Position numbers and translations under genes: made by a program. The notes beneath the pieces are model-generated. The model saw nothing but the letters and a program-made list of their open reading frames with translations, made no database searches and was not told the DNA's origin. This document shows positions 1 to 57,994 of a DNA stretch of 57,994 nucleotides, piece after piece. Position 1 is the first letter of the stretch. The number at the start of each line of letters is the position of its first letter. This DNA is from Candidatus Woesearchaeota archaeon (GTDB lineage: Archaea > Nanobdellota > Nanobdellia > Woesearchaeales > DSVV01). The stretch is from the NCBI GenBank assembly GCA_016219865.1, contig JACRKF010000033.1, positions 65,960 through 123,953 on the forward strand, in the 5' to 3' direction.

Positions 1-83
1 TCTTTTAACAGTTCTCTTTTTAGCTCATTCAATTTCTCATTCAATTCTTTTTCTTTCATCGGTTTTAATTCTTTGAATTTCAT
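1..83 (-). CDS. rpl29: Ribosomal protein L29 (uL29), 3' end cut off by window edge
   Basis: Reading leftward from the ATG at 83, the sequence encodes MKFKELKPMKEKELNEKLNEL and then a Lys/Glu-rich helix that runs off the window. This is the usual start of L29, a small helical hairpin protein of the large subunit near the exit tunnel. It follows S3 in the same direction, the standard order S3-L29 in the archaeal S10 cluster. Only about 27 codons are visible, so the call rests on the helix pattern and on position. Confidence 0.8.
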   Translation of the reverse strand, partial: MKFKELKPMKEKELNEKLNELKRELLK

Positions 84-106
84 GGAGTATCACATTTTGT
101 ATGCAT

Positions 107-1000
107 TTAATTTTTGTTTTCTTCAGTGGATTTTTCAGCAATTTCTTTTTCTGAATCTTCTGTTGTATTATCAGTCTCATCAGCATTTGCTGAATCATCA
201 GTTTTTACTGAATCATTTGCTGCAGCTTCTTGAGTTGCTGATTCTTCAATAGCTGTTTTAGTGGATTCTTTAGTAATCACATTTTCAGTTGATTCTTGTT
301 TCTTTTTTTCTTTCTTTGCTTTCTTTTGTTTTGGTTTTGCTTCTTCTTCAGACTTTGCTTCTGATTGCGCTTCTTCTTTCTTTTCAACTTCTGCTAAATC
401 GCTTTTTTTCTTAATGCGAATATCATCTGGCAATATTAAATCAGGCGGCATGATTCTTACTTGAATTCCAACAGTTCCTGATTTCAATTCTGCTGCAGTA
501 TAAGCAACACGAACGCCATTTACAGCAATATCTCCTGACTTTTTTAAGTATCCTTGATAAAAACGCCATCTTTTTGCTCTTGAACTTGGGATTTTTCCTG
601 AGATTAAAATCTCTACACCCAATGCTCCAGCTCCCATAACATCTTCCATTGCCTTATGCCCTATGCCTTTAAATCTTGCTGAACCGAATTTTTCCATTGA
701 GTTAACCACTCTTTCTCCGATTATGATTGGATCTAAATTAGGATTAGTAACTTCGCTGATTTCAATTTGAGGATTTTCTAAATTGAATTTCTTTTTTAAT
801 GTATTAGTTAATTGCTTGATACTTTGCCCTCTTTTACCTACAATTAATCCTGGTCTTGATGCTGAGATAACAATCTTTTCGCCAAGAGGAGTTAACATAA
901 GCTTAGCGCTGCTATAACCAACACGTTTAAGATTATTTTTAATATATTCTTTTATTTCAAATTCTTTAATATGTTGTGCAAGTATCTTTTCATGAGTCAT
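107..1000 (-). CDS. rps3: 30S ribosomal protein S3 (uS3) with long charged C-terminal tail
   Basis: This is S3, which lines the mRNA entry side of the small subunit head. The N-terminal half holds a type II KH domain with the RNA-binding loop LIVGKRGQSIKQL near residues 52-64. The C-terminal S3 domain follows, including the segment SGKIPSSRAKRWRFYQGYLKKSGD. The family core ends near residue 205. The last ~90 residues are a low-complexity tail rich in Glu, Lys, Ala, Ser and Thr, which makes the protein 297 aa, clearly longer than typical archaeal S3 proteins. The gene begins 7 nt after the L22 stop and is cotranscribed with it. The start is supported by the common archaeal opening MTHEKILAQ. 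Confidence 0.96.
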   Translation of the reverse strand: MTHEKILAQHIKEFEIKEYIKNNLKRVGYSSAKLMLTPLGEKIVISASRPGLIVGKRGQSIKQLTNTLKKKFNLENPQIEISEVTNPNLDPIIIGERVVNSMEKFGSARFKGIGHKAMEDVMGAGALGVEILISGKIPSSRAKRWRFYQGYLKKSGDIAVNGVRVAYTAAELKSGTVGIQVRIMPPDLILPDDIRIKKKSDLAEVEKKEEAQSEAKSEEEAKPKQKKAKKEKKKQESTENVITKESTKTAIEESATQEAAANDSVKTDDSANADETDNTTEDSEKEIAEKSTEENKN

Positions 1001-1006
1001 TTAAAA

Positions 1007-1483
1007 TCACTTCTTCCCTTTACTATCAACATTTTTTGCATTTTTAGTTGATTCAGTTACAACAATTTCAAAATGCGCTCGTTTTGCTTTTCTTCTTTTT
1101 TGCCTTCCTGCTCTCCATGGTGAAGATGCTTTATGGCAGCAAATATGAACAATCACTAAATCACTAACACTTAAACCTTTATATTGAGCATTTGATTCAG
1201 CTGATTTAAGTAATTTCAATACAAATCCAGCTGCTTTTTCTGGATATGAACCTGGACCTATTTTTGTTTTGTGAGCAAGATCCATGTTATATCTTTTAAA
1301 AGGAATTGCATATTCTAAAGCAATTACTTTTTCTAATATGTCATAAGCTTGCTTAATTTTCTTACCGCGAAGATGATTGCATAATTCATAACCAACTTTC
1401 GATGACACTGGTAGAGATACCCCTAACACTCTTGCCATTTTTTTTGGATCATATCCTTGAAATGCATATCGTTGCTGTGTCAT
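1007..1483 (-). CDS. rpl22: 50S ribosomal protein L22 (uL22)
   Basis: L22 binds 23S rRNA and lines the nascent peptide exit tunnel. The 158-residue protein shows the archaeal signature: YAFQGYDPKKMARVLGVSLPVSSK at the N terminus, an internal helix region (GKKIKQAYDILEKVIALEYAIPF), and the conserved tail with HICCHKASSPWRAGRQKRRKAKRAHFEIVV. It lies between S19 and S3 as in other archaeal S10 clusters. About 60 nt separate it from S19, longer than the other junctions, and no terminator is obvious there. The C terminus has a short Lys/Asn-rich extension. Confidence 0.95.
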   Translation of the reverse strand: MTQQRYAFQGYDPKKMARVLGVSLPVSSKVGYELCNHLRGKKIKQAYDILEKVIALEYAIPFKRYNMDLAHKTKIGPGSYPEKAAGFVLKLLKSAESNAQYKGLSVSDLVIVHICCHKASSPWRAGRQKRRKAKRAHFEIVVTESTKNAKNVDSKGKK

Positions 1484-1545
1484 GATTTCTTTCTCCGTTA
1501 ATTTTTACATATAGTTGCATATATATGCGCACATATAATCAAAAT

Positions 1546-1929
1546 CTATCTCACAGATACACTTGCGCTTGATCGTGTTGCTCCAATACCAGGCGCTGAA
1601 TGTGAAACCTTCTTTCGTGTCAATGCAAACTCTCCCAGATAATGACCAATCATTTCTTCAGTAATTGGTGTTGCAACATATTCTTTTCCTTGGTAAATTA
1701 ACACCATCTTTCCAACAAGTGCTGGAATAATTATTAAATCTCTGTTATGTGTTTTGATATTATTTCCTTTTTTCTCTAATCTTTTATAAAATTGTCTTTG
1801 TGCTGCCGTAGGCTCGCGTAATAAACTTCTTCTTTGTCTTGCTGGAACTAATTTTGCAAATTCTTTAAGACTCAATCTCTTCAACTCATCCAATGTTTTT
1901 CCTCTGTATGTAAAGATTTTTTGCACCAT
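1546..1929 (-). CDS. rps19: 30S ribosomal protein S19 (uS19)
   Basis: S19 sits in the head of the small subunit and contacts the A-site tRNA and the L5 bridge. The 127-residue protein has the archaeal/eukaryotic form with the N-terminal FTYRGKTLDELKRLSLKEFAKLVPARQRRSL, then KTHNRDLIIIPALVGKMVLIYQGKEY, and the basic tail GHYLGEFALTRKKVSHSAPGIGATRSSA that follows 16S rRNA. It lies between L2 and L22. Length and motifs are typical and nothing is missing. Confidence 0.96.
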   Translation of the reverse strand: MVQKIFTYRGKTLDELKRLSLKEFAKLVPARQRRSLLREPTAAQRQFYKRLEKKGNNIKTHNRDLIIIPALVGKMVLIYQGKEYVATPITEEMIGHYLGEFALTRKKVSHSAPGIGATRSSASVSVR

Positions 1930-1993
1930 ATTTTTGACACCATCATATTTATCTCATATAAAAAAATAAATTTGAAAAATTTATTTTTTGTGT

Positions 1994-2707
1994 TTATAAT
2001 TTCTTTCTTCCAGTTCTTCTTGCTCTGATCATGCCAGCTTTTCTTCCTGGTGGAGCATTCTTTGGAGCGACTCTTGCTTTTGACTTTCTTGAACTTCTCT
2101 TATTGCCAAAAGGATGGTCAACTGCATTCATTTTTGCTCCTGATGATCTAGGCCATAATTTATTAGTAGCCCTCATTTTGAAAAACTTTCTTCCTGCAGT
2201 TAAAAATGGCTTGTCTAATCTTCCGCCGCCTGCAACAACACCTATTGTTGCTCTGCATTTTCCATCAAAAGTTTTTTGTTTTCTTGAAGGCAATAATACA
2301 ACTACTTTATTATCTTGATGAACCATGATTCGCGCAAAAACTCCTGAACTTCTTACATACTTGCCGCCATCTCCAGGAACTCCTTCTATATTATATATTG
2401 CTGTGCCATCTGCAATATCTCGAAGATGCAATGAATTGCCATTTGCAACTTCTGTTGTATTTGCTGCAACTGATTGATTAACAGCAATTGTTTCTGGCGC
2501 GATTAATAAAGATTCGCTTCCATCTTCATAAACAACTTTTGCTAATGGCGCTGAATGTGAAGGACAATGTAATATATCAACTACTTTTCCAACCAATGCA
2601 TTTTTTTGGAATGGAATATGCTTTGCAGCGCCAAGATAGTTATGAACCGGCTTCCTATAACGCATGCTTCCTTTTCCACGTCTTTGCGATATTAAGTTCT
2701 TTCCCAT
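1994..2707 (-). CDS. rpl2: 50S ribosomal protein L2 (uL2)
   Basis: L2 binds 23S rRNA close to the peptidyl transferase centre and is needed for subunit association. The 237-residue sequence begins MGKNLISQRRGKGSMRYRKP, has the OB-fold and SH3-like middle (GKVVDILHCPSHSAPLAKVVYEDG, then EGVPGDGGKYVRSSGVFARIM), and near the C terminus the strongly conserved MNAVDHPFGN with the histidine needed for activity. It sits between L23 and S19. Size matches other archaeal L2 proteins. Confidence 0.97.
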   Translation of the reverse strand: MGKNLISQRRGKGSMRYRKPVHNYLGAAKHIPFQKNALVGKVVDILHCPSHSAPLAKVVYEDGSESLLIAPETIAVNQSVAANTTEVANGNSLHLRDIADGTAIYNIEGVPGDGGKYVRSSGVFARIMVHQDNKVVVLLPSRKQKTFDGKCRATIGVVAGGGRLDKPFLTAGRKFFKMRATNKLWPRSSGAKMNAVDHPFGNKRSSRKSKARVAPKNAPPGRKAGMIRARRTGRKKL

Positions 2708-2748
2708 TATACATCATCTTTTGTTTTAAATTATTATCAACTTTACAT

Positions 2749-3045
2749 TTACATTATACCTAATTGTGTGCCAATATCAAGCGCAACAGCATCTTTAGAC
2801 AATGTTACAATTGCTCGTTTTTCTCCTGCGCGATCAACATAAGTATTGATTCGTTTTGCTTTTATGCCAAATAAAGATTCAAGTGCTTGCTTGATTTCAT
2901 TTTTTCTAGCTTTTCTTTCAACAATAAACTGTAATTTATTCTCATACTCCATCATACGGATTGCTTTTTCGCTAGCAACTGCATGTTTCACTATTTCATT
3001 GTTAAGTTTTCTAATCGGTTTTTGTTTTTCTTGAACCATTTTCAT
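2749..3045 (-). CDS. rpl23: 50S ribosomal protein L23 (uL23)
   Basis: L23 lies at the exit of the peptide tunnel and forms part of the docking site for SRP and other factors. The 98-residue protein has the small alpha/beta fold signature: TEKAI-like SEKAIRMMEYENKLQFIVERKARKNEIKQALESLFGIKAKRINTYV and the C-terminal GEKRAIVTLSKDAVALDIGTQLGIM. Two nearby ATGs are possible starts, at 3045 and 3039. The GTGA just upstream gives better spacing to 3039, so the true protein may be two residues shorter. The order L4-L23-L2 is standard. Confidence 0.95.
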   Translation of the reverse strand: MKMVQEKQKPIRKLNNEIVKHAVASEKAIRMMEYENKLQFIVERKARKNEIKQALESLFGIKAKRINTYVDRAGEKRAIVTLSKDAVALDIGTQLGIM

Positions 3046-3079
3046 TCACATCATCTTAATGATTTTGGCGTATATTTAT

Positions 3080-3886
3080 TTACATGAATAATTGTTCTTT
3101 TTGTACTCGTTCAATTGCTGCTTGAGTAAACAATGTTATTCTTCCCATCATAAATCCAGGTGCTAAAAGCTCTGCATTTATTGTGTTTACTGCAACAACA
3201 TCTACTCCTGGAATATTTTTTGCTGATTGTTGTAATTTACAATCGCCTGAAACAACTAAAAGGATGCCTTTTTTTGTTTTATACTTTCTTCCTCTTCTCT
3301 TGCCTTTTCCTGCCCGTACACTTCTTTGTTCAGTTCTAGATAATTCCTCTTCAAACCCAAGCTTGTGCAATACTGCAACAACTTCTTTGGTTTTTGATAA
3401 TGATTCAAATGGAGTTTCTATAATAAAAGGATATGCTGTAGGAATATGATGACCTCTGCCAGCAACAAGTTCTTTCTGCATAACTGCTGCCATTGCTGAT
3501 CTGATTGCTTTTCTTCTTTCTTTCTTATTAAGTTTTTCTTCCCAATTTTTTGTTGCTTTCGGAGGATGCGCTCTTCTGCCGCCAACAGTTCCTGGCGCTT
3601 GCGCAGCAACCCAATTAAATCTAATACCATTTCGTGATAATATCTTTCTTGGAACTCTTGAGATACCAAAACCATAACACCCTTTAAAATCATGACGTTG
3701 CTTAGAGATTTTTACTGAATGCCTATCACCTGCATCAACATATGAACCATAAGGTTGTCTTTTATTATTCCATAAAGACATAATTGCTCTTTGGACTAAA
3801 TCAAACCTTATTTCTTCGCTAAATTGTTTTGGCAATTCAACTAATCCAAGTTGTTTTTGTTGCATATCAAATAAATGAACTTTCAT
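3080..3886 (-). CDS. rpl4: 50S ribosomal protein L4 (uL4)
   Basis: L4 reaches into the large subunit and forms part of the tunnel constriction. The archaeal type is seen in MKVHLFDMQQKQLGLVELPKQFSEEIRFDLVQRAIMSLW, the loop YGSYVDAGDRHSVKISKQRHDFKGCYGFGISRVPRK, and GGRRAHPPKATKNWEEKLNKKER. The C-terminal Rossmann-like part includes GKGKRRGRKYKTKKGILLVVSG. An upstream in-frame ATG at 3892 exists, but AGGTAA lies only 0-1 nt before it and about 6-8 nt before the ATG at 3886, so 3886 is preferred. It is in the operon between L3 and L23. Confidence 0.95.
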   Translation of the reverse strand: MKVHLFDMQQKQLGLVELPKQFSEEIRFDLVQRAIMSLWNNKRQPYGSYVDAGDRHSVKISKQRHDFKGCYGFGISRVPRKILSRNGIRFNWVAAQAPGTVGGRRAHPPKATKNWEEKLNKKERRKAIRSAMAAVMQKELVAGRGHHIPTAYPFIIETPFESLSKTKEVVAVLHKLGFEEELSRTEQRSVRAGKGKRRGRKYKTKKGILLVVSGDCKLQQSAKNIPGVDVVAVNTINAELLAPGFMMGRITLFTQAAIERVQKEQLFM

Positions 3887-3907
3887 AAGCATTACCTACT
3901 GTTTTTA

Positions 3908-4900
3908 TTACCTGCCTTGTTGTGATTGTAATGAAATATATTCTACTTTAGGCGCTTCTGTTGGTATATTTTTCTTTTGTCTTGAAGCATAACTAAATCT
4001 TACTAAACGTTTTTTATTTCCGCCAACTGAACCTTTGACTAAGATAAAAGGATTGCGAACTACGCCATAATTGATAAATCCGCCAGAAGGATTAATTTCT
4101 GCAGGATTAGTTGAAATTTTGATAAGCCATTTATTATATTCTGTTCTAGTATGATAACCCATCTGACCTGCATGCGCTACTCTGTACATCATATGTCCTT
4201 GTCCGCACCATGCGCCTAAACTGCCTGGTCCTCTTTTAGTCTTTTCTGCTTTGTGACTTCTTAATCTTACACCAAATCTTTTAACAGGACCTTGATAACC
4301 TTTTCCTTTAGTAACAGCATGAAAATCTAATAATTGTCCTTCTTTAAAAATATCGCTTACTTGTATTTCCTTATCAATATTATTTTTAACAAATGCTAAT
4401 TTATCTGCAACATTTCCAGACAATGCAAGTTCAAATATTTCTGGTTTTTTCTTGCCAATGCCTGTTAATCTTGGAACTGTTAAAACATTAACACGGATAT
4501 CATCATATTCTGCAACTTGTAAATTATCAAGAGAATTTGTTTTCTTGGGAACTCTTACTTTTCTAAACAAATCTTTATCTTTTCCCAATATTATTTCCTT
4601 TTTAACATATATGCAAGTGCCTTCTTTTTTGTAGAATCTGATAGAATGAATTTTTATAGGAGGGCATTCGATAATTGTTACTGGAATAGAAATTTCTGAT
4701 CCTTTTGTTTTAGATGTTTTTTTGTTATCAGTTACTAAAACGTGAGTCATTCCTACTTTATATCCAGCAAATCCAAGTAATGCTGCTTGTTTTGGTGTTT
4801 CAGAAATTTGCCAAGATCTTACCCTAGGATATGGTCGTATTGCTCTTTTTCGCGGCCAATACTGCATACTTCCGTGCCTTGGACCCATGACTTGACCCAT
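3908..4900 (-). CDS. rpl3: 50S ribosomal protein L3 (uL3), first gene of the operon
   Basis: L3 is an assembly-initiating protein that reaches toward the peptidyl transferase centre. It starts MGQVMGPRHGSMQYWPRKRA, the archaeal L3 opening. It also has the LLGFAGYKVGMTHV segment and the long loop AVTKGKGYQGPVKRFGVRLRSHKAEKTKRGPGSLGAW that contains the functional tip. A GTG at 4909 is in frame, but it is part of a GGAGTG ribosome binding site 6 nt before the ATG at 4900, so the ATG is chosen. The protein has 330 residues, normal for archaea. It is the promoter-proximal gene of the eight-gene ribosomal run and has an unusually long leader. Confidence 0.95.
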   Translation of the reverse strand: MGQVMGPRHGSMQYWPRKRAIRPYPRVRSWQISETPKQAALLGFAGYKVGMTHVLVTDNKKTSKTKGSEISIPVTIIECPPIKIHSIRFYKKEGTCIYVKKEIILGKDKDLFRKVRVPKKTNSLDNLQVAEYDDIRVNVLTVPRLTGIGKKKPEIFELALSGNVADKLAFVKNNIDKEIQVSDIFKEGQLLDFHAVTKGKGYQGPVKRFGVRLRSHKAEKTKRGPGSLGAWCGQGHMMYRVAHAGQMGYHTRTEYNKWLIKISTNPAEINPSGGFINYGVVRNPFILVKGSVGGNKKRLVRFSYASRQKKNIPTEAPKVEYISLQSQQGR

Positions 4901-5147
4901 AAATTTCACTCCGTTATATTTTATTTTTATAGTTTAATGTAATTTGTATTAATTCCACTTGATTTATTTGAAAATAGCCAGTATAGAATACTTGACCATA
5001 TCCAGTTGCCGCTATGCAATTGGGTGTATAGCATTAACTTTGTACTGAGAGCGCATTGCTTCAGGCTCAAGTTGTGTTTAATATTATTGAGCATAAACTC
5101 AAAATACATTTGTTATTTTGAAGTAAGAGAAAGGGGTTATTTATAAA
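4901..5147 (-). promoter_or_regulatory. Promoter and long leader of the L3 operon
   Basis: On the minus strand GCTTTATAAAT at 5138-5148 looks like a BRE/TATA element. Initiation about 25 nt downstream would give a leader of roughly 200 nt before the L3 start. The leader can form a short GCTAT/ATAGC hairpin around 5012-5034. A 60-codon ORF (4927-5109) can be read in the leader, but its composition does not look like protein. The AATAA-like run near 4920-4935 and the GGAGTG site mark the real start of translation. Confidence 0.4.
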
Positions 5148-5158
5148 GCTTATCATTT

Positions 5159-5196
5159 GTATTTTTCGAATTCGCTTTGCTCATTCAGAAAAATAC
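5159..5196 (-). repeat. Family A hairpin, copy 1
   Basis: Arms GTATTTTTC and GAAAAATAC (9 bp, perfect) flank a 20-nt core. On the minus strand the core reads T-GAAT-GA-GC-AAA-GC-GA-ATTC: an unpaired base, 4 bp, GA opposite GA, 2 bp and a three-base loop. It lies between the L3 promoter and the tRNA-Arg promoter. Confidence 0.8.
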
Positions 5197-5209
5197 AGCA
5201 TAAAGAAAA

Positions 5210-5219
5210 TTATATAAAG
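5210..5219 (+). promoter_or_regulatory. TATA box of tRNA-Arg
   Basis: TTATATAAAG ends 29 nt before the first base of the mature tRNA, the right distance for an archaeal TATA box and a short 5' leader removed by RNase P. Confidence 0.6.
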
Positions 5220-5248
5220 ACATACTGAATCTAGTAAATTTATTCCAA

Positions 5249-5365
5249 GGACCAGTGGCCTAGCTTGGATAAGGCGGCAGCCTTCTAATGATACTATATA
5301 ATAGTTCATCTATATATAGTATAGTCGAAAGCTGCAGATCGGGAGTTCAAATCTTCCCTGGTCCG
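5249..5365 (+). tRNA. tRNA-Arg (anticodon TCT) with a 42-nt intron at 37/38
   Basis: The acceptor stem GGACCAG pairs perfectly with CTGGTCC (5358-5364), and the discriminator base is G at 5365. The D stem is GCCT/AGGC. The anticodon stem GCAGC/GCTGC closes a loop C-TTCTA-A, so the anticodon is TCT and reads AGA. The T arm is GGGAG-TTCAAAT-CTTCC with one G-T pair. The continuous loop is interrupted after base 37 by 42 nt (about 5288-5329). This intron folds into its own hairpin (ATACTATATA against TATATAGTAT), as expected for a bulge-helix-bulge intron cut by the archaeal tRNA endonuclease. No CCA is encoded. Confidence 0.93.
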
Positions 5366-5474
5366 CTTTTCTTTTTCTTATAGTTTTAGTTTACGACTGA
5401 GCTTTTGCGAAGGAGTATATTTTTTGGTCAAGCTTTTTGTAAAAAGGTTGGTGAGAATCTTCCCTGGTCCGCTT
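5350..5474 (+). repeat. Direct repeat of the tRNA-Arg 3' end (possible attachment-site scar)
   Basis: The 19 bases AATCTTCCCTGGTCCGCTT at 5350-5368, covering the T-stem 3' side, the acceptor 3' strand and 3 flanking bases, recur exactly at 5456-5474. The second copy has no tRNA attached. Elements that integrate into tRNA genes with tyrosine recombinases leave such a duplicated tRNA tail. No integrase is present between or beside the copies, so any element has been lost or lies elsewhere. The 87 nt between the copies hold nothing recognisable except a GAGC-TTTT-GCGA piece similar to family A. Confidence 0.6.
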
Positions 5475-5520
5475 ATTTTATGTTATTTTAGTTGTAAGGG
5501 TGAGCGAACATATCTTCTAT

Positions 5521-5862
5521 TCAAAGTGGCTTGTAAATCTCAATATCTTTTATATTCCAAAATATTGGATTAAGTAATTTTCTTCCTTCGCCGCTTCTAG
5601 CATTGTCCGTAATCAGATAAGTTCCATCTGGTTGTCGTACTATTCCTGCTATATACTGAACTTGTATATGATCATCCGATACGCGAACTCCTTCTGCGAA
5701 AAAAGAATATCCTATTTCAACGACTTTGAATACGGATAAATTAATCTTGAATACTTCTTCTATTCTCTTTTCATCATACGCGCCTATCAGAGAACCATCT
5801 GGGCGAGTATTACGAACTTGTATATTTAATGAAACTCCTTTCAAGACATTCTCGTGTTTCAT
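5521..5862 (-). CDS. Unknown protein, 113 aa
   Basis: I do not recognise this protein. It is a soluble, beta-rich 113-residue sequence starting MKHENVLKGVSLNIQVRNTRPDG and ending in a stretch with PDGTYLITDNARSGEGRKLLNPIFWNIKDIEIYKPL. No signal peptide, membrane segment or cysteine pair is seen. Its start lies 53 nt inside the end of the upstream gene in another frame, so the two are probably cotranscribed and translationally coupled. A clear ribosome binding site is absent. The position beside a tRNA-end repeat suggests an acquired segment, which is inference. Confidence 0.55.
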   Translation of the reverse strand: MKHENVLKGVSLNIQVRNTRPDGSLIGAYDEKRIEEVFKINLSVFKVVEIGYSFFAEGVRVSDDHIQVQYIAGIVRQPDGTYLITDNARSGEGRKLLNPIFWNIKDIEIYKPL

Positions 5863-6286
5863 CTGTTTCTGAAGTTCTATTTTTGTACAATTTGAAAAAA
5901 TCTGCTACAAATTCTTCTACAATTTTACGAGCACTACCCCCTTTATCACTATAACCGCAAGAATGGATAAATTTTCGTGCTCCTCTCACAACATTAATAT
6001 GGTCATCTATATACAGAGGTTCACCACTTTTTTTCCTGGGAATAATTCCTTCAAAAAAATCATGACTCAACACAGTTAATAAACCATACGCAATATAATG
6101 TTCATCATCGTCATATTCCCCATTAAAATATTGCAGTGGTATCTGCAACTCGCCAAGCGATCTGTATGCTCCATTTGCCAACTCCCAAACAGTATCTTCT
6201 AGTAAAACGACCTCACTAGTAACATGATCAAAATTTCCTCCCTCGTGCAATGTTTTGATTAATTCTTTTTGGGTAAATTTTTCCAT
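5810..6286 (-). CDS. Unknown protein, 158 aa
   Basis: I do not recognise this protein. The ATG at 6286 is chosen because AAGGAGGAT lies 8 nt upstream, one of the strongest ribosome binding sites in the window. The longer open frame to 6394 would include an implausible hydrophobic leader. The product is acidic and helical (MEKFTQKELIKTLHEGGNFDH.., then YFNGEYDDDEHYIAYGLLTVLSHDFFEGIIPRKK and RKIVEEFVADFFKLYKNR). It has no membrane segment. It is divergent from the Lrp-type regulator at 6409, so the regulator could control it. The bacterial-like ribosome binding site and the neighbouring tRNA-end repeat hint at transfer. Confidence 0.65.
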   Translation of the reverse strand: MEKFTQKELIKTLHEGGNFDHVTSEVVLLEDTVWELANGAYRSLGELQIPLQYFNGEYDDDEHYIAYGLLTVLSHDFFEGIIPRKKSGEPLYIDDHINVVRGARKFIHSCGYSDKGGSARKIVEEFVADFFKLYKNRTSETDETRECLERSFIKYTSS

Positions 6287-6380
6287 TTTAGTATCCTCCT
6301 TAAGTATTATTATCATTGAGTAGATACTAAGATATATATTAAGTGTTTTAGTATTTTCTGTGCAAATAATGGAAATATTT

Positions 6381-6390
6381 AAGTATAAAT
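6381..6390 (+). promoter_or_regulatory. TATA box of the Lrp/AsnC gene
   Basis: AAGTATAAAT lies 18 nt before the ATG at 6409. This spacing implies a leaderless or nearly leaderless transcript and supports 6409 over the upstream TTG at 6397 as the start codon. Confidence 0.5.
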
Positions 6391-6408
6391 ACATATTTGT
6401 CAGTTAAA

Positions 6409-6924
6409 ATGGTGTATAGATTAGACATAATTAATAGGAAAATCCTGTATGAACTAGATAAAAATTGCAGAATAAGTGATAACCAGCTAGCTAAGAAAGT
6501 CAATTTATCTCGAGAATCTGTCAGGAATCGTATAAAGAAATTACAAAAAGAGGGAATAATCCAGGGATTTATCACTTCTATTAATCCCAGTAAATTTGGT
6601 TACATGTTTTTCAAGCTTTATTTTCAGTTAGCTAACAATCCAAAAGAAAGAGAAAGATTCTATGATTATTTCAAAAAAATACCAGGTCTCTATTGGTTTG
6701 GAGGCAATGATGGGGTGTGGGATCTTCATGCAACCATTTATGCAAAGAATGTTAAAGAATTTAATGCACTCAAAAACAAAATTTACACCGAATTTAGAGA
6801 TTTAATAATAAGAAGAGATGTCGGAGTGTTAGTTAATGTTCATCAATATACAAAAAGATATCTTCTTGAGAATATTAGAGAAGCACCAGAACCTGCCATT
6901 TTTGCTGAAAAAGATATTTTCTAA
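6409..6924 (+). CDS. Lrp/AsnC family transcriptional regulator
   Basis: The N terminus is a winged helix-turn-helix of the AsnC type: RLDIINRKILYELDKNCRISDNQLAKKVNLSRESVRNRIKKLQKEGIIQGF (residues about 4-54). The rest matches the ligand-binding/oligomerising RAM-like part in length (171 aa total), with VWDLHATIYAKNVKEFNALKNKI. Proteins of this family sense amino acids or other small effectors and bind DNA as dimers or octamers. No effector can be read from the sequence. An in-frame TTG at 6397 is an alternative start but would lie too close to the TATA box. The divergent 158-aa gene is a possible target. Confidence 0.85.
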   Translation: MVYRLDIINRKILYELDKNCRISDNQLAKKVNLSRESVRNRIKKLQKEGIIQGFITSINPSKFGYMFFKLYFQLANNPKERERFYDYFKKIPGLYWFGGNDGVWDLHATIYAKNVKEFNALKNKIYTEFRDLIIRRDVGVLVNVHQYTKRYLLENIREAPEPAIFAEKDIF

Positions 6925-6972
6925 ATCTTTACCACAACAATATATAAATGGAAAAAACTGAAGTAACATTCT

Positions 6973-7305
6973 TTATATTTTGAATGAAGCCCTGGCTCTG
7001 CCGAAACCCCTTCTGAATAAATTGTGCCAATTCTTCTTCTTGCAGAGGGATAATTTTTTTCTCTGCATGTATTCAATTCTAAATATATAATAATGACTTA
7101 TCTTTCTCGACTTAAAACCAGCACCACTTTTTTGCTTTAGACAAAGCAAAACTATCTGTTGATAATTTGTAAATATCTTATTGCTATATTTTGAAGAATA
7201 CTTTTTTATACCACAACGTTTAGATAGTTCAATGATTCGACGGCAAATCTGAATCAATGGGGTGTCATTGATTTTGGCTTTATGGGTTGGTGGTTTGTTT
7301 TTCAT
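6973..7305 (-). pseudogene. Truncated transposase (N-terminal fragment)
   Basis: The first ~60 residues (KINDTPLIQICRRIIELSKRCGIKKYSSKYSNKIFTNYQQIVLLCLKQK) look like the N-terminal domain of the DDE transposases common in archaeal IS4/IS5-like elements. This is recognised by pattern only. Catalytic regions are missing. After KQK the reading frame becomes composition-poor, and its last residues (RRGFGRARASFKI) are simply translated terminal repeat. It is a decayed gene inside a short remnant bounded by inverted repeats. Confidence 0.6.
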
Positions 7306-7425
7306 GACAATGCCCCCTCCCCAACCCTTATTTTTAGTTTGATAATTGATTCTAAGTTATTATCGAGAAAATATAGATGCATTAACTATTTAAGAATTTG
7401 CTTCTCTGAGGGTTTCGGCAAAGCC
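6994..7425 (-). mobile_element. Insertion sequence remnant with terminal inverted repeats
   Basis: GGCTCTGCCGAAACCC at 6994-7009 and GGGTTTCGGCAAAGCC at 7410-7425 are 16-bp inverted repeats with one mismatch. They enclose 400 bases that hold only a transposase N-terminal fragment on the minus strand. This is the structure of an internally deleted IS, which could still be moved by a transposase supplied elsewhere. AAGTAACA occurs outside both ends (6961-6968 and 7435-7442), but at unequal distances, so I do not claim a target duplication. Confidence 0.65.
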
Positions 7426-7457
7426 GTTACTTGTAAGTAACACTGCCTTATTCAATC

Positions 7458-8216
7458 TCAAGAACTTTTAAAAATCTGCAACAACGATTGCAGATTTTTA
7501 TAACTATACTCAGCCAATGGCTTCAGATTCAGAATATCCTCTTCATTATACTTAACCAATAATTCCAAATATTTTCTATTGCCAGTTGTCTTCCACATCT
7601 GCCAAAGATAAACCGCGTCACTTCCCTGCATTGTTGCAACCTCATCTGCTCTTTTAATTCCGAGCTCTTTCTCAATTTTCTTCAATCCTCCAGTTAATCC
7701 AATACGTGCGCAGCAATGTCGTAGATCAATATGTGGCACTTTTGGAATTACCTCTCCAAGATATCGTTTAATCACAGGCAGATCAAAACTTGAGCCATTA
7801 AATGTAACAATCATTTGATATTCAGCCAATGTTTTCTTCAATAACGCAGCATCCAAATTAATTCCTTTAACCATTGTTTTTGTTTCAACACCATCAGAAA
7901 TGCCAACAACAGTCACATCACCATAATACCCTGATGTTTCAATATCCAAATAACATGCATTTTCCTTAAAATGATTATACAATCGCCATGTTTCTTGATG
8001 AGGCATCAGCTTTGAGAAATATTCTGCATTATCAGCATGCAATTGCTGCTGCGCTTCAATCAGCAGATTGTCAAATATCTTTTTTCGCAGTGGATTGATG
8101 CTGGAAACTTTCTCAGCTGCCAAAAAGTCTTGCCACTGATGAATTCCAGAATCCCATATATCTTTCTCTTTTTTATAGCTTATTTTTGGCAAAAAAATAA
8201 AGCTTGAAGTAAGCAT
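7458..8216 (-). CDS. RNase H-like exonuclease (YprB/DEDD type)
   Basis: This protein is a predicted 3'-5' exonuclease of the RNase H fold, of the kind found in the YprB family. The acidic motifs are visible in order: CYLDIETSGYYGD (exo I), IVTFNGSSFDLPVIK (exo II), and LVKYNEEDILNLKPL (exo III, DEDDy-like with Tyr-Asn-Glu-Glu-Asp). The first ~85 residues form an N-terminal extension, and the nuclease domain occupies about 85-240. It has no partner domain such as the TPR region found in bacterial YprB. The substrate is not known and is inferred to be DNA or RNA ends. Confidence 0.8.
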   Translation of the reverse strand: MLTSSFIFLPKISYKKEKDIWDSGIHQWQDFLAAEKVSSINPLRKKIFDNLLIEAQQQLHADNAEYFSKLMPHQETWRLYNHFKENACYLDIETSGYYGDVTVVGISDGVETKTMVKGINLDAALLKKTLAEYQMIVTFNGSSFDLPVIKRYLGEVIPKVPHIDLRHCCARIGLTGGLKKIEKELGIKRADEVATMQGSDAVYLWQMWKTTGNRKYLELLVKYNEEDILNLKPLAEYSYKNLQSLLQIFKSS

Positions 8217-8340
8217 AAGAAATGAAGAGGTATAGTTATTAATAAGTGTTATTATTTATTTACTTCCTTTCTCTAGTTTTTCTATAGATATAAAAAGTCT
8301 TCCGAATATTTTATAAAATAGATAACATCCCCGCAATACT

Positions 8341-8931
8341 ATGCTAGACCTCATCTTACTCCGTCATGCGCAAAGCACAGGAAACAAAGCAGGACTATTT
8401 CAGGGACAAGTGGACATGGATCCGATTAATCCAGAGTTTCCAGATACCCTTTTGATAGATATAACTGCAATAGGAGAAGTTTCTGCTCTTTATACAACTG
8501 ATTTAAAACGAGGTAGAATGCCTGCTGAAGATCTCTCAAGAAAGCTAAAAGAATTATATGGAAAACCAATTATCTATGAGTCAACACCGTTGCTCAGAGA
8601 ACGCAATTTAGGTGAATTAGAAGGTAAACCATATGCAACAATTTCTGAAGATTTTGACAAAGTTGTGCATTACACATACATGACTGAAACAATTGCAGGC
8701 GGAGAATCAAGACAGCAATTGCAGCAAAGAGCAGCAAAAGTGCGAGAGTTATACATTGCAGATAAACAAGGAATTGTTGTCATCATTTCTCACGGAGTAT
8801 TCCTAAAATATCTTTTAGATAACCTAGAAAATACAACTGACGTGAAAAGGACGCTTGAAAATCTGAAGGGTTATCATGTAACACTTGATAATAACACCCT
8901 GCAGCAGCTGTGCCAATTTCCAACAAAATAG
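8341..8931 (+). CDS. Histidine phosphatase (phosphoglycerate mutase-like)
   Basis: The N terminus MLDLILLRHAQSTGNKAGLFQG has the RHxxS/T catalytic motif with His at residue 9. LRERNLGELEGKP carries the acidic general acid, and VVIISHGVFLKYLLDNL the second histidine. The protein is thus a cofactor-independent-looking branch-1 histidine phosphatase or dPGM-like protein of 196 aa. The substrate cannot be read from sequence. Its last codons adjoin the GGTGAG ribosome binding site of the next gene, so the two form an operon. Confidence 0.82.
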   Translation: MLDLILLRHAQSTGNKAGLFQGQVDMDPINPEFPDTLLIDITAIGEVSALYTTDLKRGRMPAEDLSRKLKELYGKPIIYESTPLLRERNLGELEGKPYATISEDFDKVVHYTYMTETIAGGESRQQLQQRAAKVRELYIADKQGIVVIISHGVFLKYLLDNLENTTDVKRTLENLKGYHVTLDNNTLQQLCQFPTK

Positions 8932-8939
8932 GTGAGTAT

Positions 8940-9941
8940 ATGGTCTTAGAATTAAACAAAAGCAATATAACTTCCTATCTTAAAAAAAGAAAAATCATTG
9001 CTAAAGATGACAGTCCTAAAATAAAAGAATTATCTGGGGGCAATGTCAACAGATTATTTCTCGTAAAGACAAAATCATCAGCTTTTGTTATAAAACAGAC
9101 AACGCCTGAAGCAGTTAATTTTCCTGGAATAGACATCTCAGAAGAAAGAAGCAAATATGAGATTGCAGCAATAAAGCTGATCAATAACATATTCAAGAAA
9201 GAGACAAAAGTGCCGCAATTGCTTTTTGAAGACGCAAAAAACAATATTTTTGCAATGTCATTAATCCCGCAAGAAGCAGTGTTATACCAAACAGAATTGA
9301 TGGAAGGAAGATTTCACTTTGACATTGTTACTCAATTGGCAAAATTTACTGGCAAGCTTCACAGCAAGACATACAACAATCCTCAACTGAGGAAATATTT
9401 TGCAGAAAATCCAGGCTACAAGCTGCGAGAGATAACAACCACAACTGCATTTGACAGATATCCAGAATTAAAGCGCCAATTTGCAGCTGCTTTTAACAAA
9501 AATTACAAAAACAGATTATGTTTCATTGATGCAGACATCACACCAAAAAATATTCTGATTCACAATAACACATTTACAAAAGTAGATTTTGATGCTTGTA
9601 CTTATGGTGATCCAGCGCATGAGCTTGGAATAATCCTCGCGCATTTTCTGCTGCCAGCTATAATTAACCCACAATGGAAGAAAGAATATTTACAATGCAC
9701 AAAACTATTTTACAACACATATAGTAAACATTGTTCCTATCCACTCCCAGACAAATTTTTCATGAACATGAAAAATTATCTAGTACTGATGATGATTGGC
9801 AGAGTTGACAGCATCTTCACTTTCCCATGGCTGAAAGAAAAAGAAGACATTGTAAGAAAGATTGCAATAGAAATATTTACCAATGACTGCAAAGATGTAG
9901 ACCAATTATTGAAACAGATTACTCCTTTCTTCTCTAAATAA
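8940..9941 (+). CDS. Aminoglycoside phosphotransferase-like kinase (APH/choline kinase fold)
   Basis: The ATG at 8940 is preceded by GGTGAG at 8931-8936. Upstream codons to 8910 overlap the phosphatase gene and are excluded. The protein (333 aa) has a kinase-like N lobe (ELSGGNVNRLFLVKTKSSAFVIKQ). Its catalytic loop is CFIDADITPKNILIH, where the first Asp replaces the usual HGD, and its metal site is VDFDACTYGDPAHELG. These match the APH superfamily, which phosphorylates small alcohols such as methylthioribose, choline or antibiotics. The substrate is unknown. Cotranscription with a small-molecule phosphatase suggests opposing reactions on a metabolite, which is inference. Confidence 0.7.
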   Translation: MVLELNKSNITSYLKKRKIIAKDDSPKIKELSGGNVNRLFLVKTKSSAFVIKQTTPEAVNFPGIDISEERSKYEIAAIKLINNIFKKETKVPQLLFEDAKNNIFAMSLIPQEAVLYQTELMEGRFHFDIVTQLAKFTGKLHSKTYNNPQLRKYFAENPGYKLREITTTTAFDRYPELKRQFAAAFNKNYKNRLCFIDADITPKNILIHNNTFTKVDFDACTYGDPAHELGIILAHFLLPAIINPQWKKEYLQCTKLFYNTYSKHCSYPLPDKFFMNMKNYLVLMMIGRVDSIFTFPWLKEKEDIVRKIAIEIFTNDCKDVDQLLKQITPFFSK

Positions 9942-9953
9942 TTGAATCTAAGT

Positions 9954-9993
9954 AATTAAAAATCGTATGAGCAAAGCGAATACATTTTTAATT
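9954..9993 (+). repeat. Family A hairpin, copy 2
   Basis: Arms AATTAAAAAT and ATTTTTAATT (10 bp, perfect) enclose the 20-nt core C-GTAT-GA-GC-AAA-GC-GA-ATAC. The 4-bp stem GTAT/ATAC differs from the other copies but remains paired. The element lies just after the kinase stop and just before the valS TATA box. Confidence 0.85.
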
Positions 9994-9996
9994 AAA

Positions 9997-10005
9997 TTTA
10001 TAAAT
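9997..10005 (+). promoter_or_regulatory. TATA box of valS
   Basis: TTTATAAAT ends 22 nt before the valS ATG at 10028. No ribosome binding site follows, so the transcript is probably leaderless. Confidence 0.55.
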
Positions 10006-10027
10006 AACTCTCTCAATCTATATCCAC

Positions 10028-12457
10028 ATGCAACTGCAAGACAATTACAACTTCAAAGAACAAGAACCTCTGATACAAGATCTTTGGAAAAAGAATTTAG
10101 TTTACAAGTTCAATCCACAAACAACCAAAGAAATATTCTCAATAGATACTCCTCCGCCAACAGTTTCTGGAAAAATGCACATAGGCCATGCGTTCTCATA
10201 TTCTCAGCAGGATTTTATCGCAAGATTTCAGCGAATGCAAGGCAAAGAAGTATTCTATCCTTTTGGCACTGATGATAATGGCTTAGCAACTGAAAGATTG
10301 ATTGAAAAAACAAAAAATGTTAAGGGTAACAGGATGGACAGACAAGAGTTCATCAATCTCTGCTTGAAAACATTGGAAGATATCAGACCAAATTTTATAA
10401 GTGATTGGAAAAAAATAGCAATCTCTTGTGATTTTGACATCTTCTATTCCACAATAGACAACCATAGCAGAAAAATCTCACAAAAATCCTTCCTCGATTT
10501 GCATAAGGCAAATCGAGTTTATCAAAAAGAAGCTCCAACAATATGGTGTCCAAATTGCCAGACTGCAATTGCGCAAGTTGAGTTAGAAGATAAAGAATTA
10601 GATTCTCATTTTAATGATATTATTTTTAAGACAGAGAATCATCAAGACATAATCATTGCAACAACGAGACCAGAAATGTTAGGCAGTTGTGTTGCATTAT
10701 TCGCAAATCCTGCTGATGAACGATATAAATCAATGTTTGGAAAGAAAGCAAAAGTGCCATTATTCAATCATTTTGTTCCTATTTTAGCAGATGAACGGGC
10801 AAAGCCAGACAAAGGCACAGGAATAGTTATGTGTTGTACATTTGGTGATCAAACTGATATTGAATGGTACAAAGCTTATAACTTACCATTAAAGATGAGC
10901 ATTAATCCAAATGGTCACATGAATGATCTTGCTGGCAATTATGTTGGATTAAAAATTAAAGATGCAAGAAAACAGATTATTGAGGATCTTGAACACCATA
11001 AATTGTTAGTTAAAAAGACAGCAATAAAGCACGCTGTAAACACACACGAACGTTGCGGTACTGAGATAGAAATATTAAATACTAAACAATGGTTTGTAAA
11101 TTATCTTGATCTCAAAGAAGAATTCATTGAACGAGGAAAGCAAATGCATTGGCATCCTGAATTTATGCGAGTAAGGTTAGATAATTGGATTCACGGTTTG
11201 CAATGGGATTGGTGTATTTCACGGCAAAGATTTTCAGGCGTCCCAATTCCAGTATGGTATTGCAAATCATGCGGCAAAGTGATGCTTGCAGATGAATCGC
11301 AGCTTCCTATAGATCCATTAAAAGCGCATCCAAAACAGAAATGCAGTTGTGGTTCAAACGAGTTTGTTCCTGAAAAAGATATTCTTGATACATGGGCAAC
11401 ATCATCATTAACACCTCAATTAGCAATAGAATTGTTTGACAAAAACCTTCAGCAAAAATTATTCCCAATGTCTTTGCGTCCACAATCACATGATATTATT
11501 ACATTTTGGTTATTCAATACATTAGTAAAAACACATCTGCATCACAACACAATTCCATGGAAAAATATAATGATTTCAGGTCATGCTTTAGATGCGCATG
11601 GCAGAAAGATGTCAAAATCTCTAGGCAATGTTATTGAACCGCAGAAAGTGATAGAAAAATACGGTGCTGATGCATTAAGATATTGGGCTTCTGGTTCAAA
11701 ACTTGGTGATGATTTGCCTTATCAAGAAAAAGATGTGCTAACTGGTCAGAAAATGATTACAAAGATCTGGAATGTTGCAAAGTTCTGCAGTATGCATTTG
11801 CATGATTATAATGGCGCTTTTCCAGAAAAGTTTGAGTTGATTGATCAATGGTTATTATATAAACTCTCAGTAGTTATCAAAGAATGCACGGAAAGTTTTC
11901 AAAACTATGAATATTCAAAAGTAAAAATTGTTGTAGATAGTTTTTTCTGGCATACATTCTGTGATTATTATTTAGAGATCATCAAAGACAGAGTCTATAA
12001 TCCGGACAAACGCGGTCATGCTGCTAGAATTTCAGCGCAATTCACATTAAATTATGCATTAAATGTTTTAATTAAATTGCTTGCTCCAATCATGCCTCAT
12101 ATAACTGAAACAATTTATCAGGCAATGTTTTTACAGCATGAAAAAGCTCAAAGTATTCACATAACTCAATGGCCAGTAACTAAAGAGCAATTTTTATCAG
12201 AAGACTTCAGAAAAGCAGGATTTATTGGTGATGATATTGCAGCAATTATTGCAGTTGTACGAAAACACAAGTCAGCTGCAAATGTTTCATTAAAAACAGA
12301 ATTAAAAAGTTTAGTCATAGATTGTGCTCCAGAAGAAAGAAAACATCTCGAGCTAGCATTAGATGATTTAAGAGCAACAGTTATTAGTAAAGAAGTTGAT
12401 TTTAATGCTGCTAAAGGTGAATGCACAGAAAAGATGAAAGTGGATGTGGTATTTTGA
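10028..12457 (+). CDS. valS: Valyl-tRNA synthetase
   Basis: The class I synthetase motifs are complete: PPPTVSGKMHIGHAFSYSQQDF with HIGH at residues 51-54, and GRKMSKSLGNVI with KMSKS near residue 527. The valine-specific form is supported by the PPPTVSG opening. The editing domain (CP1) includes IIATTRPEMLGSCVALFANP and a Zn-binding WCPNCQTAIAQVELEDKE. GLQWDWCISRQRFSGVPIPVWYC and DTWATSSLTP are typical of ValS. At 809 aa it lacks the long C-terminal coiled coil of bacterial enzymes, as usual in archaea. The stop TGA overlaps the TTG start of the next gene. Confidence 0.96.
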   Translation: MQLQDNYNFKEQEPLIQDLWKKNLVYKFNPQTTKEIFSIDTPPPTVSGKMHIGHAFSYSQQDFIARFQRMQGKEVFYPFGTDDNGLATERLIEKTKNVKGNRMDRQEFINLCLKTLEDIRPNFISDWKKIAISCDFDIFYSTIDNHSRKISQKSFLDLHKANRVYQKEAPTIWCPNCQTAIAQVELEDKELDSHFNDIIFKTENHQDIIIATTRPEMLGSCVALFANPADERYKSMFGKKAKVPLFNHFVPILADERAKPDKGTGIVMCCTFGDQTDIEWYKAYNLPLKMSINPNGHMNDLAGNYVGLKIKDARKQIIEDLEHHKLLVKKTAIKHAVNTHERCGTEIEILNTKQWFVNYLDLKEEFIERGKQMHWHPEFMRVRLDNWIHGLQWDWCISRQRFSGVPIPVWYCKSCGKVMLADESQLPIDPLKAHPKQKCSCGSNEFVPEKDILDTWATSSLTPQLAIELFDKNLQQKLFPMSLRPQSHDIITFWLFNTLVKTHLHHNTIPWKNIMISGHALDAHGRKMSKSLGNVIEPQKVIEKYGADALRYWASGSKLGDDLPYQEKDVLTGQKMITKIWNVAKFCSMHLHDYNGAFPEKFELIDQWLLYKLSVVIKECTESFQNYEYSKVKIVVDSFFWHTFCDYYLEIIKDRVYNPDKRGHAARISAQFTLNYALNVLIKLLAPIMPHITETIYQAMFLQHEKAQSIHITQWPVTKEQFLSEDFRKAGFIGDDIAAIIAVVRKHKSAANVSLKTELKSLVIDCAPEERKHLELALDDLRATVISKEVDFNAAKGECTEKMKVDVVF

Positions 12458-13098
12458 TAAGAAAATCTATAATTATCGTCTTAACAATAGTCTTTCTCTC
12501 TTTTGCTACAGCAATCTATTTTTATCCGCAAATGCCAGAGCAGATGGCTTCACATTGGAACTCACAGGGCGTAGTTGATGGTTATATGTCAAAATTCTGG
12601 GGATTATTTCTGATGCCAATTATCTCTATTGGATTACTTCTGCTTTTCATTTTGATTCCAATTCTTGATCCAATGACTGCAAACATTGAGAAGTTTAGAA
12701 AATATTTTGATGGGTTTATGATATTATTTTTCTTATTTTTGTTTTATATATATATTCTTATTATACTTATTAATTTAGGGAAAGAAATGAATATTGTCTT
12801 TTATCTTGTTCCAGCTTTCGGGATATTATTTTTCTCCATAGGGGTTATGATCGAAAACTCAAAAAGAAATTGGTCAATTGGCATTAGAACTCCTTGGACA
12901 ATAAGTAGTGAGAATGTCTGGAACAAAACGCATAAATTAGGTGGAACATTGTTCAAACTTGCTGGTCTTTTCTCAATCCTTGGACTCTTATTTCAAAAGA
13001 TTGCATTTCTTTTGATGATTGTTCCAGTTGTTGTATTTTCTCTTTTTTTGATTATTTATTCATACATATTGTATAAGAAAGAAAAAGCAAGTATTTAA
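12454..13098 (+). CDS. SdpI/DUF1648 family membrane protein
   Basis: A DUF1648 segment (YFYPQMPEQMASHWNSQGVVDGYMSKFWGLFLMPII) is followed by an SdpI-type C-terminal region with the conserved SIGIRTPWTISSENVWNKTHKLGG. About six hydrophobic segments are visible. SdpI of Bacillus gives immunity to a secreted toxin, but most archaeal relatives have no known role. The open frame begins at 12421 inside valS. The TTG at 12454 overlaps the valS stop codon and is the better start, giving 214 aa and translational coupling to valS. The functional link to ValS is only positional. Confidence 0.78.
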   Translation: MIRKSIIIVLTIVFLSFATAIYFYPQMPEQMASHWNSQGVVDGYMSKFWGLFLMPIISIGLLLLFILIPILDPMTANIEKFRKYFDGFMILFFLFLFYIYILIILINLGKEMNIVFYLVPAFGILFFSIGVMIENSKRNWSIGIRTPWTISSENVWNKTHKLGGTLFKLAGLFSILGLLFQKIAFLLMIVPVVVFSLFLIIYSYILYKKEKASI

Positions 13099-13461
13099 TC
13101 ATGAAGGTATATATTCTACATTTTTCATTGACCTAAATTCCTTATCACCAGTAACAAAAACTATTTTATTATGGCATGAGTAAATATATCCAACACAATC
13201 AAAGAATGATAACTTTTGTTGTTTATGTTTATGTCGAAATTTCATTGCTTCCACAAGAAGAGAAGCATCAACATTGTTACTGTAGCTAATTAATTTTTGA
13301 TACCAATATTCTGCTGTCATTTCATCTTGATCCCGAAGAATTACCCAAACAAATTCTGCTAATGTTTCTGATGTAATTACAAAGTCTTCTTGGATATAAG
13401 ATAGAAAATTATTATTTCCTTGTGCAATCTCCATTAAAATATAAGTATCCAAACATTTCAT
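13099..13461 (-). CDS. PIN-domain toxin (VapC type)
   Basis: This is a 120-aa PIN-domain ribonuclease. The four acidic positions are visible: CLDTYILMEIA, TSETLAEFVWV, LSFFDCVGYIYSC and VTGDKEFRSM. VapC toxins cut tRNA or rRNA when freed from their antitoxin. The start ATG overlaps the end of the upstream AbrB-type gene by 4 nt, the usual antitoxin-toxin coupling. It ends head-to-head with the SdpI-like gene with no space between the stops. Confidence 0.85.
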   Translation of the reverse strand: MKCLDTYILMEIAQGNNNFLSYIQEDFVITSETLAEFVWVILRDQDEMTAEYWYQKLISYSNNVDASLLVEAMKFRHKHKQQKLSFFDCVGYIYSCHNKIVFVTGDKEFRSMKNVEYIPS

Positions 13462-13679
13462 CGTTTGCTCTCCAATTCCTCTCGAGCTTCTTTCAATAAT
13501 CTCTGTGTTGGTTTTGAGAACTTCATGGAACCAAACAATTCTTTCAAAACATTTGCAGACTTACCTTTAATCTCAATAACAATATCTTCGTGAGGTTTAA
13601 GATTATGTTGATGAACTATTTTCTTTGGAAGCACAATTCCAATTGAACTGCCCCACTGTTTTGTTTTACATCTAATCAT
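13458..13679 (-). CDS. AbrB/MazE-type antitoxin (VapB)
   Basis: The 73-residue protein starts MIRCKTKQWGSSIGIVLPKKIVHQHNLKPHEDIVIEIKG, a swapped-hairpin AbrB DNA-binding domain. Its C-terminal arm (LFGSMKFSKPTQRLLKEAREELESKR) would wrap the toxin. It precedes a PIN toxin by a 4-nt overlap and should repress its own promoter. Two 11-bp direct repeats upstream are a likely binding site. Confidence 0.85.
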   Translation of the reverse strand: MIRCKTKQWGSSIGIVLPKKIVHQHNLKPHEDIVIEIKGKSANVLKELFGSMKFSKPTQRLLKEAREELESKR

Positions 13680-13690
13680 TTGATATCATT

Positions 13691-13714
13691 ATATAACTAA
13701 TGGATATAACTAAT
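13691..13714 (-). promoter_or_regulatory. Direct-repeat operator candidate of vapBC
   Basis: ATATAACTAAT occurs at 13691-13701 and again at 13704-13714, 13 bp apart, immediately upstream of the antitoxin start at 13679. The copies overlap or adjoin the likely TATA element (TTTAAATATTA region, 13712-13724), as expected for an autoregulated toxin-antitoxin promoter. Confidence 0.45.
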
Positions 13715-13862
13715 ATTTAAATATTTTTATCATGGTTGATTCAATAGAATTCTAACTTTTAAGTACTCAATCTAAAAATCTAAATGATAATCTTTAAATA
13801 GGGATTATCACTATCTGGTAAACTATCAAGATTTATGAAAAAGGAATGAGGTGATAATCCAT

Positions 13863-14141
13863 ATGTTAAACATGAAAAAGATAACTGAGTCATATGAGAT
13901 GAGAGTATTTACTGACACTGGAGAATACTTTGGTGATGTTGAAGAGATTATATTATCAGCTAATAAAATTTCAGGCTGGCGAGTACGTGCAACAAAAAGT
14001 TCATTCTTAAACAAGATTCTTGGCAGCGCAAAAGGAGTGATTGTGCCGCATCCGCTTGTAAAATCAATTGGAGACATTATGATTATCTCAAAAACAGCAA
14101 TACCTAATTATTCATCAGCAAATACAGGAGAAGATGAATAA
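13863..14141 (+). CDS. PRC-barrel domain protein
   Basis: The 92-residue protein MLNMKKITESYEMRVFTDTGEYFGDVEEIIL..KISGWRVRATKSSFLNKILGSAKGVIVPHPLVKSIGDIMIISKTAIP is a single PRC-barrel. This small beta fold is shared with the RimM C-terminal domain and photosynthetic H subunits. Stand-alone copies are common in archaea, and a link to cell division or RNA work has been proposed. The ATG at 13863 follows GAGGTGAT at 13848-13855, which also makes the in-frame GTG at 13851 part of the binding site rather than the start. A TATA-like TTTAAATA lies near 13792. Confidence 0.85.
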   Translation: MLNMKKITESYEMRVFTDTGEYFGDVEEIILSANKISGWRVRATKSSFLNKILGSAKGVIVPHPLVKSIGDIMIISKTAIPNYSSANTGEDE

Positions 14142-14154
14142 AATTCCAGGATCT

Positions 14155-14493
14155 TTATTTTTTTAATTTCAATATTGCTTCAGCAATATCTCCATGAGTT
14201 TGAATTAAAGCTTTTGCAGCTGTTTCGTTATCTGCTCCAGTTTGATCTGCTACAGTTAATATATCATCTTCAGTAATTTCTGGTGCTGTAGAAATTCCTC
14301 GTACACTCACATTGCCAGATATCTGAAAACTTTCGTCTCCTCTCATCTTTATTTTAGCAACAGACGGTTGAGAAATAACAATCTCTTTATCTTTGCATTT
14401 TATAATTACTTCAGAAGCTTGAATCTCTTCTTGAGTAATTCCCATCTGCCTCATTGCTTGCTTTACAGCTCGTGGATCCATTCCTGGGAACAT
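14155..14493 (-). CDS. nac: Nascent polypeptide-associated complex protein (archaeal NAC)
   Basis: Archaeal NAC is a homodimeric ribosome-bound chaperone. The 112-aa protein begins MFPGMDPRAVKQAMRQMGITQEEI, has the NAC beta-barrel (IKCKDKEIVISQPSVAKIKMRGDESFQISG) and ends in a UBA domain (ITEDDILTVADQTGADNETAAKALIQTHGDIAEAILKLKK). Length and both domains are normal. It lies 10 nt downstream of the Sec61beta gene on the same strand, with GGTGAGC between them. This places a tunnel-exit chaperone in one operon with the translocon. Confidence 0.95.
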   Translation of the reverse strand: MFPGMDPRAVKQAMRQMGITQEEIQASEVIIKCKDKEIVISQPSVAKIKMRGDESFQISGNVSVRGISTAPEITEDDILTVADQTGADNETAAKALIQTHGDIAEAILKLKK

Positions 14494-14503
14494 TTTAGCT
14501 CAC

Positions 14504-14677
14504 CTACAATCCAAACCAAGTATTTCCATATATATGCAAAATTATTTCAAGAATAATGATAACTATAATCAACACAATAATATTTCCTGGTTTTAGCTGT
14601 ATTTTTGATTTATATTCATCAAAATACCTCATTAATCCGCCAGATCCTTGCGGCATATTTATTTTATCGCTTGCCAT
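14504..14677 (-). CDS. Preprotein translocase subunit Sec61beta (SecG in archaeal naming)
   Basis: The 57-residue protein MASDKINMPQGSGGLMRYFDEYKSKIQLKPGNIIVLIIVIIILEIILHIYGNTWFGL has the archaeal Sec61beta pattern. There is a short cytosolic segment with a Gly-rich stretch and RYFDEYKS..KP followed by one membrane helix near the C terminus. It is the small accessory subunit of the SecYE channel. It was found by reading the gap upstream of NAC and is shorter than most gene callers' default cutoff. Its stop overlaps the GGTGAG binding site of NAC. Confidence 0.92.
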   Translation of the reverse strand: MASDKINMPQGSGGLMRYFDEYKSKIQLKPGNIIVLIIVIIILEIILHIYGNTWFGL

Positions 14678-14698
14678 AAATTACATAAGAAAAGAAAG

Positions 14699-14854
14699 CT
14701 ATATATAAATGTTACTGATCTTTGGCAATGTGAATGGTTTTTCAAACCATTCATTTTTTTCAGCATCAGATAAATCTATAATTGAATCAAGTGCATTAAT
14801 TTCATAAATTAAAGTTTCTTTTTGAAGCAATTGTGCTGGATTCTGCGTAATCAT
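14699..14854 (-). CDS. Small unknown protein, 51 aa
   Basis: ATG at 14854 opens a 51-codon frame, MITQNPAQLLQKETLIYEINALDSIIDLSDAEKNEWFEKPFTLPKISNIYI. The composition is protein-like, helical then extended, with no membrane segment. A TATA-like AATTTAAATA lies about 25-35 nt upstream, which fits a leaderless transcript. I do not recognise a family. It ends 22 nt before the Sec61beta start in the same direction, so it may be the first gene of that operon. Confidence 0.5.
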   Translation of the reverse strand: MITQNPAQLLQKETLIYEINALDSIIDLSDAEKNEWFEKPFTLPKISNIYI

Positions 14855-14950
14855 AAACAATTAGAAAGAAGAAGTATTATTTAAATTATTCCAAAACAAC
14901 TCCTTCGCGTTGCTCAGTCGTAAATAACTCACACAATTCAAATCATATAA

Positions 14951-14990
14951 TTTTTTTGTATTGTGAGCAAAGCGAACAAACAAAAAAATA
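14951..14990 (-). repeat. Family A hairpin, copy 3, abutting the RNase P RNA 3' end
   Basis: Arms ATTTTTTTGT and ACAAAAAAAT (10 bp, perfect) enclose A-TTGT-GA-GC-AAA-GC-GA-ACAA. The core is listed in plus-strand orientation. It starts one base after the last pair of the RNase P RNA closing stem, so the primary RNase P transcript probably runs into it. The A/T-rich arms could serve as a terminator. Confidence 0.85.
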
Positions 14991-15286
14991 AGGGAAGTCA
15001 TAAGCTGTCTTCTGTACATACTTACAAAGGTTCATAAACGTATGTTGTTGACATTCAACTGAGCGTCAAATTGACTTGCACAAGCAAGGGCTCACCGTTT
15101 CATCGTTTCTTTACAGATTATTCAAATGTTCAACATCATCATCATTTTTGTACTTAAACACTGTAAAGCCGTATCGTTTCTGAGTGGTTGCCGTCTTTTT
15201 CAAGACCCAGACATTACATCTGATTGCTACCATAGTGGACAGACTTTCCTCAATGTTTATAACATCGATAGTCAACGACTTCCCTT
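14991..15286 (-). ncRNA. rnpB: RNase P RNA
   Basis: Read on the minus strand, the RNA begins AAGGGAAGTC and ends GACTTCCCTT, a perfect 10-bp closing stem (P1). Conserved regions follow in the right order: GAGGAAAGTCTGTCC (CR-I), CAGAAACGATACGGC, GATGAAACGGTGAGCCC, and the universal ACAGAAGACAGCTTATGA (CR-V, matching ACAGAA..GGCTTA) before the closing strand. The length of about 296 nt is normal for archaeal type A RNase P RNA. It matures tRNA 5' ends together with Pop5/Rpp-type proteins. A TATA-like TTTATATAC lies about 25-32 nt upstream inside a perfect inverted repeat. Confidence 0.94.
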
Positions 15287-15288
15287 AT

Positions 15289-15329
15289 AAAAAAGGGAGA
15301 TTTTTAAGTATATAAAATCTCCCTTTTTT
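15289..15329 (-). promoter_or_regulatory. Perfect 16-bp inverted repeat containing the RNase P promoter
   Basis: AAAAAAGGGAGATTTT (15289-15304) and AAAATCTCCCTTTTTT (15314-15329) are perfect inverted repeats with a 9-nt centre. The right arm and centre hold the likely TATA element (GATTTTATATAC on the minus strand) of the RNase P RNA gene. The repeat could be an operator, or a terminator for transcripts entering from the right. Confidence 0.5.
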
Positions 15330-15347
15330 ATTCCATAAGTTTTATAA

Positions 15348-15388
15348 AGTAATTTTGTATTATGAGTAAAACGAATAAGCAAAATTAC
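15348..15388 (+). repeat. Family A hairpin, copy 4, in the htpX leader
   Basis: Arms GTAATTTTGT and GCAAAATTAC (10 bp with one G-T pair) enclose A-TTAT-GA-GT-AAA-AC-GA-ATAA. The 2-bp step is GT/AC rather than GC/GC, a compensatory change. The right arm ends 2 nt before the GGGTGA ribosome binding site of htpX, so the hairpin may lie in the mRNA leader. Confidence 0.8.
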
Positions 15389-15401
15389 AAGGGTGAAACA
15401 T

Positions 15402-16250
15402 ATGTTCAACAATCAATTAAAAACAATCTTATTCATCAGCATTTTGACAGGATTACTTCTAGGTATTGGACAACTTATAGGAGGGAAAGCAGGATTAACA
15501 ATAGCATTAATTTTTGCAATCGGATTTAATGGTTTGATGTATTTCTTCTCGCACAAAATAGTTTTATTTATGTATAAAGCAAAAGAAGCTGATAAAATTA
15601 AGTATAAAGAATTATACAAAACAGTAAAAGAGATTGCTGATCTTGCTGCAATTCCTATGCCAAAAGTATATATTATTCCAACTGAGCAGGCAAATGCATT
15701 TGCTTCAGGCAGAAATCCTAAAAATGCAATTGTTGCTTGCACAGAAGGTATTATGAAACTGTTAACAAATGAAGAATTAAAAGGCGTATTGGCGCATGAA
15801 ATAAGTCATGTAAAGAATAGGGATATTCTCATCACAACAATTGCTGCAACAGTTGCCGGTGTTATCTCATACCTTGGAGCAATGGCGCGATGGAGTGCAA
15901 TCTTTGGTTTTGGCAGTGATAATGATAGAGGTTCAAATATAATAGAACTATTAGTTATTGGAATATTGACCCCATTATTAGCTCTTGTCATTCAATTAGC
16001 AATCTCACGATCAAGAGAATACTTAGCAGATGAATCTGGCGCAAAATTGCTTGGAAATGGTGAACCATTAGCAAGAGCATTAGAAAAAATAGAAGCAAGC
16101 GTTAAACACAATCCAATGCAATTTGGTAATCCAACAACCTCGAGCTTGTTTATAGCAAATCCATTTAGATCAGAAAATCTATTTGCTTTATTAAGCACTC
16201 ATCCAGCAACAAGCAAGAGAACTGCTAAATTACGTTCAATGAAGTTATAA
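15402..16250 (+). CDS. htpX: HtpX-like membrane metalloprotease (M48)
   Basis: HtpX degrades damaged membrane proteins. The zinc motif HEISH is at residues 132-136 (VLAHEISHVKNRDIL), and the third ligand region is SREYLADESGAKLLGNGEPLARALEKIE. Two N-terminal hydrophobic segments (about 8-25 and 31-50) and a later pair place it in the membrane. The C terminus ends with the family signature LLSTHPATSKRTAKLRSM. The length of 282 aa is typical. ATG 15402 is chosen because GGGTGA at 15391-15396 is its ribosome binding site. An in-frame GTG at 15393 is inside that site. Confidence 0.93.
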   Translation: MFNNQLKTILFISILTGLLLGIGQLIGGKAGLTIALIFAIGFNGLMYFFSHKIVLFMYKAKEADKIKYKELYKTVKEIADLAAIPMPKVYIIPTEQANAFASGRNPKNAIVACTEGIMKLLTNEELKGVLAHEISHVKNRDILITTIAATVAGVISYLGAMARWSAIFGFGSDNDRGSNIIELLVIGILTPLLALVIQLAISRSREYLADESGAKLLGNGEPLARALEKIEASVKHNPMQFGNPTTSSLFIANPFRSENLFALLSTHPATSKRTAKLRSMKL

Positions 16251-16414
16251 ATAATTAATCATGTTATTTTTTCTGTTTTTTCCGAATTTTCTTTTCTTTT
16301 TTTACATTTTTCCAGATTTCTTTTCTCTAATCCAATAAACCTTTCAATTTCTCCAGAAACTTTCCAATTTTCTAGCAGATACACATATTAAACACTTCTG
16401 TGATAAAACTACTT

Positions 16415-16509
16415 AGGAAGTTGGGCGTCAATCTCTCCTTTTTAGGAATTAAAAGTTCTCAAAAAGCAGATTGCAACGAACGGATAATAATCTGATGCTC
16501 AACTTTCCG
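16415..16509 (+). ncRNA. Candidate structured leader RNA upstream of the LTD protein gene
   Basis: GGAAGTTGGGC (16416-16426) can pair with GCTCAACTTTCC (16497-16508) as a closing stem. Inside, CAATCT/AGATTG (16429-16434 with 16468-16473) competes with CAGATT/AATCTG (16467-16472 with 16489-16494), and CTTTTT pairs with AAAAAG. A TATA-like ACATATTAAAC near 16383 would start transcription at about 16411. The ATG of the next gene follows 30 nt later. It could be a leader regulator or a separate RNA. No known class was recognised. The rest of the 16251-16538 gap shows only T-rich sequence. Confidence 0.35.
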
Positions 16510-16538
16510 ATATTAAAAAAGTATATGAAGGTGGAAAT

Positions 16539-17927
16539 ATGAACAGAGAATATCTTTGTAAATCAGTTGGATTTTTGGTATTATTGTTTATTACAAGTTA
16601 TGCAGCAATTGCTGATACTTTGCAAATCAATCAAGTATATTATGATCCAATAGCAACTGAATCAGGTGGAGAAGCTATTGAATTATACAATCCAAACAAT
16701 TTTTCTGTGAATTTATCAGGTTATACTATTAAAACAGAAAGTGCGGATAAAGATATTACATTTGCTAGTAATCACGCAATTGCTGCAAAAGCATATTTCT
16801 TGATAGCTGATATTGGTTGGAATATATCAAAAGATAACAACAGCTGGATTAATGCAGATTATGAAGAAACAATGAATATGTACAATACTGATTCAGGTAT
16901 TGCATTAGTCGACAGTGCGGGTAATATTCTCGATGCTGTTGGATGGGGCGATAAAAGTTTAATTAGCCAAGGTTTATATGAAACAGAACCTTCTTTGGGA
17001 GTTAAAACAGGATATGTTTTATTGCGTAATCAAGATACAAATAATAACAAGAATGATTTTATTGAGTCATTGCCAAAATTCAGAAATAGTTTCTCAAGTG
17101 CAAATATAACAAATACCAACAGCAGCTCAGATAATAAGACTTCTTTGAATCTCAGCAATGGAAATAATGTCAGTATTACACTTATTATCAACAACACAGC
17201 TCCATTTATAGATGAAATCAGTTTGACTGATGATAATAAAGTTACCGCTGGTATTCAGATATTGCCATTGGCAGGGAAAAATAAAACTATTGCAATCTCA
17301 GTAATTGCTCGCGACAATAATGGTGTAAATGATCTTGCAGCAGTAAAAGCATTAATTGTTGCAGATACAGTGCAAGAGATAGAATTAGTAAAAAATCAAA
17401 CAATTGACTCGACAAAAGCATTATTCACTGCAGTGTTTGAATTGCCATATTTTTTAAGTCCTAGTGTATATAATGTTGCTGTAACTGCTTATGACGCAAA
17501 AAATGCTCAGGTGCAAGCTATTGCTGACTTTGAATACTTGCAACTCACAGCAGTAGCTTTTGATAGTGCTAATTACAAAATGCTTGAAACTGAGAATAAC
17601 ACAGCATCTTTGTTAGGTGATGCAGAATTAACAACATTAGACAAACCAACACTTCAGAATCTAGGTAATACAAAATTAAACTTTGCTCTTGCAACAAAAG
17701 GACTGTTTAATGGAAATAGTAATCTTCCTGCAGAAAATATGAGCTATAATTTTGGTTTGTCTAATCCAAACAAATCTTTTACAAATAGTGTTGTGTTTGA
17801 TAGTGATACTTTATTAGATAAAACACAAAACATTGCATTCAATCTTTTCTTGACATTGCCTGCTGTTTTATCTTCTGGATTATATACAGGAGATATTACT
17901 CTCTATGCAATTGCTGCTGAAGATTGA
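16539..17927 (+). CDS. Secreted lamin-tail-domain (LTD) surface protein
   Basis: A signal peptide (MNREYLCKSVGFLVLLFITSYAAIA) is followed by a lamin-tail domain, residues about 27-165: LQINQVYYDPIATESGGEAIELYNPNNFSVNLSGYTIKT..IALVDSAGNILDAVGWGD. The remainder contains two immunoglobulin-like beta segments (TAPFIDEISLTDDNKVTAGIQIL and a second toward the C terminus) and many Asn-X-Ser/Thr sites. No C-terminal membrane anchor is visible in this 462-aa protein. AGGTGG 6 nt upstream fixes the start. It precedes another surface protein, with which it shares the NPNNFSV peptide. The role is probably cell-surface binding or structure. Confidence 0.78.
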   Translation: MNREYLCKSVGFLVLLFITSYAAIADTLQINQVYYDPIATESGGEAIELYNPNNFSVNLSGYTIKTESADKDITFASNHAIAAKAYFLIADIGWNISKDNNSWINADYEETMNMYNTDSGIALVDSAGNILDAVGWGDKSLISQGLYETEPSLGVKTGYVLLRNQDTNNNKNDFIESLPKFRNSFSSANITNTNSSSDNKTSLNLSNGNNVSITLIINNTAPFIDEISLTDDNKVTAGIQILPLAGKNKTIAISVIARDNNGVNDLAAVKALIVADTVQEIELVKNQTIDSTKALFTAVFELPYFLSPSVYNVAVTAYDAKNAQVQAIADFEYLQLTAVAFDSANYKMLETENNTASLLGDAELTTLDKPTLQNLGNTKLNFALATKGLFNGNSNLPAENMSYNFGLSNPNKSFTNSVVFDSDTLLDKTQNIAFNLFLTLPAVLSSGLYTGDITLYAIAAED

Positions 17928-17958
17928 AAATAGCAAATAAAGTAAAAAAGTGATTTTC

Positions 17959-19245
17959 ATGAAACACCCCCTTGAGAGAACAATTGCGCAACAAAAGAAA
18001 TTCTTGATAAAATTAGTTTTGTTGCAATTGTTCTTCTCTTTTTTATTCTTATTTCTTTGCAGCATCTGCAATGCTGCAGCAATTGCAGTTTCTCCAGCAA
18101 CATTATATTATGAAGACGCGCAGAGAAACACAACAATTGAAGATGTCATAACATTATTTAATCCAAATAATTTCTCAGTTGAATTTCAATACACTAATAT
18201 TTCAGGATTTCTTGCAATTATTTTAAATGAAGAAGATAATAAAGATGATATCAATCTAGATAACAATATTAATCATTACATTCCTGCGCTTGATTCAATC
18301 CAGATTCCAATCCAATTAACAATTAATGAAAGCATCCCAAATGGTATTTATGAAGATTATTTATTATTTAAGTTTCTTGCATCAGAAAAAGAAGACTCAT
18401 TAGAATTAACTGCTGGTGTTGGTATAAAGATTGCATTCAATATTAATGATAATCAGATAATTAACTTCTCAGTCTATAAAACAATAGTGGAAGATACAGA
18501 AGTGAATAGTTTACTCAAACTAATTATTGGTCTAAAAAACACAGGCAATGTAAACCTGCAACCATTATATAATCTATCAATAATAACTAATAATGATAAT
18601 AATAATAACAACCACCAGATATTTAATGAAGAGCAGAGATTATTCTTACAACCATATAAACAGCAGGATTTTACATTTTATTACAACACAACAAACTTAT
18701 TGCCTGGAAAATACACAGCTTTTGTTTCTCTTCTTGAAGAAGATGAGCAAAGCAAGATATTCTTTAAGAAAGAATTACCTGTGCAATTGTTATCTGAAGG
18801 AACATTACGGAGATCAGGTTTATTAGAACAGTTCAACATAACCTCTTTCTCAATCAAAGAAAAAAGCAAATTGTCAGCAATTTTCTTAAATAATGGCAGT
18901 CTATTAGCAGATGCAAAGCTTTCTGTTGAAGTTTATCTTGATAATCAACTGCAGGAAACTCTCGCTTCAGAGCAATTTCTATTAGAAAAAAACGAGAGAA
19001 AAGAATTAGTTGTTTATTATACTCCGCAGAAGTATGGTGATTACAAGTTCATTGCAAAGATATCTTATAACAAAAAAGAGACCAATCAGAAAGAGATTAT
19101 TGTTAGTTTAAAAGATAATTATTTGTCATTCTTTACAGGAAGTGCAATAGCTTTCAGTGGAAGTATGAATATTACTTTTATTGAGATTGTTATTTTATTG
19201 GTTATTATTATTTCTGTTGCTTATTATTTAGCAAAGAGAAAGTAA
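17959..19245 (+). CDS. Membrane-anchored surface protein, beta-sandwich type
   Basis: The 428-aa protein has an N-terminal signal/membrane segment (KKFLIKLVLLQLFFSFLFLFLCSICNAAA). A long extracellular part resembles ASPM/NEW3-like beta sandwiches (VSPATLYYEDAQRNTTIEDVITLFNPNNFSVEFQYTNIS, then repeated LKNTGNVNLQPLYNLSI-like strands). A C-terminal helix (MNITFIEIVILLVIIISVAYYLAKRK) is followed by a basic end. This is the layout of archaeal surface proteins anchored by their C terminus. The ATG at 17959 has GTGAT upstream. It is 31 nt after the LTD protein and is probably cotranscribed. The exact family is not recognised. Confidence 0.7.
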   Translation: MKHPLERTIAQQKKFLIKLVLLQLFFSFLFLFLCSICNAAAIAVSPATLYYEDAQRNTTIEDVITLFNPNNFSVEFQYTNISGFLAIILNEEDNKDDINLDNNINHYIPALDSIQIPIQLTINESIPNGIYEDYLLFKFLASEKEDSLELTAGVGIKIAFNINDNQIINFSVYKTIVEDTEVNSLLKLIIGLKNTGNVNLQPLYNLSIITNNDNNNNNHQIFNEEQRLFLQPYKQQDFTFYYNTTNLLPGKYTAFVSLLEEDEQSKIFFKKELPVQLLSEGTLRRSGLLEQFNITSFSIKEKSKLSAIFLNNGSLLADAKLSVEVYLDNQLQETLASEQFLLEKNERKELVVYYTPQKYGDYKFIAKISYNKKETNQKEIIVSLKDNYLSFFTGSAIAFSGSMNITFIEIVILLVIIISVAYYLAKRK

Positions 19246-19247
19246 TC

Positions 19248-21566
19248 TCACAACTCCATCCACTCTCTCTCAAAAATATCTTTTATCTTCTTAGCTTTCT
19301 TCTCCCCAACCAATTCTACTTTTCGTAATTCATCCTCAGAAGCATTCACAATCTTTTTGATTGTCTTAAACTCTCGCAGCAAAGGCTTAGCTAATCCAGC
19401 GCCAACTCCTGGAAATGACGAGACAATATACTCCTGTAGTTCTTTGATGCTCATTGGTTTTTTTGAGCCATGTAATGAGAAATCAGTCTTATCCAAATCC
19501 TGCTCTCTTTTTGCAATAATTAGGATCATCGCTGCAGATTCCTTATGATTCTTTGTAAATAAAATTGGTAGTGAAAATGATACTGCAATTGTTGCTAACA
19601 AACCTCTAATTGCATTAGGGTGCACATTTCTGATTGAAAACAGATCATTGCCGCCTTCAACAAGCAGCACTGGTTTCTGAAAGTTCTGTTTTAGTTCTTT
19701 AATTTGTAAGAATATTCTTCCATCTAATAAACTATCAATGAAATCTTCTTGAGTTTTAAATTCAATTGCAACATCTTTACTGAGAAGATAATCTGCTGAT
19801 TCTAATCTATCTAGATTGATTTCAACATTATTCTCCAACAATTCTTTAATAATAAGGTTGCCTTTTTCTCTATAATCAACATATAATTTTATCTTTTTTT
19901 CTGCAGCATCAATATCCTGTAGATTATTATTCTCTAGATTCTCAATCCTCTCAACTGCATGTAAAGAACTTGAAGAACTATTGTGATTATCTGCCATATA
20001 ATTATGAAGATTAACATTCATTGATTTGATCTCTGCAGGAATTATTTTCTCTCGCTTGATCAATGCAATCCTTGCCTTTAATTCTTTCAATGTCCGATAC
20101 ATTCTTTTTTCTTTATGGTAGGAACTCCATTTATATCCTTCATCTCGAGTATTCATTGTCATTAAAATTGTTACTTTTCCTTTATCAGATCTTCCAGTTC
20201 TTCCTCTTCTCTGGATTTGTCTGATTGCAGAAGGTATTGGCTCATAAAAAATAACCTCATCAACCTGTGGAATATCTAAACCTTCTTCTCCAATGCTGCT
20301 GGAAACTAATGTATTAAATTGATCTTCACGGAATTGTTGCAGAAGTTCAATCTGTTTTTTTTGAGACATTCCTTTTTGCCGTTTATTCGCTTGTCCAATA
20401 AACAATCGCGCTTTGATATTATCTAATTTGTTGATCTCATCAAGAATTTTTGCTGCAGAATCACGAAATTGGGTAAAAATAATCAGTTTATATTCTTTAG
20501 GAAGCTTTGCAAGATGCTCCTGTAAAGCAAGAAACTTAGGATGTTCAACATTATCTCTAAATAATGATTTTGTTTTTACATACGCAGATTTAAAATGCAG
20601 ATCTTGGCTAAGATTTTGTACAGCTTTTACTTTGCTTGTCTTTGCTTGCAGCATGATATCATCCATATATTGATGCAATGCAGTTATCCCTTGTGTTTCA
20701 ACGAGTTCTAATGCATGCTGTACTTTAATTGCTTCAGCTGCTAATGATAATGCTTTCATGATATCAAAATCTCTATTTCCTGATGCTAACTCACCCTGCA
20801 AATATCTTTGAAATCGAAGAATGTCTGTCTTATTGTTAAAATTAACATTTGGCTGTTCAAGATTGAGTTGTTTCAGTTGTGCTTCTTTCGTTTGCAAACA
20901 TTCATGCAGATATTTCTGCACAGCTTTCAATTCTTCAGAAAGTTCAACCTTGATGTAACGCACATCAACTTCTTGGACATATGGCGCAACATCAGGATCT
21001 GTATCAACTCTCACCTCGATTTCTTCTATAAATAAATTCTTCAGAATCTCATCAATTTTCTCTAACTCTGAACCAGGAGAAGCAGTTAAGGCGAGTATCC
21101 GTGGATATTTTGCAGTTTTTTCATATTGTTTTGCAACCCATACATAGGAATAATCTCCTGATGCGCGATGCGCTTCATCAATCACAAGCAGTGAAACATC
21201 TTCCAGCGAGATTTTGCTGCCGATAATATCATTTTCTAAACCTTGCGGTGTTGATACGATGACTGTTGCAGTTTTCCAAAGCTCTTGCCTTTTTTCCGGT
21301 GAGACAAACCCAGTAAACATTGTAATTTTTTCTGGTTCTATTACAAGATGATTTTTGAAAACATTCATGATCTGTTCAACGAGTGGTTTTGTCGGTGCAA
21401 GAATAAGAATCTTCAACTGCGGATAAAGATGCAGACGATGCGCAGCTAACATCAGACAAATGTTTGTCTTCCCCATTCCAGTTGGCAGTACAACTAATGT
21501 ATTTTTTGCAGTAGTTGTAGCAAAGATAGTTTCTTGATATAAACGAGGAGTAAAGTTTTTGAGCAT
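19248..21566 (-). CDS. hef: Hef-like SF2 helicase with XPF/ERCC4 nuclease and HhH domains
   Basis: Hef processes stalled forks and flap structures. The helicase part has LPTGMGKTN (Walker A, residues 28-35), VIDEAHR near 128, ALTASPG, SSSIGEEGLDIPQ and QIQRRGRTGR. After a linker, residues about 560-690 form an ERCC4 nuclease domain (LYVDYREKGNLIIKELLENNVEI..SADYLLSKDVAIEFKTQEDFIDSLLDGR). The tail has two helix-hairpin-helix motifs (SSFPGVGAGLAKPLL, VELVGEKKAKKIKDIF). The usual nuclease motif ERKxxxD reads EFKTQED here, so the arginine is replaced by phenylalanine. At 772 aa it is otherwise full length. It ends 2 nt from the convergent surface protein gene. Confidence 0.9.
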   Translation of the reverse strand: MLKNFTPRLYQETIFATTTAKNTLVVLPTGMGKTNICLMLAAHRLHLYPQLKILILAPTKPLVEQIMNVFKNHLVIEPEKITMFTGFVSPEKRQELWKTATVIVSTPQGLENDIIGSKISLEDVSLLVIDEAHRASGDYSYVWVAKQYEKTAKYPRILALTASPGSELEKIDEILKNLFIEEIEVRVDTDPDVAPYVQEVDVRYIKVELSEELKAVQKYLHECLQTKEAQLKQLNLEQPNVNFNNKTDILRFQRYLQGELASGNRDFDIMKALSLAAEAIKVQHALELVETQGITALHQYMDDIMLQAKTSKVKAVQNLSQDLHFKSAYVKTKSLFRDNVEHPKFLALQEHLAKLPKEYKLIIFTQFRDSAAKILDEINKLDNIKARLFIGQANKRQKGMSQKKQIELLQQFREDQFNTLVSSSIGEEGLDIPQVDEVIFYEPIPSAIRQIQRRGRTGRSDKGKVTILMTMNTRDEGYKWSSYHKEKRMYRTLKELKARIALIKREKIIPAEIKSMNVNLHNYMADNHNSSSSSLHAVERIENLENNNLQDIDAAEKKIKLYVDYREKGNLIIKELLENNVEINLDRLESADYLLSKDVAIEFKTQEDFIDSLLDGRIFLQIKELKQNFQKPVLLVEGGNDLFSIRNVHPNAIRGLLATIAVSFSLPILFTKNHKESAAMILIIAKREQDLDKTDFSLHGSKKPMSIKELQEYIVSSFPGVGAGLAKPLLREFKTIKKIVNASEDELRKVELVGEKKAKKIKDIFEREWMEL

Positions 21567-21647
21567 TAGTTTCGGGAAGAATGAGCTTTTTAAATATGTT
21601 TAGTATTTGTAGACAATCTAATCAAAACATTTATATAATAATGAGTA

Positions 21648-21659
21648 ATTACTAGTAAT
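21648..21659 (+). promoter_or_regulatory. 12-bp palindrome, operator candidate of the toxin-antitoxin pair
   Basis: ATTACTAGTAAT is a perfect palindrome between a TATA element (TTTATATAATA, about 21630-21640) and the GAGGT ribosome binding site of the DUF4258 gene. This is where an autorepressing antitoxin would bind. Confidence 0.45.
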
Positions 21660-21673
21660 AAGAGGTTATATCT

Positions 21674-21871
21674 TTGGAATTGATTATTACAGAGCATGCA
21701 CGACAGCAGATGTTTGAACGAGGTATTGATGAAGATCAAATAATCGAAACGCTTTCAAAGGGTGCAAAGATTAAACAAACAGATGGGTTTAAATCAATCT
21801 ACACTTATATTGGTGTTTGCTATAAAATTCGAGGGAATAAATATATTATAAAAACAGTTATTATAGAATAG
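21674..21871 (+). CDS. DUF4258 protein, probable toxin
   Basis: The 65-aa protein MELIITEHARQQMFERGIDEDQIIETLSKGAKIKQTDGFKSIYTYIGVCYKIRGNKYIIKTVIIE is a DUF4258 domain, with the typical HAxxRMxERGI helix and a closing beta sheet. Such proteins are thought to be RelE/MqsR-like toxins when paired with a YgiT-type zinc finger protein. It starts with TTG, preceded by AGAGGT 7 nt upstream. The next gene starts 9 nt after its stop. The toxin role is inferred from the pairing. Confidence 0.75.
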   Translation: MELIITEHARQQMFERGIDEDQIIETLSKGAKIKQTDGFKSIYTYIGVCYKIRGNKYIIKTVIIE

Positions 21872-21880
21872 GTGAAGTAT

Positions 21881-22210
21881 ATGGAAAAATGTTATATTTG
21901 CGAAAAAGGAAATCTTCAACAAAAGAAAGTAGAATACAAACTATATGGTATTTCATTAGGTGTGTATGCAGCAGAAGTATGTAATCTTTGTAAAGAAACA
22001 TTTTATAATGAAAACGAATCAAGAAAAATGACTGAATCTGCAAAAAAGAAAGGTTTGTGGGGATTAAAAGCGAGAACAAAAATTGGAGAAGCAGGAAGTA
22101 CATTGGACATTCGTCTGCCTAAGAAAATTATTGACTTTATGAGAGTTCAGAAAGGAAGAGAAGTAGAGATTGAACCTCTAGGCAAAGATAAATTGATTGT
22201 TTCTTTTTAA
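21881..22210 (+). CDS. YgiT-type zinc finger protein fused to AbrB-like domain, probable antitoxin
   Basis: The N terminus has two CxxC pairs (CYICEKG and VCNLCKE, residues 3-6 and about 35-38) with the conserved YKLYGISLGVYAAEVCNLCKETFYNE, the MqsA/YgiT zinc-finger fold. The C terminus (GEAGSTLDIRLPKKIIDFMRVQKGREVEIEPLGKDKLIVSF) is a SpoVT/AbrB-like DNA-binding barrel instead of the helix-turn-helix of MqsA. Thus the toxin-binding and DNA-binding roles are combined in 109 aa. ATG 21881 follows AGGTGAA. An in-frame GTG at 21872 lies in that site. Confidence 0.8.
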   Translation: MEKCYICEKGNLQQKKVEYKLYGISLGVYAAEVCNLCKETFYNENESRKMTESAKKKGLWGLKARTKIGEAGSTLDIRLPKKIIDFMRVQKGREVEIEPLGKDKLIVSF

Positions 22211-22280
22211 GTTGAGAATATATAAGAATGTTACTGTTCTAAACAAAAACTATATAATCTAGTAAAATCAGAAATCCTCC

Positions 22281-23135
22281 ATGCCACACAAATACATTCA
22301 TTCATTCGACAGAACAAAAATCCATTATGTAATAAAACGCAATAAAAACAAGCACTTTCTAGTTTTCTTGCATGGTGTTGGCGCTAATTGGACAATCTGG
22401 AAGAAACAGTTGGAATTCTTTGATTATGCTGGTTATTCCTATATTGCAGTAGATTCGCGTGGACATGGGTTATCTGAACGACCAACTGAAGAAAAGAAAT
22501 ACACTTTTACAAATCATGCTAAAGATATAAAAACAATATTAACTAATGAAAATATCAAAGTTTATACATTAATAGGTCATAGTTTAGGAGGAGGAATGGC
22601 AATAAATTATATAGAACAATACAAGAAACTCCCTAATTCTTTAGTTTTGATTGATACATGTTACACAAATCCTTTTGAGAATAACACATTGTTTAACTTA
22701 AACAAATATATTTCAAAACTATTAAGATTTGTGGTAAATCATCAGAAAATAAAAGAACAAAAATCTCAGAAAGATGTTGACCTATCTTTATTATATAAAA
22801 AAAATAAAGTTATAATGGGATTAAAATGGCTGCAGCAATGTCCATTAAAGGTTATTGTTACTATGCTGGATAAGGTAGCTGAATACACAAATAATCATGA
22901 TAAAAAGATAATTGCAAGGCTTAGAAAACTAAACACTCCGGTTCTTGTCATGAGTAGTTTATATGATCAGATTATCCCAATAAAACATGGTGAGAATATA
23001 AGCAGATATGCAAAGAATGCTGTTTTTAAAATTATAAAAGATGTTCATCATATGGTGATGCTTGATAAATCAGATGAAGTAAACGCAACAATTCTAAAAT
23101 TTCTAGAAAACAGAAAGATTAAAGAGTATTTCTGA
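22281..23135 (+). CDS. Alpha/beta hydrolase
   Basis: The 284-aa protein has the alpha/beta hydrolase fold. The oxyanion region is FLHGVGANWTIWKKQ, the nucleophile elbow is IGHSLGGGMA with Ser 101, the acid is in VMSSLYDQIIPIKHG, and the histidine is in IIKDVHHMVMLDKSDEV. VDSRGHGLSERP is typical of esterase/lipase-like or haloperoxidase-like members. No signal peptide is present, so it acts in the cytoplasm. It is next to an acyl-CoA synthetase and an alpha-oxoamine synthase, so a thioesterase or lipid esterase role is possible but unproven. Confidence 0.82.
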   Translation: MPHKYIHSFDRTKIHYVIKRNKNKHFLVFLHGVGANWTIWKKQLEFFDYAGYSYIAVDSRGHGLSERPTEEKKYTFTNHAKDIKTILTNENIKVYTLIGHSLGGGMAINYIEQYKKLPNSLVLIDTCYTNPFENNTLFNLNKYISKLLRFVVNHQKIKEQKSQKDVDLSLLYKKNKVIMGLKWLQQCPLKVIVTMLDKVAEYTNNHDKKIIARLRKLNTPVLVMSSLYDQIIPIKHGENISRYAKNAVFKIIKDVHHMVMLDKSDEVNATILKFLENRKIKEYF

Positions 23136-23159
23136 GAATATTAAGCATTTCATTTATTT

Positions 23160-24950
23160 TTACTTTTTCTTATACAGCTCATCCATTTCTTTTTTATATT
23201 CTTTCAGTATATTATATCTTCTCATTTTCAAAGTAGTAGTTAATTGATTATTTTCAACAGTAAATTCATTTGCAATAACTGCAAACTTTTTTATTTGCTC
23301 ATAATCCTGCAGATGCTGGTTGACTTTTGCAATCTCTGTCTCTATTGTTTGCAGTATCACTGGATTGCAAAGAAGCTCTTGCACATTATTTTTTTTGTCC
23401 GGATTGCCTGATTTTTGGAATTTTGTTTCACAAAATTCCACCAGATTAAGTTTCTTTGCTAATAACATAACTTCATCAATATCCGCAACAATAATCGCAG
23501 TAATATAAGGTTTATAATCGCCATACAGCATTGCCTGAGTAATATATTTGGATTCAACGAGCTCTTCTTCAATAGGTTCAGGAGCAATTTTTTTGCCGTA
23601 AGAAGTGACTAGCAAATTCTTCTTTCTGCCAGTTATATGCAAAAACCCTTCTTCATCAATAGTGCCAATATCTCCTGTGTGCAGCCAATGTTTAGATAAT
23701 GTTTTTTTTGTTTCTTTTATCTTATGCAAGTATGCTTTCATGATATTTGGACCTTGCGCAAGAATCTCACCATCATTTGCAATTTTAACTTTATCAGCTA
23801 TTGGGATGCCAACAGTTCCTCGCTTGTGCTTTTGCAATGTATTTACAGTTACAATTGGCGCTGCTTCTGTCAATCCATAGCCTTGCAATACTAATAATCC
23901 AATTGCATCAAAAAACTCTTCAATCTCAATTGTCAATGGCGCTCCACCGGAGACAAAAAAACGGAATTTATTTCCAAATTTGTGTTTTACTGGGAAAAAA
24001 ACTAATCTTGAAACAGAATTATATAATATTTTTGTTAATAATGGAATTTCTTTCTTATCATAAACAAAAGCATTATATTGTTTAGCAATCTCAAGAGCAT
24101 AATAAAATAAAGCTCTGGATATTGGATTTTTCTGATCAACTTTAAAGATAATAGTTTCATATAATTTCTCTAGAAATCTAGGAACTGTGTTAATGTAAGT
24201 TGGTTGTATTTTTCTTACTTCTTCAGCAAATGTTGTTACATTATTTGTATGCAGGATTGAAGCGCCGACTGAAAATGGAACATAATATCCAGCAACACGT
24301 TCAAACATATGTGTTAATGGAAGAAAAGAAAATACAACATCATTTTGCGTTATATTCATAGTCAATATCAATGGTTCTAATTCAGATATAATATTTTCAT
24401 GTGTTAAAATAACTCCTTTTGGTATTCCAGTAGAACCTGATGTATAAACAATAGTTGCAATATCTTTTTCATTTATAATCGTTTTATTTTTTTCAGCTTC
24501 TTCTAAATCTTTCACAGAAAGAAATGTCTTCATATAAGGATCATCAAATGTTAACGCATATTTTAATTTAGGAGTTTTCTGTTTTACTCTATTTAATAAT
24601 TCATCATTTTCTTTGCTTCCAGAAAATATTGCTTTAATTTCAGAGTCTTTAAGCATATATGTAAGAATTTTCTCACTTGTTTTATGATATATTGGAACAA
24701 CAATTGCGCCAATTGAAAGAATTGCTAAATCAGCAATAACCCATTCAGGAATATTCTCTGCAAAAATACCAATCTTATCACTTTTTTTTAAACCCAATTT
24801 TCTTAAGGTGATTGTCAGACTCAGCACTTTCTCATATAATTCTCTATATGTTAGTTGTCTATAATTCTGAGTATCTTTATATTGTAAGGCAATATTATTA
24901 GGATAATGTGCATAACTCTCATATAACATCTCAGGAATTATCTTTGCCAT
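23160..24950 (-). CDS. Long-chain acyl-CoA synthetase (AMP-forming)
   Basis: The enzyme activates fatty acids through acyl-AMP. The P-loop-like motif TIVYTSGSTGIPKGVILTHEN lies near residues 165-185. It is followed by FVSGGAPLTIEIEEFF, LQGYGLTEAAPIVTVN, and HWLHTGDIGTIDEEGFLHITGRKKNLLVTSYGKKIAPEPIE. The C-terminal catalytic lysine is in TTTLKMRRYNI. These features match the bacterial/eukaryal FadD15/FAA type. At about residues 503-517, the segment EFCETKFQKSGNPDK is encoded by a family B palindromic element, so part of the C-terminal subdomain is derived from a repeat. It is divergent from the alpha-oxoamine synthase gene across an AT-rich ~85-nt promoter region. Confidence 0.92.
   Translation of the reverse strand: MAKIIPEMLYESYAHYPNNIALQYKDTQNYRQLTYRELYEKVLSLTITLRKLGLKKSDKIGIFAENIPEWVIADLAILSIGAIVVPIYHKTSEKILTYMLKDSEIKAIFSGSKENDELLNRVKQKTPKLKYALTFDDPYMKTFLSVKDLEEAEKNKTIINEKDIATIVYTSGSTGIPKGVILTHENIISELEPLILTMNITQNDVVFSFLPLTHMFERVAGYYVPFSVGASILHTNNVTTFAEEVRKIQPTYINTVPRFLEKLYETIIFKVDQKNPISRALFYYALEIAKQYNAFVYDKKEIPLLTKILYNSVSRLVFFPVKHKFGNKFRFFVSGGAPLTIEIEEFFDAIGLLVLQGYGLTEAAPIVTVNTLQKHKRGTVGIPIADKVKIANDGEILAQGPNIMKAYLHKIKETKKTLSKHWLHTGDIGTIDEEGFLHITGRKKNLLVTSYGKKIAPEPIEEELVESKYITQAMLYGDYKPYITAIIVADIDEVMLLAKKLNLVEFCETKFQKSGNPDKKNNVQELLCNPVILQTIETEIAKVNQHLQDYEQIKKFAVIANEFTVENNQLTTTLKMRRYNILKEYKKEMDELYKKK
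23395..23439 (-). repeat. Family B palindromic element, copy 1, inside the acyl-CoA synthetase gene
   Basis: On the plus strand the box TTGTCCGGATTGCC (23395-23408) is followed by 8 nt and the palindrome GGAATTTTG-TTTCA-CAAAATTCC (23417-23439). It is in frame with the gene and encodes EFCETKFQKSGNPDK. Confidence 0.8.
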
Positions 24951-25036
24951 TTGACTTTTCTTGATTTGGTGATATATAAATATATAGATTTATATATGAG
25001 AATCTCCAGAATAATAGAATAATAAAACAGAGGTTG

Positions 25037-26266
25037 ATGCATATTTTCAATATTAATTTTTTTGCAAAAAAGATTACCGACAAAGAAAATATCAAGAAAT
25101 TGCTTTCTCGTATTAAAAATATGGACAGATTTCATCTCAATAGCTATTTGCAAGAGATTGAAGGAAAGACAAATAGAACTGTAAAGGTAAACGGAAAAAC
25201 TAAAATCAGCTTAGGAAGTTATAGTTATCTTGGTTTAATAGGCAACAAAAAAATAGAATCTGCAGCAATTGCAGCAATAAAAAGATACGGCACAGGCGCA
25301 GGTGGAGTAAGATTATTAACTGGCAACAGCGCAATCCATAAGCAATTAGAGCAAAGAATAGCAGATTTTAAAGCAGCAGAGGATGCAGTTGTTTTCTCTT
25401 CAGGTTATGTAACAAACATGTGCGCAATTGCAGCATTATTTGGCAAAGATGATCTTATTATCATTGACAAATTTGATCACCAAAGTATTTACGATGGTTG
25501 TATCCTTAGTGGGGCAACTTGGTTGAGATTTAATCATAATGATTTGCAAGAATTAGACCTTATCCTTCAAGAAAACATAAAAAAATACAAACGTATATTG
25601 GTTGTTGCCGATGCAGTTTATAGCATGGATGGAGATATTGCAGATATCCCGCAAATTATCAAGATTGCTAAAAAGTACAAAGCTTTTACTATGGTTGATG
25701 AAGCGCATTCTCTAGGAGTTTTAGGAGAACACGGCAAAGGATTGCAAGAGTACTTTAATCTAAAACCAACAGATATTGACATTTGGATGGGAACATTGAG
25801 TAAGTCAATTCCCGCTATAGGTGGTTATATTGCTGGAAAAAAAGAGATGATCACGTACTTGCGTTATTCAGCGCATGGTTTTGTATTCTCAGCAGCATTG
25901 CCTCCAAGTGTTTGCGCAACAGCAATTGCAGCATTTGATGTAATTGAGAAAGATACAAAGATGCATAAACAATTAAAAAATAATATCAATTATTTTTTAA
26001 CAGGTGTTAAAAAATTAGGATTCAACACATTGCAAAGCAAAGACACAGCAATTATCCCTGTAATGATTGGCAATGACATAAAGACATTCAGATTTGCAAA
26101 GAAATGCAACAACGCCGGAGTTTTTGTCTGTCCAATAGTTTACCCAGCAGTGCCAAAAGATGCAGGAAGATTGCGTTGCTGTGTGATGGCAACGCATACA
26201 AAAAGAGATTTGGATGCAGTATTGAAAGTGTTTGAGAAAGTTGGGAAAGAGTTGAGAATTGTCTAG
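25037..26266 (+). CDS. Alpha-oxoamine synthase (KBL/AONS/serine palmitoyltransferase-like)
   Basis: This PLP enzyme of the class II aminotransferase fold condenses an amino acid with an acyl-CoA. It shows NxLG-type SYSYLGLIGNKK, YGTGAGGVRLLTGNSAIHKQLEQRIADF, DKFDHQSIYDGCILSGA, DAVYSMDGDIADIPQI, VDEAHSLGVLGEHGKG and the Schiff-base lysine in GTLSKSIPAIGGYIAG near residue 256. Possible products are 2-amino-3-ketobutyrate, 8-amino-7-oxononanoate or 3-ketosphinganine-like lipids. The divergent long-chain acyl-CoA synthetase favours a lipid product. No biotin genes are in view. ATG 25037 is preceded by GAGGT. A TTG at 25034 is also in frame. Confidence 0.88.
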   Translation: MHIFNINFFAKKITDKENIKKLLSRIKNMDRFHLNSYLQEIEGKTNRTVKVNGKTKISLGSYSYLGLIGNKKIESAAIAAIKRYGTGAGGVRLLTGNSAIHKQLEQRIADFKAAEDAVVFSSGYVTNMCAIAALFGKDDLIIIDKFDHQSIYDGCILSGATWLRFNHNDLQELDLILQENIKKYKRILVVADAVYSMDGDIADIPQIIKIAKKYKAFTMVDEAHSLGVLGEHGKGLQEYFNLKPTDIDIWMGTLSKSIPAIGGYIAGKKEMITYLRYSAHGFVFSAALPPSVCATAIAAFDVIEKDTKMHKQLKNNINYFLTGVKKLGFNTLQSKDTAIIPVMIGNDIKTFRFAKKCNNAGVFVCPIVYPAVPKDAGRLRCCVMATHTKRDLDAVLKVFEKVGKELRIV

Positions 26267-26323
26267 AAAGTATAGAGAACTTTGCAAAATTCATTTATTG
26301 CAATCTTTATGCGTAATCTCCTT

Positions 26324-29293
26324 TCAATACTGGCTTAAAACTAATTCTTTCTGTTTTTGGTTTACAGCAGGAAATTGCTTTAGTATGTATTCTAGCTCTT
26401 CTTGGGTTATATCATATAGATGCGCTACAGCAGCATCTAACTGTGCCCTTGCTAATGTCCTGTCTGTTTCTTTTGTTAATCCTATAGATATATCTGTTAG
26501 CTTCTTTAACTCTGTAAATTCCTCTGTTATACTTACTAACTGTGCAACTTTTCTCACTATGAAATCAAACTCTTTTCCAGATGATAATCTAGGAACAGGA
26601 GTCTCTAAAAAATAAAACATATTTACATTTGTGCTAACTTTTTGTCTAATAAAATAATCGACAACAAAACTGTTCATAACGCCTTTTAAAAAGCATAACT
26701 GTTTTAGTTCAGGTAACTGGATTATTGCTATGCTATTGCCGCAAACGTATCTTGGCGGAACAATTGTTGAAATAAATGTTCTGTAATTTGTTGAATTGGC
26801 TATGAGTCTATAAGCCATCCAATAATCTTTATAATATAATTTATTATTATTCAAATTAGTTAATATATCTTTTTCATTTACTTTATATCGTGGTATAGGC
26901 GCTTCTTTCCATTGATGCGTGAATTGCTCTATATTTTTTCCTTCTAGTAAAGGTATGCCAGTCAATGATTCTATCTTGAATAAATGGCTGTCATTAGTCA
27001 TATGAAATCCGCTTTGCATAGCAACATTCCATGTTTCATCAATTTTCTGCCCTAAAGGAGGATATTTTAATAACTTTTGTACAAGTGCATAATCTTTCAG
27101 AGTTTTTATCTCTAAAATATTCCAAGACGTAGGTGAAGATTTCTTTATAAATTCCACATTCATAATAGTGGGATTTTGCACTGCCGCATACAAATCATCT
27201 GCAGTATGTAAGAAGAAAGCACAAGGGAATTCTTTAGTTTTGCCACCCTTCTCATAAATCAACAAAACAAATTTATATCTCTGGTCAATATCCGGAAATA
27301 TAAATTTCCTATTCTCAAAACCATATATGCATTCTATCTTTGACTTTTCAAATAGCATTGTTCTTAATCCTTTAGCTCCTAAATCTGTATAAATTCCGCT
27401 AGGCACTACAAAGCCAACTAATCCTCCGTTCTTAATGAGTTGATGCGCTCGTTCTGTGAATATTTTATACAAGTCTAAATCACCAGAAACTTTTCTGCCA
27501 TTTGCATCTGAACTTTGCCAATGATAATTCTTTCTAAATATTGTTGAATAGAATTCATATTCATGTAATTTTTCATTCCACAACTTTTTTAGTATAGGTC
27601 TATTTCTCATCAATTCTTCCATTCTTTTTTTTGCTTTCTGCGTAGTCAGGCTTTTAAATCCTTGTTCATGCTGTTCGAAAAATTCTTGCGAATCAGGCTT
27701 CCACTTTTCCCATGGTGGATTTCCAAGCACTATATCAAAACCGCCAGTTTCTGCAACAAGTGGAAAGTCTCTCTCAATCTTAAATGCATGAGAATCATCA
27801 TTATCCCACACAAGTGAATTCCTTTCTATGATATTTAATTTTGGAAGCTGTTTTGGTGTTTGAGTTGATCTAAGAAACATATTTAATCGAGCAAGCCTTA
27901 CTGCCCTAGGATCTAAATCAATGCCATAAATACAATTTTCTAGAACGTGATCCAAAAAGTGTACTAATCCTTCATTGCCATCATCACTTCTAGAATTTTT
28001 CTGCAGATTTTGAAACCATCTTTTGAATTCTTCAAAAGCTCTAACAAGGAATGTTCCAGAACCGCATGCAGGATCTAATACGCGTATGGCTAATGCATCG
28101 TTTATTGTCTTACATTCTCTCAAGTGTTTTCCTAAGGTATTATCCACTAAGAAATCAACAAGGAATTCTTTGGTGTAATATATCCCTCCCTGTTTTCGTT
28201 TAAATTTCTCTTCCTCTACTCCTTTTCTTTTAGCTGTAGCTCTATATGAAAGATAATTTTCATATGCATGCCCTAATATATCAGAATTTATTGCAGCGAA
28301 ATTATATCTTAATTTAGTTTTCTGTTCAGTATAAAAAGATTGCAGTACCATAATAAAATCATCGTTTTTTATTACTAATCTATCAACCCTATCTAGATCA
28401 AAGATTGTGCTGTCATATTTGTCATGCATTTTAAGGAAGAAAGGGCATAAAAAATCTCTATAAAACTGTATGCGCTTATCGCCTATCTGCCATTTTTCTA
28501 ATACATCCCTTAGCTTTCTCTCAGAATCTCCTCCACTGTCTTCTAACATTCTACAAAAGATAATTCTGTCGAGAATAGTTTGAACGCATGCATCAATTTC
28601 TCCATCTATATCCTGTCCAGTATCAAACTTTGGGAGATTTTGTTCTTTTATGGCATTGCCTAATTTCTTCCTAACCCAAAGAAGTTGTTCTGTCAACAAC
28701 TCTTCTATATCTGCAGTCTCCTTCCACTTCTTATGCATCTTAGCATATTCATCTAAAGCAGTTCCTCCATTATTTTTAGAGAACAGCAATAGCCAACTTA
28801 ACCTTTCTGAATTAGTCAAACAATCGGTTAAATTAAATTCAAAAATTTCTGCATTTTCAAGGTCATCAAAATAATCAGAATTAAAAACTCTCCATTTTAC
28901 AAAATTAGTTAGAACAATCCATCTAATACCGCTATTTTTTCCATAATTGAGAGCTTGATTAATATTCTCTTGGCTTGTCAGATTATCAGAAAACCTTTTT
29001 ACTTCAATAAGGAATGAAGGCCTTAATTCCCCGCTTTTTCTAAATGCATAGTCCACTCTTGTTGTTTTAATTGCTGTCTTTACTATTTGTTGGGGCATAA
29101 CCTCGCTTGTTAGCCAATGCCATCCAAATAATTCCAATAATGGTCTGATAAATTCTTCTGCTCGTTTTTCTGATTCATTATTCTTATTCGGTAATGCTTC
29201 ATATTTGGATAATAATTCAGCTATATGCTCTTTTACTGCTTTCTCATCAACCATATTTTTATGGGTGCTTAAAGCATTTAAATATTTATTCAT
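26324..29293 (-). CDS. Single-chain restriction-modification enzyme (type IIG/Eco57I-like)
   Basis: The protein combines a nuclease and an adenine methyltransferase. The N-terminal part has a PD-(D/E)xK-like site (RVDYAFRKSGELRPSFLIEVKR). A helical linker follows. The N6-adenine methyltransferase has motif I VLDPACGSGTFLVRAF, IYGIDLDPRAVRLARLNMF, and motif IV FDIVLGNPPWEKW. The remaining ~350 residues should hold the target-recognition region. The open frame extends to 29365, but the ATG at 29293 (MNKYLNALSTHKN, about 989 aa) avoids a long overlap with the upstream PIN gene. It is flanked upstream by a toxin-antitoxin pair whose toxin is cut short. Confidence 0.88.
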   Translation of the reverse strand: MNKYLNALSTHKNMVDEKAVKEHIAELLSKYEALPNKNNESEKRAEEFIRPLLELFGWHWLTSEVMPQQIVKTAIKTTRVDYAFRKSGELRPSFLIEVKRFSDNLTSQENINQALNYGKNSGIRWIVLTNFVKWRVFNSDYFDDLENAEIFEFNLTDCLTNSERLSWLLLFSKNNGGTALDEYAKMHKKWKETADIEELLTEQLLWVRKKLGNAIKEQNLPKFDTGQDIDGEIDACVQTILDRIIFCRMLEDSGGDSERKLRDVLEKWQIGDKRIQFYRDFLCPFFLKMHDKYDSTIFDLDRVDRLVIKNDDFIMVLQSFYTEQKTKLRYNFAAINSDILGHAYENYLSYRATAKRKGVEEEKFKRKQGGIYYTKEFLVDFLVDNTLGKHLRECKTINDALAIRVLDPACGSGTFLVRAFEEFKRWFQNLQKNSRSDDGNEGLVHFLDHVLENCIYGIDLDPRAVRLARLNMFLRSTQTPKQLPKLNIIERNSLVWDNDDSHAFKIERDFPLVAETGGFDIVLGNPPWEKWKPDSQEFFEQHEQGFKSLTTQKAKKRMEELMRNRPILKKLWNEKLHEYEFYSTIFRKNYHWQSSDANGRKVSGDLDLYKIFTERAHQLIKNGGLVGFVVPSGIYTDLGAKGLRTMLFEKSKIECIYGFENRKFIFPDIDQRYKFVLLIYEKGGKTKEFPCAFFLHTADDLYAAVQNPTIMNVEFIKKSSPTSWNILEIKTLKDYALVQKLLKYPPLGQKIDETWNVAMQSGFHMTNDSHLFKIESLTGIPLLEGKNIEQFTHQWKEAPIPRYKVNEKDILTNLNNNKLYYKDYWMAYRLIANSTNYRTFISTIVPPRYVCGNSIAIIQLPELKQLCFLKGVMNSFVVDYFIRQKVSTNVNMFYFLETPVPRLSSGKEFDFIVRKVAQLVSITEEFTELKKLTDISIGLTKETDRTLARAQLDAAVAHLYDITQEELEYILKQFPAVNQKQKELVLSQY

Positions 29294-29303
29294 TTGAATT
29301 TTA

Positions 29304-29609
29304 TTATAAAAATAAATCTGTTCCAACATTATTTCCATAAATGAGCACTGCGTTGGGAATATCATGATTAAAATAACGTATCTGCATCAATTTGCTATCT
29401 CTTAATATTGTAGAAATCTCTGTTTTCATTTTCAATTCACTCTCAGAAAGTTCTGTTTTTGATTCCAATTCTTTAATATGTTCAGATATTTCTGCAAGAA
29501 TAAACTCAGGTGCATAAAATGAGTGCCCACTCAATAACAAAAAATGCCTTGTATGACTATCTTTGACAAGAGCAGATACAAGAATATTGGCATCCAGTAC
29601 AAGTTCCAT
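29304..29609 (-). CDS. PIN-domain toxin, C-terminally truncated
   Basis: The first ~75 residues are a normal PIN start: MELVLDANILVSALVKDSHTRHFLLLSGHSFYAPEFILAEISEHIKELESKTELSESELKMK, with the first Asp and the middle Glu. Full-length relatives have ~130-140 aa and a second acidic pair near ..DPDD..LA...W..D. Here the reading ends after an unrelated tail (YFNHDIPNAVLIYGNNVGTDLFL), and the third and fourth acidic residues are missing. The restriction-modification gene begins 11 nt after the stop. The toxin is probably inactive as a nuclease. It is preceded by its antitoxin gene, directly adjoining. Confidence 0.7.
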   Translation of the reverse strand: MELVLDANILVSALVKDSHTRHFLLLSGHSFYAPEFILAEISEHIKELESKTELSESELKMKTEISTILRDSKLMQIRYFNHDIPNAVLIYGNNVGTDLFL

Positions 29610-29843
29610 CTAATTCCCTATTGCTTTTAGAAATTTCTTTGTTGCATTCTTTTTTACTTTTGCTGCAAATTGTTCAACATCGTTTTCTGTTAGTCTACTC
29701 TTAGATAATAACTGTTCCATCTTTCTTAAGATGAGCATTTTCTCTCGTATAGCTTGCCGCGCTATTTCTGACCAATTCATCTCAGGATGTTTATCCATTT
29801 CATCTTTTAATTCTTCTGGGACTGATAATGTAATGCTTACCAT
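29610..29843 (-). CDS. Ribbon-helix-helix antitoxin
   Basis: The 77-aa protein begins MVSITLSVPEELKDEMDKHPEMNWSEIARQAIREKM, a MetJ/Arc ribbon-helix-helix motif with the beta strand and helix pair. It continues with a Lys-rich helix (KMEQLLSKSRLTENDVEQFAAKVKKNATKKFLKAIGN) that would bind the toxin. It is immediately followed by the truncated PIN gene with no spacer. Antitoxins of this kind repress their own promoters as dimers. Confidence 0.82.
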   Translation of the reverse strand: MVSITLSVPEELKDEMDKHPEMNWSEIARQAIREKMLILRKMEQLLSKSRLTENDVEQFAAKVKKNATKKFLKAIGN

Positions 29844-29923
29844 TCAGATAACCTTTGTTGATTATGTCTATTATGTATAGTACGTTTATTATTTATAAAA
29901 TTTGTGGATTATTTCATTTTTCA

Positions 29924-29932
29924 CCCCCCCCC
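29924..29932 (+). repeat. C9 homopolymer upstream of a surface protein gene
   Basis: A run of nine C in very AT-rich DNA, within TTTTTCACCCCCCCCCAATG, lies ~77 nt before the ATG of the 251-aa surface protein and upstream of its TATA-like TTTAAATA. A nearly identical sequence with C8 is found at 43268-43284. Such tracts can slip in replication. Confidence 0.6.
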
Positions 29933-30009
29933 AATGTTAACACCAATTTAAATATTCCAACTTCTCAGCACTTAGAATTACAAACTATATCAAAAGAGGT
30001 GTTTAACAA

Positions 30010-30765
30010 ATGGAAAAAAGTAATGGGAAGTATTTTTTAGTTATCGTTGCAATTGTTGCAGTTGTTGCGATTGTCAGTTTATTTATGGTTGGCGGAAACA
30101 AAGTTGTTAAAGTTTCAGATTCTTCAGCTGCAGAACCAGAAGCAACGAGTGATTTAGCAGGACAGGCAATTAGTGGAGCTAAAATGGCTGATCTCCAATT
30201 TGACACATCAGGTAATGCTGCAATTATTAAAATAATAACAATAGATAACAAACAATTAAAATTAGATTTAAAAACATCTGCTCCAAACTATACATATTAT
30301 ATATGGGGAGATGCTTTAGAAGGTGTTGATACTAAAATGTATCTGCAGGGAGATATATGCGATGGTGAAATGTTAACTGATTGCAAAGGCGCAACATTTT
30401 TAGTTTCAGCAGGTCAAAAGAAAGCAGCTCATTTGATTAAAATATCAAAGATAGATGCAACTGATAAGAAAATTAGTTTTGATGATTTAACGTATGGCTG
30501 TGCAACCAACGACAAATCTTTTAAATTAGGATATGCAGATTATTATGCATTAAGCTGCGGTGCAGGAACAATCTATTTAGGATTCACAGATGATGGTAAT
30601 CTTCAATTTAAACAATTAGGTGAAGGGTATAGCAAAGATTCCTCATATGTGGAGATTCAGACAAGAAGCAAACTTTTTGTCCGTTTTGAAAATACTAAGC
30701 AAGGTGAAGTACAACCTTATTGGGCAGGAAATTCGTTATTTGAAGGTGTAACTTTCCATAAATAA
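30010..30765 (+). CDS. Membrane-anchored extracellular protein, unknown
   Basis: I do not recognise the family. The 251-aa protein has one N-terminal membrane helix (YFLVIVAIVAVVAIVSLFMVGG), a short Ser/Ala/Glu linker (SDSSAAEPEATSDLAGQAIS) and a beta-rich domain of ~190 residues outside. Cysteine pairs CDGEMLTDC, YGCATND and LSCGAG would form disulfides. GAGGTG 8 nt upstream fixes the start at 30010. A C9 tract and a TATA-like TTTAAATA lie in its promoter region. It has its own transcription unit. Confidence 0.7.
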   Translation: MEKSNGKYFLVIVAIVAVVAIVSLFMVGGNKVVKVSDSSAAEPEATSDLAGQAISGAKMADLQFDTSGNAAIIKIITIDNKQLKLDLKTSAPNYTYYIWGDALEGVDTKMYLQGDICDGEMLTDCKGATFLVSAGQKKAAHLIKISKIDATDKKISFDDLTYGCATNDKSFKLGYADYYALSCGAGTIYLGFTDDGNLQFKQLGEGYSKDSSYVEIQTRSKLFVRFENTKQGEVQPYWAGNSLFEGVTFHK

Positions 30766-30792
30766 TTTTTATTTTATTTAACTTTTTTTTAC

Positions 30793-31158
30793 TCAAAACT
30801 TAAACTGCTTATCCTCATCAACATCTTCTTTATTCTTCACTTTCATAAATTCAGGAGAATAAACCTGTGCAATCTTAAACTTTCCTGATGTTGATTTAGT
30901 CTCAGCATGGATTGTCTGCTCAAGAACATGCGCTTTTCCCCAATGCAGCCATTTGCCATCAATATTATGCGCTAAGAAAACTCGAATCGGCGCTGGATGA
31001 TAGATGCGCATATTTTGTTTATGAAACTGAAACACCTTGCCTTCAAAATCTGCTGCAGTAAATGGTTTCTTCAGATGCGCAGCAAGAATTAATTCTCTCG
31101 GAAAACCTTGTTCAGTTGTTAATTGCAATGTATCATTGAATTCAATAAAGCTGCCCAT
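30793..31158 (-). CDS. Conserved-looking unknown protein, 121 aa
   Basis: I do not recognise a named family. The protein is soluble and beta-rich: MGSFIEFNDTLQLTTEQGFPRELILAAHLKKPFTAADFEGKVFQFHKQNMRIYHPAPIRVFLAHNIDGKWLHWGKAHVLEQTIH, then a charged tail. The NMRIYHPAPIRVFLAHN segment looks like a compact small barrel. It has no cysteines, no signal peptide and no membrane segment. It stands alone between two other units, with its start ~70 nt from the end of the GNAT gene. Codon use and composition are like those of its neighbours. Confidence 0.65.
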   Translation of the reverse strand: MGSFIEFNDTLQLTTEQGFPRELILAAHLKKPFTAADFEGKVFQFHKQNMRIYHPAPIRVFLAHNIDGKWLHWGKAHVLEQTIHAETKSTSGKFKIAQVYSPEFMKVKNKEDVDEDKQFKF

Positions 31159-31204
31159 GATATATTTAGATGTTATAGATTCTTTAAAAAGTTATTTAAT
31201 CAAT

Positions 31205-31242
31205 TGAATTTATTGAATGAACGAAGTGAATTCATAAATTCA
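31205..31242 (+). repeat. Family A hairpin, copy 5, overlapping the GNAT gene stop
   Basis: Arms TGAATTTAT and ATAAATTCA (9 bp, perfect) enclose T-GAAT-GA-AC-GAA-GT-GA-ATTC. The right arm contains the stop codon and last codons of the GNAT gene on the minus strand, so the hairpin would form at the very 3' end of that mRNA. Confidence 0.88.
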
Positions 31243-32503
31243 TCTCATAAATTCTATACACATTCTTTGCCTTCCCGCCTAATTTCTCAGCAAGATGCTT
31301 TGAAGCAGTATTTGTTTCCAACACCCAAGAATATTCACAGTTAACAAAACCTTTTTTCTTCAAGTTCATCAGCAGTTCATTTGCAAGAATTGTGCCAAAC
31401 CCTTTATGTTCATCATTCGGCAGCACACAGATCAATGCTAATCGCGCTTCTTTGATTGTTCGTTTATACCATAGAAATTGAATTATCTGTAATTTTTTGA
31501 CCAAATATCCTTTTGCCCGGATTGCCCAATTTGGAGAATTTTGCGGTAAATTAATTTGCGAATGCAAATTATGGCTGTTATCACAAAAATTCTCTGCTGT
31601 TATCTTATCAAGAATCAAATTATAATTAGGAATACAATACACAAAACCAACAGGAGCATCTTTATAATGAATAACTAATGTTAGTTCTCCATCTAATACT
31701 TCCTTAAGATCTTTGATTTGGTAATAAAATTCTTCAAAGGATATTGGATAATACAACCAATGCTTTGTCTTGCCATAAGCTTCAGAATAAATTTCAAAAG
31801 CAGTTTTTATTTTTGCATCAAATTCTTTCTTATTGAATTTGACAATCTTAATCTCAGAGTTTTTATTCTCTACAGTTTGATAATTCTTAAGATAAATTGT
31901 ATACGCCAGCAGATCAATTTTTTTTTTCATTTTCAATTTTTCAAAATGTTCAAGATAATATGCAGGATTTATTGGCATATGCATCTCAGGCAGTAACGAA
32001 AAATTATTCTGCAGCAAACCAATATTATTAAACATACTTCCATCAATTGGTCCAAGAATTTTCTTTACTTTCTTTTTTTTTAAATATCTCGCAATCTCTC
32101 TAAACAGTAATTTTGTGATAACAAAATTATTCTCAACTTCAAAAAAACCAAAAAATGCAGTTTTTTGGTTAGATGATTCTACAAAATTTGATCTTCGCAA
32201 TCTTCTTCCTAAATCCACCTTATCCGGATTGCCTGGCTTAAGAAAATTTTGCTTTGCAAAATTTTCTTTATTATTATACCCCCCATCAATAATAACAGCT
32301 ATTCTGCCAACTGCTTGATTACCCTGCATTGTAATAAATAGTTTATATTCTGCATGCTGCCAAAAAGGATTTTCTGGAGAAAAGAACTTTTCAACAGATT
32401 CTTCATTTTTATAGTAATTATAATGAAATCCATCTTTAAAGATCTGTTTAGAAACAGCTGCAAATTGCTTAATATCTTTTGTTTGATAAACACTAATTGC
32501 CAT
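31232..32503 (-). CDS. GNAT-fold acyltransferase carrying two in-frame repeat insertions
   Basis: The C-terminal ~100 residues match a GNAT acetyl-CoA site (ARLALICVLPNDEHKGFGTILANELLMNLKKKGFVNCEYSWVLETNTASKHLAEKLGGKAKNVYRIYEM). The N-terminal half may be a second, degenerate GNAT-like fold (YKLFITMQGNQAVGRIAVIIDGG..FFGFFEVENNF). This is the layout of a family of unknown substrate. Two segments come from family B repeats: NKENFAKQNFLKPGNPDK near residue 84 and a nested B+C element near residues 305-330 (FCDNSHNLHSQINLPQNSPNWAIRAKG). The gene remains open over 423 codons despite them. The stop lies in a family A hairpin. Confidence 0.78.
   Translation of the reverse strand: MAISVYQTKDIKQFAAVSKQIFKDGFHYNYYKNEESVEKFFSPENPFWQHAEYKLFITMQGNQAVGRIAVIIDGGYNNKENFAKQNFLKPGNPDKVDLGRRLRRSNFVESSNQKTAFFGFFEVENNFVITKLLFREIARYLKKKKVKKILGPIDGSMFNNIGLLQNNFSLLPEMHMPINPAYYLEHFEKLKMKKKIDLLAYTIYLKNYQTVENKNSEIKIVKFNKKEFDAKIKTAFEIYSEAYGKTKHWLYYPISFEEFYYQIKDLKEVLDGELTLVIHYKDAPVGFVYCIPNYNLILDKITAENFCDNSHNLHSQINLPQNSPNWAIRAKGYLVKKLQIIQFLWYKRTIKEARLALICVLPNDEHKGFGTILANELLMNLKKKGFVNCEYSWVLETNTASKHLAEKLGGKAKNVYRIYEMNL
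31513..31594 (-). repeat. Family B element, copy 3, with a family C element nested in its loop
   Basis: The box TTGCCCGGATTGCC (31513-31526) is followed by 7 nt and the arm GAGAATTTTG (31534-31543). Its partner CAAAAATTCTC lies 40 nt later (31584-31594), instead of the usual 3-5 nt. The intervening DNA is a family C element (31545-31582: GGTAA..TTATC, TAATTTGC/GCAAATTA). All of it is translated within the GNAT gene. Confidence 0.75.
32219..32268 (-). repeat. Family B palindromic element, copy 2, inside the GNAT gene
   Basis: Box TTATCCGGATTGCC (about 32220-32233), 6 nt, then the palindrome AAGAAAATTTTGC-TTT-GCAAAATTTTCTT (32240-32268, 13-bp arms). It encodes KENFAKQNFLKPGNPDK in frame, with the same GNPDK reading as copy 1. 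Confidence 0.82.
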
Positions 32504-32559
32504 AACTATTACACAATAAGAATAATATTTAAATATGAGTCATCATTCTTGGGTGGTAT

Positions 32560-34557
32560 ATGGATACTTATACAAATTTGGGTGAGTTGTATGATCGTGG
32601 AAATATATTAGCTCAAGAAATTAGTAATATGCTTTCTACACAAGATGGGCATCGTGTTATACGGCAAATTCTTAATGAATTAGGAATTGATTCAAGAACA
32701 CAAAGAAATTTATCTATTCCAGTTCCAAGAAAAACAATAGAGGATTTAACTGCAAGAGTTGAAAGTGTAAAATCTATTTTAGAGGATCGCGCAATTAGCA
32801 ACAGAAATATTATGCAGGCAATTGAATATGCTGAATTCACAGCAAGCAAGGCAGGAAAATCAAAGAAAGACATTAGTGATTGTTTGATAAGATTAGGCTT
32901 TGAGATTGAGCAGTTTCATGATAAAAATGGTTGGCTTGGATTAAAGCCTGCAAGAAAGATTGTTGATGCTTTGGCTTTATTAATAAAAGATCCGGAATTT
33001 GGGATTAATATGGGGAAATATGCCTCAGAAACTAATGTTCTAAAAGAGGCTAAAATGCTTGCTCGTTTTTCTAAAGATATAAGCACTTTTTTATATCTTA
33101 GTTCTGGTTTAACAAAAAACTATTTTAATAATTGTTGGGGAACTACAACACTTCCAATCCAGAGAACAGAAATTGAAGACGCTAATGGGATAGAGTTTTT
33201 TTCTGCTGATGTTATCTGGAGCGATGTAATTGGTGTGCGTCCTACATATCATGAATGGGGCTATACATATGGATTATTTGAAAAAGCAATGTTCAAAGTA
33301 TTAAAATATTTTGAGAGAGTTCCTCATATTTTTCAGTCAATGCATAAAAAAAGCCAAAAAAGTAAGGAATTAGAGAGATTATTAAAAAAACTTACTGCTG
33401 AAACGCTTTCTCATATAACGCCAATTACTTCTTCTGTTGAAGTTAATGATTTGCTTCTTTCTGATTCAGAAGGAGCATTGTACAAATATTCTATTGATGG
33501 ATTAAGTATTTATCAAACATCAGTTGATGATAGCTGGGTTCCTATTGGAAAAACACGAAGAGCAATTGGAGAAATAGATAATGATGGTAAATTTAAACTA
33601 AATGATATTCTTTTCAGTTCAGAAACTTCTGCATTTTCAATCGAATGGTATGAAACAAAACCAAATCCAATGCTTAAATTCATTCAGAAATTTATCAGTG
33701 CTTATGTTGAAAGTAAATATAGAAAAGAAAGATTTAAAGAGATTATTGCTGATGGAGCTGTATATGCGCGTGAAAAAGATGTCATTGAAATTGCCAGATT
33801 AAATAACTTAGTAAGACAGCAAGAATTAGAGTTAAGTCAAGCATTAGAAGCAGCTTCAGCAAATGAAAGATTGGCTGCAATTGGTCTTTTAGGAGCAAGT
33901 TTTGCGCATGAAGTAAACAATCCACTTGCAGCTGCAGGAACACATATGCGTGTTGCCAAAGTATTATTAACAAAAGATCCAACTAAAGCTATGACATCAT
34001 TGGAAAGTGCTATTGCTTCAGTAGATCACGCTAAATCAGTTGTTACTGATTTTCGCAGTTCAACAACATTAAGCGATGAAAAACAAGCTTATTTATTGAA
34101 TTCTCTTTGTGATGATGCATTGAAGATTAATCCTTATACAAAACAAGGATATACTATTGTAATTAATTATCAGGAAGATTTACATAAAATCTATTGCAAT
34201 AAAACAAATATTATACAATTATTAACTAATCTATTCAACAATTCATTTGAAGCAATGAAAGATAAAGAAGAAAAACAATTAACTATCACTACAGCAAGTA
34301 ATCTTAATTTTGTTTATCTTAAAATACAAGATACAGGAGGAGGGATTGGTGAAGAATATAAAATTAAGTTATTTACGCCATTTTTCACAACAAAGAGACA
34401 TGAAAGCACTGGAACAGGAGGTACAGGTCTAGGCTTATATCGGTGCAAAAAAATAGTTGAAGGTTTGGGTGGAGAAATCAGTTTTGAAAACTATAATTAT
34501 GATTCAGGTAAGAAAGGAGTGATATTCACAATAAAGATACCATACGGAGGCGAATAA
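32560..34557 (+). CDS. Soluble sensor histidine kinase
   Basis: The C-terminal ~230 residues are a complete kinase. The phosphoacceptor is LGASFAHEVNNPLAAAGTHM with His at about residue 450, the N box LLTNLFNNSFEAMKD, the G1 box DTGGGIGEEY, the F box LFTPFFTTKRHES and the G2 box GTGGTGLGLYRCKKIVEGLGG. A coiled helix (VIEIARLNNLVRQQELELSQALEAASANERLAAIG) precedes it. The N-terminal ~430 residues have no membrane segments and match no sensor domain I recognise. The protein thus senses a cytoplasmic signal. It is 1 nt upstream of a receiver gene and forms an operon with two receivers. Confidence 0.88.
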   Translation: MDTYTNLGELYDRGNILAQEISNMLSTQDGHRVIRQILNELGIDSRTQRNLSIPVPRKTIEDLTARVESVKSILEDRAISNRNIMQAIEYAEFTASKAGKSKKDISDCLIRLGFEIEQFHDKNGWLGLKPARKIVDALALLIKDPEFGINMGKYASETNVLKEAKMLARFSKDISTFLYLSSGLTKNYFNNCWGTTTLPIQRTEIEDANGIEFFSADVIWSDVIGVRPTYHEWGYTYGLFEKAMFKVLKYFERVPHIFQSMHKKSQKSKELERLLKKLTAETLSHITPITSSVEVNDLLLSDSEGALYKYSIDGLSIYQTSVDDSWVPIGKTRRAIGEIDNDGKFKLNDILFSSETSAFSIEWYETKPNPMLKFIQKFISAYVESKYRKERFKEIIADGAVYAREKDVIEIARLNNLVRQQELELSQALEAASANERLAAIGLLGASFAHEVNNPLAAAGTHMRVAKVLLTKDPTKAMTSLESAIASVDHAKSVVTDFRSSTTLSDEKQAYLLNSLCDDALKINPYTKQGYTIVINYQEDLHKIYCNKTNIIQLLTNLFNNSFEAMKDKEEKQLTITTASNLNFVYLKIQDTGGGIGEEYKIKLFTPFFTTKRHESTGTGGTGLGLYRCKKIVEGLGGEISFENYNYDSGKKGVIFTIKIPYGGE

Positions 34558-34558
34558 A

Positions 34559-35266
34559 ATGAAAGGAAGATTAGATAATAAAGTAATTGAATTAATGCGT
34601 AAATCATTATTTGTTTTAGAACCAAGTTTTCATAGGGAAGATCCTGATTATTCTAAGTTTAATCTATTATTAGTTGATGATAATCAGTCAATTATCGATT
34701 CTTTAAGTGCATATTTATCAGCATTAGAAAACTTTTCAGTTGTTGCAACAGCATCACCATATATTGCGCAAGAATTGATTAATTCATATAAACAAGATGA
34801 AATGATTACAACAGAAGTATTAATTGCGCGTGCTCTTATTGAGATGGATATTCATAAAGAAAAAAAGAAACTTGGTGATCAAGATTCTCGCTTATATCAA
34901 CAAGCAGGATTGCAATTGCCTGTTGGAAAAGATCTTAATCAAGTTTATCAAGAAGGTATTGTTCTTATAGTTTCTGATGCAAAAATGGGCGGAATTAATG
35001 GATTTCAACTGCTTAACTATGCTGCCCAGCAAATACCAGATGCATTTCGTTTGATATTAAGCGCTGAAGTTGGTTATGCACAACAAAGAAATCCTGAAGA
35101 ATTATTTTCTGCAGAAGCAGTTGGATTTGTCAATAAAGGACAATCTGATTATGAGAGTGCTCTTGTTGCAAAAATTAAATCAGTCTTTGGTCAAGAAGTG
35201 TTGGCAAGAAATCTTTCATCATTTGCAGAATATTATAGAAGACATATTCAAGATTTTAAGAGTTAG
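34559..35266 (+). CDS. Response regulator receiver with ~55-residue insertion (first copy)
   Basis: The receiver fold is recognisable from FNLLLVDDNQSIIDSL (acidic pair Asp 40-41), IVLIVSDAKMGGINGFQLLNYA (phosphorylatable Asp 140), LILSAEVG (Ser in place of Thr) and AVGFVNKGQSDYES (Lys). In CheY the acidic pair and the phosphorylation site are ~44 residues apart. Here the distance is 99, owing to an insert of helices between alpha 2 and beta 3 (KQDEMITTEVLIARALIEMD..LYQQAGLQLPVGKDLNQVYQEG). There is no DNA-binding or output domain. The extra 30 N-terminal residues are not found in the second copy. It follows the kinase gene by 1 nt. Confidence 0.82.
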   Translation: MKGRLDNKVIELMRKSLFVLEPSFHREDPDYSKFNLLLVDDNQSIIDSLSAYLSALENFSVVATASPYIAQELINSYKQDEMITTEVLIARALIEMDIHKEKKKLGDQDSRLYQQAGLQLPVGKDLNQVYQEGIVLIVSDAKMGGINGFQLLNYAAQQIPDAFRLILSAEVGYAQQRNPEELFSAEAVGFVNKGQSDYESALVAKIKSVFGQEVLARNLSSFAEYYRRHIQDFKS

Positions 35267-35302
35267 TTGATAGGATTTGATTTATATTGGAGGTTGATTA
35301 AA

Positions 35303-35881
35303 ATGGTTCATGAAAAAGTTGATTTTAGAACGTTTAATGTTGTGATGGTTGATGACAATAAAGATATGATGACTGCAGTTGGCACATATTTAAGATTAGT
35401 GGAACATTTCTCTGTGACGACAGTATCATCGCCATATATTGCAGTAGAATTAATTAAATCTTACAAAAGACAGGAGCTAGCTGTCACTCTAGAAACTCTT
35501 GCAGGACGTGCGTCAGTTAAAATGGCGCAAGATAAAGTTGATGGTAACATTGGAGAAGATGATTTTGATTTATATGGTGTTGCAGAGATAATTATTCCTG
35601 AAAATAAGACATTAGCTCAAATTTACCAAGAAGGTATCCTAGTTATAGTATCTGATGCAAAAATGGGTGGTATTGATGGATTCCAGCTTCTTAATTATGC
35701 AGCTAAGGAAATTCCTGCAACGTCTCGTTTGTTATTAAGCGCTGAACCAGGGTATATTAAACAAAAAGCGCTTGAAGAATTATTTGCAGCAGGAGCAATA
35801 GGTTACATATCAAAAGGAATGCCGGATTATGAAAGTAAACTTGTTGAAACAATAAGAGATATATTTGATAAGAAAATGTGA
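35303..35881 (+). CDS. Response regulator receiver with the same insertion (second copy)
   Basis: This is a paralogue of the upstream receiver: FNVVMVDDNKDMMTAVGTYL (Asp 17-18), ILVIVSDAKMGGIDGFQLLNYAAKEI (Asp 118), LLLSAEPG and AIGYISKGMPDYES (Lys 171). The insertion between alpha 2 and beta 3 has the same length and the same end (LAQIYQEG). Sequence identity is highest in the second half. ATG 35303 follows GGAGGT at 35290-35295. The in-frame codons back to 35267 are excluded. It has no output domain. The stop lies in a perfect hairpin shared with the convergent gene. Confidence 0.84.
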   Translation: MVHEKVDFRTFNVVMVDDNKDMMTAVGTYLRLVEHFSVTTVSSPYIAVELIKSYKRQELAVTLETLAGRASVKMAQDKVDGNIGEDDFDLYGVAEIIIPENKTLAQIYQEGILVIVSDAKMGGIDGFQLLNYAAKEIPATSRLLLSAEPGYIKQKALEELFAAGAIGYISKGMPDYESKLVETIRDIFDKKM

Positions 35882-35912
35882 ATTATGAAAAACCGTGTTT
35901 TTCATAATTCAC
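35878..35912. terminator. Perfect 16-bp hairpin between convergent genes
   Basis: GTGAATTATGAAAAAC (35878-35893) and GTTTTTCATAATTCAC (35897-35912) pair perfectly around a 3-nt loop CGT. The left arm contains the stop codon of the second receiver, and the right arm touches the stop of the minus-strand membrane protein gene. It could terminate both transcripts. Confidence 0.6.
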
Positions 35913-36247
35913 TACAAATACGCTTCCTTATGCAAAAAATAACCTGCATAATTCCCAATAATATAAAATACAATAATATATCTTGTTGCGCCATAAAAAC
36001 TTCCTAAAACAAAACCAATCAGAAATCCAATTGTAACCATAAAGAAAAGCATTTTCATTCTATATTTTCTGAAAAACAACATTCTTCCGGAAACTAATCC
36101 GCATACCGTAATCATAATATACGTAACTGCTGCGCTTTTTGAAAACAGCGCAACAACAAATCCTACAACTAACAAAAACAAGCTAAACATTTCTGGCCAT
36201 TGCTCTTTAAAGAGGAAAAATCCAACACCGCCTGCTTTCTTATCCAT
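35912..36247 (-). CDS. Small membrane protein, unknown
   Basis: The 111-aa protein has about four hydrophobic segments (EMFSLFLLVVGFVVALF, AVTYIMITVCGLVSGRML, KMLFFMVTIGFLIGFVLGSF, YIIVFYIIGNYAGYFL) joined by short basic loops (FFRKYRMK). No catalytic motif or known family is seen. The start MDKKAGGVGFFLF has AGGAGG about 6-11 nt upstream on the minus strand (36253-36262 region), so translation is well supported. It lies downstream of the site-2 protease gene in the same direction, separated by a hairpin. Confidence 0.6.
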   Translation of the reverse strand: MDKKAGGVGFFLFKEQWPEMFSLFLLVVGFVVALFSKSAAVTYIMITVCGLVSGRMLFFRKYRMKMLFFMVTIGFLIGFVLGSFYGATRYIIVFYIIGNYAGYFLHKEAYL

Positions 36248-36287
36248 ATAAAAAATCCTCCTTTCAATCGTTTTTTTATTAAACTAT

Positions 36288-36315
36288 AATAATTTTGCAG
36301 AAATGCAAAATTATT
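36288..36315 (-). terminator. 12-bp hairpin after the M50 protease gene
   Basis: AATAATTTTGCA and TGCAAAATTATT pair perfectly around a 4-nt loop (36300-36303). The element is 2 nt beyond the protease stop and is a likely terminator or 3'-end stabiliser. The arm resembles the palindromes of family B, but the 14-nt box is absent. Confidence 0.5.
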
Positions 36316-36316
36316 T

Positions 36317-37054
36317 TTAAGGTAATGGTACTGTTTTGGTTTCAATATATAAATAAAATACTAACCAAAACAATGCTCCAATTAAAAGCGCGAATATTAA
36401 GGAATAAACTCCAATTGAATATAAAACAATATATCCAAAAAGTGAACCAAAAACAAATACATATGTTAATCTATTTCCAAAAAATAAATGCAATCCATCA
36501 AGCCTTGGCAATGGCAGCATTGTGAATACTGCATAATATAAATTGATAAATGTCATTGTATCAAAGAACTCTGGAAAAATTCCAAATAGAGATAATGTTT
36601 TAAAGAATGTTGCAAATAGTAAATTAGTTAATGGTCCCATTGCGGCAAGTATTCCTTGGGTAAAATAATTTAATCCATACCTAAAGTGGCCAATTCTTTG
36701 GATTGAAAGATGATGCAATAACATTCCTCCTGGCAAAACAACGTACCATTTCCCATTAGTAATAAAAGTAAATAATATTCCAATTAACAAGCCAGTTGGC
36801 CACATTTGATATTCTGTGCGCATCCCAATATACAATGCTGCAACTTTATGGCCTATTTCATGTGTAATTACTGCAATAGCAACAATCAAAATCATTTTGA
36901 GAAGATTATAAATCCAATATGTTGTGCTGAAGACTTCTTGCTTATCATTATATGCAAAGATAAAGCCAACAACAATAATTGTTATTGCTAATTCAAACAT
37001 TTCTCTTGGTGTAAACTTAAAAAAACGTTTAATCCTATATGCAAATTCGCCCAT
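36317..37054 (-). CDS. Site-2 protease-like metallopeptidase (M50)
   Basis: M50 proteases cut substrates within the membrane. The zinc motif is HEIGH at residues 65-69 (AVITHEIGHKVAALYIG). The second metal region is VFTMLPLPRLDGLHLFFGNR, with the Asp near residue 198, where most members read NxxPxxxLDG. About six hydrophobic segments are present. Length 245 aa is typical of the short archaeal type without PDZ domain. The substrate is not known. Confidence 0.88.
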   Translation of the reverse strand: MGEFAYRIKRFFKFTPREMFELAITIIVVGFIFAYNDKQEVFSTTYWIYNLLKMILIVAIAVITHEIGHKVAALYIGMRTEYQMWPTGLLIGILFTFITNGKWYVVLPGGMLLHHLSIQRIGHFRYGLNYFTQGILAAMGPLTNLLFATFFKTLSLFGIFPEFFDTMTFINLYYAVFTMLPLPRLDGLHLFFGNRLTYVFVFGSLFGYIVLYSIGVYSLIFALLIGALFWLVFYLYIETKTVPLP

Positions 37055-37099
37055 AGAACATTTTCAGGTATTTGTTGTTTATATATTTTTAGTATTTGC

Positions 37100-37119
37100 T
37101 TGTTCACTTCGTTCACAAT
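37100..37119 (-). repeat. Family A core without paired arms, copy 8
   Basis: On the minus strand A-TTGT-GA-AC-GAA-GT-GA-ACAA matches the family A core at all fixed positions and all stem positions pair. The flanks (GCAAATACT on one side) no longer pair with each other. It lies between the M50 start and the TraB gene end. Confidence 0.6.
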
Positions 37120-37147
37120 CCTCTATTCTTTATTTTCCTGAGTGAGC

Positions 37148-37184
37148 GGTAAATTAATTGCCACAGCAATTATGGCTGCTTACC
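37148..37184 (+). repeat. Family C two-stem element, copy 1, at the TraB gene end
   Basis: GGTAA (37148-37152) pairs with TTACC (37180-37184) and TAATTGC with GCAATTA inside, with the unpaired strand TGGCTGC on the right. The last eight codons of the TraB gene (SSHNCCGN) and its stop are encoded by the element. Confidence 0.75.
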
Positions 37185-37897
37185 ACGAACTCGGAAAATA
37201 ATTTCTCCATTCCTTCAACATGTCCTGCGCCAACTACTGCAAGTATCTTCTTTTCAGGATATTTTTTGCGCATTTTAACTAATGTTTTTACCATCACAGT
37301 ATTTCTTTCACTAACTAACACTCTATATATATTAGGATATTTCTTTTTCATCGCAGTTGTTAAAACTGCAATGAATTGATTAGATGGAACTTGTGTTAAA
37401 TCAAGTGTTTCTAAATCTAAACCAAGCTCTTTATACTCAGCAAGCGCTTTCTTTTTTCTAAAGATTGAGTTAAATATATCTTTTAAAAATACCCATTTTT
37501 CTTTCCAACTTAATGCTTTCGAGAATCGTGATAAGGTAATTTCAATATCCTGATCAATCAATGCAACTTCAAGATTTCTTTTTTTTGCTTCTTTTATTGC
37601 AGTTAGCATCTCATCTCCAGGTGTAGCGCCAACAACACTGCCTAATTTTTTCGAAGCATATGAACCAATAAGACCAAATAAATAGCCTTTCAAGCCAATC
37701 TTTGGAATCATGCCAAGAGAAAATCGTGATTTCTTTTTCTGTTTATCATTCATTAAAGAGATATATCGTTTTGAATCAAGTTCAACAGCAACAATAGTTG
37801 GTTGAAACTCTTCTATAGCTTTTCGTACCTCTTCAACACTTTGCTTTGCTATATGTGATGTTCCAATGATTTTGATATTATTTATCTGATTAAGCAT
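37154..37897 (-). CDS. TraB/PrgY family protein
   Basis: TraB-like proteins resemble a Tiki/EreA-type fold and are known from pheromone shutdown in enterococci. Their archaeal role is unknown. The two signature histidine motifs are IIGTSHIAKQSVEEVRKAIEEFQPTIVAVELDSKRY at the N terminus and ILAVVGAGHVEGMEKLF at the C terminus, with ATPGDEMLTAIKEAKKRNLEVALIDQDIEITLSR between. Most archaeal members continue into C-terminal membrane helices. This one stops at 247 aa just after the core, and its last residues SSHNCCGN are derived from a family C repeat. It may thus have lost a membrane domain by repeat insertion. Confidence 0.82.
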   Translation of the reverse strand: MLNQINNIKIIGTSHIAKQSVEEVRKAIEEFQPTIVAVELDSKRYISLMNDKQKKKSRFSLGMIPKIGLKGYLFGLIGSYASKKLGSVVGATPGDEMLTAIKEAKKRNLEVALIDQDIEITLSRFSKALSWKEKWVFLKDIFNSIFRKKKALAEYKELGLDLETLDLTQVPSNQFIAVLTTAMKKKYPNIYRVLVSERNTVMVKTLVKMRKKYPEKKILAVVGAGHVEGMEKLFSEFVVSSHNCCGN

Positions 37898-38024
37898 AGT
37901 AAGATAGAAGATCTACATCTACTAATATTAAAGTGTATCCAAATTCTCGAAAACTTTATTAATCAGCGCAAGTTCTGTTTACAACATATATTGATTTAAT
38001 ATTTTATCTATATATGGGGATTTT

Positions 38025-38963
38025 ATGACAGATCATCAAGAAGAAAAGAGTGAACAAAAATCAAATTTTATAACAAAGGTTAAACATATCTACGAAACTA
38101 AATACAAACTATTGTTTGGCATTGTTTTATTCATATTATTTCTTTCATTTGTTCAGATAGGTTATCAATATGCAACAACTGGTGAATTTCTGCACAAAGG
38201 CGTATCCATTAAAGGTGGATTAACAGTAACAATTCTAACAGAAAAAGGTTTGGATTATAATTATGTAACAACGCAATTATATCAAAATTTCGGGAAAGAA
38301 ATTCAAGTAAAAATCTTAAGTATTGATGAGTTGCAGAATAGTTTAGTGATTGAAGCAGATATAACAGATACTGCTGAAATTGAATCATTTATCTCTCATA
38401 TTGAAAAAATTACAGGATTAAAGAAAGATAAATTTACCATAGAAGTAACAGGACCTTCATTAGGGGATAGTTTTTTTCATGATACTGTCATAGCATTATT
38501 AATTGCTTTCCTTGCAATGGGTATTGTTGTATTCTTATATTTTAGAGTGCCTATTCCATCATTAGCAGTAATGCTTTCAGCATTATCTGATATTGTTATA
38601 ACACTTGCAATTGTTAATCTAATGGGTATCAAGATATCTGCTTCAGGTATTGTCGCATTTCTATTAGTTATTGGATTTAGCGTTGACACAGATATTTTAT
38701 TGACAATCAAAGTATTAAAAAGAAAAGAAGGTTCAGTTATGGACAGGATATACAATGCAATTAAGATTGGAACATTGATGACTTTTTGTTCAATTGCAGC
38801 TGTAAGTATTGGTTTATTACTCTCAAAATCTGAAGTAATTAGTCAAATTATGCTGATTTTATTAATTGGATTAATTGTTGACTTATTTACAACATGGATC
38901 CAGAATGTAGCTATACTGAGACTTTATTTAGAAAGGAAGGAAAAACATGAAAGCAAAAATTAA
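38025..38963 (+). CDS. secF: Protein-export membrane protein SecF
   Basis: SecF works with SecD to pull secreted proteins across the membrane using the ion gradient. One N-terminal helix (LLFGIVLFILFLSFVQIGYQ) precedes the periplasmic-side domain (GVSIKGGLTVTILTEKG, with the family KGGxxxxI). A five-helix bundle follows, with VMLSALSDIVITLAIVNLMGIKISASGIVAFLLVIGFSVDTDILLTIKVLKR. The length of 312 aa is normal. A TATA-like ATCTATATATG region lies just upstream. It overlaps the start of secD by 17 nt, and the order F-D is typical of archaea. Confidence 0.95.
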   Translation: MTDHQEEKSEQKSNFITKVKHIYETKYKLLFGIVLFILFLSFVQIGYQYATTGEFLHKGVSIKGGLTVTILTEKGLDYNYVTTQLYQNFGKEIQVKILSIDELQNSLVIEADITDTAEIESFISHIEKITGLKKDKFTIEVTGPSLGDSFFHDTVIALLIAFLAMGIVVFLYFRVPIPSLAVMLSALSDIVITLAIVNLMGIKISASGIVAFLLVIGFSVDTDILLTIKVLKRKEGSVMDRIYNAIKIGTLMTFCSIAAVSIGLLLSKSEVISQIMLILLIGLIVDLFTTWIQNVAILRLYLERKEKHESKN

Positions 38964-40731
38964 GAAATTGTTTACAAGTACAAGAATTATAATTTTATTA
39001 GTTTTACTATTATTGGCTGTTTTTGTTATACACCCAAAATCATCTGAAGATGGTGTTGCAATAAGGAGTGTTGCTCGTAATTCAGCTGCAGCATATTCTG
39101 GATTTATTAGTCCGCTAGCTCTTGACAAACCAGTGTATAAAGAGATTATTTATGAAATAAATGGAAAACCTATTAGTAATTATGTTAGTTATAACAAAGC
39201 AGTAAGTGACCTGCAACCTGAAGATTTAGTGAGCATAAAAACAAGAACTCATTTTGATATTGATCCAAATGGCAACAGAAAGTTTTACTTCTTTGCAAAA
39301 GAACGAGAATATACATTATTGGTGCGGCCTGCTTACAAGATAACTCCATTAAATGAAACAGAAAAGATAATTGTTAACCAGACTGTTTTTTTCAATGAAA
39401 CAATTAATGGTACAGTTGTTGAAAGCTCAAAAATAGTTCAAAAAGAAATTGAAGTTCAAAAAGTTCTAAATGAGACTATTGGCATTGAAGAATTAGGATT
39501 ATCAATCTATGATGCGCCAAGTAATAATTTAAAAAAAGGCCTTGATTTAGAAGGTGGCACTAGAGTATTGTTAAAAACAGAAAAAACAGTTACAGAAGAA
39601 GAAATTTCAATTATTATTGATAATCTTAAACAGCGATTAAATGTTTATGGATTAAGCGATCTTATTATTAGAAGCGCTGGAGATTTCAGCACAGGTAATC
39701 AATATATTGTTGTGGAGATTGCAGGTGTTACAGAAGATGATATTAAAGAGCTTATTGCAAAACAAGGTGTATTTGAAGCAAAAGTAAGCAACAAAACTGT
39801 ATTTATGGGTGGAAAAGATATTAAAAATGTATGTAGAACTCCTGATTGTAGTTTTGTTGTTGATCCGCGTTCTCCTTGCGGTAAAGTAGGTTCTGGAGAT
39901 TATCAATGTACTTTTTCATTCTCAATAACATTAAGTCAAGAATCTGCGCAGAAGCAAGCAGATGCGACAAAAACATTAGATATTATAGATGGCGATTATC
40001 TTAGTGAAAATATTGATTTCTTTTTAGATGGGGAATTAGTAGACAGCTTGCGTATTGGAAGTTCATTGAAGGGAAAAGCAGAGACAAATATTGCTATCTC
40101 TGGTCCAGGTGCAGGAAGAACGCAGCAAGAAGCAATCGCAAATTCTGGAAAAAACATGAAACGATTGCAGACAATCTTAATCACAGGAAGTTTGCCAGTA
40201 AAACTTGAAATTGTAAAGATTGATACATTATCTCCTTTGTTAGGGAAAGAATTAACGCAAAATGCAATTAGAATAGCATTATTCTCAATTCTTGCAGTTG
40301 CAGTTGTAATTTACATACGATACAGAAAACTAACTATTTCAATTCCTATGGTTATTACAATGGCAAGTGAGATCATATTAATCTTAGCATTTGCAGCTCT
40401 TGTTGGCTGGAACTTAGATTTAGCAGCAATTGCAGCAATTATTGTTTCAGTTGGTACAGGAGTGGATGATCAAATAGTTATCACTGAAGAAGCTTTATTA
40501 AAGCAAAAAGAAAGTTATAGTAACTGGAAAGACAAATTAAAGAAAGCGTTTTTCATCATAATGGCAGCATATTTCACAACAGTTGTTGCAATGATTCCAT
40601 TATGGAGTGCAGGCGCAGGATTATTGCGAGGCTTTGCAATCACAACAATTGCTGGAGTAACATTTGGTGTATTCATCACACGACCAGCTTTTGCAGCAAT
40701 GCTGGAAATATTATTCGAAGAGAAAGAATAA
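38947..40731 (+). CDS. secD: Protein-export membrane protein SecD
   Basis: The 594-aa protein has an N-terminal helix (RIIILLVLLLLAVFVIHP), a PDZ-like stretch (GVAIRSVARNSAAAYSG.. YEINGKPISNYVSY), the SecD signature LKKGLDLEGGTRVLLKTE with the following TITISD-type SIIIDNLKQRLNVYGLSDLIIRSAG, and a six-helix C-terminal region with ALVGWNLDLAAIAAIIVSVGTGVDDQIVITEEAL. The extra PDZ-like part before the D1 domain is seen in other archaeal SecD proteins. The gene overlaps secF, so the two are translated together. Confidence 0.95.
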   Translation: MKAKIKKLFTSTRIIILLVLLLLAVFVIHPKSSEDGVAIRSVARNSAAAYSGFISPLALDKPVYKEIIYEINGKPISNYVSYNKAVSDLQPEDLVSIKTRTHFDIDPNGNRKFYFFAKEREYTLLVRPAYKITPLNETEKIIVNQTVFFNETINGTVVESSKIVQKEIEVQKVLNETIGIEELGLSIYDAPSNNLKKGLDLEGGTRVLLKTEKTVTEEEISIIIDNLKQRLNVYGLSDLIIRSAGDFSTGNQYIVVEIAGVTEDDIKELIAKQGVFEAKVSNKTVFMGGKDIKNVCRTPDCSFVVDPRSPCGKVGSGDYQCTFSFSITLSQESAQKQADATKTLDIIDGDYLSENIDFFLDGELVDSLRIGSSLKGKAETNIAISGPGAGRTQQEAIANSGKNMKRLQTILITGSLPVKLEIVKIDTLSPLLGKELTQNAIRIALFSILAVAVVIYIRYRKLTISIPMVITMASEIILILAFAALVGWNLDLAAIAAIIVSVGTGVDDQIVITEEALLKQKESYSNWKDKLKKAFFIIMAAYFTTVVAMIPLWSAGAGLLRGFAITTIAGVTFGVFITRPAFAAMLEILFEEKE

Positions 40732-40734
40732 AAA

Positions 40735-41112
40735 ATGGGCAAAACAAAAAACTGGGCAATTTTTTTAATGATTGTTACAACATTCTTAACATCTATTGCT
40801 CAAATATTTCTGAAAAAAGGAGCAAATGTATTGCAATTCAATTTTTTTAGCCTAATCACAAATTACAATCTCATTATAGGTATAATACTTTACGGATTAG
40901 CAGCAGTTTTATTGATTATTGCATTGCGTGGCGGAGAATTGTCTGTTTTATATCCAATGATTTCAACAAGTTACATCTGGGTTGCATTGCTTGCTTCATA
41001 CTTCTTTGGTGAACTATTCTCAATTACAAAAATCATAGGAATTATTGCAATTATTATTGGTGTTACATTTATTGGTATAGGAAGTAGAAAAAGCGAGGTT
41101 GCTGCAACATGA
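40735..41112 (+). CDS. Small multidrug resistance/EamA-type half transporter (first subunit)
   Basis: The 125-aa protein has four hydrophobic segments: WAIFLMIVTTFLTSIAQIFLK, LIIGIILYGLAAVLLIIALRGG, VLYPMISTSYIWVALLASYFFGE and IIGIIAIIIGVTFIGIG. The ALRGGELSVLYPMISTSYIW motif is typical of the drug/metabolite transporter superfamily. The adjoining gene encodes a similar half transporter, overlapping by 4 nt, so the pair likely forms a heterodimer with opposite topologies. The ATG follows the secD stop by 3 nt. The substrate cannot be predicted. Confidence 0.82.
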   Translation: MGKTKNWAIFLMIVTTFLTSIAQIFLKKGANVLQFNFFSLITNYNLIIGIILYGLAAVLLIIALRGGELSVLYPMISTSYIWVALLASYFFGELFSITKIIGIIAIIIGVTFIGIGSRKSEVAAT

Positions 41113-41453
41113 CTAACCTTTTGATAATAGCAGTTGTCATAATTGCAACAGTTATTGGCGCATGCGGTTCTTTATATTTCAAAAAAGCATCTGATCGTGT
41201 TACAAAAAGGTTTTTTGCAAATTTTTTGAATGCTGATCTAATGAAGGGAGTAGCTTTATATCTTATCTCAAGCATAATATTTATATTGGCATTGCAATAT
41301 GAAAAAGTATCAATCCTTTATCCAATAACATCATTAAGTTATATTTGGGCTTCATTATTAGCAATAAAATATCTTGGAGAAAAGCCAAATACATTGCGAT
41401 GGATAGGCATTGTAATTATTATTATTGGCGTTACATTTATAGGGTTAAGTTAA
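41109..41453 (+). CDS. Small multidrug resistance/EamA-type half transporter (second subunit)
   Basis: This is a paralogue of the preceding gene, with four membrane segments: LLIIAVVIIATVIGACGSLYFKK, GVALYLISSIIFILALQYEK, ILYPITSLSYIWASLLAIKYLGEK and WIGIVIIIIGVTFIGLS. The LYPITSLSYIWAS motif aligns with LYPMISTSYIWVA of its partner. Start ATG overlaps the previous stop by 4 nt (ATGA), so synthesis is coupled. A heterodimer is likely, as in other paired SMR systems. After the stop lies a family C element and then pyrH. Confidence 0.82.
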   Translation: MTNLLIIAVVIIATVIGACGSLYFKKASDRVTKRFFANFLNADLMKGVALYLISSIIFILALQYEKVSILYPITSLSYIWASLLAIKYLGEKPNTLRWIGIVIIIIGVTFIGLS

Positions 41454-41472
41454 ATTACTAATAAAAAATAAC

Positions 41473-41507
41473 GGTAAATTAATTGCGAAGCAATTATGGC
41501 TTTTACC
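41473..41507 (+). repeat. Family C two-stem element, copy 2, upstream of pyrH
   Basis: GGTAAA/TTTACC (41473-41478, 41502-41507) forms the outer stem. TAATTGC/GCAATTA with a GAA loop forms the inner stem, and TGGCT is unpaired on the right. The element is intergenic and ends just before the ribosome binding site region of pyrH. Confidence 0.75.
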
Positions 41508-41525
41508 TGAAGTGAGGAATTTTTT

Positions 41526-42200
41526 ATGATGGAAACAGTAATTTTATCATTAGGTGGTTCATTGATCTGTCCAGAGAACATAGATGTTACATTTCTGCAG
41601 CAGTTCAAGCAATTGCTCTCTTCTTTCCCCAAAAAAAGATTTGCATTGATCTGTGGTGGCGGGCATATTTGCAGAGTATACCAAAAAGCAGCAAAAGAAT
41701 TAGGTGTTGCTTCTTCAGAAGAGCTTGATTGGATAGGCATAAAAGCAACAAAACTCAATGCAGAGCTTGTACGAACTCTTTTTGGAAAAGAAGCGTATGA
41801 AACAGTGATTGATAATCCAGAACAAAAAATCAAAACAAATAAACAAATCGTTATAGGTTCTGGCTACATTCCAGGTTCATCAAGTGATTTAGATGCAGTC
41901 CATCTGGCAAAAAATTTAGGTGCAAAAACTGTTATTAATCTGAGCAATATTGATTATTTGTACGACAAAGATCCAAAGCAATTTTCTGACGCTCAGAAAA
42001 TTGTTAAGGCAACATTTAAACAATTGTTAGAAATAACAGGCAAAGAATGGGTTCCTGGAAAAAATGTGCCATTTGATCCAGCTGCAAGCAAACAAGCAAT
42101 GATTGCTGGAATCACAGTTGTTTTGATGAATGGAAAGAACTTGGATAATCTAAAAAATTATCTAGATGGGAAGAAGTTTGTTGGGAGTGTTATTGAATAG
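41526..42200 (+). CDS. pyrH: UMP kinase (uridylate kinase)
   Basis: This enzyme of the amino acid kinase fold makes UDP from UMP. The archaeal type is seen in ILSLGGSLICPENIDVTFLQQF, FALICGGGHICRVYQKAAKELGV, DWIGIKATKLNAELVRTLFG, GSGYIPGSSSDLDAVHLAKNLGAKTVINLSNIDYLYDKDPKQF and PGKNVPFDPAASKQA. The length is 224 aa. Two ATGs (41526 and 41529) are possible. GAGG lies 10-15 nt before them. It is a single gene after the transporter pair. Confidence 0.94.
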   Translation: MMETVILSLGGSLICPENIDVTFLQQFKQLLSSFPKKRFALICGGGHICRVYQKAAKELGVASSEELDWIGIKATKLNAELVRTLFGKEAYETVIDNPEQKIKTNKQIVIGSGYIPGSSSDLDAVHLAKNLGAKTVINLSNIDYLYDKDPKQFSDAQKIVKATFKQLLEITGKEWVPGKNVPFDPAASKQAMIAGITVVLMNGKNLDNLKNYLDGKKFVGSVIE

Positions 42201-42259
42201 AGAATTTCAAATGAGAATCTTTATATAATCATTTCTTCTGCATCATATTGAACTGCAAA

Positions 42260-42439
42260 ATGAATAGAGAACGATTTTTAAAAGTATATGCAAATTTGCC
42301 TGAACCTGAAAGATATCAAATAATTGCAATAGTTGATGACAAAACTTATTCATGGAATATTGCATATCAGGAAATTAGTAATAATACAGGACTTGGTAAG
42401 AAGATACTGCAAAAGATTGAAATATTGGGATTAATATGA
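42260..42439 (+). CDS. Small unknown protein, 59 aa
   Basis: The protein MNRERFLKVYANLPEPERYQIIAIVDDKTYSWNIAYQEISNNTGLGKKILQKIEILGLI is soluble and helical, and I do not recognise its family. ATG 42260 fits a leaderless transcript from the TATA-like CTTTATATAATC at 42220-42231, better than the TTG at 42248. The C-terminal segment TGLGKKILQKIEILGLI resembles FGKNIIKVQMKMLQILA in the next gene, so the two may be related. The stop overlaps the start of the next gene by 4 nt. Confidence 0.6.
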   Translation: MNRERFLKVYANLPEPERYQIIAIVDDKTYSWNIAYQEISNNTGLGKKILQKIEILGLI

Positions 42440-42654
42440 AAACAAATCAGTTCAATGTTGAAGAAGAACAAAAAAAAATTGTGTTAGAGAGATTTAAAAC
42501 TCTTAATCCTGAATCTAAAATTTTCTTAGGAGGAGATTCTCTAGTCAGTGTTAAAGAGTTAATGGGTCATGTTGAGAAAGGAGATGATTTTGGAAAGAAT
42601 ATCATCAAAGTTCAAATGAAAATGCTTCAAATATTAGCAAAAGAAGTAAAATGA
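42436..42654 (+). CDS. Small unknown protein, 72 aa
   Basis: The protein MKTNQFNVEEEQKKIVLERFKTLNPESKIFLGGDSLVSVKELMGHVEKGDDFGKNIIKVQMKMLQILAKEVK is soluble and helical, and I do not recognise it. The ATG overlaps the previous stop and its own stop adjoins the ATG of the next gene directly. The three small genes form a tightly coupled operon. The last 20 residues align with those of the preceding protein. Confidence 0.6.
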   Translation: MKTNQFNVEEEQKKIVLERFKTLNPESKIFLGGDSLVSVKELMGHVEKGDDFGKNIIKVQMKMLQILAKEVK

Positions 42655-43239
42655 ATGGTAAAGGCGTTACTTGTAACAAGACCTAAACACGATATACCAA
42701 CTTCTTATTTATATGACTTTTCTAATGCAATTGTTAAAACAGTTAAGGAAATCAATGGCATGCATATAACAACTATTGAGGGAGATTCTGCAAATAGGGT
42801 TAATTTTGAGAAATCTCTTGCAAAAGAAAATTATGGTTTATTAAATGTTTTTCTAACGAAAGAAAGAATTGTTTATGCATTAGCTTGTGATTCTTTGGAG
42901 TTACTTGGTAAAACTGCTATTGAACAAGGTACAAAAGCATACATAGGATACAAAGCTCGTTTTATGCTTGTTGTTGATCCAACACGTTTTACTTCACCAA
43001 ACAAAGACAGTAATGCATTACCATTTAGAAAAGCTTGTAATAGATTGATTAACTCACTTATTTCAGGATTGCCAGTAGCTAATGCAATTGAACTCACAAA
43101 AAAAGAATATATCTCCTCTATACGATCATTGGGCACAAGCAAGGATGATCCTTATGGTGATGTTCCATTAATACGATTTGCGCTTGCATGGAATCTAGAG
43201 TTTTTAGATATGTGTGGAGATCCTTGCGCTTGTTTTTGA
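42655..43239 (+). CDS. Caspase/CHAT-like fold protein with the histidine region missing
   Basis: The 194-aa protein resembles small archaeal proteins of the caspase-like (CHAT/C25) type. There is an N-terminal strand and helix (KALLVTRPKHDIPTSYLYDFSNAIVKTVKE), ITTIEGDSANRVNFEKSL, and the catalytic-cysteine strand ERIVYALACDSLELLGKTAIEQGTKAYIGYKARFML. In relatives the phrase after the second helix reads approximately FNGHG.., carrying the catalytic His. Here YGLLNVFLTKERIVYALAC passes directly to the Cys strand. A His-bearing segment of ~30 residues thus seems deleted in frame, and protease activity is doubtful. The comparison is from memory of the family. Confidence 0.55.
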   Translation: MVKALLVTRPKHDIPTSYLYDFSNAIVKTVKEINGMHITTIEGDSANRVNFEKSLAKENYGLLNVFLTKERIVYALACDSLELLGKTAIEQGTKAYIGYKARFMLVVDPTRFTSPNKDSNALPFRKACNRLINSLISGLPVANAIELTKKEYISSIRSLGTSKDDPYGDVPLIRFALAWNLEFLDMCGDPCACF

Positions 43240-43650
43240 GGAATAATTTCAATTTTCCAACTTCTCATTTTCACCCCCCCCAATGGTAAGACTTATCTTG
43301 CTGAAGGAGTCTGTAAAAATGGAGAATATCATCGTATTCCAAAATATTGTTCACCATTAATGTGTGTTTGTGATTATCCTTCTTGTAGTCAAGATTCTGA
43401 TTGTAAACTAATGAATCTTTGTATCAGTGGAAAATGCGCGCCTCCAAATTGTACTCAAGCATGTAGTCAATTTTATGGTTATGCTAATGGGGGGGAATGT
43501 GGAGCAAAATCAGGCACTGATGTAGGCTCTGGTTATTGTGGGTTAACATTTAAACAATGTATATGTAAAGGTGTAAAAAGTGGATTTACTGTTTCAGATG
43601 GAGGAAGCAGTGGTTCTTCAGGTGGCAGTGGCGGCGAAGATAGTTTGTAA
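43240..43650 (+). pseudogene. Cysteine-rich secreted protein gene lacking its 5' end
   Basis: The frame is open from the stop of the preceding gene (43239) and encodes FTPPNGKTYLAEGVCKNGEYHRIPKYCSPLMCVCDYPSCSQDSDCKLMNLCISGKCAPPNC..CGLTFKQCICKG followed by a Gly/Ser-rich end. Twelve or more cysteines point to a disulfide-rich extracellular protein. No signal peptide or good start codon exists. The coding sense begins at a C8 tract (43274-43281), and a G7 tract lies at 43489-43495. Either the 5' part has been lost, or slipped tracts switch the frame. An internal ATG at 43360 could give 96 aa but without export signal. Confidence 0.5.
43274..43281 (+). repeat. C8 homopolymer at the start of the cysteine-rich frame
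   Basis: The context CATTTTCACCCCCCCCAATG is nearly the same as that at 29917-29935 (C9). The preceding TTCCAACTTCTCA also recurs near 29956-29968, although in a different order. Poly-C is rare in this AT-rich DNA. Confidence 0.55.
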
Positions 43651-43665
43651 CTCAATAACAAACGC

Positions 43666-43755
43666 TTATTTTTTCTTTCTTCTTTCTATTTCTTCATTTA
43701 AGAAACTGACTTCTTCCTGAGCATCTAATCGCAGCTTAACAGATAATATTTGCTG
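43666..43755 (-). pseudogene. C-terminal gene fragment fused to a family A hairpin
   Basis: Between the cysteine-rich frame and the zinc-ribbon gene, the minus strand encodes ILSVKLRLDAQEEVSFLNEEIERRKKK and a stop at 43666. The composition is typical of a real C-terminal helix, but there is no start codon. Upstream it runs into the family A hairpin at 43744-43783. It is probably the remains of a deleted gene. Confidence 0.3.
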
Positions 43756-43783
43756 AATGAACGAAGTGAATTCGCAAATATTA
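43744..43783 (+). repeat. Family A hairpin, copy 6, overlapping a stop codon
   Basis: Arms TAATATTTGC and GCAAATATTA (10 bp, perfect) enclose T-GAAT-GA-AC-GAA-GT-GA-ATTC, a core identical to copy 5 although the arms differ. The right arm supplies the TAA stop of the zinc-ribbon gene on the minus strand. Confidence 0.9.
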
Positions 43784-44026
43784 AATCAAATGTTTAACCC
43801 TTTCATCACCCATAACCTCTTTTTCAATCCAAGAACAATCTTTCTTATTATTATGAGTAATCTTGACGCTAGCTTCCTTTCCGCATTCGCAGATAGCAAC
43901 CTTATAGAGAAGTTCATGAAGAATATGTTCTGTTTTAAATTGATCCAATTGTAAACTATTGCCGCAATACAAACACTGCTCTTTAAAGATATCTTCTTTT
44001 AACAAGTGATGCACTATTCCTACCAA
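43781..44026 (-). CDS. Small zinc-ribbon-like protein, unknown
   Basis: The 81-aa protein MVGIVHHLLKEDIFKEQCLYCGNSLQLDQFKTEHILHELLYKVAICECGKEASVKITHNNKKDCSWIEKEVMGDERVKHLI has CxxC and CxC pairs (CLYC and CEC) likely to bind zinc. I do not recognise a named family. The frame starts with TTG at 44026. A GTG four codons later is another possible start. The stop codon is formed by a family A hairpin. Function unknown. Confidence 0.6.
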   Translation of the reverse strand: MVGIVHHLLKEDIFKEQCLYCGNSLQLDQFKTEHILHELLYKVAICECGKEASVKITHNNKKDCSWIEKEVMGDERVKHLI

Positions 44027-44062
44027 CCCCTAAACTATGTATTTCTATAATCTTTTGTTTTA

Positions 44063-44111
44063 TTGTCCAAATTGCTTAATCTATGAGAATTTTCCTGATA
44101 AGGAAAATTCT
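44063..44111 (-). repeat. Family B palindromic element, copy 5, directly after cutA
   Basis: The box variant TTGTCCAAATTGC (44063-44075) is followed by the palindrome AGAATTTTCCT-GATA-AGGAAAATTCT (44086-44111). The last base of the right arm is the last base of the cutA stop codon. The box has two changes from the consensus. Confidence 0.65.
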
Positions 44112-44413
44112 TATTTCATTGTCGTTTGCATCCATTGCTGATATTCTTTATTGCATCGGGCATTGAACTTTATTATACACGGACATTCATAAGAATGTAT
44201 CTCTTTTACTTCTTTCTGAATTTGGTTATATTTATTGTTTTCTGTTTTGACTAGTAAAACATACTCCTGTGAGTATTCAACAGTAGCATTCCAAAGATAC
44301 ATACTCTCTATCGGAAAGAAATTCGCGCAAGCAATTAACTTCTGAGCAAGCAGATGCTTTGCGATATTCATTGATTCTTCCTTATCTTTACAGGTGATGT
44401 AGAGGATGATCAT
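44111..44413 (-). CDS. cutA: CutA1 divalent ion tolerance protein
   Basis: The 100-aa protein MIILYITCKDKEESMNIAKHLLAQKLIACANFFPIESMYLWNATVEYSQEYVLLVKTENNKYNQIQKEVKEIHSYECPCIIKFNARCNKEYQQWM has the CutA1 pattern: the AxxLVxxxLxACxN helix end, Y-W-G/N..E.E..LLxK, and the YxxPxI strand. CutA1 forms trimers and has been linked to copper tolerance, though its true role is unclear. No neighbours relate to metals. A family B element follows the stop directly. Confidence 0.9.
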   Translation of the reverse strand: MIILYITCKDKEESMNIAKHLLAQKLIACANFFPIESMYLWNATVEYSQEYVLLVKTENNKYNQIQKEVKEIHSYECPCIIKFNARCNKEYQQWMQTTMK

Positions 44414-44487
44414 AGTTTTTATGCAATGGTAAGTAGGTATAAATAACTTACGAAACTCTTTTATATCCCAATAGATAAAATACTACA

Positions 44488-45978
44488 ATGCGGAAATCAA
44501 TCTACATACTATTCACTATTTTTTTACTAGCAATAGCTGTCAGATTATTCTTTGCATTTCAAACACCTTATTTTACAAACAATGACTCTTATTTTCATAT
44601 TAGGCAGATAGAACATATCCGTGATACAGGGTTTCCTTTGTTCAATGACGATCTCAGTTATGGTGGAAGAAAATACATCTTTCTGCCAATATTTCATTAT
44701 TTGCTGGCGTTTTTTGCATTATTTATGCCAATACTCTTTACAGTAAAGATAATTCCTGCAATATTAGCAGCTACAACTATATTGCTTGTTTATTTGATTG
44801 TTAAAAGGTTTACAAAAAAAGAAGAAGTTGCAATATTAACTGCATTCATTTCAGCATTTATTCCAATCTTTTTTAAAGAAACAATAAACGTTTTATCTCT
44901 ATATTCTTTAACAATCCCATTAACATTGCTTTTGCTTTACTTTTTTATGGATATAAGCAGTAAAGGAAGTGCAATGCTCTATGTCTTAGTATTCATTATA
45001 TTTCTCTTCACAAAACCAACAATCATGTTAATTATTGCATCATTTATGATTTATTTTATAATCATTAAAATAGAAAGTCTTCCATTAGGAAAAGCAGAAA
45101 TGGAGATTGCAATATTCTCTCTTATTTTCTCATTATGGTTTTATCTGCTTATTTACAAAAATGCATTTTATAATCACAGTTATGCTTTTCTCTGGCATAA
45201 TGTGCCAATCAAATATTTTACAGACTATTTTCAACAAATCTCAATATTGCAGGCAATCTATCAAATTGGTATAATTCCATTCTTCTGTGGAATTTATATT
45301 ATCTCAAGTTTTATGTTTAAGAAAAAAGACAAGGCAATGTATCTTTTGATTAGCATTGTTATAACAACAACAATCCTTATGTGGTTTAAACTGATAGAGT
45401 TAAACCTTGCTTTAATTTATTTATCTATCTTTCTAATTTTATTATTTGCAAAGTTCCTTGATATATTTTTAGAATATATCAGTCAGACAAAGTTAAATCA
45501 TTATTATGATTATATTATTGGTATTATCATTATTATTTTTTTAGTAACTTCATGCATACCATCATTTCAATTTGCAGTTGCAAATGTGGCAACTGCAACA
45601 AAACAATATGAAGTAAACACATTGCTTATGCTTTTTGCAACTTCTCCGCAAGATGCAACAATACTTGGTTCAGTTGATGATGGGCATTTTATAACCTATT
45701 TCTCAAATAGGAAAACAGTTGCAGATGGCAATTTTCTTTTAATTGATAATATCAATGAAAGAATTAATGATGTTGATGCAATATTTACTGCTTATTCAAA
45801 AATAAAAGCATCAGAATTGTTAGATAAATATAGTGTTGATTATATATTTCTCTCAGAAAACACAAAACAACAATATAATCTTTCTGATTTAAGATTTATT
45901 GATGAAAAGTGTTTTGATAAGATAGATGAGTATAATGTAACTGTATATAAGAATAAGTGTAAAGTAACAATAGAGTAA
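44488..45978 (+). CDS. STT3/AglB-like GT-C membrane glycosyltransferase
   Basis: The 496-aa protein has ~11 membrane segments and the first-loop acidic motif NNDSYFHIRQIEHIRDTGFPLFNDDLSYGGR, which in oligosaccharyltransferases binds metal and lipid-linked sugar. The C-terminal soluble part is short (QDATILGSVDDGHFITYFSNRKTVADGNFLL). The WWDYG catalytic signature of AglB is absent, with VDDGHF at the corresponding place. It is thus a GT-C family member related to STT3 but of uncertain substrate. It opens a five-gene run of surface-glycan genes. Confidence 0.72.
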   Translation: MRKSIYILFTIFLLAIAVRLFFAFQTPYFTNNDSYFHIRQIEHIRDTGFPLFNDDLSYGGRKYIFLPIFHYLLAFFALFMPILFTVKIIPAILAATTILLVYLIVKRFTKKEEVAILTAFISAFIPIFFKETINVLSLYSLTIPLTLLLLYFFMDISSKGSAMLYVLVFIIFLFTKPTIMLIIASFMIYFIIIKIESLPLGKAEMEIAIFSLIFSLWFYLLIYKNAFYNHSYAFLWHNVPIKYFTDYFQQISILQAIYQIGIIPFFCGIYIISSFMFKKKDKAMYLLISIVITTTILMWFKLIELNLALIYLSIFLILLFAKFLDIFLEYISQTKLNHYYDYIIGIIIIIFLVTSCIPSFQFAVANVATATKQYEVNTLLMLFATSPQDATILGSVDDGHFITYFSNRKTVADGNFLLIDNINERINDVDAIFTAYSKIKASELLDKYSVDYIFLSENTKQQYNLSDLRFIDEKCFDKIDEYNVTVYKNKCKVTIE

Positions 45979-45994
45979 ATGGAGTGAATATTTT

Positions 45995-47488
45995 ATGATA
46001 CAAATAAAATGGTTAGAAAATAGAAAAATGCAATTATTATTCTTGTTAATAATTACGCTTATAATTATTTTACTTCCAACTATTATTCGTATATTGCATT
46101 TTAAAGAAATTATTCTTCCAGGAGATGCTATCTATTATGATATCAGGATAGCAGAAGATATACACAGCAATAATTTATTAGCAAACGATGAGTTAGTATT
46201 CACACAAACTAATTATCTGTTTAATCCAATTCATTATCTTTATATGCTCTTTTTTATAATAATGCCGCCAAATATTGCCATTTTTTTATTAACGCTTTTT
46301 TTTTCATTGTTCTCCATTTATTTATTATATAAAATAATGGAAACATTGGCAATTGAAGATAATTATAAAATTATCACTTTAATACTTTATATTTTGTCTC
46401 CGATATTTATCTCTTCAACAATTTTTATTAGCAAATTTACACTTGGTATACTATTGTTTCTATTATTAGTTTATCTTGTCATATTAAATAAGAACTCAAT
46501 CATTATTAATGTAGCAATCATATCTTTAGCAATTTTATTATTCTATATATCATTCCCATTTTTGTTATTTACAATTATTTTCTTATTTTTCTATAGTATA
46601 TTAGCAAAAACAAGTATAAAAAAGCCGATTATAATCTGCGCAATTATAATTTCTATAATATTATTACTGCATCAGATTCCTATATCTAAACAATTTACAC
46701 AACTGCCAGAAAGAACTATCTATTCTAATATTTTTCAAGAAACAATCTCTGATTTAGGTTCAATTATAGGGTTTGGTATATTCTCATTATTATTATTCAG
46801 TGTAGGCTTATATGTCCTCTGGAAGAAAAGTTATATCACAAAAAGACAGATGATGCTCATCTTTGTAATGCTTATAATCACTTATTATTTCTCTGAAGGC
46901 AAGTATTTGCTTAATATTCTTGTATGTATTATAGCTGCTACAGCATTTATTTATCTATTAGAGAAACAATGGGAGTTATCATTAATTAAAGAAATCTCTC
47001 TCTTTATCTTAATTTTAGGTGTTATATTTTCAGGTTTGTCAACTGTTGCAAGAATAACAATCGTATCTCCATCATTAAACGAATATAATGCTGTGCGCTT
47101 TTTGCAGCAGCAATACAATAATCAAGATATTAATAGCAAAGGATATGTTTTATCCTATTACAAATATGGACATATATTGCAATCAATCCCTGGAAATAAT
47201 AACAATAATAACAAAATACCAGTTTTTCTAGATACAAGAAGCTATGAAAGCAGCAACTATTTTGATCAATTTACAATTGCAAATGAGATATTTTATTCAA
47301 GAGATATAAGAAAAACAACGCAATTGTTATCACAATCTCAAATAAAATATATCTTTATAACTCCTGCTATGAAATCAGGACTTGTGTGGAAGAAAGAAAA
47401 TCAAGGTTTGCTTTTCCTTCTCAAAAATAGCGAAAGATTTAAAAATATTTATAATAACAACAGCATAGAGATCTGGGAATTTTCATGA
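45995..47488 (+). CDS. GT-C-type membrane protein, STT3-like
   Basis: The 497-aa protein has about 11-12 hydrophobic segments and a first-loop acidic motif (ILPGDAIYYDIRIAEDIHSNNLLANDELVFTQTNYLFNPIHYLYML) arranged as in the preceding gene. A short soluble tail follows (GYVLSYYKYGHILQSIPGNNNNNNKIPVFLDTRSYESSNYFDQF). GHILQSIPGN..PVFLDTRSYE resembles the C-terminal part of the preceding protein, so the two are diverged paralogues. The exact activity is unknown. It begins 16 nt after the previous stop, and a piece of family A core (GACGAAGTGAACAA) lies after its own stop. Confidence 0.65.
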   Translation: MIQIKWLENRKMQLLFLLIITLIIILLPTIIRILHFKEIILPGDAIYYDIRIAEDIHSNNLLANDELVFTQTNYLFNPIHYLYMLFFIIMPPNIAIFLLTLFFSLFSIYLLYKIMETLAIEDNYKIITLILYILSPIFISSTIFISKFTLGILLFLLLVYLVILNKNSIIINVAIISLAILLFYISFPFLLFTIIFLFFYSILAKTSIKKPIIICAIIISIILLLHQIPISKQFTQLPERTIYSNIFQETISDLGSIIGFGIFSLLLFSVGLYVLWKKSYITKRQMMLIFVMLIITYYFSEGKYLLNILVCIIAATAFIYLLEKQWELSLIKEISLFILILGVIFSGLSTVARITIVSPSLNEYNAVRFLQQQYNNQDINSKGYVLSYYKYGHILQSIPGNNNNNNKIPVFLDTRSYESSNYFDQFTIANEIFYSRDIRKTTQLLSQSQIKYIFITPAMKSGLVWKKENQGLLFLLKNSERFKNIYNNNSIEIWEFS

Positions 47489-47503
47489 CGAAGTGAACAA
47501 TAT

Positions 47504-48766
47504 ATGGAATTTATTAATATCATATTGTTGGTGATCTATTTTATATCATTATATTTTACAATTTTTTGGATAATTGTATTCATTGAAGATAAGCCGCCAT
47601 CAATATCAAACAATAAAAAAAATTTATATTCATCATCTATCTCTATTATAATTCCAGCTTATAATGAACAGGAGTCTATTGAGAAAACACTGCTTTCTGT
47701 CTTATTATTAGATTATCCAAAAGAAAATTTGCAGATTATTGTAGTAGATGATGGTTCAACAGATAACACAGAACAAAAAGTAAAAGAAGTTATTTCAGCA
47801 AATTCTTCTTATGATATTTCTTTATTTCAGCAGAAAAATAAAGGAAAAGGTGCAGCATTAAACGCTGGTTTAAGCAAAGCAACAGGGGAATACTTTGCTT
47901 GTCTTGATGCAGATTCATTTGTGCATAAAGATACATTAAGGAAAATGGTTGATTTTTACGCAACAGCTGAGCAAGATATTGTAATTGTAACTCCTACTTT
48001 GAAAGTTGCTTCTCCGAAGAGATTCTGGCAGAAGATTCAAGCAATTGAATATATCATCTCAATATTTATTGCAAAGTTGATGAGCAAAGTAGATTGTTTG
48101 TATGTAGCTCCAGGTCCATTTTCTCTCTATAAAACAGCTATCATCAAGAAATTAGGTGGTTTTGATGAGAATAATCTGACAGAAGATCAAGAGATTGCTT
48201 ATAGGGTGCAAAAAAATAATCTAAAAATAAAACAATGTCCTGCAGCAGATGTTTATACAACTGCTCCGAAAACATTTTCAGAATTATATGCGCAGCGTAA
48301 TCGATGGTTTAAAGGAGGATTATTTAATGCATTGAAATATAAGAACATGCTGCTCAATAAGTCATATGGTGATTTTGGTATTCTTCAGATGAGTGTTAAT
48401 GTTATGCTTTTTATTTTTAGTATTACTACTGTCAGTTTTTTCTTTTATTACACGATAACACCATTATTAAGAAGTTTTTATAATCTTTACCTTGTTGGTT
48501 TTGATATCAAGCCATTTCTGCGAGATATCTTTATGATTAATTTAGATCTTCTTTCTTTGGATATTACAACAATGTTCATAATCAATATAGCATTATTGAT
48601 CACTATTTTTCTTATTTATTTATCATATAAAAACGCAGAACAGCAGATTACTTTTTTCGATTTGCTTTACTTAATACCATACCTTTTTATATATTATATC
48701 ATCTTATCATTTATTGCAGTTGTTATTGTGATAGAATTGTTTTTTGGTAAAAAACAAAAGTGGTAA
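47504..48766 (+). CDS. Family 2 processive-type glycosyltransferase
   Basis: The catalytic GT-A domain shows ISIIIPAYNEQESIEKTLLSVL, IIVVDDGSTDNTEQ, CLDADSFVHKDTL (DxD), TEDQEIAYRV and QRNRWFKGG (QxxRW), the full set for membrane-embedded GT2 enzymes such as chitin, hyaluronan or cellulose synthase relatives. One N-terminal helix and about four C-terminal helices are present. The length is 420 aa. It probably adds or polymerises sugars on the cytosolic face for the lipid-linked glycan used by the neighbouring GT-C proteins. The start lies 15 nt after the previous stop. Confidence 0.88.
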   Translation: MEFINIILLVIYFISLYFTIFWIIVFIEDKPPSISNNKKNLYSSSISIIIPAYNEQESIEKTLLSVLLLDYPKENLQIIVVDDGSTDNTEQKVKEVISANSSYDISLFQQKNKGKGAALNAGLSKATGEYFACLDADSFVHKDTLRKMVDFYATAEQDIVIVTPTLKVASPKRFWQKIQAIEYIISIFIAKLMSKVDCLYVAPGPFSLYKTAIIKKLGGFDENNLTEDQEIAYRVQKNNLKIKQCPAADVYTTAPKTFSELYAQRNRWFKGGLFNALKYKNMLLNKSYGDFGILQMSVNVMLFIFSITTVSFFFYYTITPLLRSFYNLYLVGFDIKPFLRDIFMINLDLLSLDITTMFIINIALLITIFLIYLSYKNAEQQITFFDLLYLIPYLFIYYIILSFIAVVIVIELFFGKKQKW

Positions 48767-48768
48767 TC

Positions 48769-49524
48769 ATGGAAAGAAAAATAAGTAAAGAAAAATATAT
48801 TTTGGCAGCATTGCTTACATTACTCATATTTAGCTTAGGTTTAACTTTAGGGATATTATTAGATAGTGTAAGATTGCAGAAATCAGAAAAGTTATCAAAA
48901 CAGCAGGAGATTGATTATGGAAGCTTGCAATTGCAATATTTGTATTTAACAACATTCTCTGAAAATGAAGATAGCTGTTCAGTATTAAAGGTTGCATTAG
49001 ACAAATCTATCAAGGATCTTTCTGTATCATTAGAAAAGTTTGATCAGTATAAACATAACAGTAATTTTAATAAGGATGAATTTAATATGGTTGCAAGAAG
49101 ATATATTCTAGATAATATCAAATATTGGCTTTTTGCGCAGAAATCGCAGCAAAAATGCGCAATTGATCTTGTTACAGTGCTTTATTTCTACTCAGAAAAT
49201 GATTGTAGTATTTGTCCAGATCAAGGAGTTTTATTAACGTATTACAAAAAGATTTATGGTGAAAAGTTATTAATCTTCCCAATTAATGCAGATCTTGAAG
49301 AAAATGAAGCTATGATTACAGTAATCAAAAGCAAATACAACATAACACAATATCCCACTATTATAATTGGTAACAAGAAGTATGAGGGTGTTGTAAAAAA
49401 GCAGCAATTAGGAAAAGTTATTTGTAATAATTTCGTAAATAAAGATATTTGTTATAACTATAAAGAAGATAACGAAGAAGATGTAAAAACCATTATCAAT
49501 GATTCTGAAGTGAATAATTCATGA
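48769..49524 (+). CDS. Membrane-anchored thioredoxin-fold protein
   Basis: An N-terminal membrane helix (YILAALLTLLIFSLGLTLGILL) is followed by a helical region and then a thioredoxin-like domain from residue ~140. This domain contains the redox motif CSIC (FYSENDCSICPDQGVLL) and the cis-proline segment QYPTIIIGNKKYEG. Additional cysteines (DSCSVL, QKCAID, VICNN, DICYN) suggest disulfides outside the cell. ATG 48769 is used; GTG 48760 is part of its upstream site. The gene is embedded in the glycosylation cluster. It is comparable to Ost3/6-like thioredoxin subunits of oligosaccharyltransferase, although that parallel is inference. Confidence 0.75.
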   Translation: MERKISKEKYILAALLTLLIFSLGLTLGILLDSVRLQKSEKLSKQQEIDYGSLQLQYLYLTTFSENEDSCSVLKVALDKSIKDLSVSLEKFDQYKHNSNFNKDEFNMVARRYILDNIKYWLFAQKSQQKCAIDLVTVLYFYSENDCSICPDQGVLLTYYKKIYGEKLLIFPINADLEENEAMITVIKSKYNITQYPTIIIGNKKYEGVVKKQQLGKVICNNFVNKDICYNYKEDNEEDVKTIINDSEVNNS

Positions 49525-51071
49525 AGTATTTGAATCAGCTAAGACAGCAGTTAGAGGATAATAAAATAATTGCAATAATCATAGTGCTTTTTTTAACAAT
49601 AAAATTATTTTTTTTGTTTAGGTTCCATACATTAATCTGGGATGAAGCTGTTTATATAGCAATGGGAAAATACATCTATTCTTTAGGGCAGCAAGGCATT
49701 TTGGAAATTATTAGGCCAATTGGGTTGCCATCTATTTTTGGTCTTTCTTGGAAACTATTTGATAATTATATTGTAATTGATGAGATAATAGAATTACTAT
49801 TTGCAGCAGGATCAATAATCTTAGTATACCTCATTGCAACAAAAGTATTCAACAAGAAAACAGCGATTTTTGCAGCATTGCTCTATGCATTTACTCCTTT
49901 GTTTTTTCTTTATGCAGGTTATTTTCTTTCAGAAATTCCTTCAACATTTTTTATATTGCTTTCAATCTATTTTTTTATTCAACAAAAATATATCTCAAGC
50001 GCAATTGCAGCAGGAGCAGCATTATATTTTCGTCTGCCGCAGGGGTTATTTTTGATAATTGTGGGCATTACACTCTTTATTGAGTTTATAAGAAAAAGAA
50101 AATTCTCAAAGACAGTAACAAATGGTTTATTATATCTTTTCTTTTTCTTTTTGATTCTTTCTCCATATATGTTTATCAATTATCAATTATACAAAGATGA
50201 AACATGCTGTTTGAGTCATGCATTATTTCGTCCATTAATCCTTGCTTCTTATCATCAAAACAATCCTGCTGATGCATTGCCAACAATTACTTTTCTAGAA
50301 AAGATGTATAATGCATTTTATTATCTTATTATCTTCTTAAAGCACAATATTCTCTTAATATTTGGTTTTTTTGGGATTATATTATTTTTCACAAAAAGAC
50401 TTTATAAAACAACAAACAAAACTTTTTTGTTTGTATTTATTCTTATATCATTGTTATATTATTCAATCATAGCAAATAAACAAGAAAGATTTGGCTTAGT
50501 ATTTCTTCCAATATTCTCTATTTTTGCTGCATATGGATTAATCTCAACATATGAAAAATTATCAAAGAAATCCTTTAAGATTGCTTTCATGGTTTTTGTT
50601 GGAATCATTATGATTATTTTGCTAAGCATAGACTTAAATTTTTATTTCTGGCGTTCAGCAGAATCGCCTGAAATAATCAAAGATTATTATCAATATTATG
50701 TTGGAAAACAAGTTGATGGTGTTATCTTAACAACAGATCCAGTTCCTGCTGCATATACTGATGCTGCATTTCATCCATTTTATGAATCAATTGATGAAGG
50801 CATTGTTATTATCAACAGATCAATGCCAAATATAAATATAGATGCATCCATGCTTAAAGGGGATATTAATACAGCATATGCAGAGAATTCAACACTGCCT
50901 GCAAATATTTTTGCAGTTATATTTTCAAAACATGCATTCTACTGCGCGCCAGGAGATGCAGTTTGCCGGCAGAAGATTGATGTTCTATTTTCAGCAATAA
51001 ACAGCTCAATGAAGAACGTCTTTCAAAAAGAATATTATGGAAATACTTATTATATCTATGAGAAGAAATGA
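49521..51071 (+). CDS. PMT/ArnT-like GT-C glycosyltransferase (family 39/83 type)
   Basis: The 516-aa membrane protein has the first-loop motif FHTLIWDEAVYIAMGKYIYSLGQQGILEIIRPIGLPSIFG, with the DE pair of protein mannosyltransferase-like enzymes. Around ten membrane helices follow (for example IIVLYLIATKVFNKKTAIFAALLYAFTPLFFLYAGYFLSEIPS). The C-terminal soluble domain has cysteines (FYCAPGDAVCRQ). Enzymes of this type move a sugar from a polyprenyl phosphate carrier to protein or lipid outside the cell. It overlaps the thioredoxin-like gene by 4 nt. It is the last gene of the cluster. Confidence 0.8.
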   Translation: MKYLNQLRQQLEDNKIIAIIIVLFLTIKLFFLFRFHTLIWDEAVYIAMGKYIYSLGQQGILEIIRPIGLPSIFGLSWKLFDNYIVIDEIIELLFAAGSIILVYLIATKVFNKKTAIFAALLYAFTPLFFLYAGYFLSEIPSTFFILLSIYFFIQQKYISSAIAAGAALYFRLPQGLFLIIVGITLFIEFIRKRKFSKTVTNGLLYLFFFFLILSPYMFINYQLYKDETCCLSHALFRPLILASYHQNNPADALPTITFLEKMYNAFYYLIIFLKHNILLIFGFFGIILFFTKRLYKTTNKTFLFVFILISLLYYSIIANKQERFGLVFLPIFSIFAAYGLISTYEKLSKKSFKIAFMVFVGIIMIILLSIDLNFYFWRSAESPEIIKDYYQYYVGKQVDGVILTTDPVPAAYTDAAFHPFYESIDEGIVIINRSMPNINIDASMLKGDINTAYAENSTLPANIFAVIFSKHAFYCAPGDAVCRQKIDVLFSAINSSMKNVFQKEYYGNTYYIYEKK

Positions 51072-51391
51072 ATTTATTTTTTGACAGTTTTTCTATGTGT
51101 ATATGTTGCAATATCAATTAACTATAATCTATTATTATTGTTTACATGTTATATTCTATAACATTAACCCCTAATTTAAGCTAAACTATATATAACTAAT
51201 AATAAATATAACATCAATAATGTTAATTAATTTAACTAATTCATTAATTAAATCATCAAACTATAATTAAAACTTGATAAAATAAAGATAACTATGTTAA
51301 GTAAAATAACGAAAAAATAGAAATAATCTAAATTAGTTATATAATGACGCAGTAGTAATCAATAGTTTTATTAATAACAATAACCGAAAGG
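51072..51391. other. Gene-free, extremely AT-rich stretch
   Basis: About 320 nt between the glycosylation cluster and the 99-aa gene contain no credible frame. They are almost free of G and C, with many TTAATTAA-like and ATAACT motifs (for example TGTTAATTAATTTAACTAATTCATTAATTAAATC around 51218-51254, broken by single changes). I see no repeat family or structured RNA. It could be merely a large promoter region, or DNA that unwinds easily. Confidence 0.4.
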
Positions 51392-51400
51392 TATATAAAT
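51392..51400 (+). promoter_or_regulatory. TATA box of the 99-aa protein gene
   Basis: TATATAAAT preceded by CGAAAG (BRE-like) ends 24 nt before the ATG at 51425, an almost ideal archaeal promoter with leaderless start. Confidence 0.65.
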
Positions 51401-51424
51401 AAGTTATTAACTAATATCTTTAAC

Positions 51425-51724
51425 ATGTATGTTGATGATGATTTTATTAAAGAGGGTCAAAAGATGGTTATAATTACATATTCAACAAGAAAACTCACAA
51501 ACTCCAATAAAATTCGTTTCTATTATGCATTAAATGGCAGGGATGGAAAATCAGGCATTATTAAAGAAGATCAAATCAAACATATTGGAAAAACAGTTCT
51601 TCTTGTACCATACAGATTTGCAGATGATATCAAACAATTCATGCAGCAATGGGACTTACCATACACATTCACAAAAATCATTGTTGGCAATACTGAAACA
51701 TTTGGCGCAGCACTGGAGAAATAA
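51425..51724 (+). CDS. Small unknown protein, 99 aa
   Basis: The protein has MVIITYSTRKLTNSNKIRFYYALNGRDGKSGIIKEDQIKHIGKTVLLVPYRFADDIKQFMQQWDLPYTFTKIIVGN as its core. It is a compact alpha/beta sequence without cysteine or membrane segment. I do not recognise a named family. The ideal TATA box and the exact spacing to ATG 51425 favour this start over the internal ATG at 51467. It is expected to be well expressed from its promoter. The structured RNA candidate begins ~85 nt after its stop. Confidence 0.7.
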   Translation: MYVDDDFIKEGQKMVIITYSTRKLTNSNKIRFYYALNGRDGKSGIIKEDQIKHIGKTVLLVPYRFADDIKQFMQQWDLPYTFTKIIVGNTETFGAALEK

Positions 51725-51766
51725 AATACAATCCAGACAAATCACAATTCCGCTATATCCCGAATC

Positions 51767-51798
51767 AAGAATTATTCGCTCGCAAGCGAATAATTCTT
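51767..51798. repeat. 14-bp palindrome, possible degenerate family B copy
   Basis: AAGAATTATTCGCT and AGCGAATAATTCTT pair perfectly around CGCA. TATCCCGAATC precedes it, resembling the family B box with several changes. It also separates the 99-aa gene from the promoter of the RNA candidate and may be its terminator. Confidence 0.45.
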
Positions 51799-51809
51799 TA
51801 TATTTATGT

Positions 51810-51930
51810 GTTGTGGGGGTTGGGCAGCACTGTCTATGGTATCTAGTAAAACTTAGACACCCCCAACAATCTCTAGCTGCTCAAACACAAACACGTACTA
51901 GCTGCAGAAGATTTCTGCAGCTATTTTTTT
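51810..51930 (+). ncRNA. Candidate orphan structured RNA with pseudoknot and terminator hairpin
   Basis: A TATA-like TCTTTATATTT (51795-51805) precedes the start. GGGGGT (51815-51820) pairs with ACCCCC (51859-51864), stacked on GTCTA/TAGAC (51832-51836 with 51854-51858). The bulged strand contains GGGCAGC (51822-51828), which can pair with GCTGCTC (51876-51882) outside the hairpin, giving a pseudoknot. The RNA ends in an 11-bp hairpin (TAGCTGCAGAA/TTCTGCAGCTA, 51899-51923) followed by seven T. CTAGCTGC occurs both at 51873-51880 and 51898-51905, so alternative pairing is possible. The GC content is well above the surroundings. No coding frame fits, and the next gene is convergent. Confidence 0.5.
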
Positions 51931-52025
51931 CTTTGAGAATATTTTTATATTCTTTGGAATATTATTAGTAATATTAACCTGTTATCGTAGAAAATTACAT
52001 TCTTAAAGATAAGAAAAGGTAAACT

Positions 52026-52571
52026 TCAATCTATTCTATATTCCCATCCAGGTTTCCATTCTTTTTTCAACCGCCAATCTTCTGCAATTGCCTGCTTCCA
52101 AGTTTTCTTATTGCACAGCACTTCAAGTGCAAGTTGTGGCGCTTGATGTGCGACAATTGCTATTCGTTTGCCATCATATTGTTGTTTCAGAAATTCTAAG
52201 AAATTCTTTATCCGTTGTTCAACGTCTTTATAACTTTCTCCGTGAGGGAATTTCTTACTAATAAATATCGTTAAATCTTTTTTAAACAGCATGCAGCTTT
52301 TGCCAGTAAACTCTCCATAATTTGCTTCTCTAAGTCTTTTGTCTTGGATAATCTGGAATTTATTACCAAAACAAATCTTTGCTGAGTCAACTGCTCGCTT
52401 TAAATCAGAACAAAAAACAGCATCAAACTTTTTATTTTTCATCAATTTTCCAAGTTCTTCTGATTGTTTTATTCCTTTCTCTGATAATATGCCATGATTC
52501 CATCCAGTAGCAATATCCTGTTCATTATCTGTTGTGGTGCCATGCACAAAATAAGTGATATGGATTGTCAT
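52026..52571 (-). CDS. Histidine phosphatase family protein
   Basis: The protein starts MTIHITYFVHGTTTDNEQDIATGWNHGILSEKGIKQSEELGKLMKNKKFDAVFCSDLKRAVDSAK, a phosphoglycerate mutase-like fold. The catalytic loop reads VHGTT instead of RHGxT, so the first arginine is missing, while the second motif (LREANYGEFTG) and second histidine (IAIVAHQAPQLAL) are kept. The open frame extends to 52589, but ATG 52571 gives the conserved start and 181 aa. It is directly downstream of a winged-helix gene and probably controlled by it. The substrate is unknown. Confidence 0.8.
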   Translation of the reverse strand: MTIHITYFVHGTTTDNEQDIATGWNHGILSEKGIKQSEELGKLMKNKKFDAVFCSDLKRAVDSAKICFGNKFQIIQDKRLREANYGEFTGKSCMLFKKDLTIFISKKFPHGESYKDVEQRIKNFLEFLKQQYDGKRIAIVAHQAPQLALEVLCNKKTWKQAIAEDWRLKKEWKPGWEYRID

Positions 52572-52576
52572 AAGTA

Positions 52577-52915
52577 TCAACAAGAGCAATTATTTACTAA
52601 GATTTCATTCTTTTTTGAATCTTTCTCTAATGCTTCAGAAATCAGCGCTTTTTCAAGCTCGAGAATCTTTTTTGTAATGATACTTTTAGTATTGAGGGTA
52701 AAATATCGTGTTTTCCCTTCTTGTTTTGTTACTGTTATTATGTTATGGTTCTCTAATTCTTCCCAATAATTAAATAATGATGCTTTTGATATCCCTGAAC
52801 CTTCTATTATTTCTTCTTTTGTGAAATCTAATCCTTTATTTTCTACTAAAAAGTCGATTATTTTTAAGAGAGGTATTTCACCAGTAAGTTGCAATAATAA
52901 TGATTTTTCTTCCAT
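52577..52915 (-). CDS. Winged-helix transcriptional regulator
   Basis: The 112-aa protein has a DNA-binding winged helix at residues ~12-75: GEIPLLKIIDFLVENKGLDFTKEEIIEGSGISKASLFNYWEELENHNIITVTKQEGKTRYFTLNTKS, typical of archaeal ArsR/MarR-like regulators. A helical C terminus follows, ending NNCSC, two cysteines that might bind metal or sense redox state. It overlaps or adjoins the phosphatase gene and is divergent from a small gene at 52981, so it could control both. Confidence 0.8.
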   Translation of the reverse strand: MEEKSLLLQLTGEIPLLKIIDFLVENKGLDFTKEEIIEGSGISKASLFNYWEELENHNIITVTKQEGKTRYFTLNTKSIITKKILELEKALISEALEKDSKKNEILVNNCSC

Positions 52916-52980
52916 AATCTACAAGAAAGAAAGAAAGAAATATAAATGTTCTTATGAAAAGTATATTTAGGTAGACTTTC

Positions 52981-53157
52981 ATGTGGACAGACGTTGAAAT
53001 TAAAGGGAAGATATTGCATAAGCTAACCCGTATGGGAAAATTCAAACATAGCCATACTTCTATTGACAATCTCCCTAAGGGATTTCCAAAGGAATTAAGA
53101 AGAGATGTTAAAGATGCAATACAGCAACTGATTAAAGAGAGTATTATACTATATTGA
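52981..53157 (+). CDS. Small protein, 58 aa, probably truncated
   Basis: ATG 52981 opens MWTDVEIKGKILHKLTRMGKFKHSHTSIDNLPKGFPKELRRDVKDAIQQLIKESIILY, a sequence like the start of small archaeal proteins that continue with a segment approximately ..KPTGYGLHVSL. Here a TGA follows directly and the next ~25 nt lead into the family B element at the end of cysS. The visible part has protein-like composition and a TATA-like GTATATTTAG near 52961. I judge it as a gene that lost its C-terminal end. Confidence 0.5.
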   Translation: MWTDVEIKGKILHKLTRMGKFKHSHTSIDNLPKGFPKELRRDVKDAIQQLIKESIILY

Positions 53158-53180
53158 TGAGTTTCTGAAGAAAGAATAAA

Positions 53181-53226
53181 TTATCCGAATTACTTGCTGT
53201 GAGAATCTTGTAAAACAAGATTCTCA
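53181..53226 (-). repeat. Family B palindromic element, copy 4, forming the cysS C terminus
   Basis: The box variant TTATCCGAATTAC (53181-53193), 6-7 nt, and the palindrome TGAGAATCTTG-TAAAA-CAAGATTCTCA (53200-53226). It encodes the last residues of CysS (DENLVLQDSHSK) and the stop codon. Confidence 0.75.
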
Positions 53227-54632
53227 TCTCGCTTCTTTCTCAATCTATATCCAGTATTAGTATCATCTAATATATATCCTTTAGAAATAATCTCTTTTCG
53301 CAATTTGTCAGATGTAGCAAAATCTTTTTTCTTTCTTACTCGTTCTCTTTCTTCAGCAAGCATTATTATTTCTCTAGGCATTGCAGATTCTTCTGTATGC
53401 ATTACCCCAAGCACAGAATCTATTTTTTTCATAAAATCAGTAATATCAACTGCATTTTTCTTTCCAACTTTATTTTCAGATGCCAATACATTGATTCGTC
53501 GAATAAATTCAAAAATTACAGCTAATCCTTGAGAGATTTCTAAATCATCATCCATAGCTTCTTCAAATTGTTTTTGCGCATTTTCAATAATCGCTGCAAT
53601 TTCATTATTTTCAACAGTATTATTTAGATTCTTCACTTCATCTAATGAAGCAAAGAATATATCAAACTTCTCAATAACCTTTTCAGCAGCATCAATTCCT
53701 TGCAGTGTGAAATTTAATTGTTGTCTATAATGTGAAGACAACAACAAATATCTAATTGCTCGTGCTTTGTATCCCTGTATTAGTAAATCTCTAAGTGTAA
53801 AAAAGTTTCCCAAAGATTTTGACATCTTTTTTCCATTAACAAGAATATATTCATTATGCAGCCAATAATTGACAAATTTCTTTCCAGTTACTGCTTCTGA
53901 TTGTGCAATCTCATTTTCATGATGCGGAAAAATCAGATCAATTCCTCCTGTGTGAATATCAAAATGTTCTGCTAAATGCTGCATTGCCATGACACTGCAT
54001 TCAATATGCCATCCTGGTCTTCCTTTGCCAAAAGGACTTTCCCAAACACAATCGCCATCTTTTTCTGTCCAGAATTTCCAGAGCGCAAAATCCTGTGCAT
54101 TCTCTTTATCATATTCATCATTCTTCACACGCACTCCTGTTTTTGTTTCATCAAGCTTTATTTTAGATAACTTTCCATAATTTCTAAACTTACTTATGCT
54201 AAAATAAATACCATCTCTTGCTTGATACGCAATTTCATTATCAAGCAGTTTCTGTGTTAAATGAATCATTCCATGTATGTGCTGTGTTGCTCGAGGAAAA
54301 ACATAAGCTTTACTAATATTTAACTTTTCCAAATCTTCAAAGAAAGCTATTGTGTATTTCTCAGTAAATTCATGCAAGCTTAAGCCTTCTTTTTGTGAAT
54401 CACGAATTGTTTTATCATCAACATCAGTAATATTCATTACTTGTTTGACAGCAAAACCTTTGTACAACAGATACCGTTTCAGAATATCACTGCAGATATA
54501 CGCTCGAAAATTTCCAATATGCGCATAATTATACACAGTTGGCCCGCAGTTGTACATCGTTGCACTGTTTTTTTCAATAGGCTTAAACAATTCTTTCTTT
54601 TGTGTAAATGTATTGTAAAATTGGAGTGCCAT
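53190..54632 (-). CDS. cysS: Cysteinyl-tRNA synthetase
   Basis: The class I signature HIGN is at residues 38-41 (CGPTVYNYAHIGNFRAYICSDILKRYL) and KMSKS near 270 (NGKKMSKSLGNFFTLRDLL). Zinc ligands are Cys 29, the cysteine of WHIECSVMAMQHL, and the His/Glu of IDLIFPHHENEIAQSEA. The anticodon-binding helical domain follows, with the typical end FATSDKLRKEIISKGYILDDTNTGYRLRKK. The last 12 residues (DENLVLQDSHSK) lie beyond the usual end and are encoded by a family B palindromic element. It is a single transcription unit, with TATA-like sequences upstream of 54632. Confidence 0.96.
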   Translation of the reverse strand: MALQFYNTFTQKKELFKPIEKNSATMYNCGPTVYNYAHIGNFRAYICSDILKRYLLYKGFAVKQVMNITDVDDKTIRDSQKEGLSLHEFTEKYTIAFFEDLEKLNISKAYVFPRATQHIHGMIHLTQKLLDNEIAYQARDGIYFSISKFRNYGKLSKIKLDETKTGVRVKNDEYDKENAQDFALWKFWTEKDGDCVWESPFGKGRPGWHIECSVMAMQHLAEHFDIHTGGIDLIFPHHENEIAQSEAVTGKKFVNYWLHNEYILVNGKKMSKSLGNFFTLRDLLIQGYKARAIRYLLLSSHYRQQLNFTLQGIDAAEKVIEKFDIFFASLDEVKNLNNTVENNEIAAIIENAQKQFEEAMDDDLEISQGLAVIFEFIRRINVLASENKVGKKNAVDITDFMKKIDSVLGVMHTEESAMPREIIMLAEERERVRKKKDFATSDKLRKEIISKGYILDDTNTGYRLRKKRDENLVLQDSHSK

Positions 54633-54717
54633 AAAAGAATGTTCTAAGTATAAATATAAATACTTTCTTATTATAACAAAAATATTTATGATATATTTAG
54701 GTCACAGGTGAAATAAA

Positions 54718-54822
54718 ATGGTTATAATAAGAAAGTATAGTATTCCATTAAATATTGATGAAGATGATGCAAAATTATCTTTAAAATATGCAATTGAGAT
54801 TAAACCTAAGAAACAGCTTTAA
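54718..54822 (+). CDS. Very small protein, 34 aa
   Basis: ATG 54718 has AGGTGA 7 nt upstream (54706-54711), a clear ribosome binding site, and a TATA-like AAATATTTATGATATATTT before it. The product is MVIIRKYSIPLNIDEDDAKLSLKYAIEIKPKKQL. I do not recognise it. The start resembles a small antitoxin or a remnant of one. The end overlaps the convergent gene by 17 nt. The evidence is mainly the translation signals. Confidence 0.4.
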   Translation: MVIIRKYSIPLNIDEDDAKLSLKYAIEIKPKKQL

Positions 54823-55057
54823 ATATTTTCTCACTTATTTGTTTAATCTTCTCAACATCTTCAATAGTAAACAACAATTCACCATAACTATGGACAATTA
54901 CTTTAACATCATCTACTATAACAACAGCAGCTATTCCAGCATCGCTAACAACTTCAAAATGTTTAGCTAGTCTTTCTAGATATAACTTCTGTTTTTTTTT
55001 CAGCACAGCGCTATAGCTTGCTTTTGTTTTGCATTTCTTTACTTCAAACTCTATCAT
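54806..55057 (-). CDS. Small unknown protein cotranscribed with an E1-like gene
   Basis: The 83-aa protein MIEFEVKKCKTKASYSAVLKKKQKLYLERLAKHFEVVSDAGIAAVVIVDDVKVIVHSYGELLFTIEDVEKIKQISEKIFKAVS has a strand-helix-strand layout with the phrase VIVHSYGELLF. I do not recognise a family. The ATG at 55057 has GGTG 6-10 nt upstream. The longer frame to 55105 overlaps the E1-like gene and is unlikely. The gene starts 2 nt before the E1-like gene's stop. A substrate, partner or regulator of that enzyme is possible. Confidence 0.65.
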   Translation of the reverse strand: MIEFEVKKCKTKASYSAVLKKKQKLYLERLAKHFEVVSDAGIAAVVIVDDVKVIVHSYGELLFTIEDVEKIKQISEKIFKAVS

Positions 55058-55058
55058 T

Positions 55059-56042
55059 TTAACACCCGATATATTTGTCAAATATCTTTCTCGCTTCTTT
55101 TTCATCTTTTGCTTTAATTAACACTCTTCCATCAAGAAACAACGTTAAATCATCAAAATGTGCGCAATATCCTAAATCAACAACTTTTCCAAGTTTTTTT
55201 AATTTATCAACAATATTTTTATATTCTTTCTTGAAGAAATTCTTTTTTTCTAATTGGTACTGAAATGATCCGCAGTAATGCACAGCTTTCTGTTCAATCT
55301 TTCCTGATAGATACTGAAACTCATTCTTTACACATACCAAACAATTTCTATTCTTTTTAACTCTTAACTTTTCAAAACTATTTGTAAGAACATCTATTCG
55401 TAGAAAATTCTGTTCAACATAATGTTTATTCCACAGAAATTTAATGCATTCATTTGCTTGTAAGTTGCTTACAACACAGCTTGCTGTATTTAATACTCCT
55501 GCAGTATCGCATGTTTCGTGGCTGATTTTATCAAAATAAATGCATGCCAGACAAGCTTTTTCTTTACCTGAAACAACATACAGGCTTCCTTTATTGCCAA
55601 CAACTGCGCCATGCGCTAATACAATGTTACTTTTCACACAAAAATCATTTAATAACATTCGTGTAAATAGATTATCTGTGCAATCAATAATACAATCAAT
55701 ATTTTTAAGTAATTGATTGATATTCTTCCAAGTAATATCAGCTAATTCATCTTGTATGACGATATTGCTATTAATTTTTAATAATTTTTCTTTACAAACA
55801 ACAGCTTTTGCTTTCCCAACATCTTCTTCATCATAAAGATGCTGTCTTTGTAAATTATCTAAACTAATAATATCTCTATCAATCAGCATCACTTTACCAA
55901 TTCCAGCGCGCGCAAGTAATTCAGCGCAATTGCTTCCCAAAGCTCCTAAACCAACAACAGCAACAGTAGCTTTTGCTAGTTTTTTCTGTCCTTCTTTCCC
56001 AAGTACTAATTCCTGTTTCTTATATCGCTCATTAATTACCAT
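55059..56042 (-). CDS. ThiF/MoeB/UbaA-like adenylyltransferase (E1-like)
   Basis: E1-like enzymes adenylate the C terminus of ubiquitin-like sulfur carriers. The nucleotide-binding motif is AVVGLGALGSNCAELLARAGIGKVMLIDRDIISLDNLQRQHLYDEEDVGKAKA, with the arginine finger and aspartates in place. The likely catalytic cysteine is in HETCDTAGVLNTASCVV. Zinc is bound by CLAC and CLVC pairs. A C-terminal extension of ~80 residues (CGSFQYQLEKK.. LTLFLDGRVLIKAKDEKEARKIFDKYIG) is typical of the archaeal branch. It likely serves tRNA thiolation or molybdopterin or thiamine sulfur transfer. No carrier protein gene is in view. Confidence 0.9.
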   Translation of the reverse strand: MVINERYKKQELVLGKEGQKKLAKATVAVVGLGALGSNCAELLARAGIGKVMLIDRDIISLDNLQRQHLYDEEDVGKAKAVVCKEKLLKINSNIVIQDELADITWKNINQLLKNIDCIIDCTDNLFTRMLLNDFCVKSNIVLAHGAVVGNKGSLYVVSGKEKACLACIYFDKISHETCDTAGVLNTASCVVSNLQANECIKFLWNKHYVEQNFLRIDVLTNSFEKLRVKKNRNCLVCVKNEFQYLSGKIEQKAVHYCGSFQYQLEKKNFFKKEYKNIVDKLKKLGKVVDLGYCAHFDDLTLFLDGRVLIKAKDEKEARKIFDKYIGC

Positions 56043-56135
56043 ATTCTTTTTTCCATTGTTATTATTTATGTTTATTTTTAGTAGAAAATAAATATAAATA
56101 ATAAAGTATTTAAATAATTTCCTCTACGAGAAGGT

Positions 56136-56912
56136 ATGCAAGACAATTCAGAGCAAAAACCATCATGGTTCAAAAAGACATTATTTTACAAAACACTAGA
56201 CTATTGCAGGCAAAAACCATCTTATTTGTTTCTAACAATGATTTATGATCTTGTTTTTGTGCTTGGATTATATATTATAAACAAATTATTTATGTATTTA
56301 TTTCCTCCTCAGTTTTCTGCTCCAACATTTGGCTTTATTATAGTATTGTTAATTATAGCTTTATCATTCTCTTTGCTCTATTCATTTACAAAATATATTA
56401 TACTCTCTATTATAGATTCATTTACAAAATCATTACATCTAAAATTAGAGAGTTTTGGTTTCTTTTATCTATTTAATACTATTTTCTTTATAATCACATT
56501 CTTGTTATTATTGACAACTAATGTCTTCATTAAAACATACATAAAACCAGAACTTATTACAACAATGCAATATATATTATTTACTCTGCTAATTGTCCTA
56601 TTTAGCATGCTTCTTTCAATAGTGCACAGCAATTTCATTAAGAAAAGATCAATGAAATCAGCATTAAAGCAGACGATGCATTCACTAAGTCATTTACAAA
56701 CCTACAAACCAATATTCAATATAGTTATCATTAATTTTATTATTTTATCATTTATGTTTCTATTTGTCTATATACTAGATAAAACCTATCTATCGCAATT
56801 GCAAGATTTTAATCTATACATCAGTATAAGTTTTGTGCTTTTCCTTATTTTAGTTATAATAAACTACTTATTACATGTATTCAATAGGATTTCTTTTTAT
56901 GTTAATGAATAA
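56136..56912 (+). CDS. Polytopic membrane protein, unknown
   Basis: The 258-aa protein has six hydrophobic segments: YLFLTMIYDLVFVLGLYIIN, FGFIIVLLIIALSFSLLYSF, FFYLFNTIFFIITFLLLLTT, YILFTLLIVLFSMLLSIVH, IVIINFIILSFMFLFVYIL and ISISFVLFLILVIINYLLHVF. The cytosolic N terminus is polar (MQDNSEQKPSWFKKTLFYKTLDYCRQKPS). No motif of a known family is seen. A TATA-like AAATATAAATAATAAAG is just upstream. It is a single gene between the E1-like operon and the H/ACA RNA candidate. Confidence 0.65.
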   Translation: MQDNSEQKPSWFKKTLFYKTLDYCRQKPSYLFLTMIYDLVFVLGLYIINKLFMYLFPPQFSAPTFGFIIVLLIIALSFSLLYSFTKYIILSIIDSFTKSLHLKLESFGFFYLFNTIFFIITFLLLLTTNVFIKTYIKPELITTMQYILFTLLIVLFSMLLSIVHSNFIKKRSMKSALKQTMHSLSHLQTYKPIFNIVIINFIILSFMFLFVYILDKTYLSQLQDFNLYISISFVLFLILVIINYLLHVFNRISFYVNE

Positions 56913-56967
56913 TTTTTGCTAATCACTGATTTTTTCGTAGTTAACTTCTGTCATATTACAGAGCTAT

Positions 56968-57003
56968 GTATTTGCTGAACGAGCGAAGCGAGTTCGCAAA
57001 TAC
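56968..57003 (+). repeat. Family A hairpin, copy 7
   Basis: Arms GTATTTGC and GCAAATAC (8 bp, perfect) enclose T-GAAC-GA-GC-GAA-GC-GA-GTTC. The fourth stem pair is C-G here, T-A in other copies. It lies after the membrane protein gene and ~10 nt before the TATA of the RNA candidate. Confidence 0.88.
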
Positions 57004-57049
57004 TAAATACATAACTATTTATACTACTCACTATACCCTATTGATATAG

Positions 57050-57209
57050 AAGCTATATGTGCAAATGGGTCCTCTTTTGAGCAGAAACATCTGTTTCGTG
57101 CTTTGATTTTGAGACACTCTTGCATATAACAGCCCATCACGAGAGTACCCAATGAAGCTTACGCTAAATGCAAGCTATGAGCTTGGGAGTTAGTGTCATG
57201 GGCAACAAA
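57050..57209 (+). ncRNA. Candidate double-hairpin H/ACA guide RNA
   Basis: The first hairpin is closed by TATATG.GCA with TGCATATA (57121-57128) and followed at once by ACA. Its upper stem AGCAGAAAC/GTTTCGTGCT has TGA/TGA flanks resembling a kink-turn. The second hairpin is closed by GCCCATCAC with GTGTCATGGGC and followed by AACA. Inside, CCCAATGAAGCTT and AAGCTATGAGCTTGGG again place TGA opposite TGA. Two internal loops suit pseudouridylation pockets. A TATA-like CTATTTATAC lies at 57015-57024. Archaeal H/ACA RNAs guide pseudouridine formation with Cbf5, Gar1, Nop10 and L7Ae. The pockets have not been matched to rRNA. Confidence 0.55.
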
Positions 57210-57380
57210 GCTTTTATAATCATAATTAACAAATAAGAACAAATTACATTCCTTATTTCACTAAAATAAGCTTATTTATTACATTACATTAAGAAAAAAG
57301 CCCAATTTGGTCGTTTTAGTAAGTAATTTTGTTCTAAAAAATAAAAACTATTTGATGATAGTATACGCGAGGTTTTTAAT

Positions 57381-57994
57381 ATGGGAAAAATAAGTCCAGT
57401 CTCTGCAAAGTACATAATACAGGCAGTTATCAATATTGATGGTGTTGTTGAAAAGCCAGATGTCATTGGCGCAATTTTTGGTCAAACAGAAGGTTTGTTA
57501 GGTGTTGACTTAGAACTGAGAGAATTGCAACGTTCAGGAAGAATTGGAAGAATTGAAGTAAACACAGATACAAGAACAGGAAAAACATCTGGTCAGATTA
57601 TAATTCCATCAAGTCTAGATAAAGCAGAAACAGCAATTGTTGGTGCTGCTTTAGAGATCATTCAACGAATTGGTCCTTGCAATGCAAAGATCAAAATTGA
57701 AAGAATTGAAGATGTTCGTGTTGCAAAGAGAGCATTTGTAATAGAAAGAGCAAAAGAATTGTTAAAACAATTAATGGATGCATCAATCCCAGATTCACAG
57801 GAATTAGCTGATGAAGTTGCATATTCTGTGCGAGTGATGGAAGTGCAAGAATTTGGTACAGAAAAGCTTCCAGCAGGTCCAGGTATAGACGACTCTGATG
57901 AAGTAATTGTTGTAGAAGGAAGAGCAGATGTATTAAATCTTTTAAAGCACGGCATTAAAAATGCAATTGCTATTAATGGAACATCAGTTCCTCA
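57381..57994 (+). CDS. dnaG: Archaeal DnaG-like primase/exosome subunit, 3' end cut by window edge
   Basis: The visible 204 codons start MGKISPVSAKYIIQAVINIDGVVEKPDVIGAIFGQTEGLLGVDLELRELQRSGRIGRIEV and contain the basic N-terminal domain of archaeal DnaG. The Toprim domain begins DDSDEVIVVEGRADVLNLLKHGIKNAIAINGTSVP with the catalytic Glu in VEGRADV. In archaea this protein is part of the RNA exosome and has primase activity in some species. GAGGT lies 8-12 nt before ATG 57381. The frame is not interrupted up to the window end. Confidence 0.95.
   Translation, partial: MGKISPVSAKYIIQAVINIDGVVEKPDVIGAIFGQTEGLLGVDLELRELQRSGRIGRIEVNTDTRTGKTSGQIIIPSSLDKAETAIVGAALEIIQRIGPCNAKIKIERIEDVRVAKRAFVIERAKELLKQLMDASIPDSQELADEVAYSVRVMEVQEFGTEKLPAGPGIDDSDEVIVVEGRADVLNLLKHGIKNAIAINGTSVP

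Follow-up and report, generated by a model that had tools for sequence, protein, structure and literature searches.

How does a protein-coding gene come to carry, in frame, a palindrome whose two arms are held apart by a second hairpin? Such an arrangement occurs in a two-part GNAT acetyltransferase gene (31232..32503, minus strand, 423 codons) within the window, the whole stretch of 57,994 nt analysed here, which forms part of contig C18 in a Woesearchaeota genome (G000) of 1.34 Mb. Is the segment an insertion or ancestral protein sequence? Which repeat came first, and what could bring one hairpin into the loop of another? The explanation that best fits the whole, to which we give a probability of about 75%, invokes two mobile palindromes, here called B and C, both non-autonomous and one nested in the other, with C landing preferentially at hairpin tips. 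The comparator was a single congener genome (G001), and the polarity of some events was set by parsimony.

Two palindromes nested in a GNAT gene

The GNAT reading frame, which matches Pfam Acetyltransf_1 (E 9.7e-7) and shows a dN/dS of about 0.2 relative to the congener, stays open through two B insertions; the best fold matches of its predicted model are the glucosamine N-acetyltransferases 5kf1/5kf2 and tandem GNATs. The younger B copy (plus strand, approximate insertion span 31493..31594) comprises a left tail (TGTAATTTTTTGACCAAATATCC, plus strand, within that span) matching a paralogue on contig C40, a core recognised by pattern match (TTGCCCGGATTGCC, 31513..31526, plus strand), and a hairpin with left arm GAGAATTTTG (31534..31543, plus strand) and right arm CAAAAATTCTC (31584..31594, plus strand), and scores 44.7 bits (E 6e-8) with the B covariance model. 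The loop of this hairpin is a 40-nt C element (CGGTAAATTAATTTGCGAATGCAAATTATGGCTGTTATCA, 31544..31583, plus strand), with an outer stem GGTAA/TTATC (31545-31549 with 31578-31582, plus strand), an inner stem AATTTGC/GCAAATT (31553-31559 with 31564-31570, plus strand) and the conserved unpaired ATGGC; folded as single-stranded DNA, the nested segment has z = -4.2. The first-pass annotation had described a repeat nested in a repeat, both in frame, and its coordinates prove exact: the 40 nt between the arms are a C copy, and the whole segment lies within the open 423-codon frame. It had also set this gap against a usual spacing of 3-5 nt, which is right for the 40 nt but too strict for the rest, many plain B loops measuring 3-6 nt and others 10-17 nt.

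The congener protein (392 aa) has ITA-KSKFFQ in place of the ITA-ENFCDNSHNLHSQINLPQNSPNWAIRAKGYLVKK-LQ of the window protein, and the 30-aa block (net 30 codons) is also missing from the closer of the distant homologues. Since the congener lacks the whole block, the latter is an insertion, and a recent one, and not the ancestral sequence shared by orthologues that the first-pass annotation had named as the opposing outcome. That the 82-nt segment is ordinary ancestral coding sequence in which the repeats arose by chance, as the frame left open across it might suggest, is hardly conceivable given the proteins without the block, and given that the B pattern and the C core recur throughout the genome with zero matches to the reversed-pattern control, which speaks against a chance match.

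A second B copy of the same gene (32220..32268, plus strand) is shared with the congener and missing in distant GNAT homologues, and thus represents an older insertion. Both inserts (residues 75-113 and 302-324) are predicted at pLDDT below 50 in an AlphaFold model, which is supportive only, because the mean pLDDT is 68.6 and the alignment holds seven sequences. The GNAT stop codon is itself covered by a palindrome of a further family, D3 (31207..31246, an unstranded repeat match), with other copies in the window at 43747-43786 and 56969-57008.

Other features of the window include a tRNA match that spans 117 nt (5249-5365), suggesting an intron, and a 263-nt duplication, 71% identical (34939-35201 and 35617-35879), with copy 1 in a response-regulator ORF (34559-35266) and copy 2 in the adjacent ORF (35267-35881), adjoining a histidine-kinase-like gene.

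Family B and its insertions in protein genes

Family B consists of a core (TTGTCCGGATTGCC) and a hairpin, preceded by an AT-rich left tail of about 25-40 nt. This tail is weakly conserved, and the full form (about 75-100 nt) is therefore longer than the covariance model, built on core plus hairpin (45-85 nt). The B pattern has 21 matches in G000 at up to 3 mismatches (reversed-pattern control, 0), and the covariance model finds about 65 full-model copies in G000 and about 20 in the congener. At E<=1e-5, and among 193 genomes sampled across the order, B is found in just these two, bar one match in a 64%-complete genome; matches in G009 and G010 were left out of the B counts, because they span the hairpin half only. 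B is thus essentially absent from the rest of the order sample, and the strict pattern gave no matches over the genome collection, in which near genomes may be missing. No terminal repeat pair (a MITE criterion) was seen in B, and no target duplication is resolvable for the inserts at an interspecies identity of about 80%.

The 12-bp B stem is paired in 98% of cells. Changes on both sides of a pair number 53, where shuffles give 4.8, and few G-U intermediates occur; leaving out the outermost pair, two-sided changes number 37 and one-sided changes 7. This pattern suggests that complementarity may be maintained at the DNA level and does not reflect a gradual compensation in RNA. Could C then have spread by copying between hairpins, replication template switching or gene conversion at the tips swapping one loop for another? 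The loops of otherwise similar B copies differ greatly, the two arms change together and pass through few G-U intermediates, and a B copy shared by the two species within an ORF (C34:6732) differs between them by its loop (AAA versus TCC), together with a matched two-arm change. However, C also occupies palindromes, D3 among them, with arms that bear no relation to B, leaving little homology for such an exchange, and we regard this route as possible but doubtful. As a separate observation, one B hairpin of G000 (C17:19595-19675, L107), within a short ORF, has a loop of about 45 nt unrelated to C.

B copies occur both within genes and between them, 30 of the 63 examined lying within ORFs, where they are read in several frames and in either orientation, with translations such as KENFAKLQNSPNQAIRT, LSGLPDSENLAKQ and GEFC..SGNPD. 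Within the window, one copy (23395..23440, plus strand) lies in an AMP-binding ligase ORF (23160-24950, minus strand) and is absent in the congener orthologue, and the covariance model places two others in an essentially intergenic position (44063..44114, plus strand, degenerate) and across the 3' end of an ORF (53181..53227, plus strand; ORF 53190-54632, minus strand). Class I tRNA synthetases (IleRS, LeuRS) are among the host proteins, as are a PfkB kinase, a PLP enzyme, a PUA protein, diphosphomevalonate decarboxylase and TYW3. Among the 20 in-ORF copies with an aligned congener orthologue, 18 are absent there (including those of IleRS, LeuRS and the PfkB kinase, and a few less secure ones located at N-termini or within small ORFs) and 2 are shared. 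Most of the enzymes tested are longer by a net 13-30 aa, and the host genes are under purifying selection relative to the congener (dS 0.57-1.87, dN 0.05-0.13). We attribute the retention of the frame, and the siting in tolerant protein loops, to selection after insertion.

Family C and the tips of hairpins

Family C is itself a hairpin of 34-40 nt, in which GGTAA..TTACC surrounds AATTGC..GCAATT, with stems that vary compatibly (5-6 bp for the outer one) and an unpaired ATGGC that is nearly invariant. Its core pattern has 12 exact matches in G000 (control, 0), and its covariance model finds 14 copies in G000 and about 7 in the congener, with no match in a further nine genomes of the same family. 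These copies are nearly always located at the tip of another palindrome, be it B, D3 or C: seven lie at B-type hairpin tips, several at the tips of D3 palindromes (GAGC-loop-GCGAG), and others cap further palindromes, such as the TTTTCC/GGAAAA palindrome of the window (37145..37186, plus strand). The first-pass annotation, which took C to target hairpin loops, had proposed looking for palindromes around its other copies. Inverted arms flank 16 of the 18 C sites, each at a background frequency of at most 0.021 (compared with 20,000 random positions), although the B-nested sites are not independent, because their arms share ancestry; location at hairpin tips thus holds generally, across several unrelated hairpin families. 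In the congener, nesting reaches three levels (L192, G001:C44:3635-3709), with C inside C inside D3. Elsewhere in that genome, a tandem degenerate C pair (L196, G001:C12:46466-46540) is absent at the orthologous G000 place (L093).

Hairpins with and without C are found at three orthologous places, one pair being cleanly syntenic and two one-sided. In the leader of a pilin-like gene, with synteny on both sides, the congener has a C element between GACGAGC and GCGAGG, where G000 has ACGAAC-GAA-GTGAGG. The C-in-C nest in D3 on contig C44 of the congener corresponds to a plain D3 in G000 (L085, about 1780; synteny on the right side only), and a C in a B-type hairpin on contig C35 of G000 to a plain hairpin in the congener (synteny on the left side only). 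These pairs indicate that hairpin tips have either acquired or lost C, acquisition being the simpler reading. Together with the 18 of 20 in-ORF B copies absent from congener orthologues, they bear out the earlier suggestion that both families have been mobile.

Is C instead primarily a functional RNA hairpin of 5' leaders, its presence in B loops being secondary? Several copies lie just 5' of start codons at similar spacing (L043, L047, L062, L048, L117), and the near invariance of the unpaired ATGGC could be read in the same way. However, no curated structured-RNA family of Rfam matched C, the orthologous pilin-like leader exists without it, and another gene of G000 has a similar leader whose loop is plain AAA, which makes a primary leader function improbable. 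In the window, one C copy lies in the leader of an ORF (41470..41509, plus strand; ORF 41526-42200, plus strand). Regarding leaders in general, D3-type hairpins (GACGAGC-loop-GCGAGG) stand directly 5' of the start codons of several genes (L194, L207, L081 at about 9500, and others), some of them with C in the loop and a possible effect on translation, and a congener repeat of about 110 nt (CTATTGACAGGTGGTGGAATTCGTAAGCG..CCAGTGGTTCTTGACA), found in at least 2 leaders (L194 at about 1380-1500, and L224), represents another MITE-like family.

Order of events, possible movers and known systems

The first-pass annotation considered the order of events to be readable at the GNAT locus, B first and C into its loop, and expected relatives with B only or with neither element. 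The second expectation was confirmed in part, the one congener available having neither element and no B-only site being seen; the first was not, since a congener with neither element leaves the order unreadable from orthologues, and B and C together could have landed in one step. A composite of B and C assembled elsewhere, C having entered the B lineage earlier, would account for the absence of both elements from the congener at the GNAT and PfkB sites, and the seven C copies in B-type hairpins show that composites are common. Yet each of the five core-bearing composites is nearest, by core and left arm, to a simple B and none to another composite, and their junctions differ (TGCAGGT, TGCGGT, TGGGT). 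Both observations argue against one spreading composite family, which the nearest-neighbour comparison of cores and left arms does not favour, but not against a composite landing at GNAT, and a one-step arrival there is a serious possibility, if short of an even chance. The paralogue nearest to the GNAT copy (C40:2577, 89% over 56 nt) has a loop unrelated to C. On this indirect support, B first and C later is favoured for the GNAT B lineage, and the comparison speaks for C having entered B loops more than once; C may have joined either before or after the arrival of B in GNAT.

How would such elements move? In the nested-palindrome reading, B would spread in this Woesearchaeota genus by landing within genes and between them, and the copies that persist would be those in frame and in tolerant protein loops, as with the Rickettsia palindromic elements. 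C would land preferentially where a hairpin already has its tip (B, a D3 palindrome or another C), the probable target being the loop exposed in a cruciform or a single-stranded hairpin. In GNAT, B inserted into the linker that precedes the core GNAT beta strand, at some time since the divergence from the congener, and its loop now carries C. Copying may involve a trans-acting enzyme or template switching during replication, and B and C are most likely non-autonomous hairpins moved in trans or by hairpin-mediated copying, loop exposure targeting C. More tentatively, C could be a mobile element of exceptionally small size (34-40 nt) that recognises hairpin tips by shape and not by sequence, can enter its own loop and can be carried in frame in protein genes; if true, it would define a loop-targeting mobility with an as yet hypothetical enzyme.

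Two candidate movers were rejected: a Y1/RAYT transposase, PF01797 being absent from the G000 assembly (91% complete) and present as a fragment only in G001, and a reverse transcriptase, of which G000 has two genes (RVT_1; C18:127227-127844, just beyond the window, and C5:3638-4255) and G001 none, though it has B and C. As the apparent target is the loop, both genomes could be searched for common candidate enzymes, and nesting, with matched loci that have or lack the inner element, makes the movement of miniature palindromes directly testable.

In the open-access literature searched, no case of in-frame protein-coding palindromes was found in archaea. The palindromic elements of Rickettsia and Wolbachia (RPE) are short repeats of several families found in frame in unrelated, often metabolic genes, with the ORF kept (PMC10969869, PMC3767692). 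B resembles them as a many-copy palindromic repeat with near-complete stem pairing and by its frame-keeping copies within ORFs, mostly adding 13 to 30 aa, a likeness of features alone, whereas RPE measure 100-150 nt and belong to Rickettsia/Wolbachia, and B measures about 45-100 nt in an archaeal host. In R. japonica, orthologues are reported with a palindromic insert at the same locus (PMC3767692), while most tested in-ORF B copies are species-specific. The genus thus repeats the Rickettsia/Wolbachia phenomenon, recently, in essential enzymes and with an empty-site comparator. For C, the nearest archaeal parallel is SMR-A of Haloquadratum walsbyi, transposase-free repeats that insert by preference in the near-terminal palindromes of other elements (PATEs, IS605-type), without target duplication and with an enigmatic mobilisation (PMC3119063). 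C also inserts within palindromes of other elements, but SMR-A is about 110 bp long, has prominent terminal inverted repeats and hits transposon ends, whereas C is 34-40 nt long, is itself one hairpin, and lies in the loops of several families including its own, some in protein genes. B and C were not filed as RPE or SMR-A, because size and taxon differ from the former, and size and terminal repeats from the latter. IS1397, IS621 and related insertion sequences aim at REP palindromes or palindromic units (PMC1525189), but are full insertion sequences with transposases, unlike the miniature hairpins B and C, and in Volvox carteri organelles short palindromic repeats often lie inside other palindromic repeats (PMC2670323), but in organelle genomes and almost only in non-coding DNA. 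In-frame insertion into genes is therefore known from Rickettsia, and the nesting of palindromes from Haloquadratum and Volvox organelles; here, both are combined in one archaeal genus.
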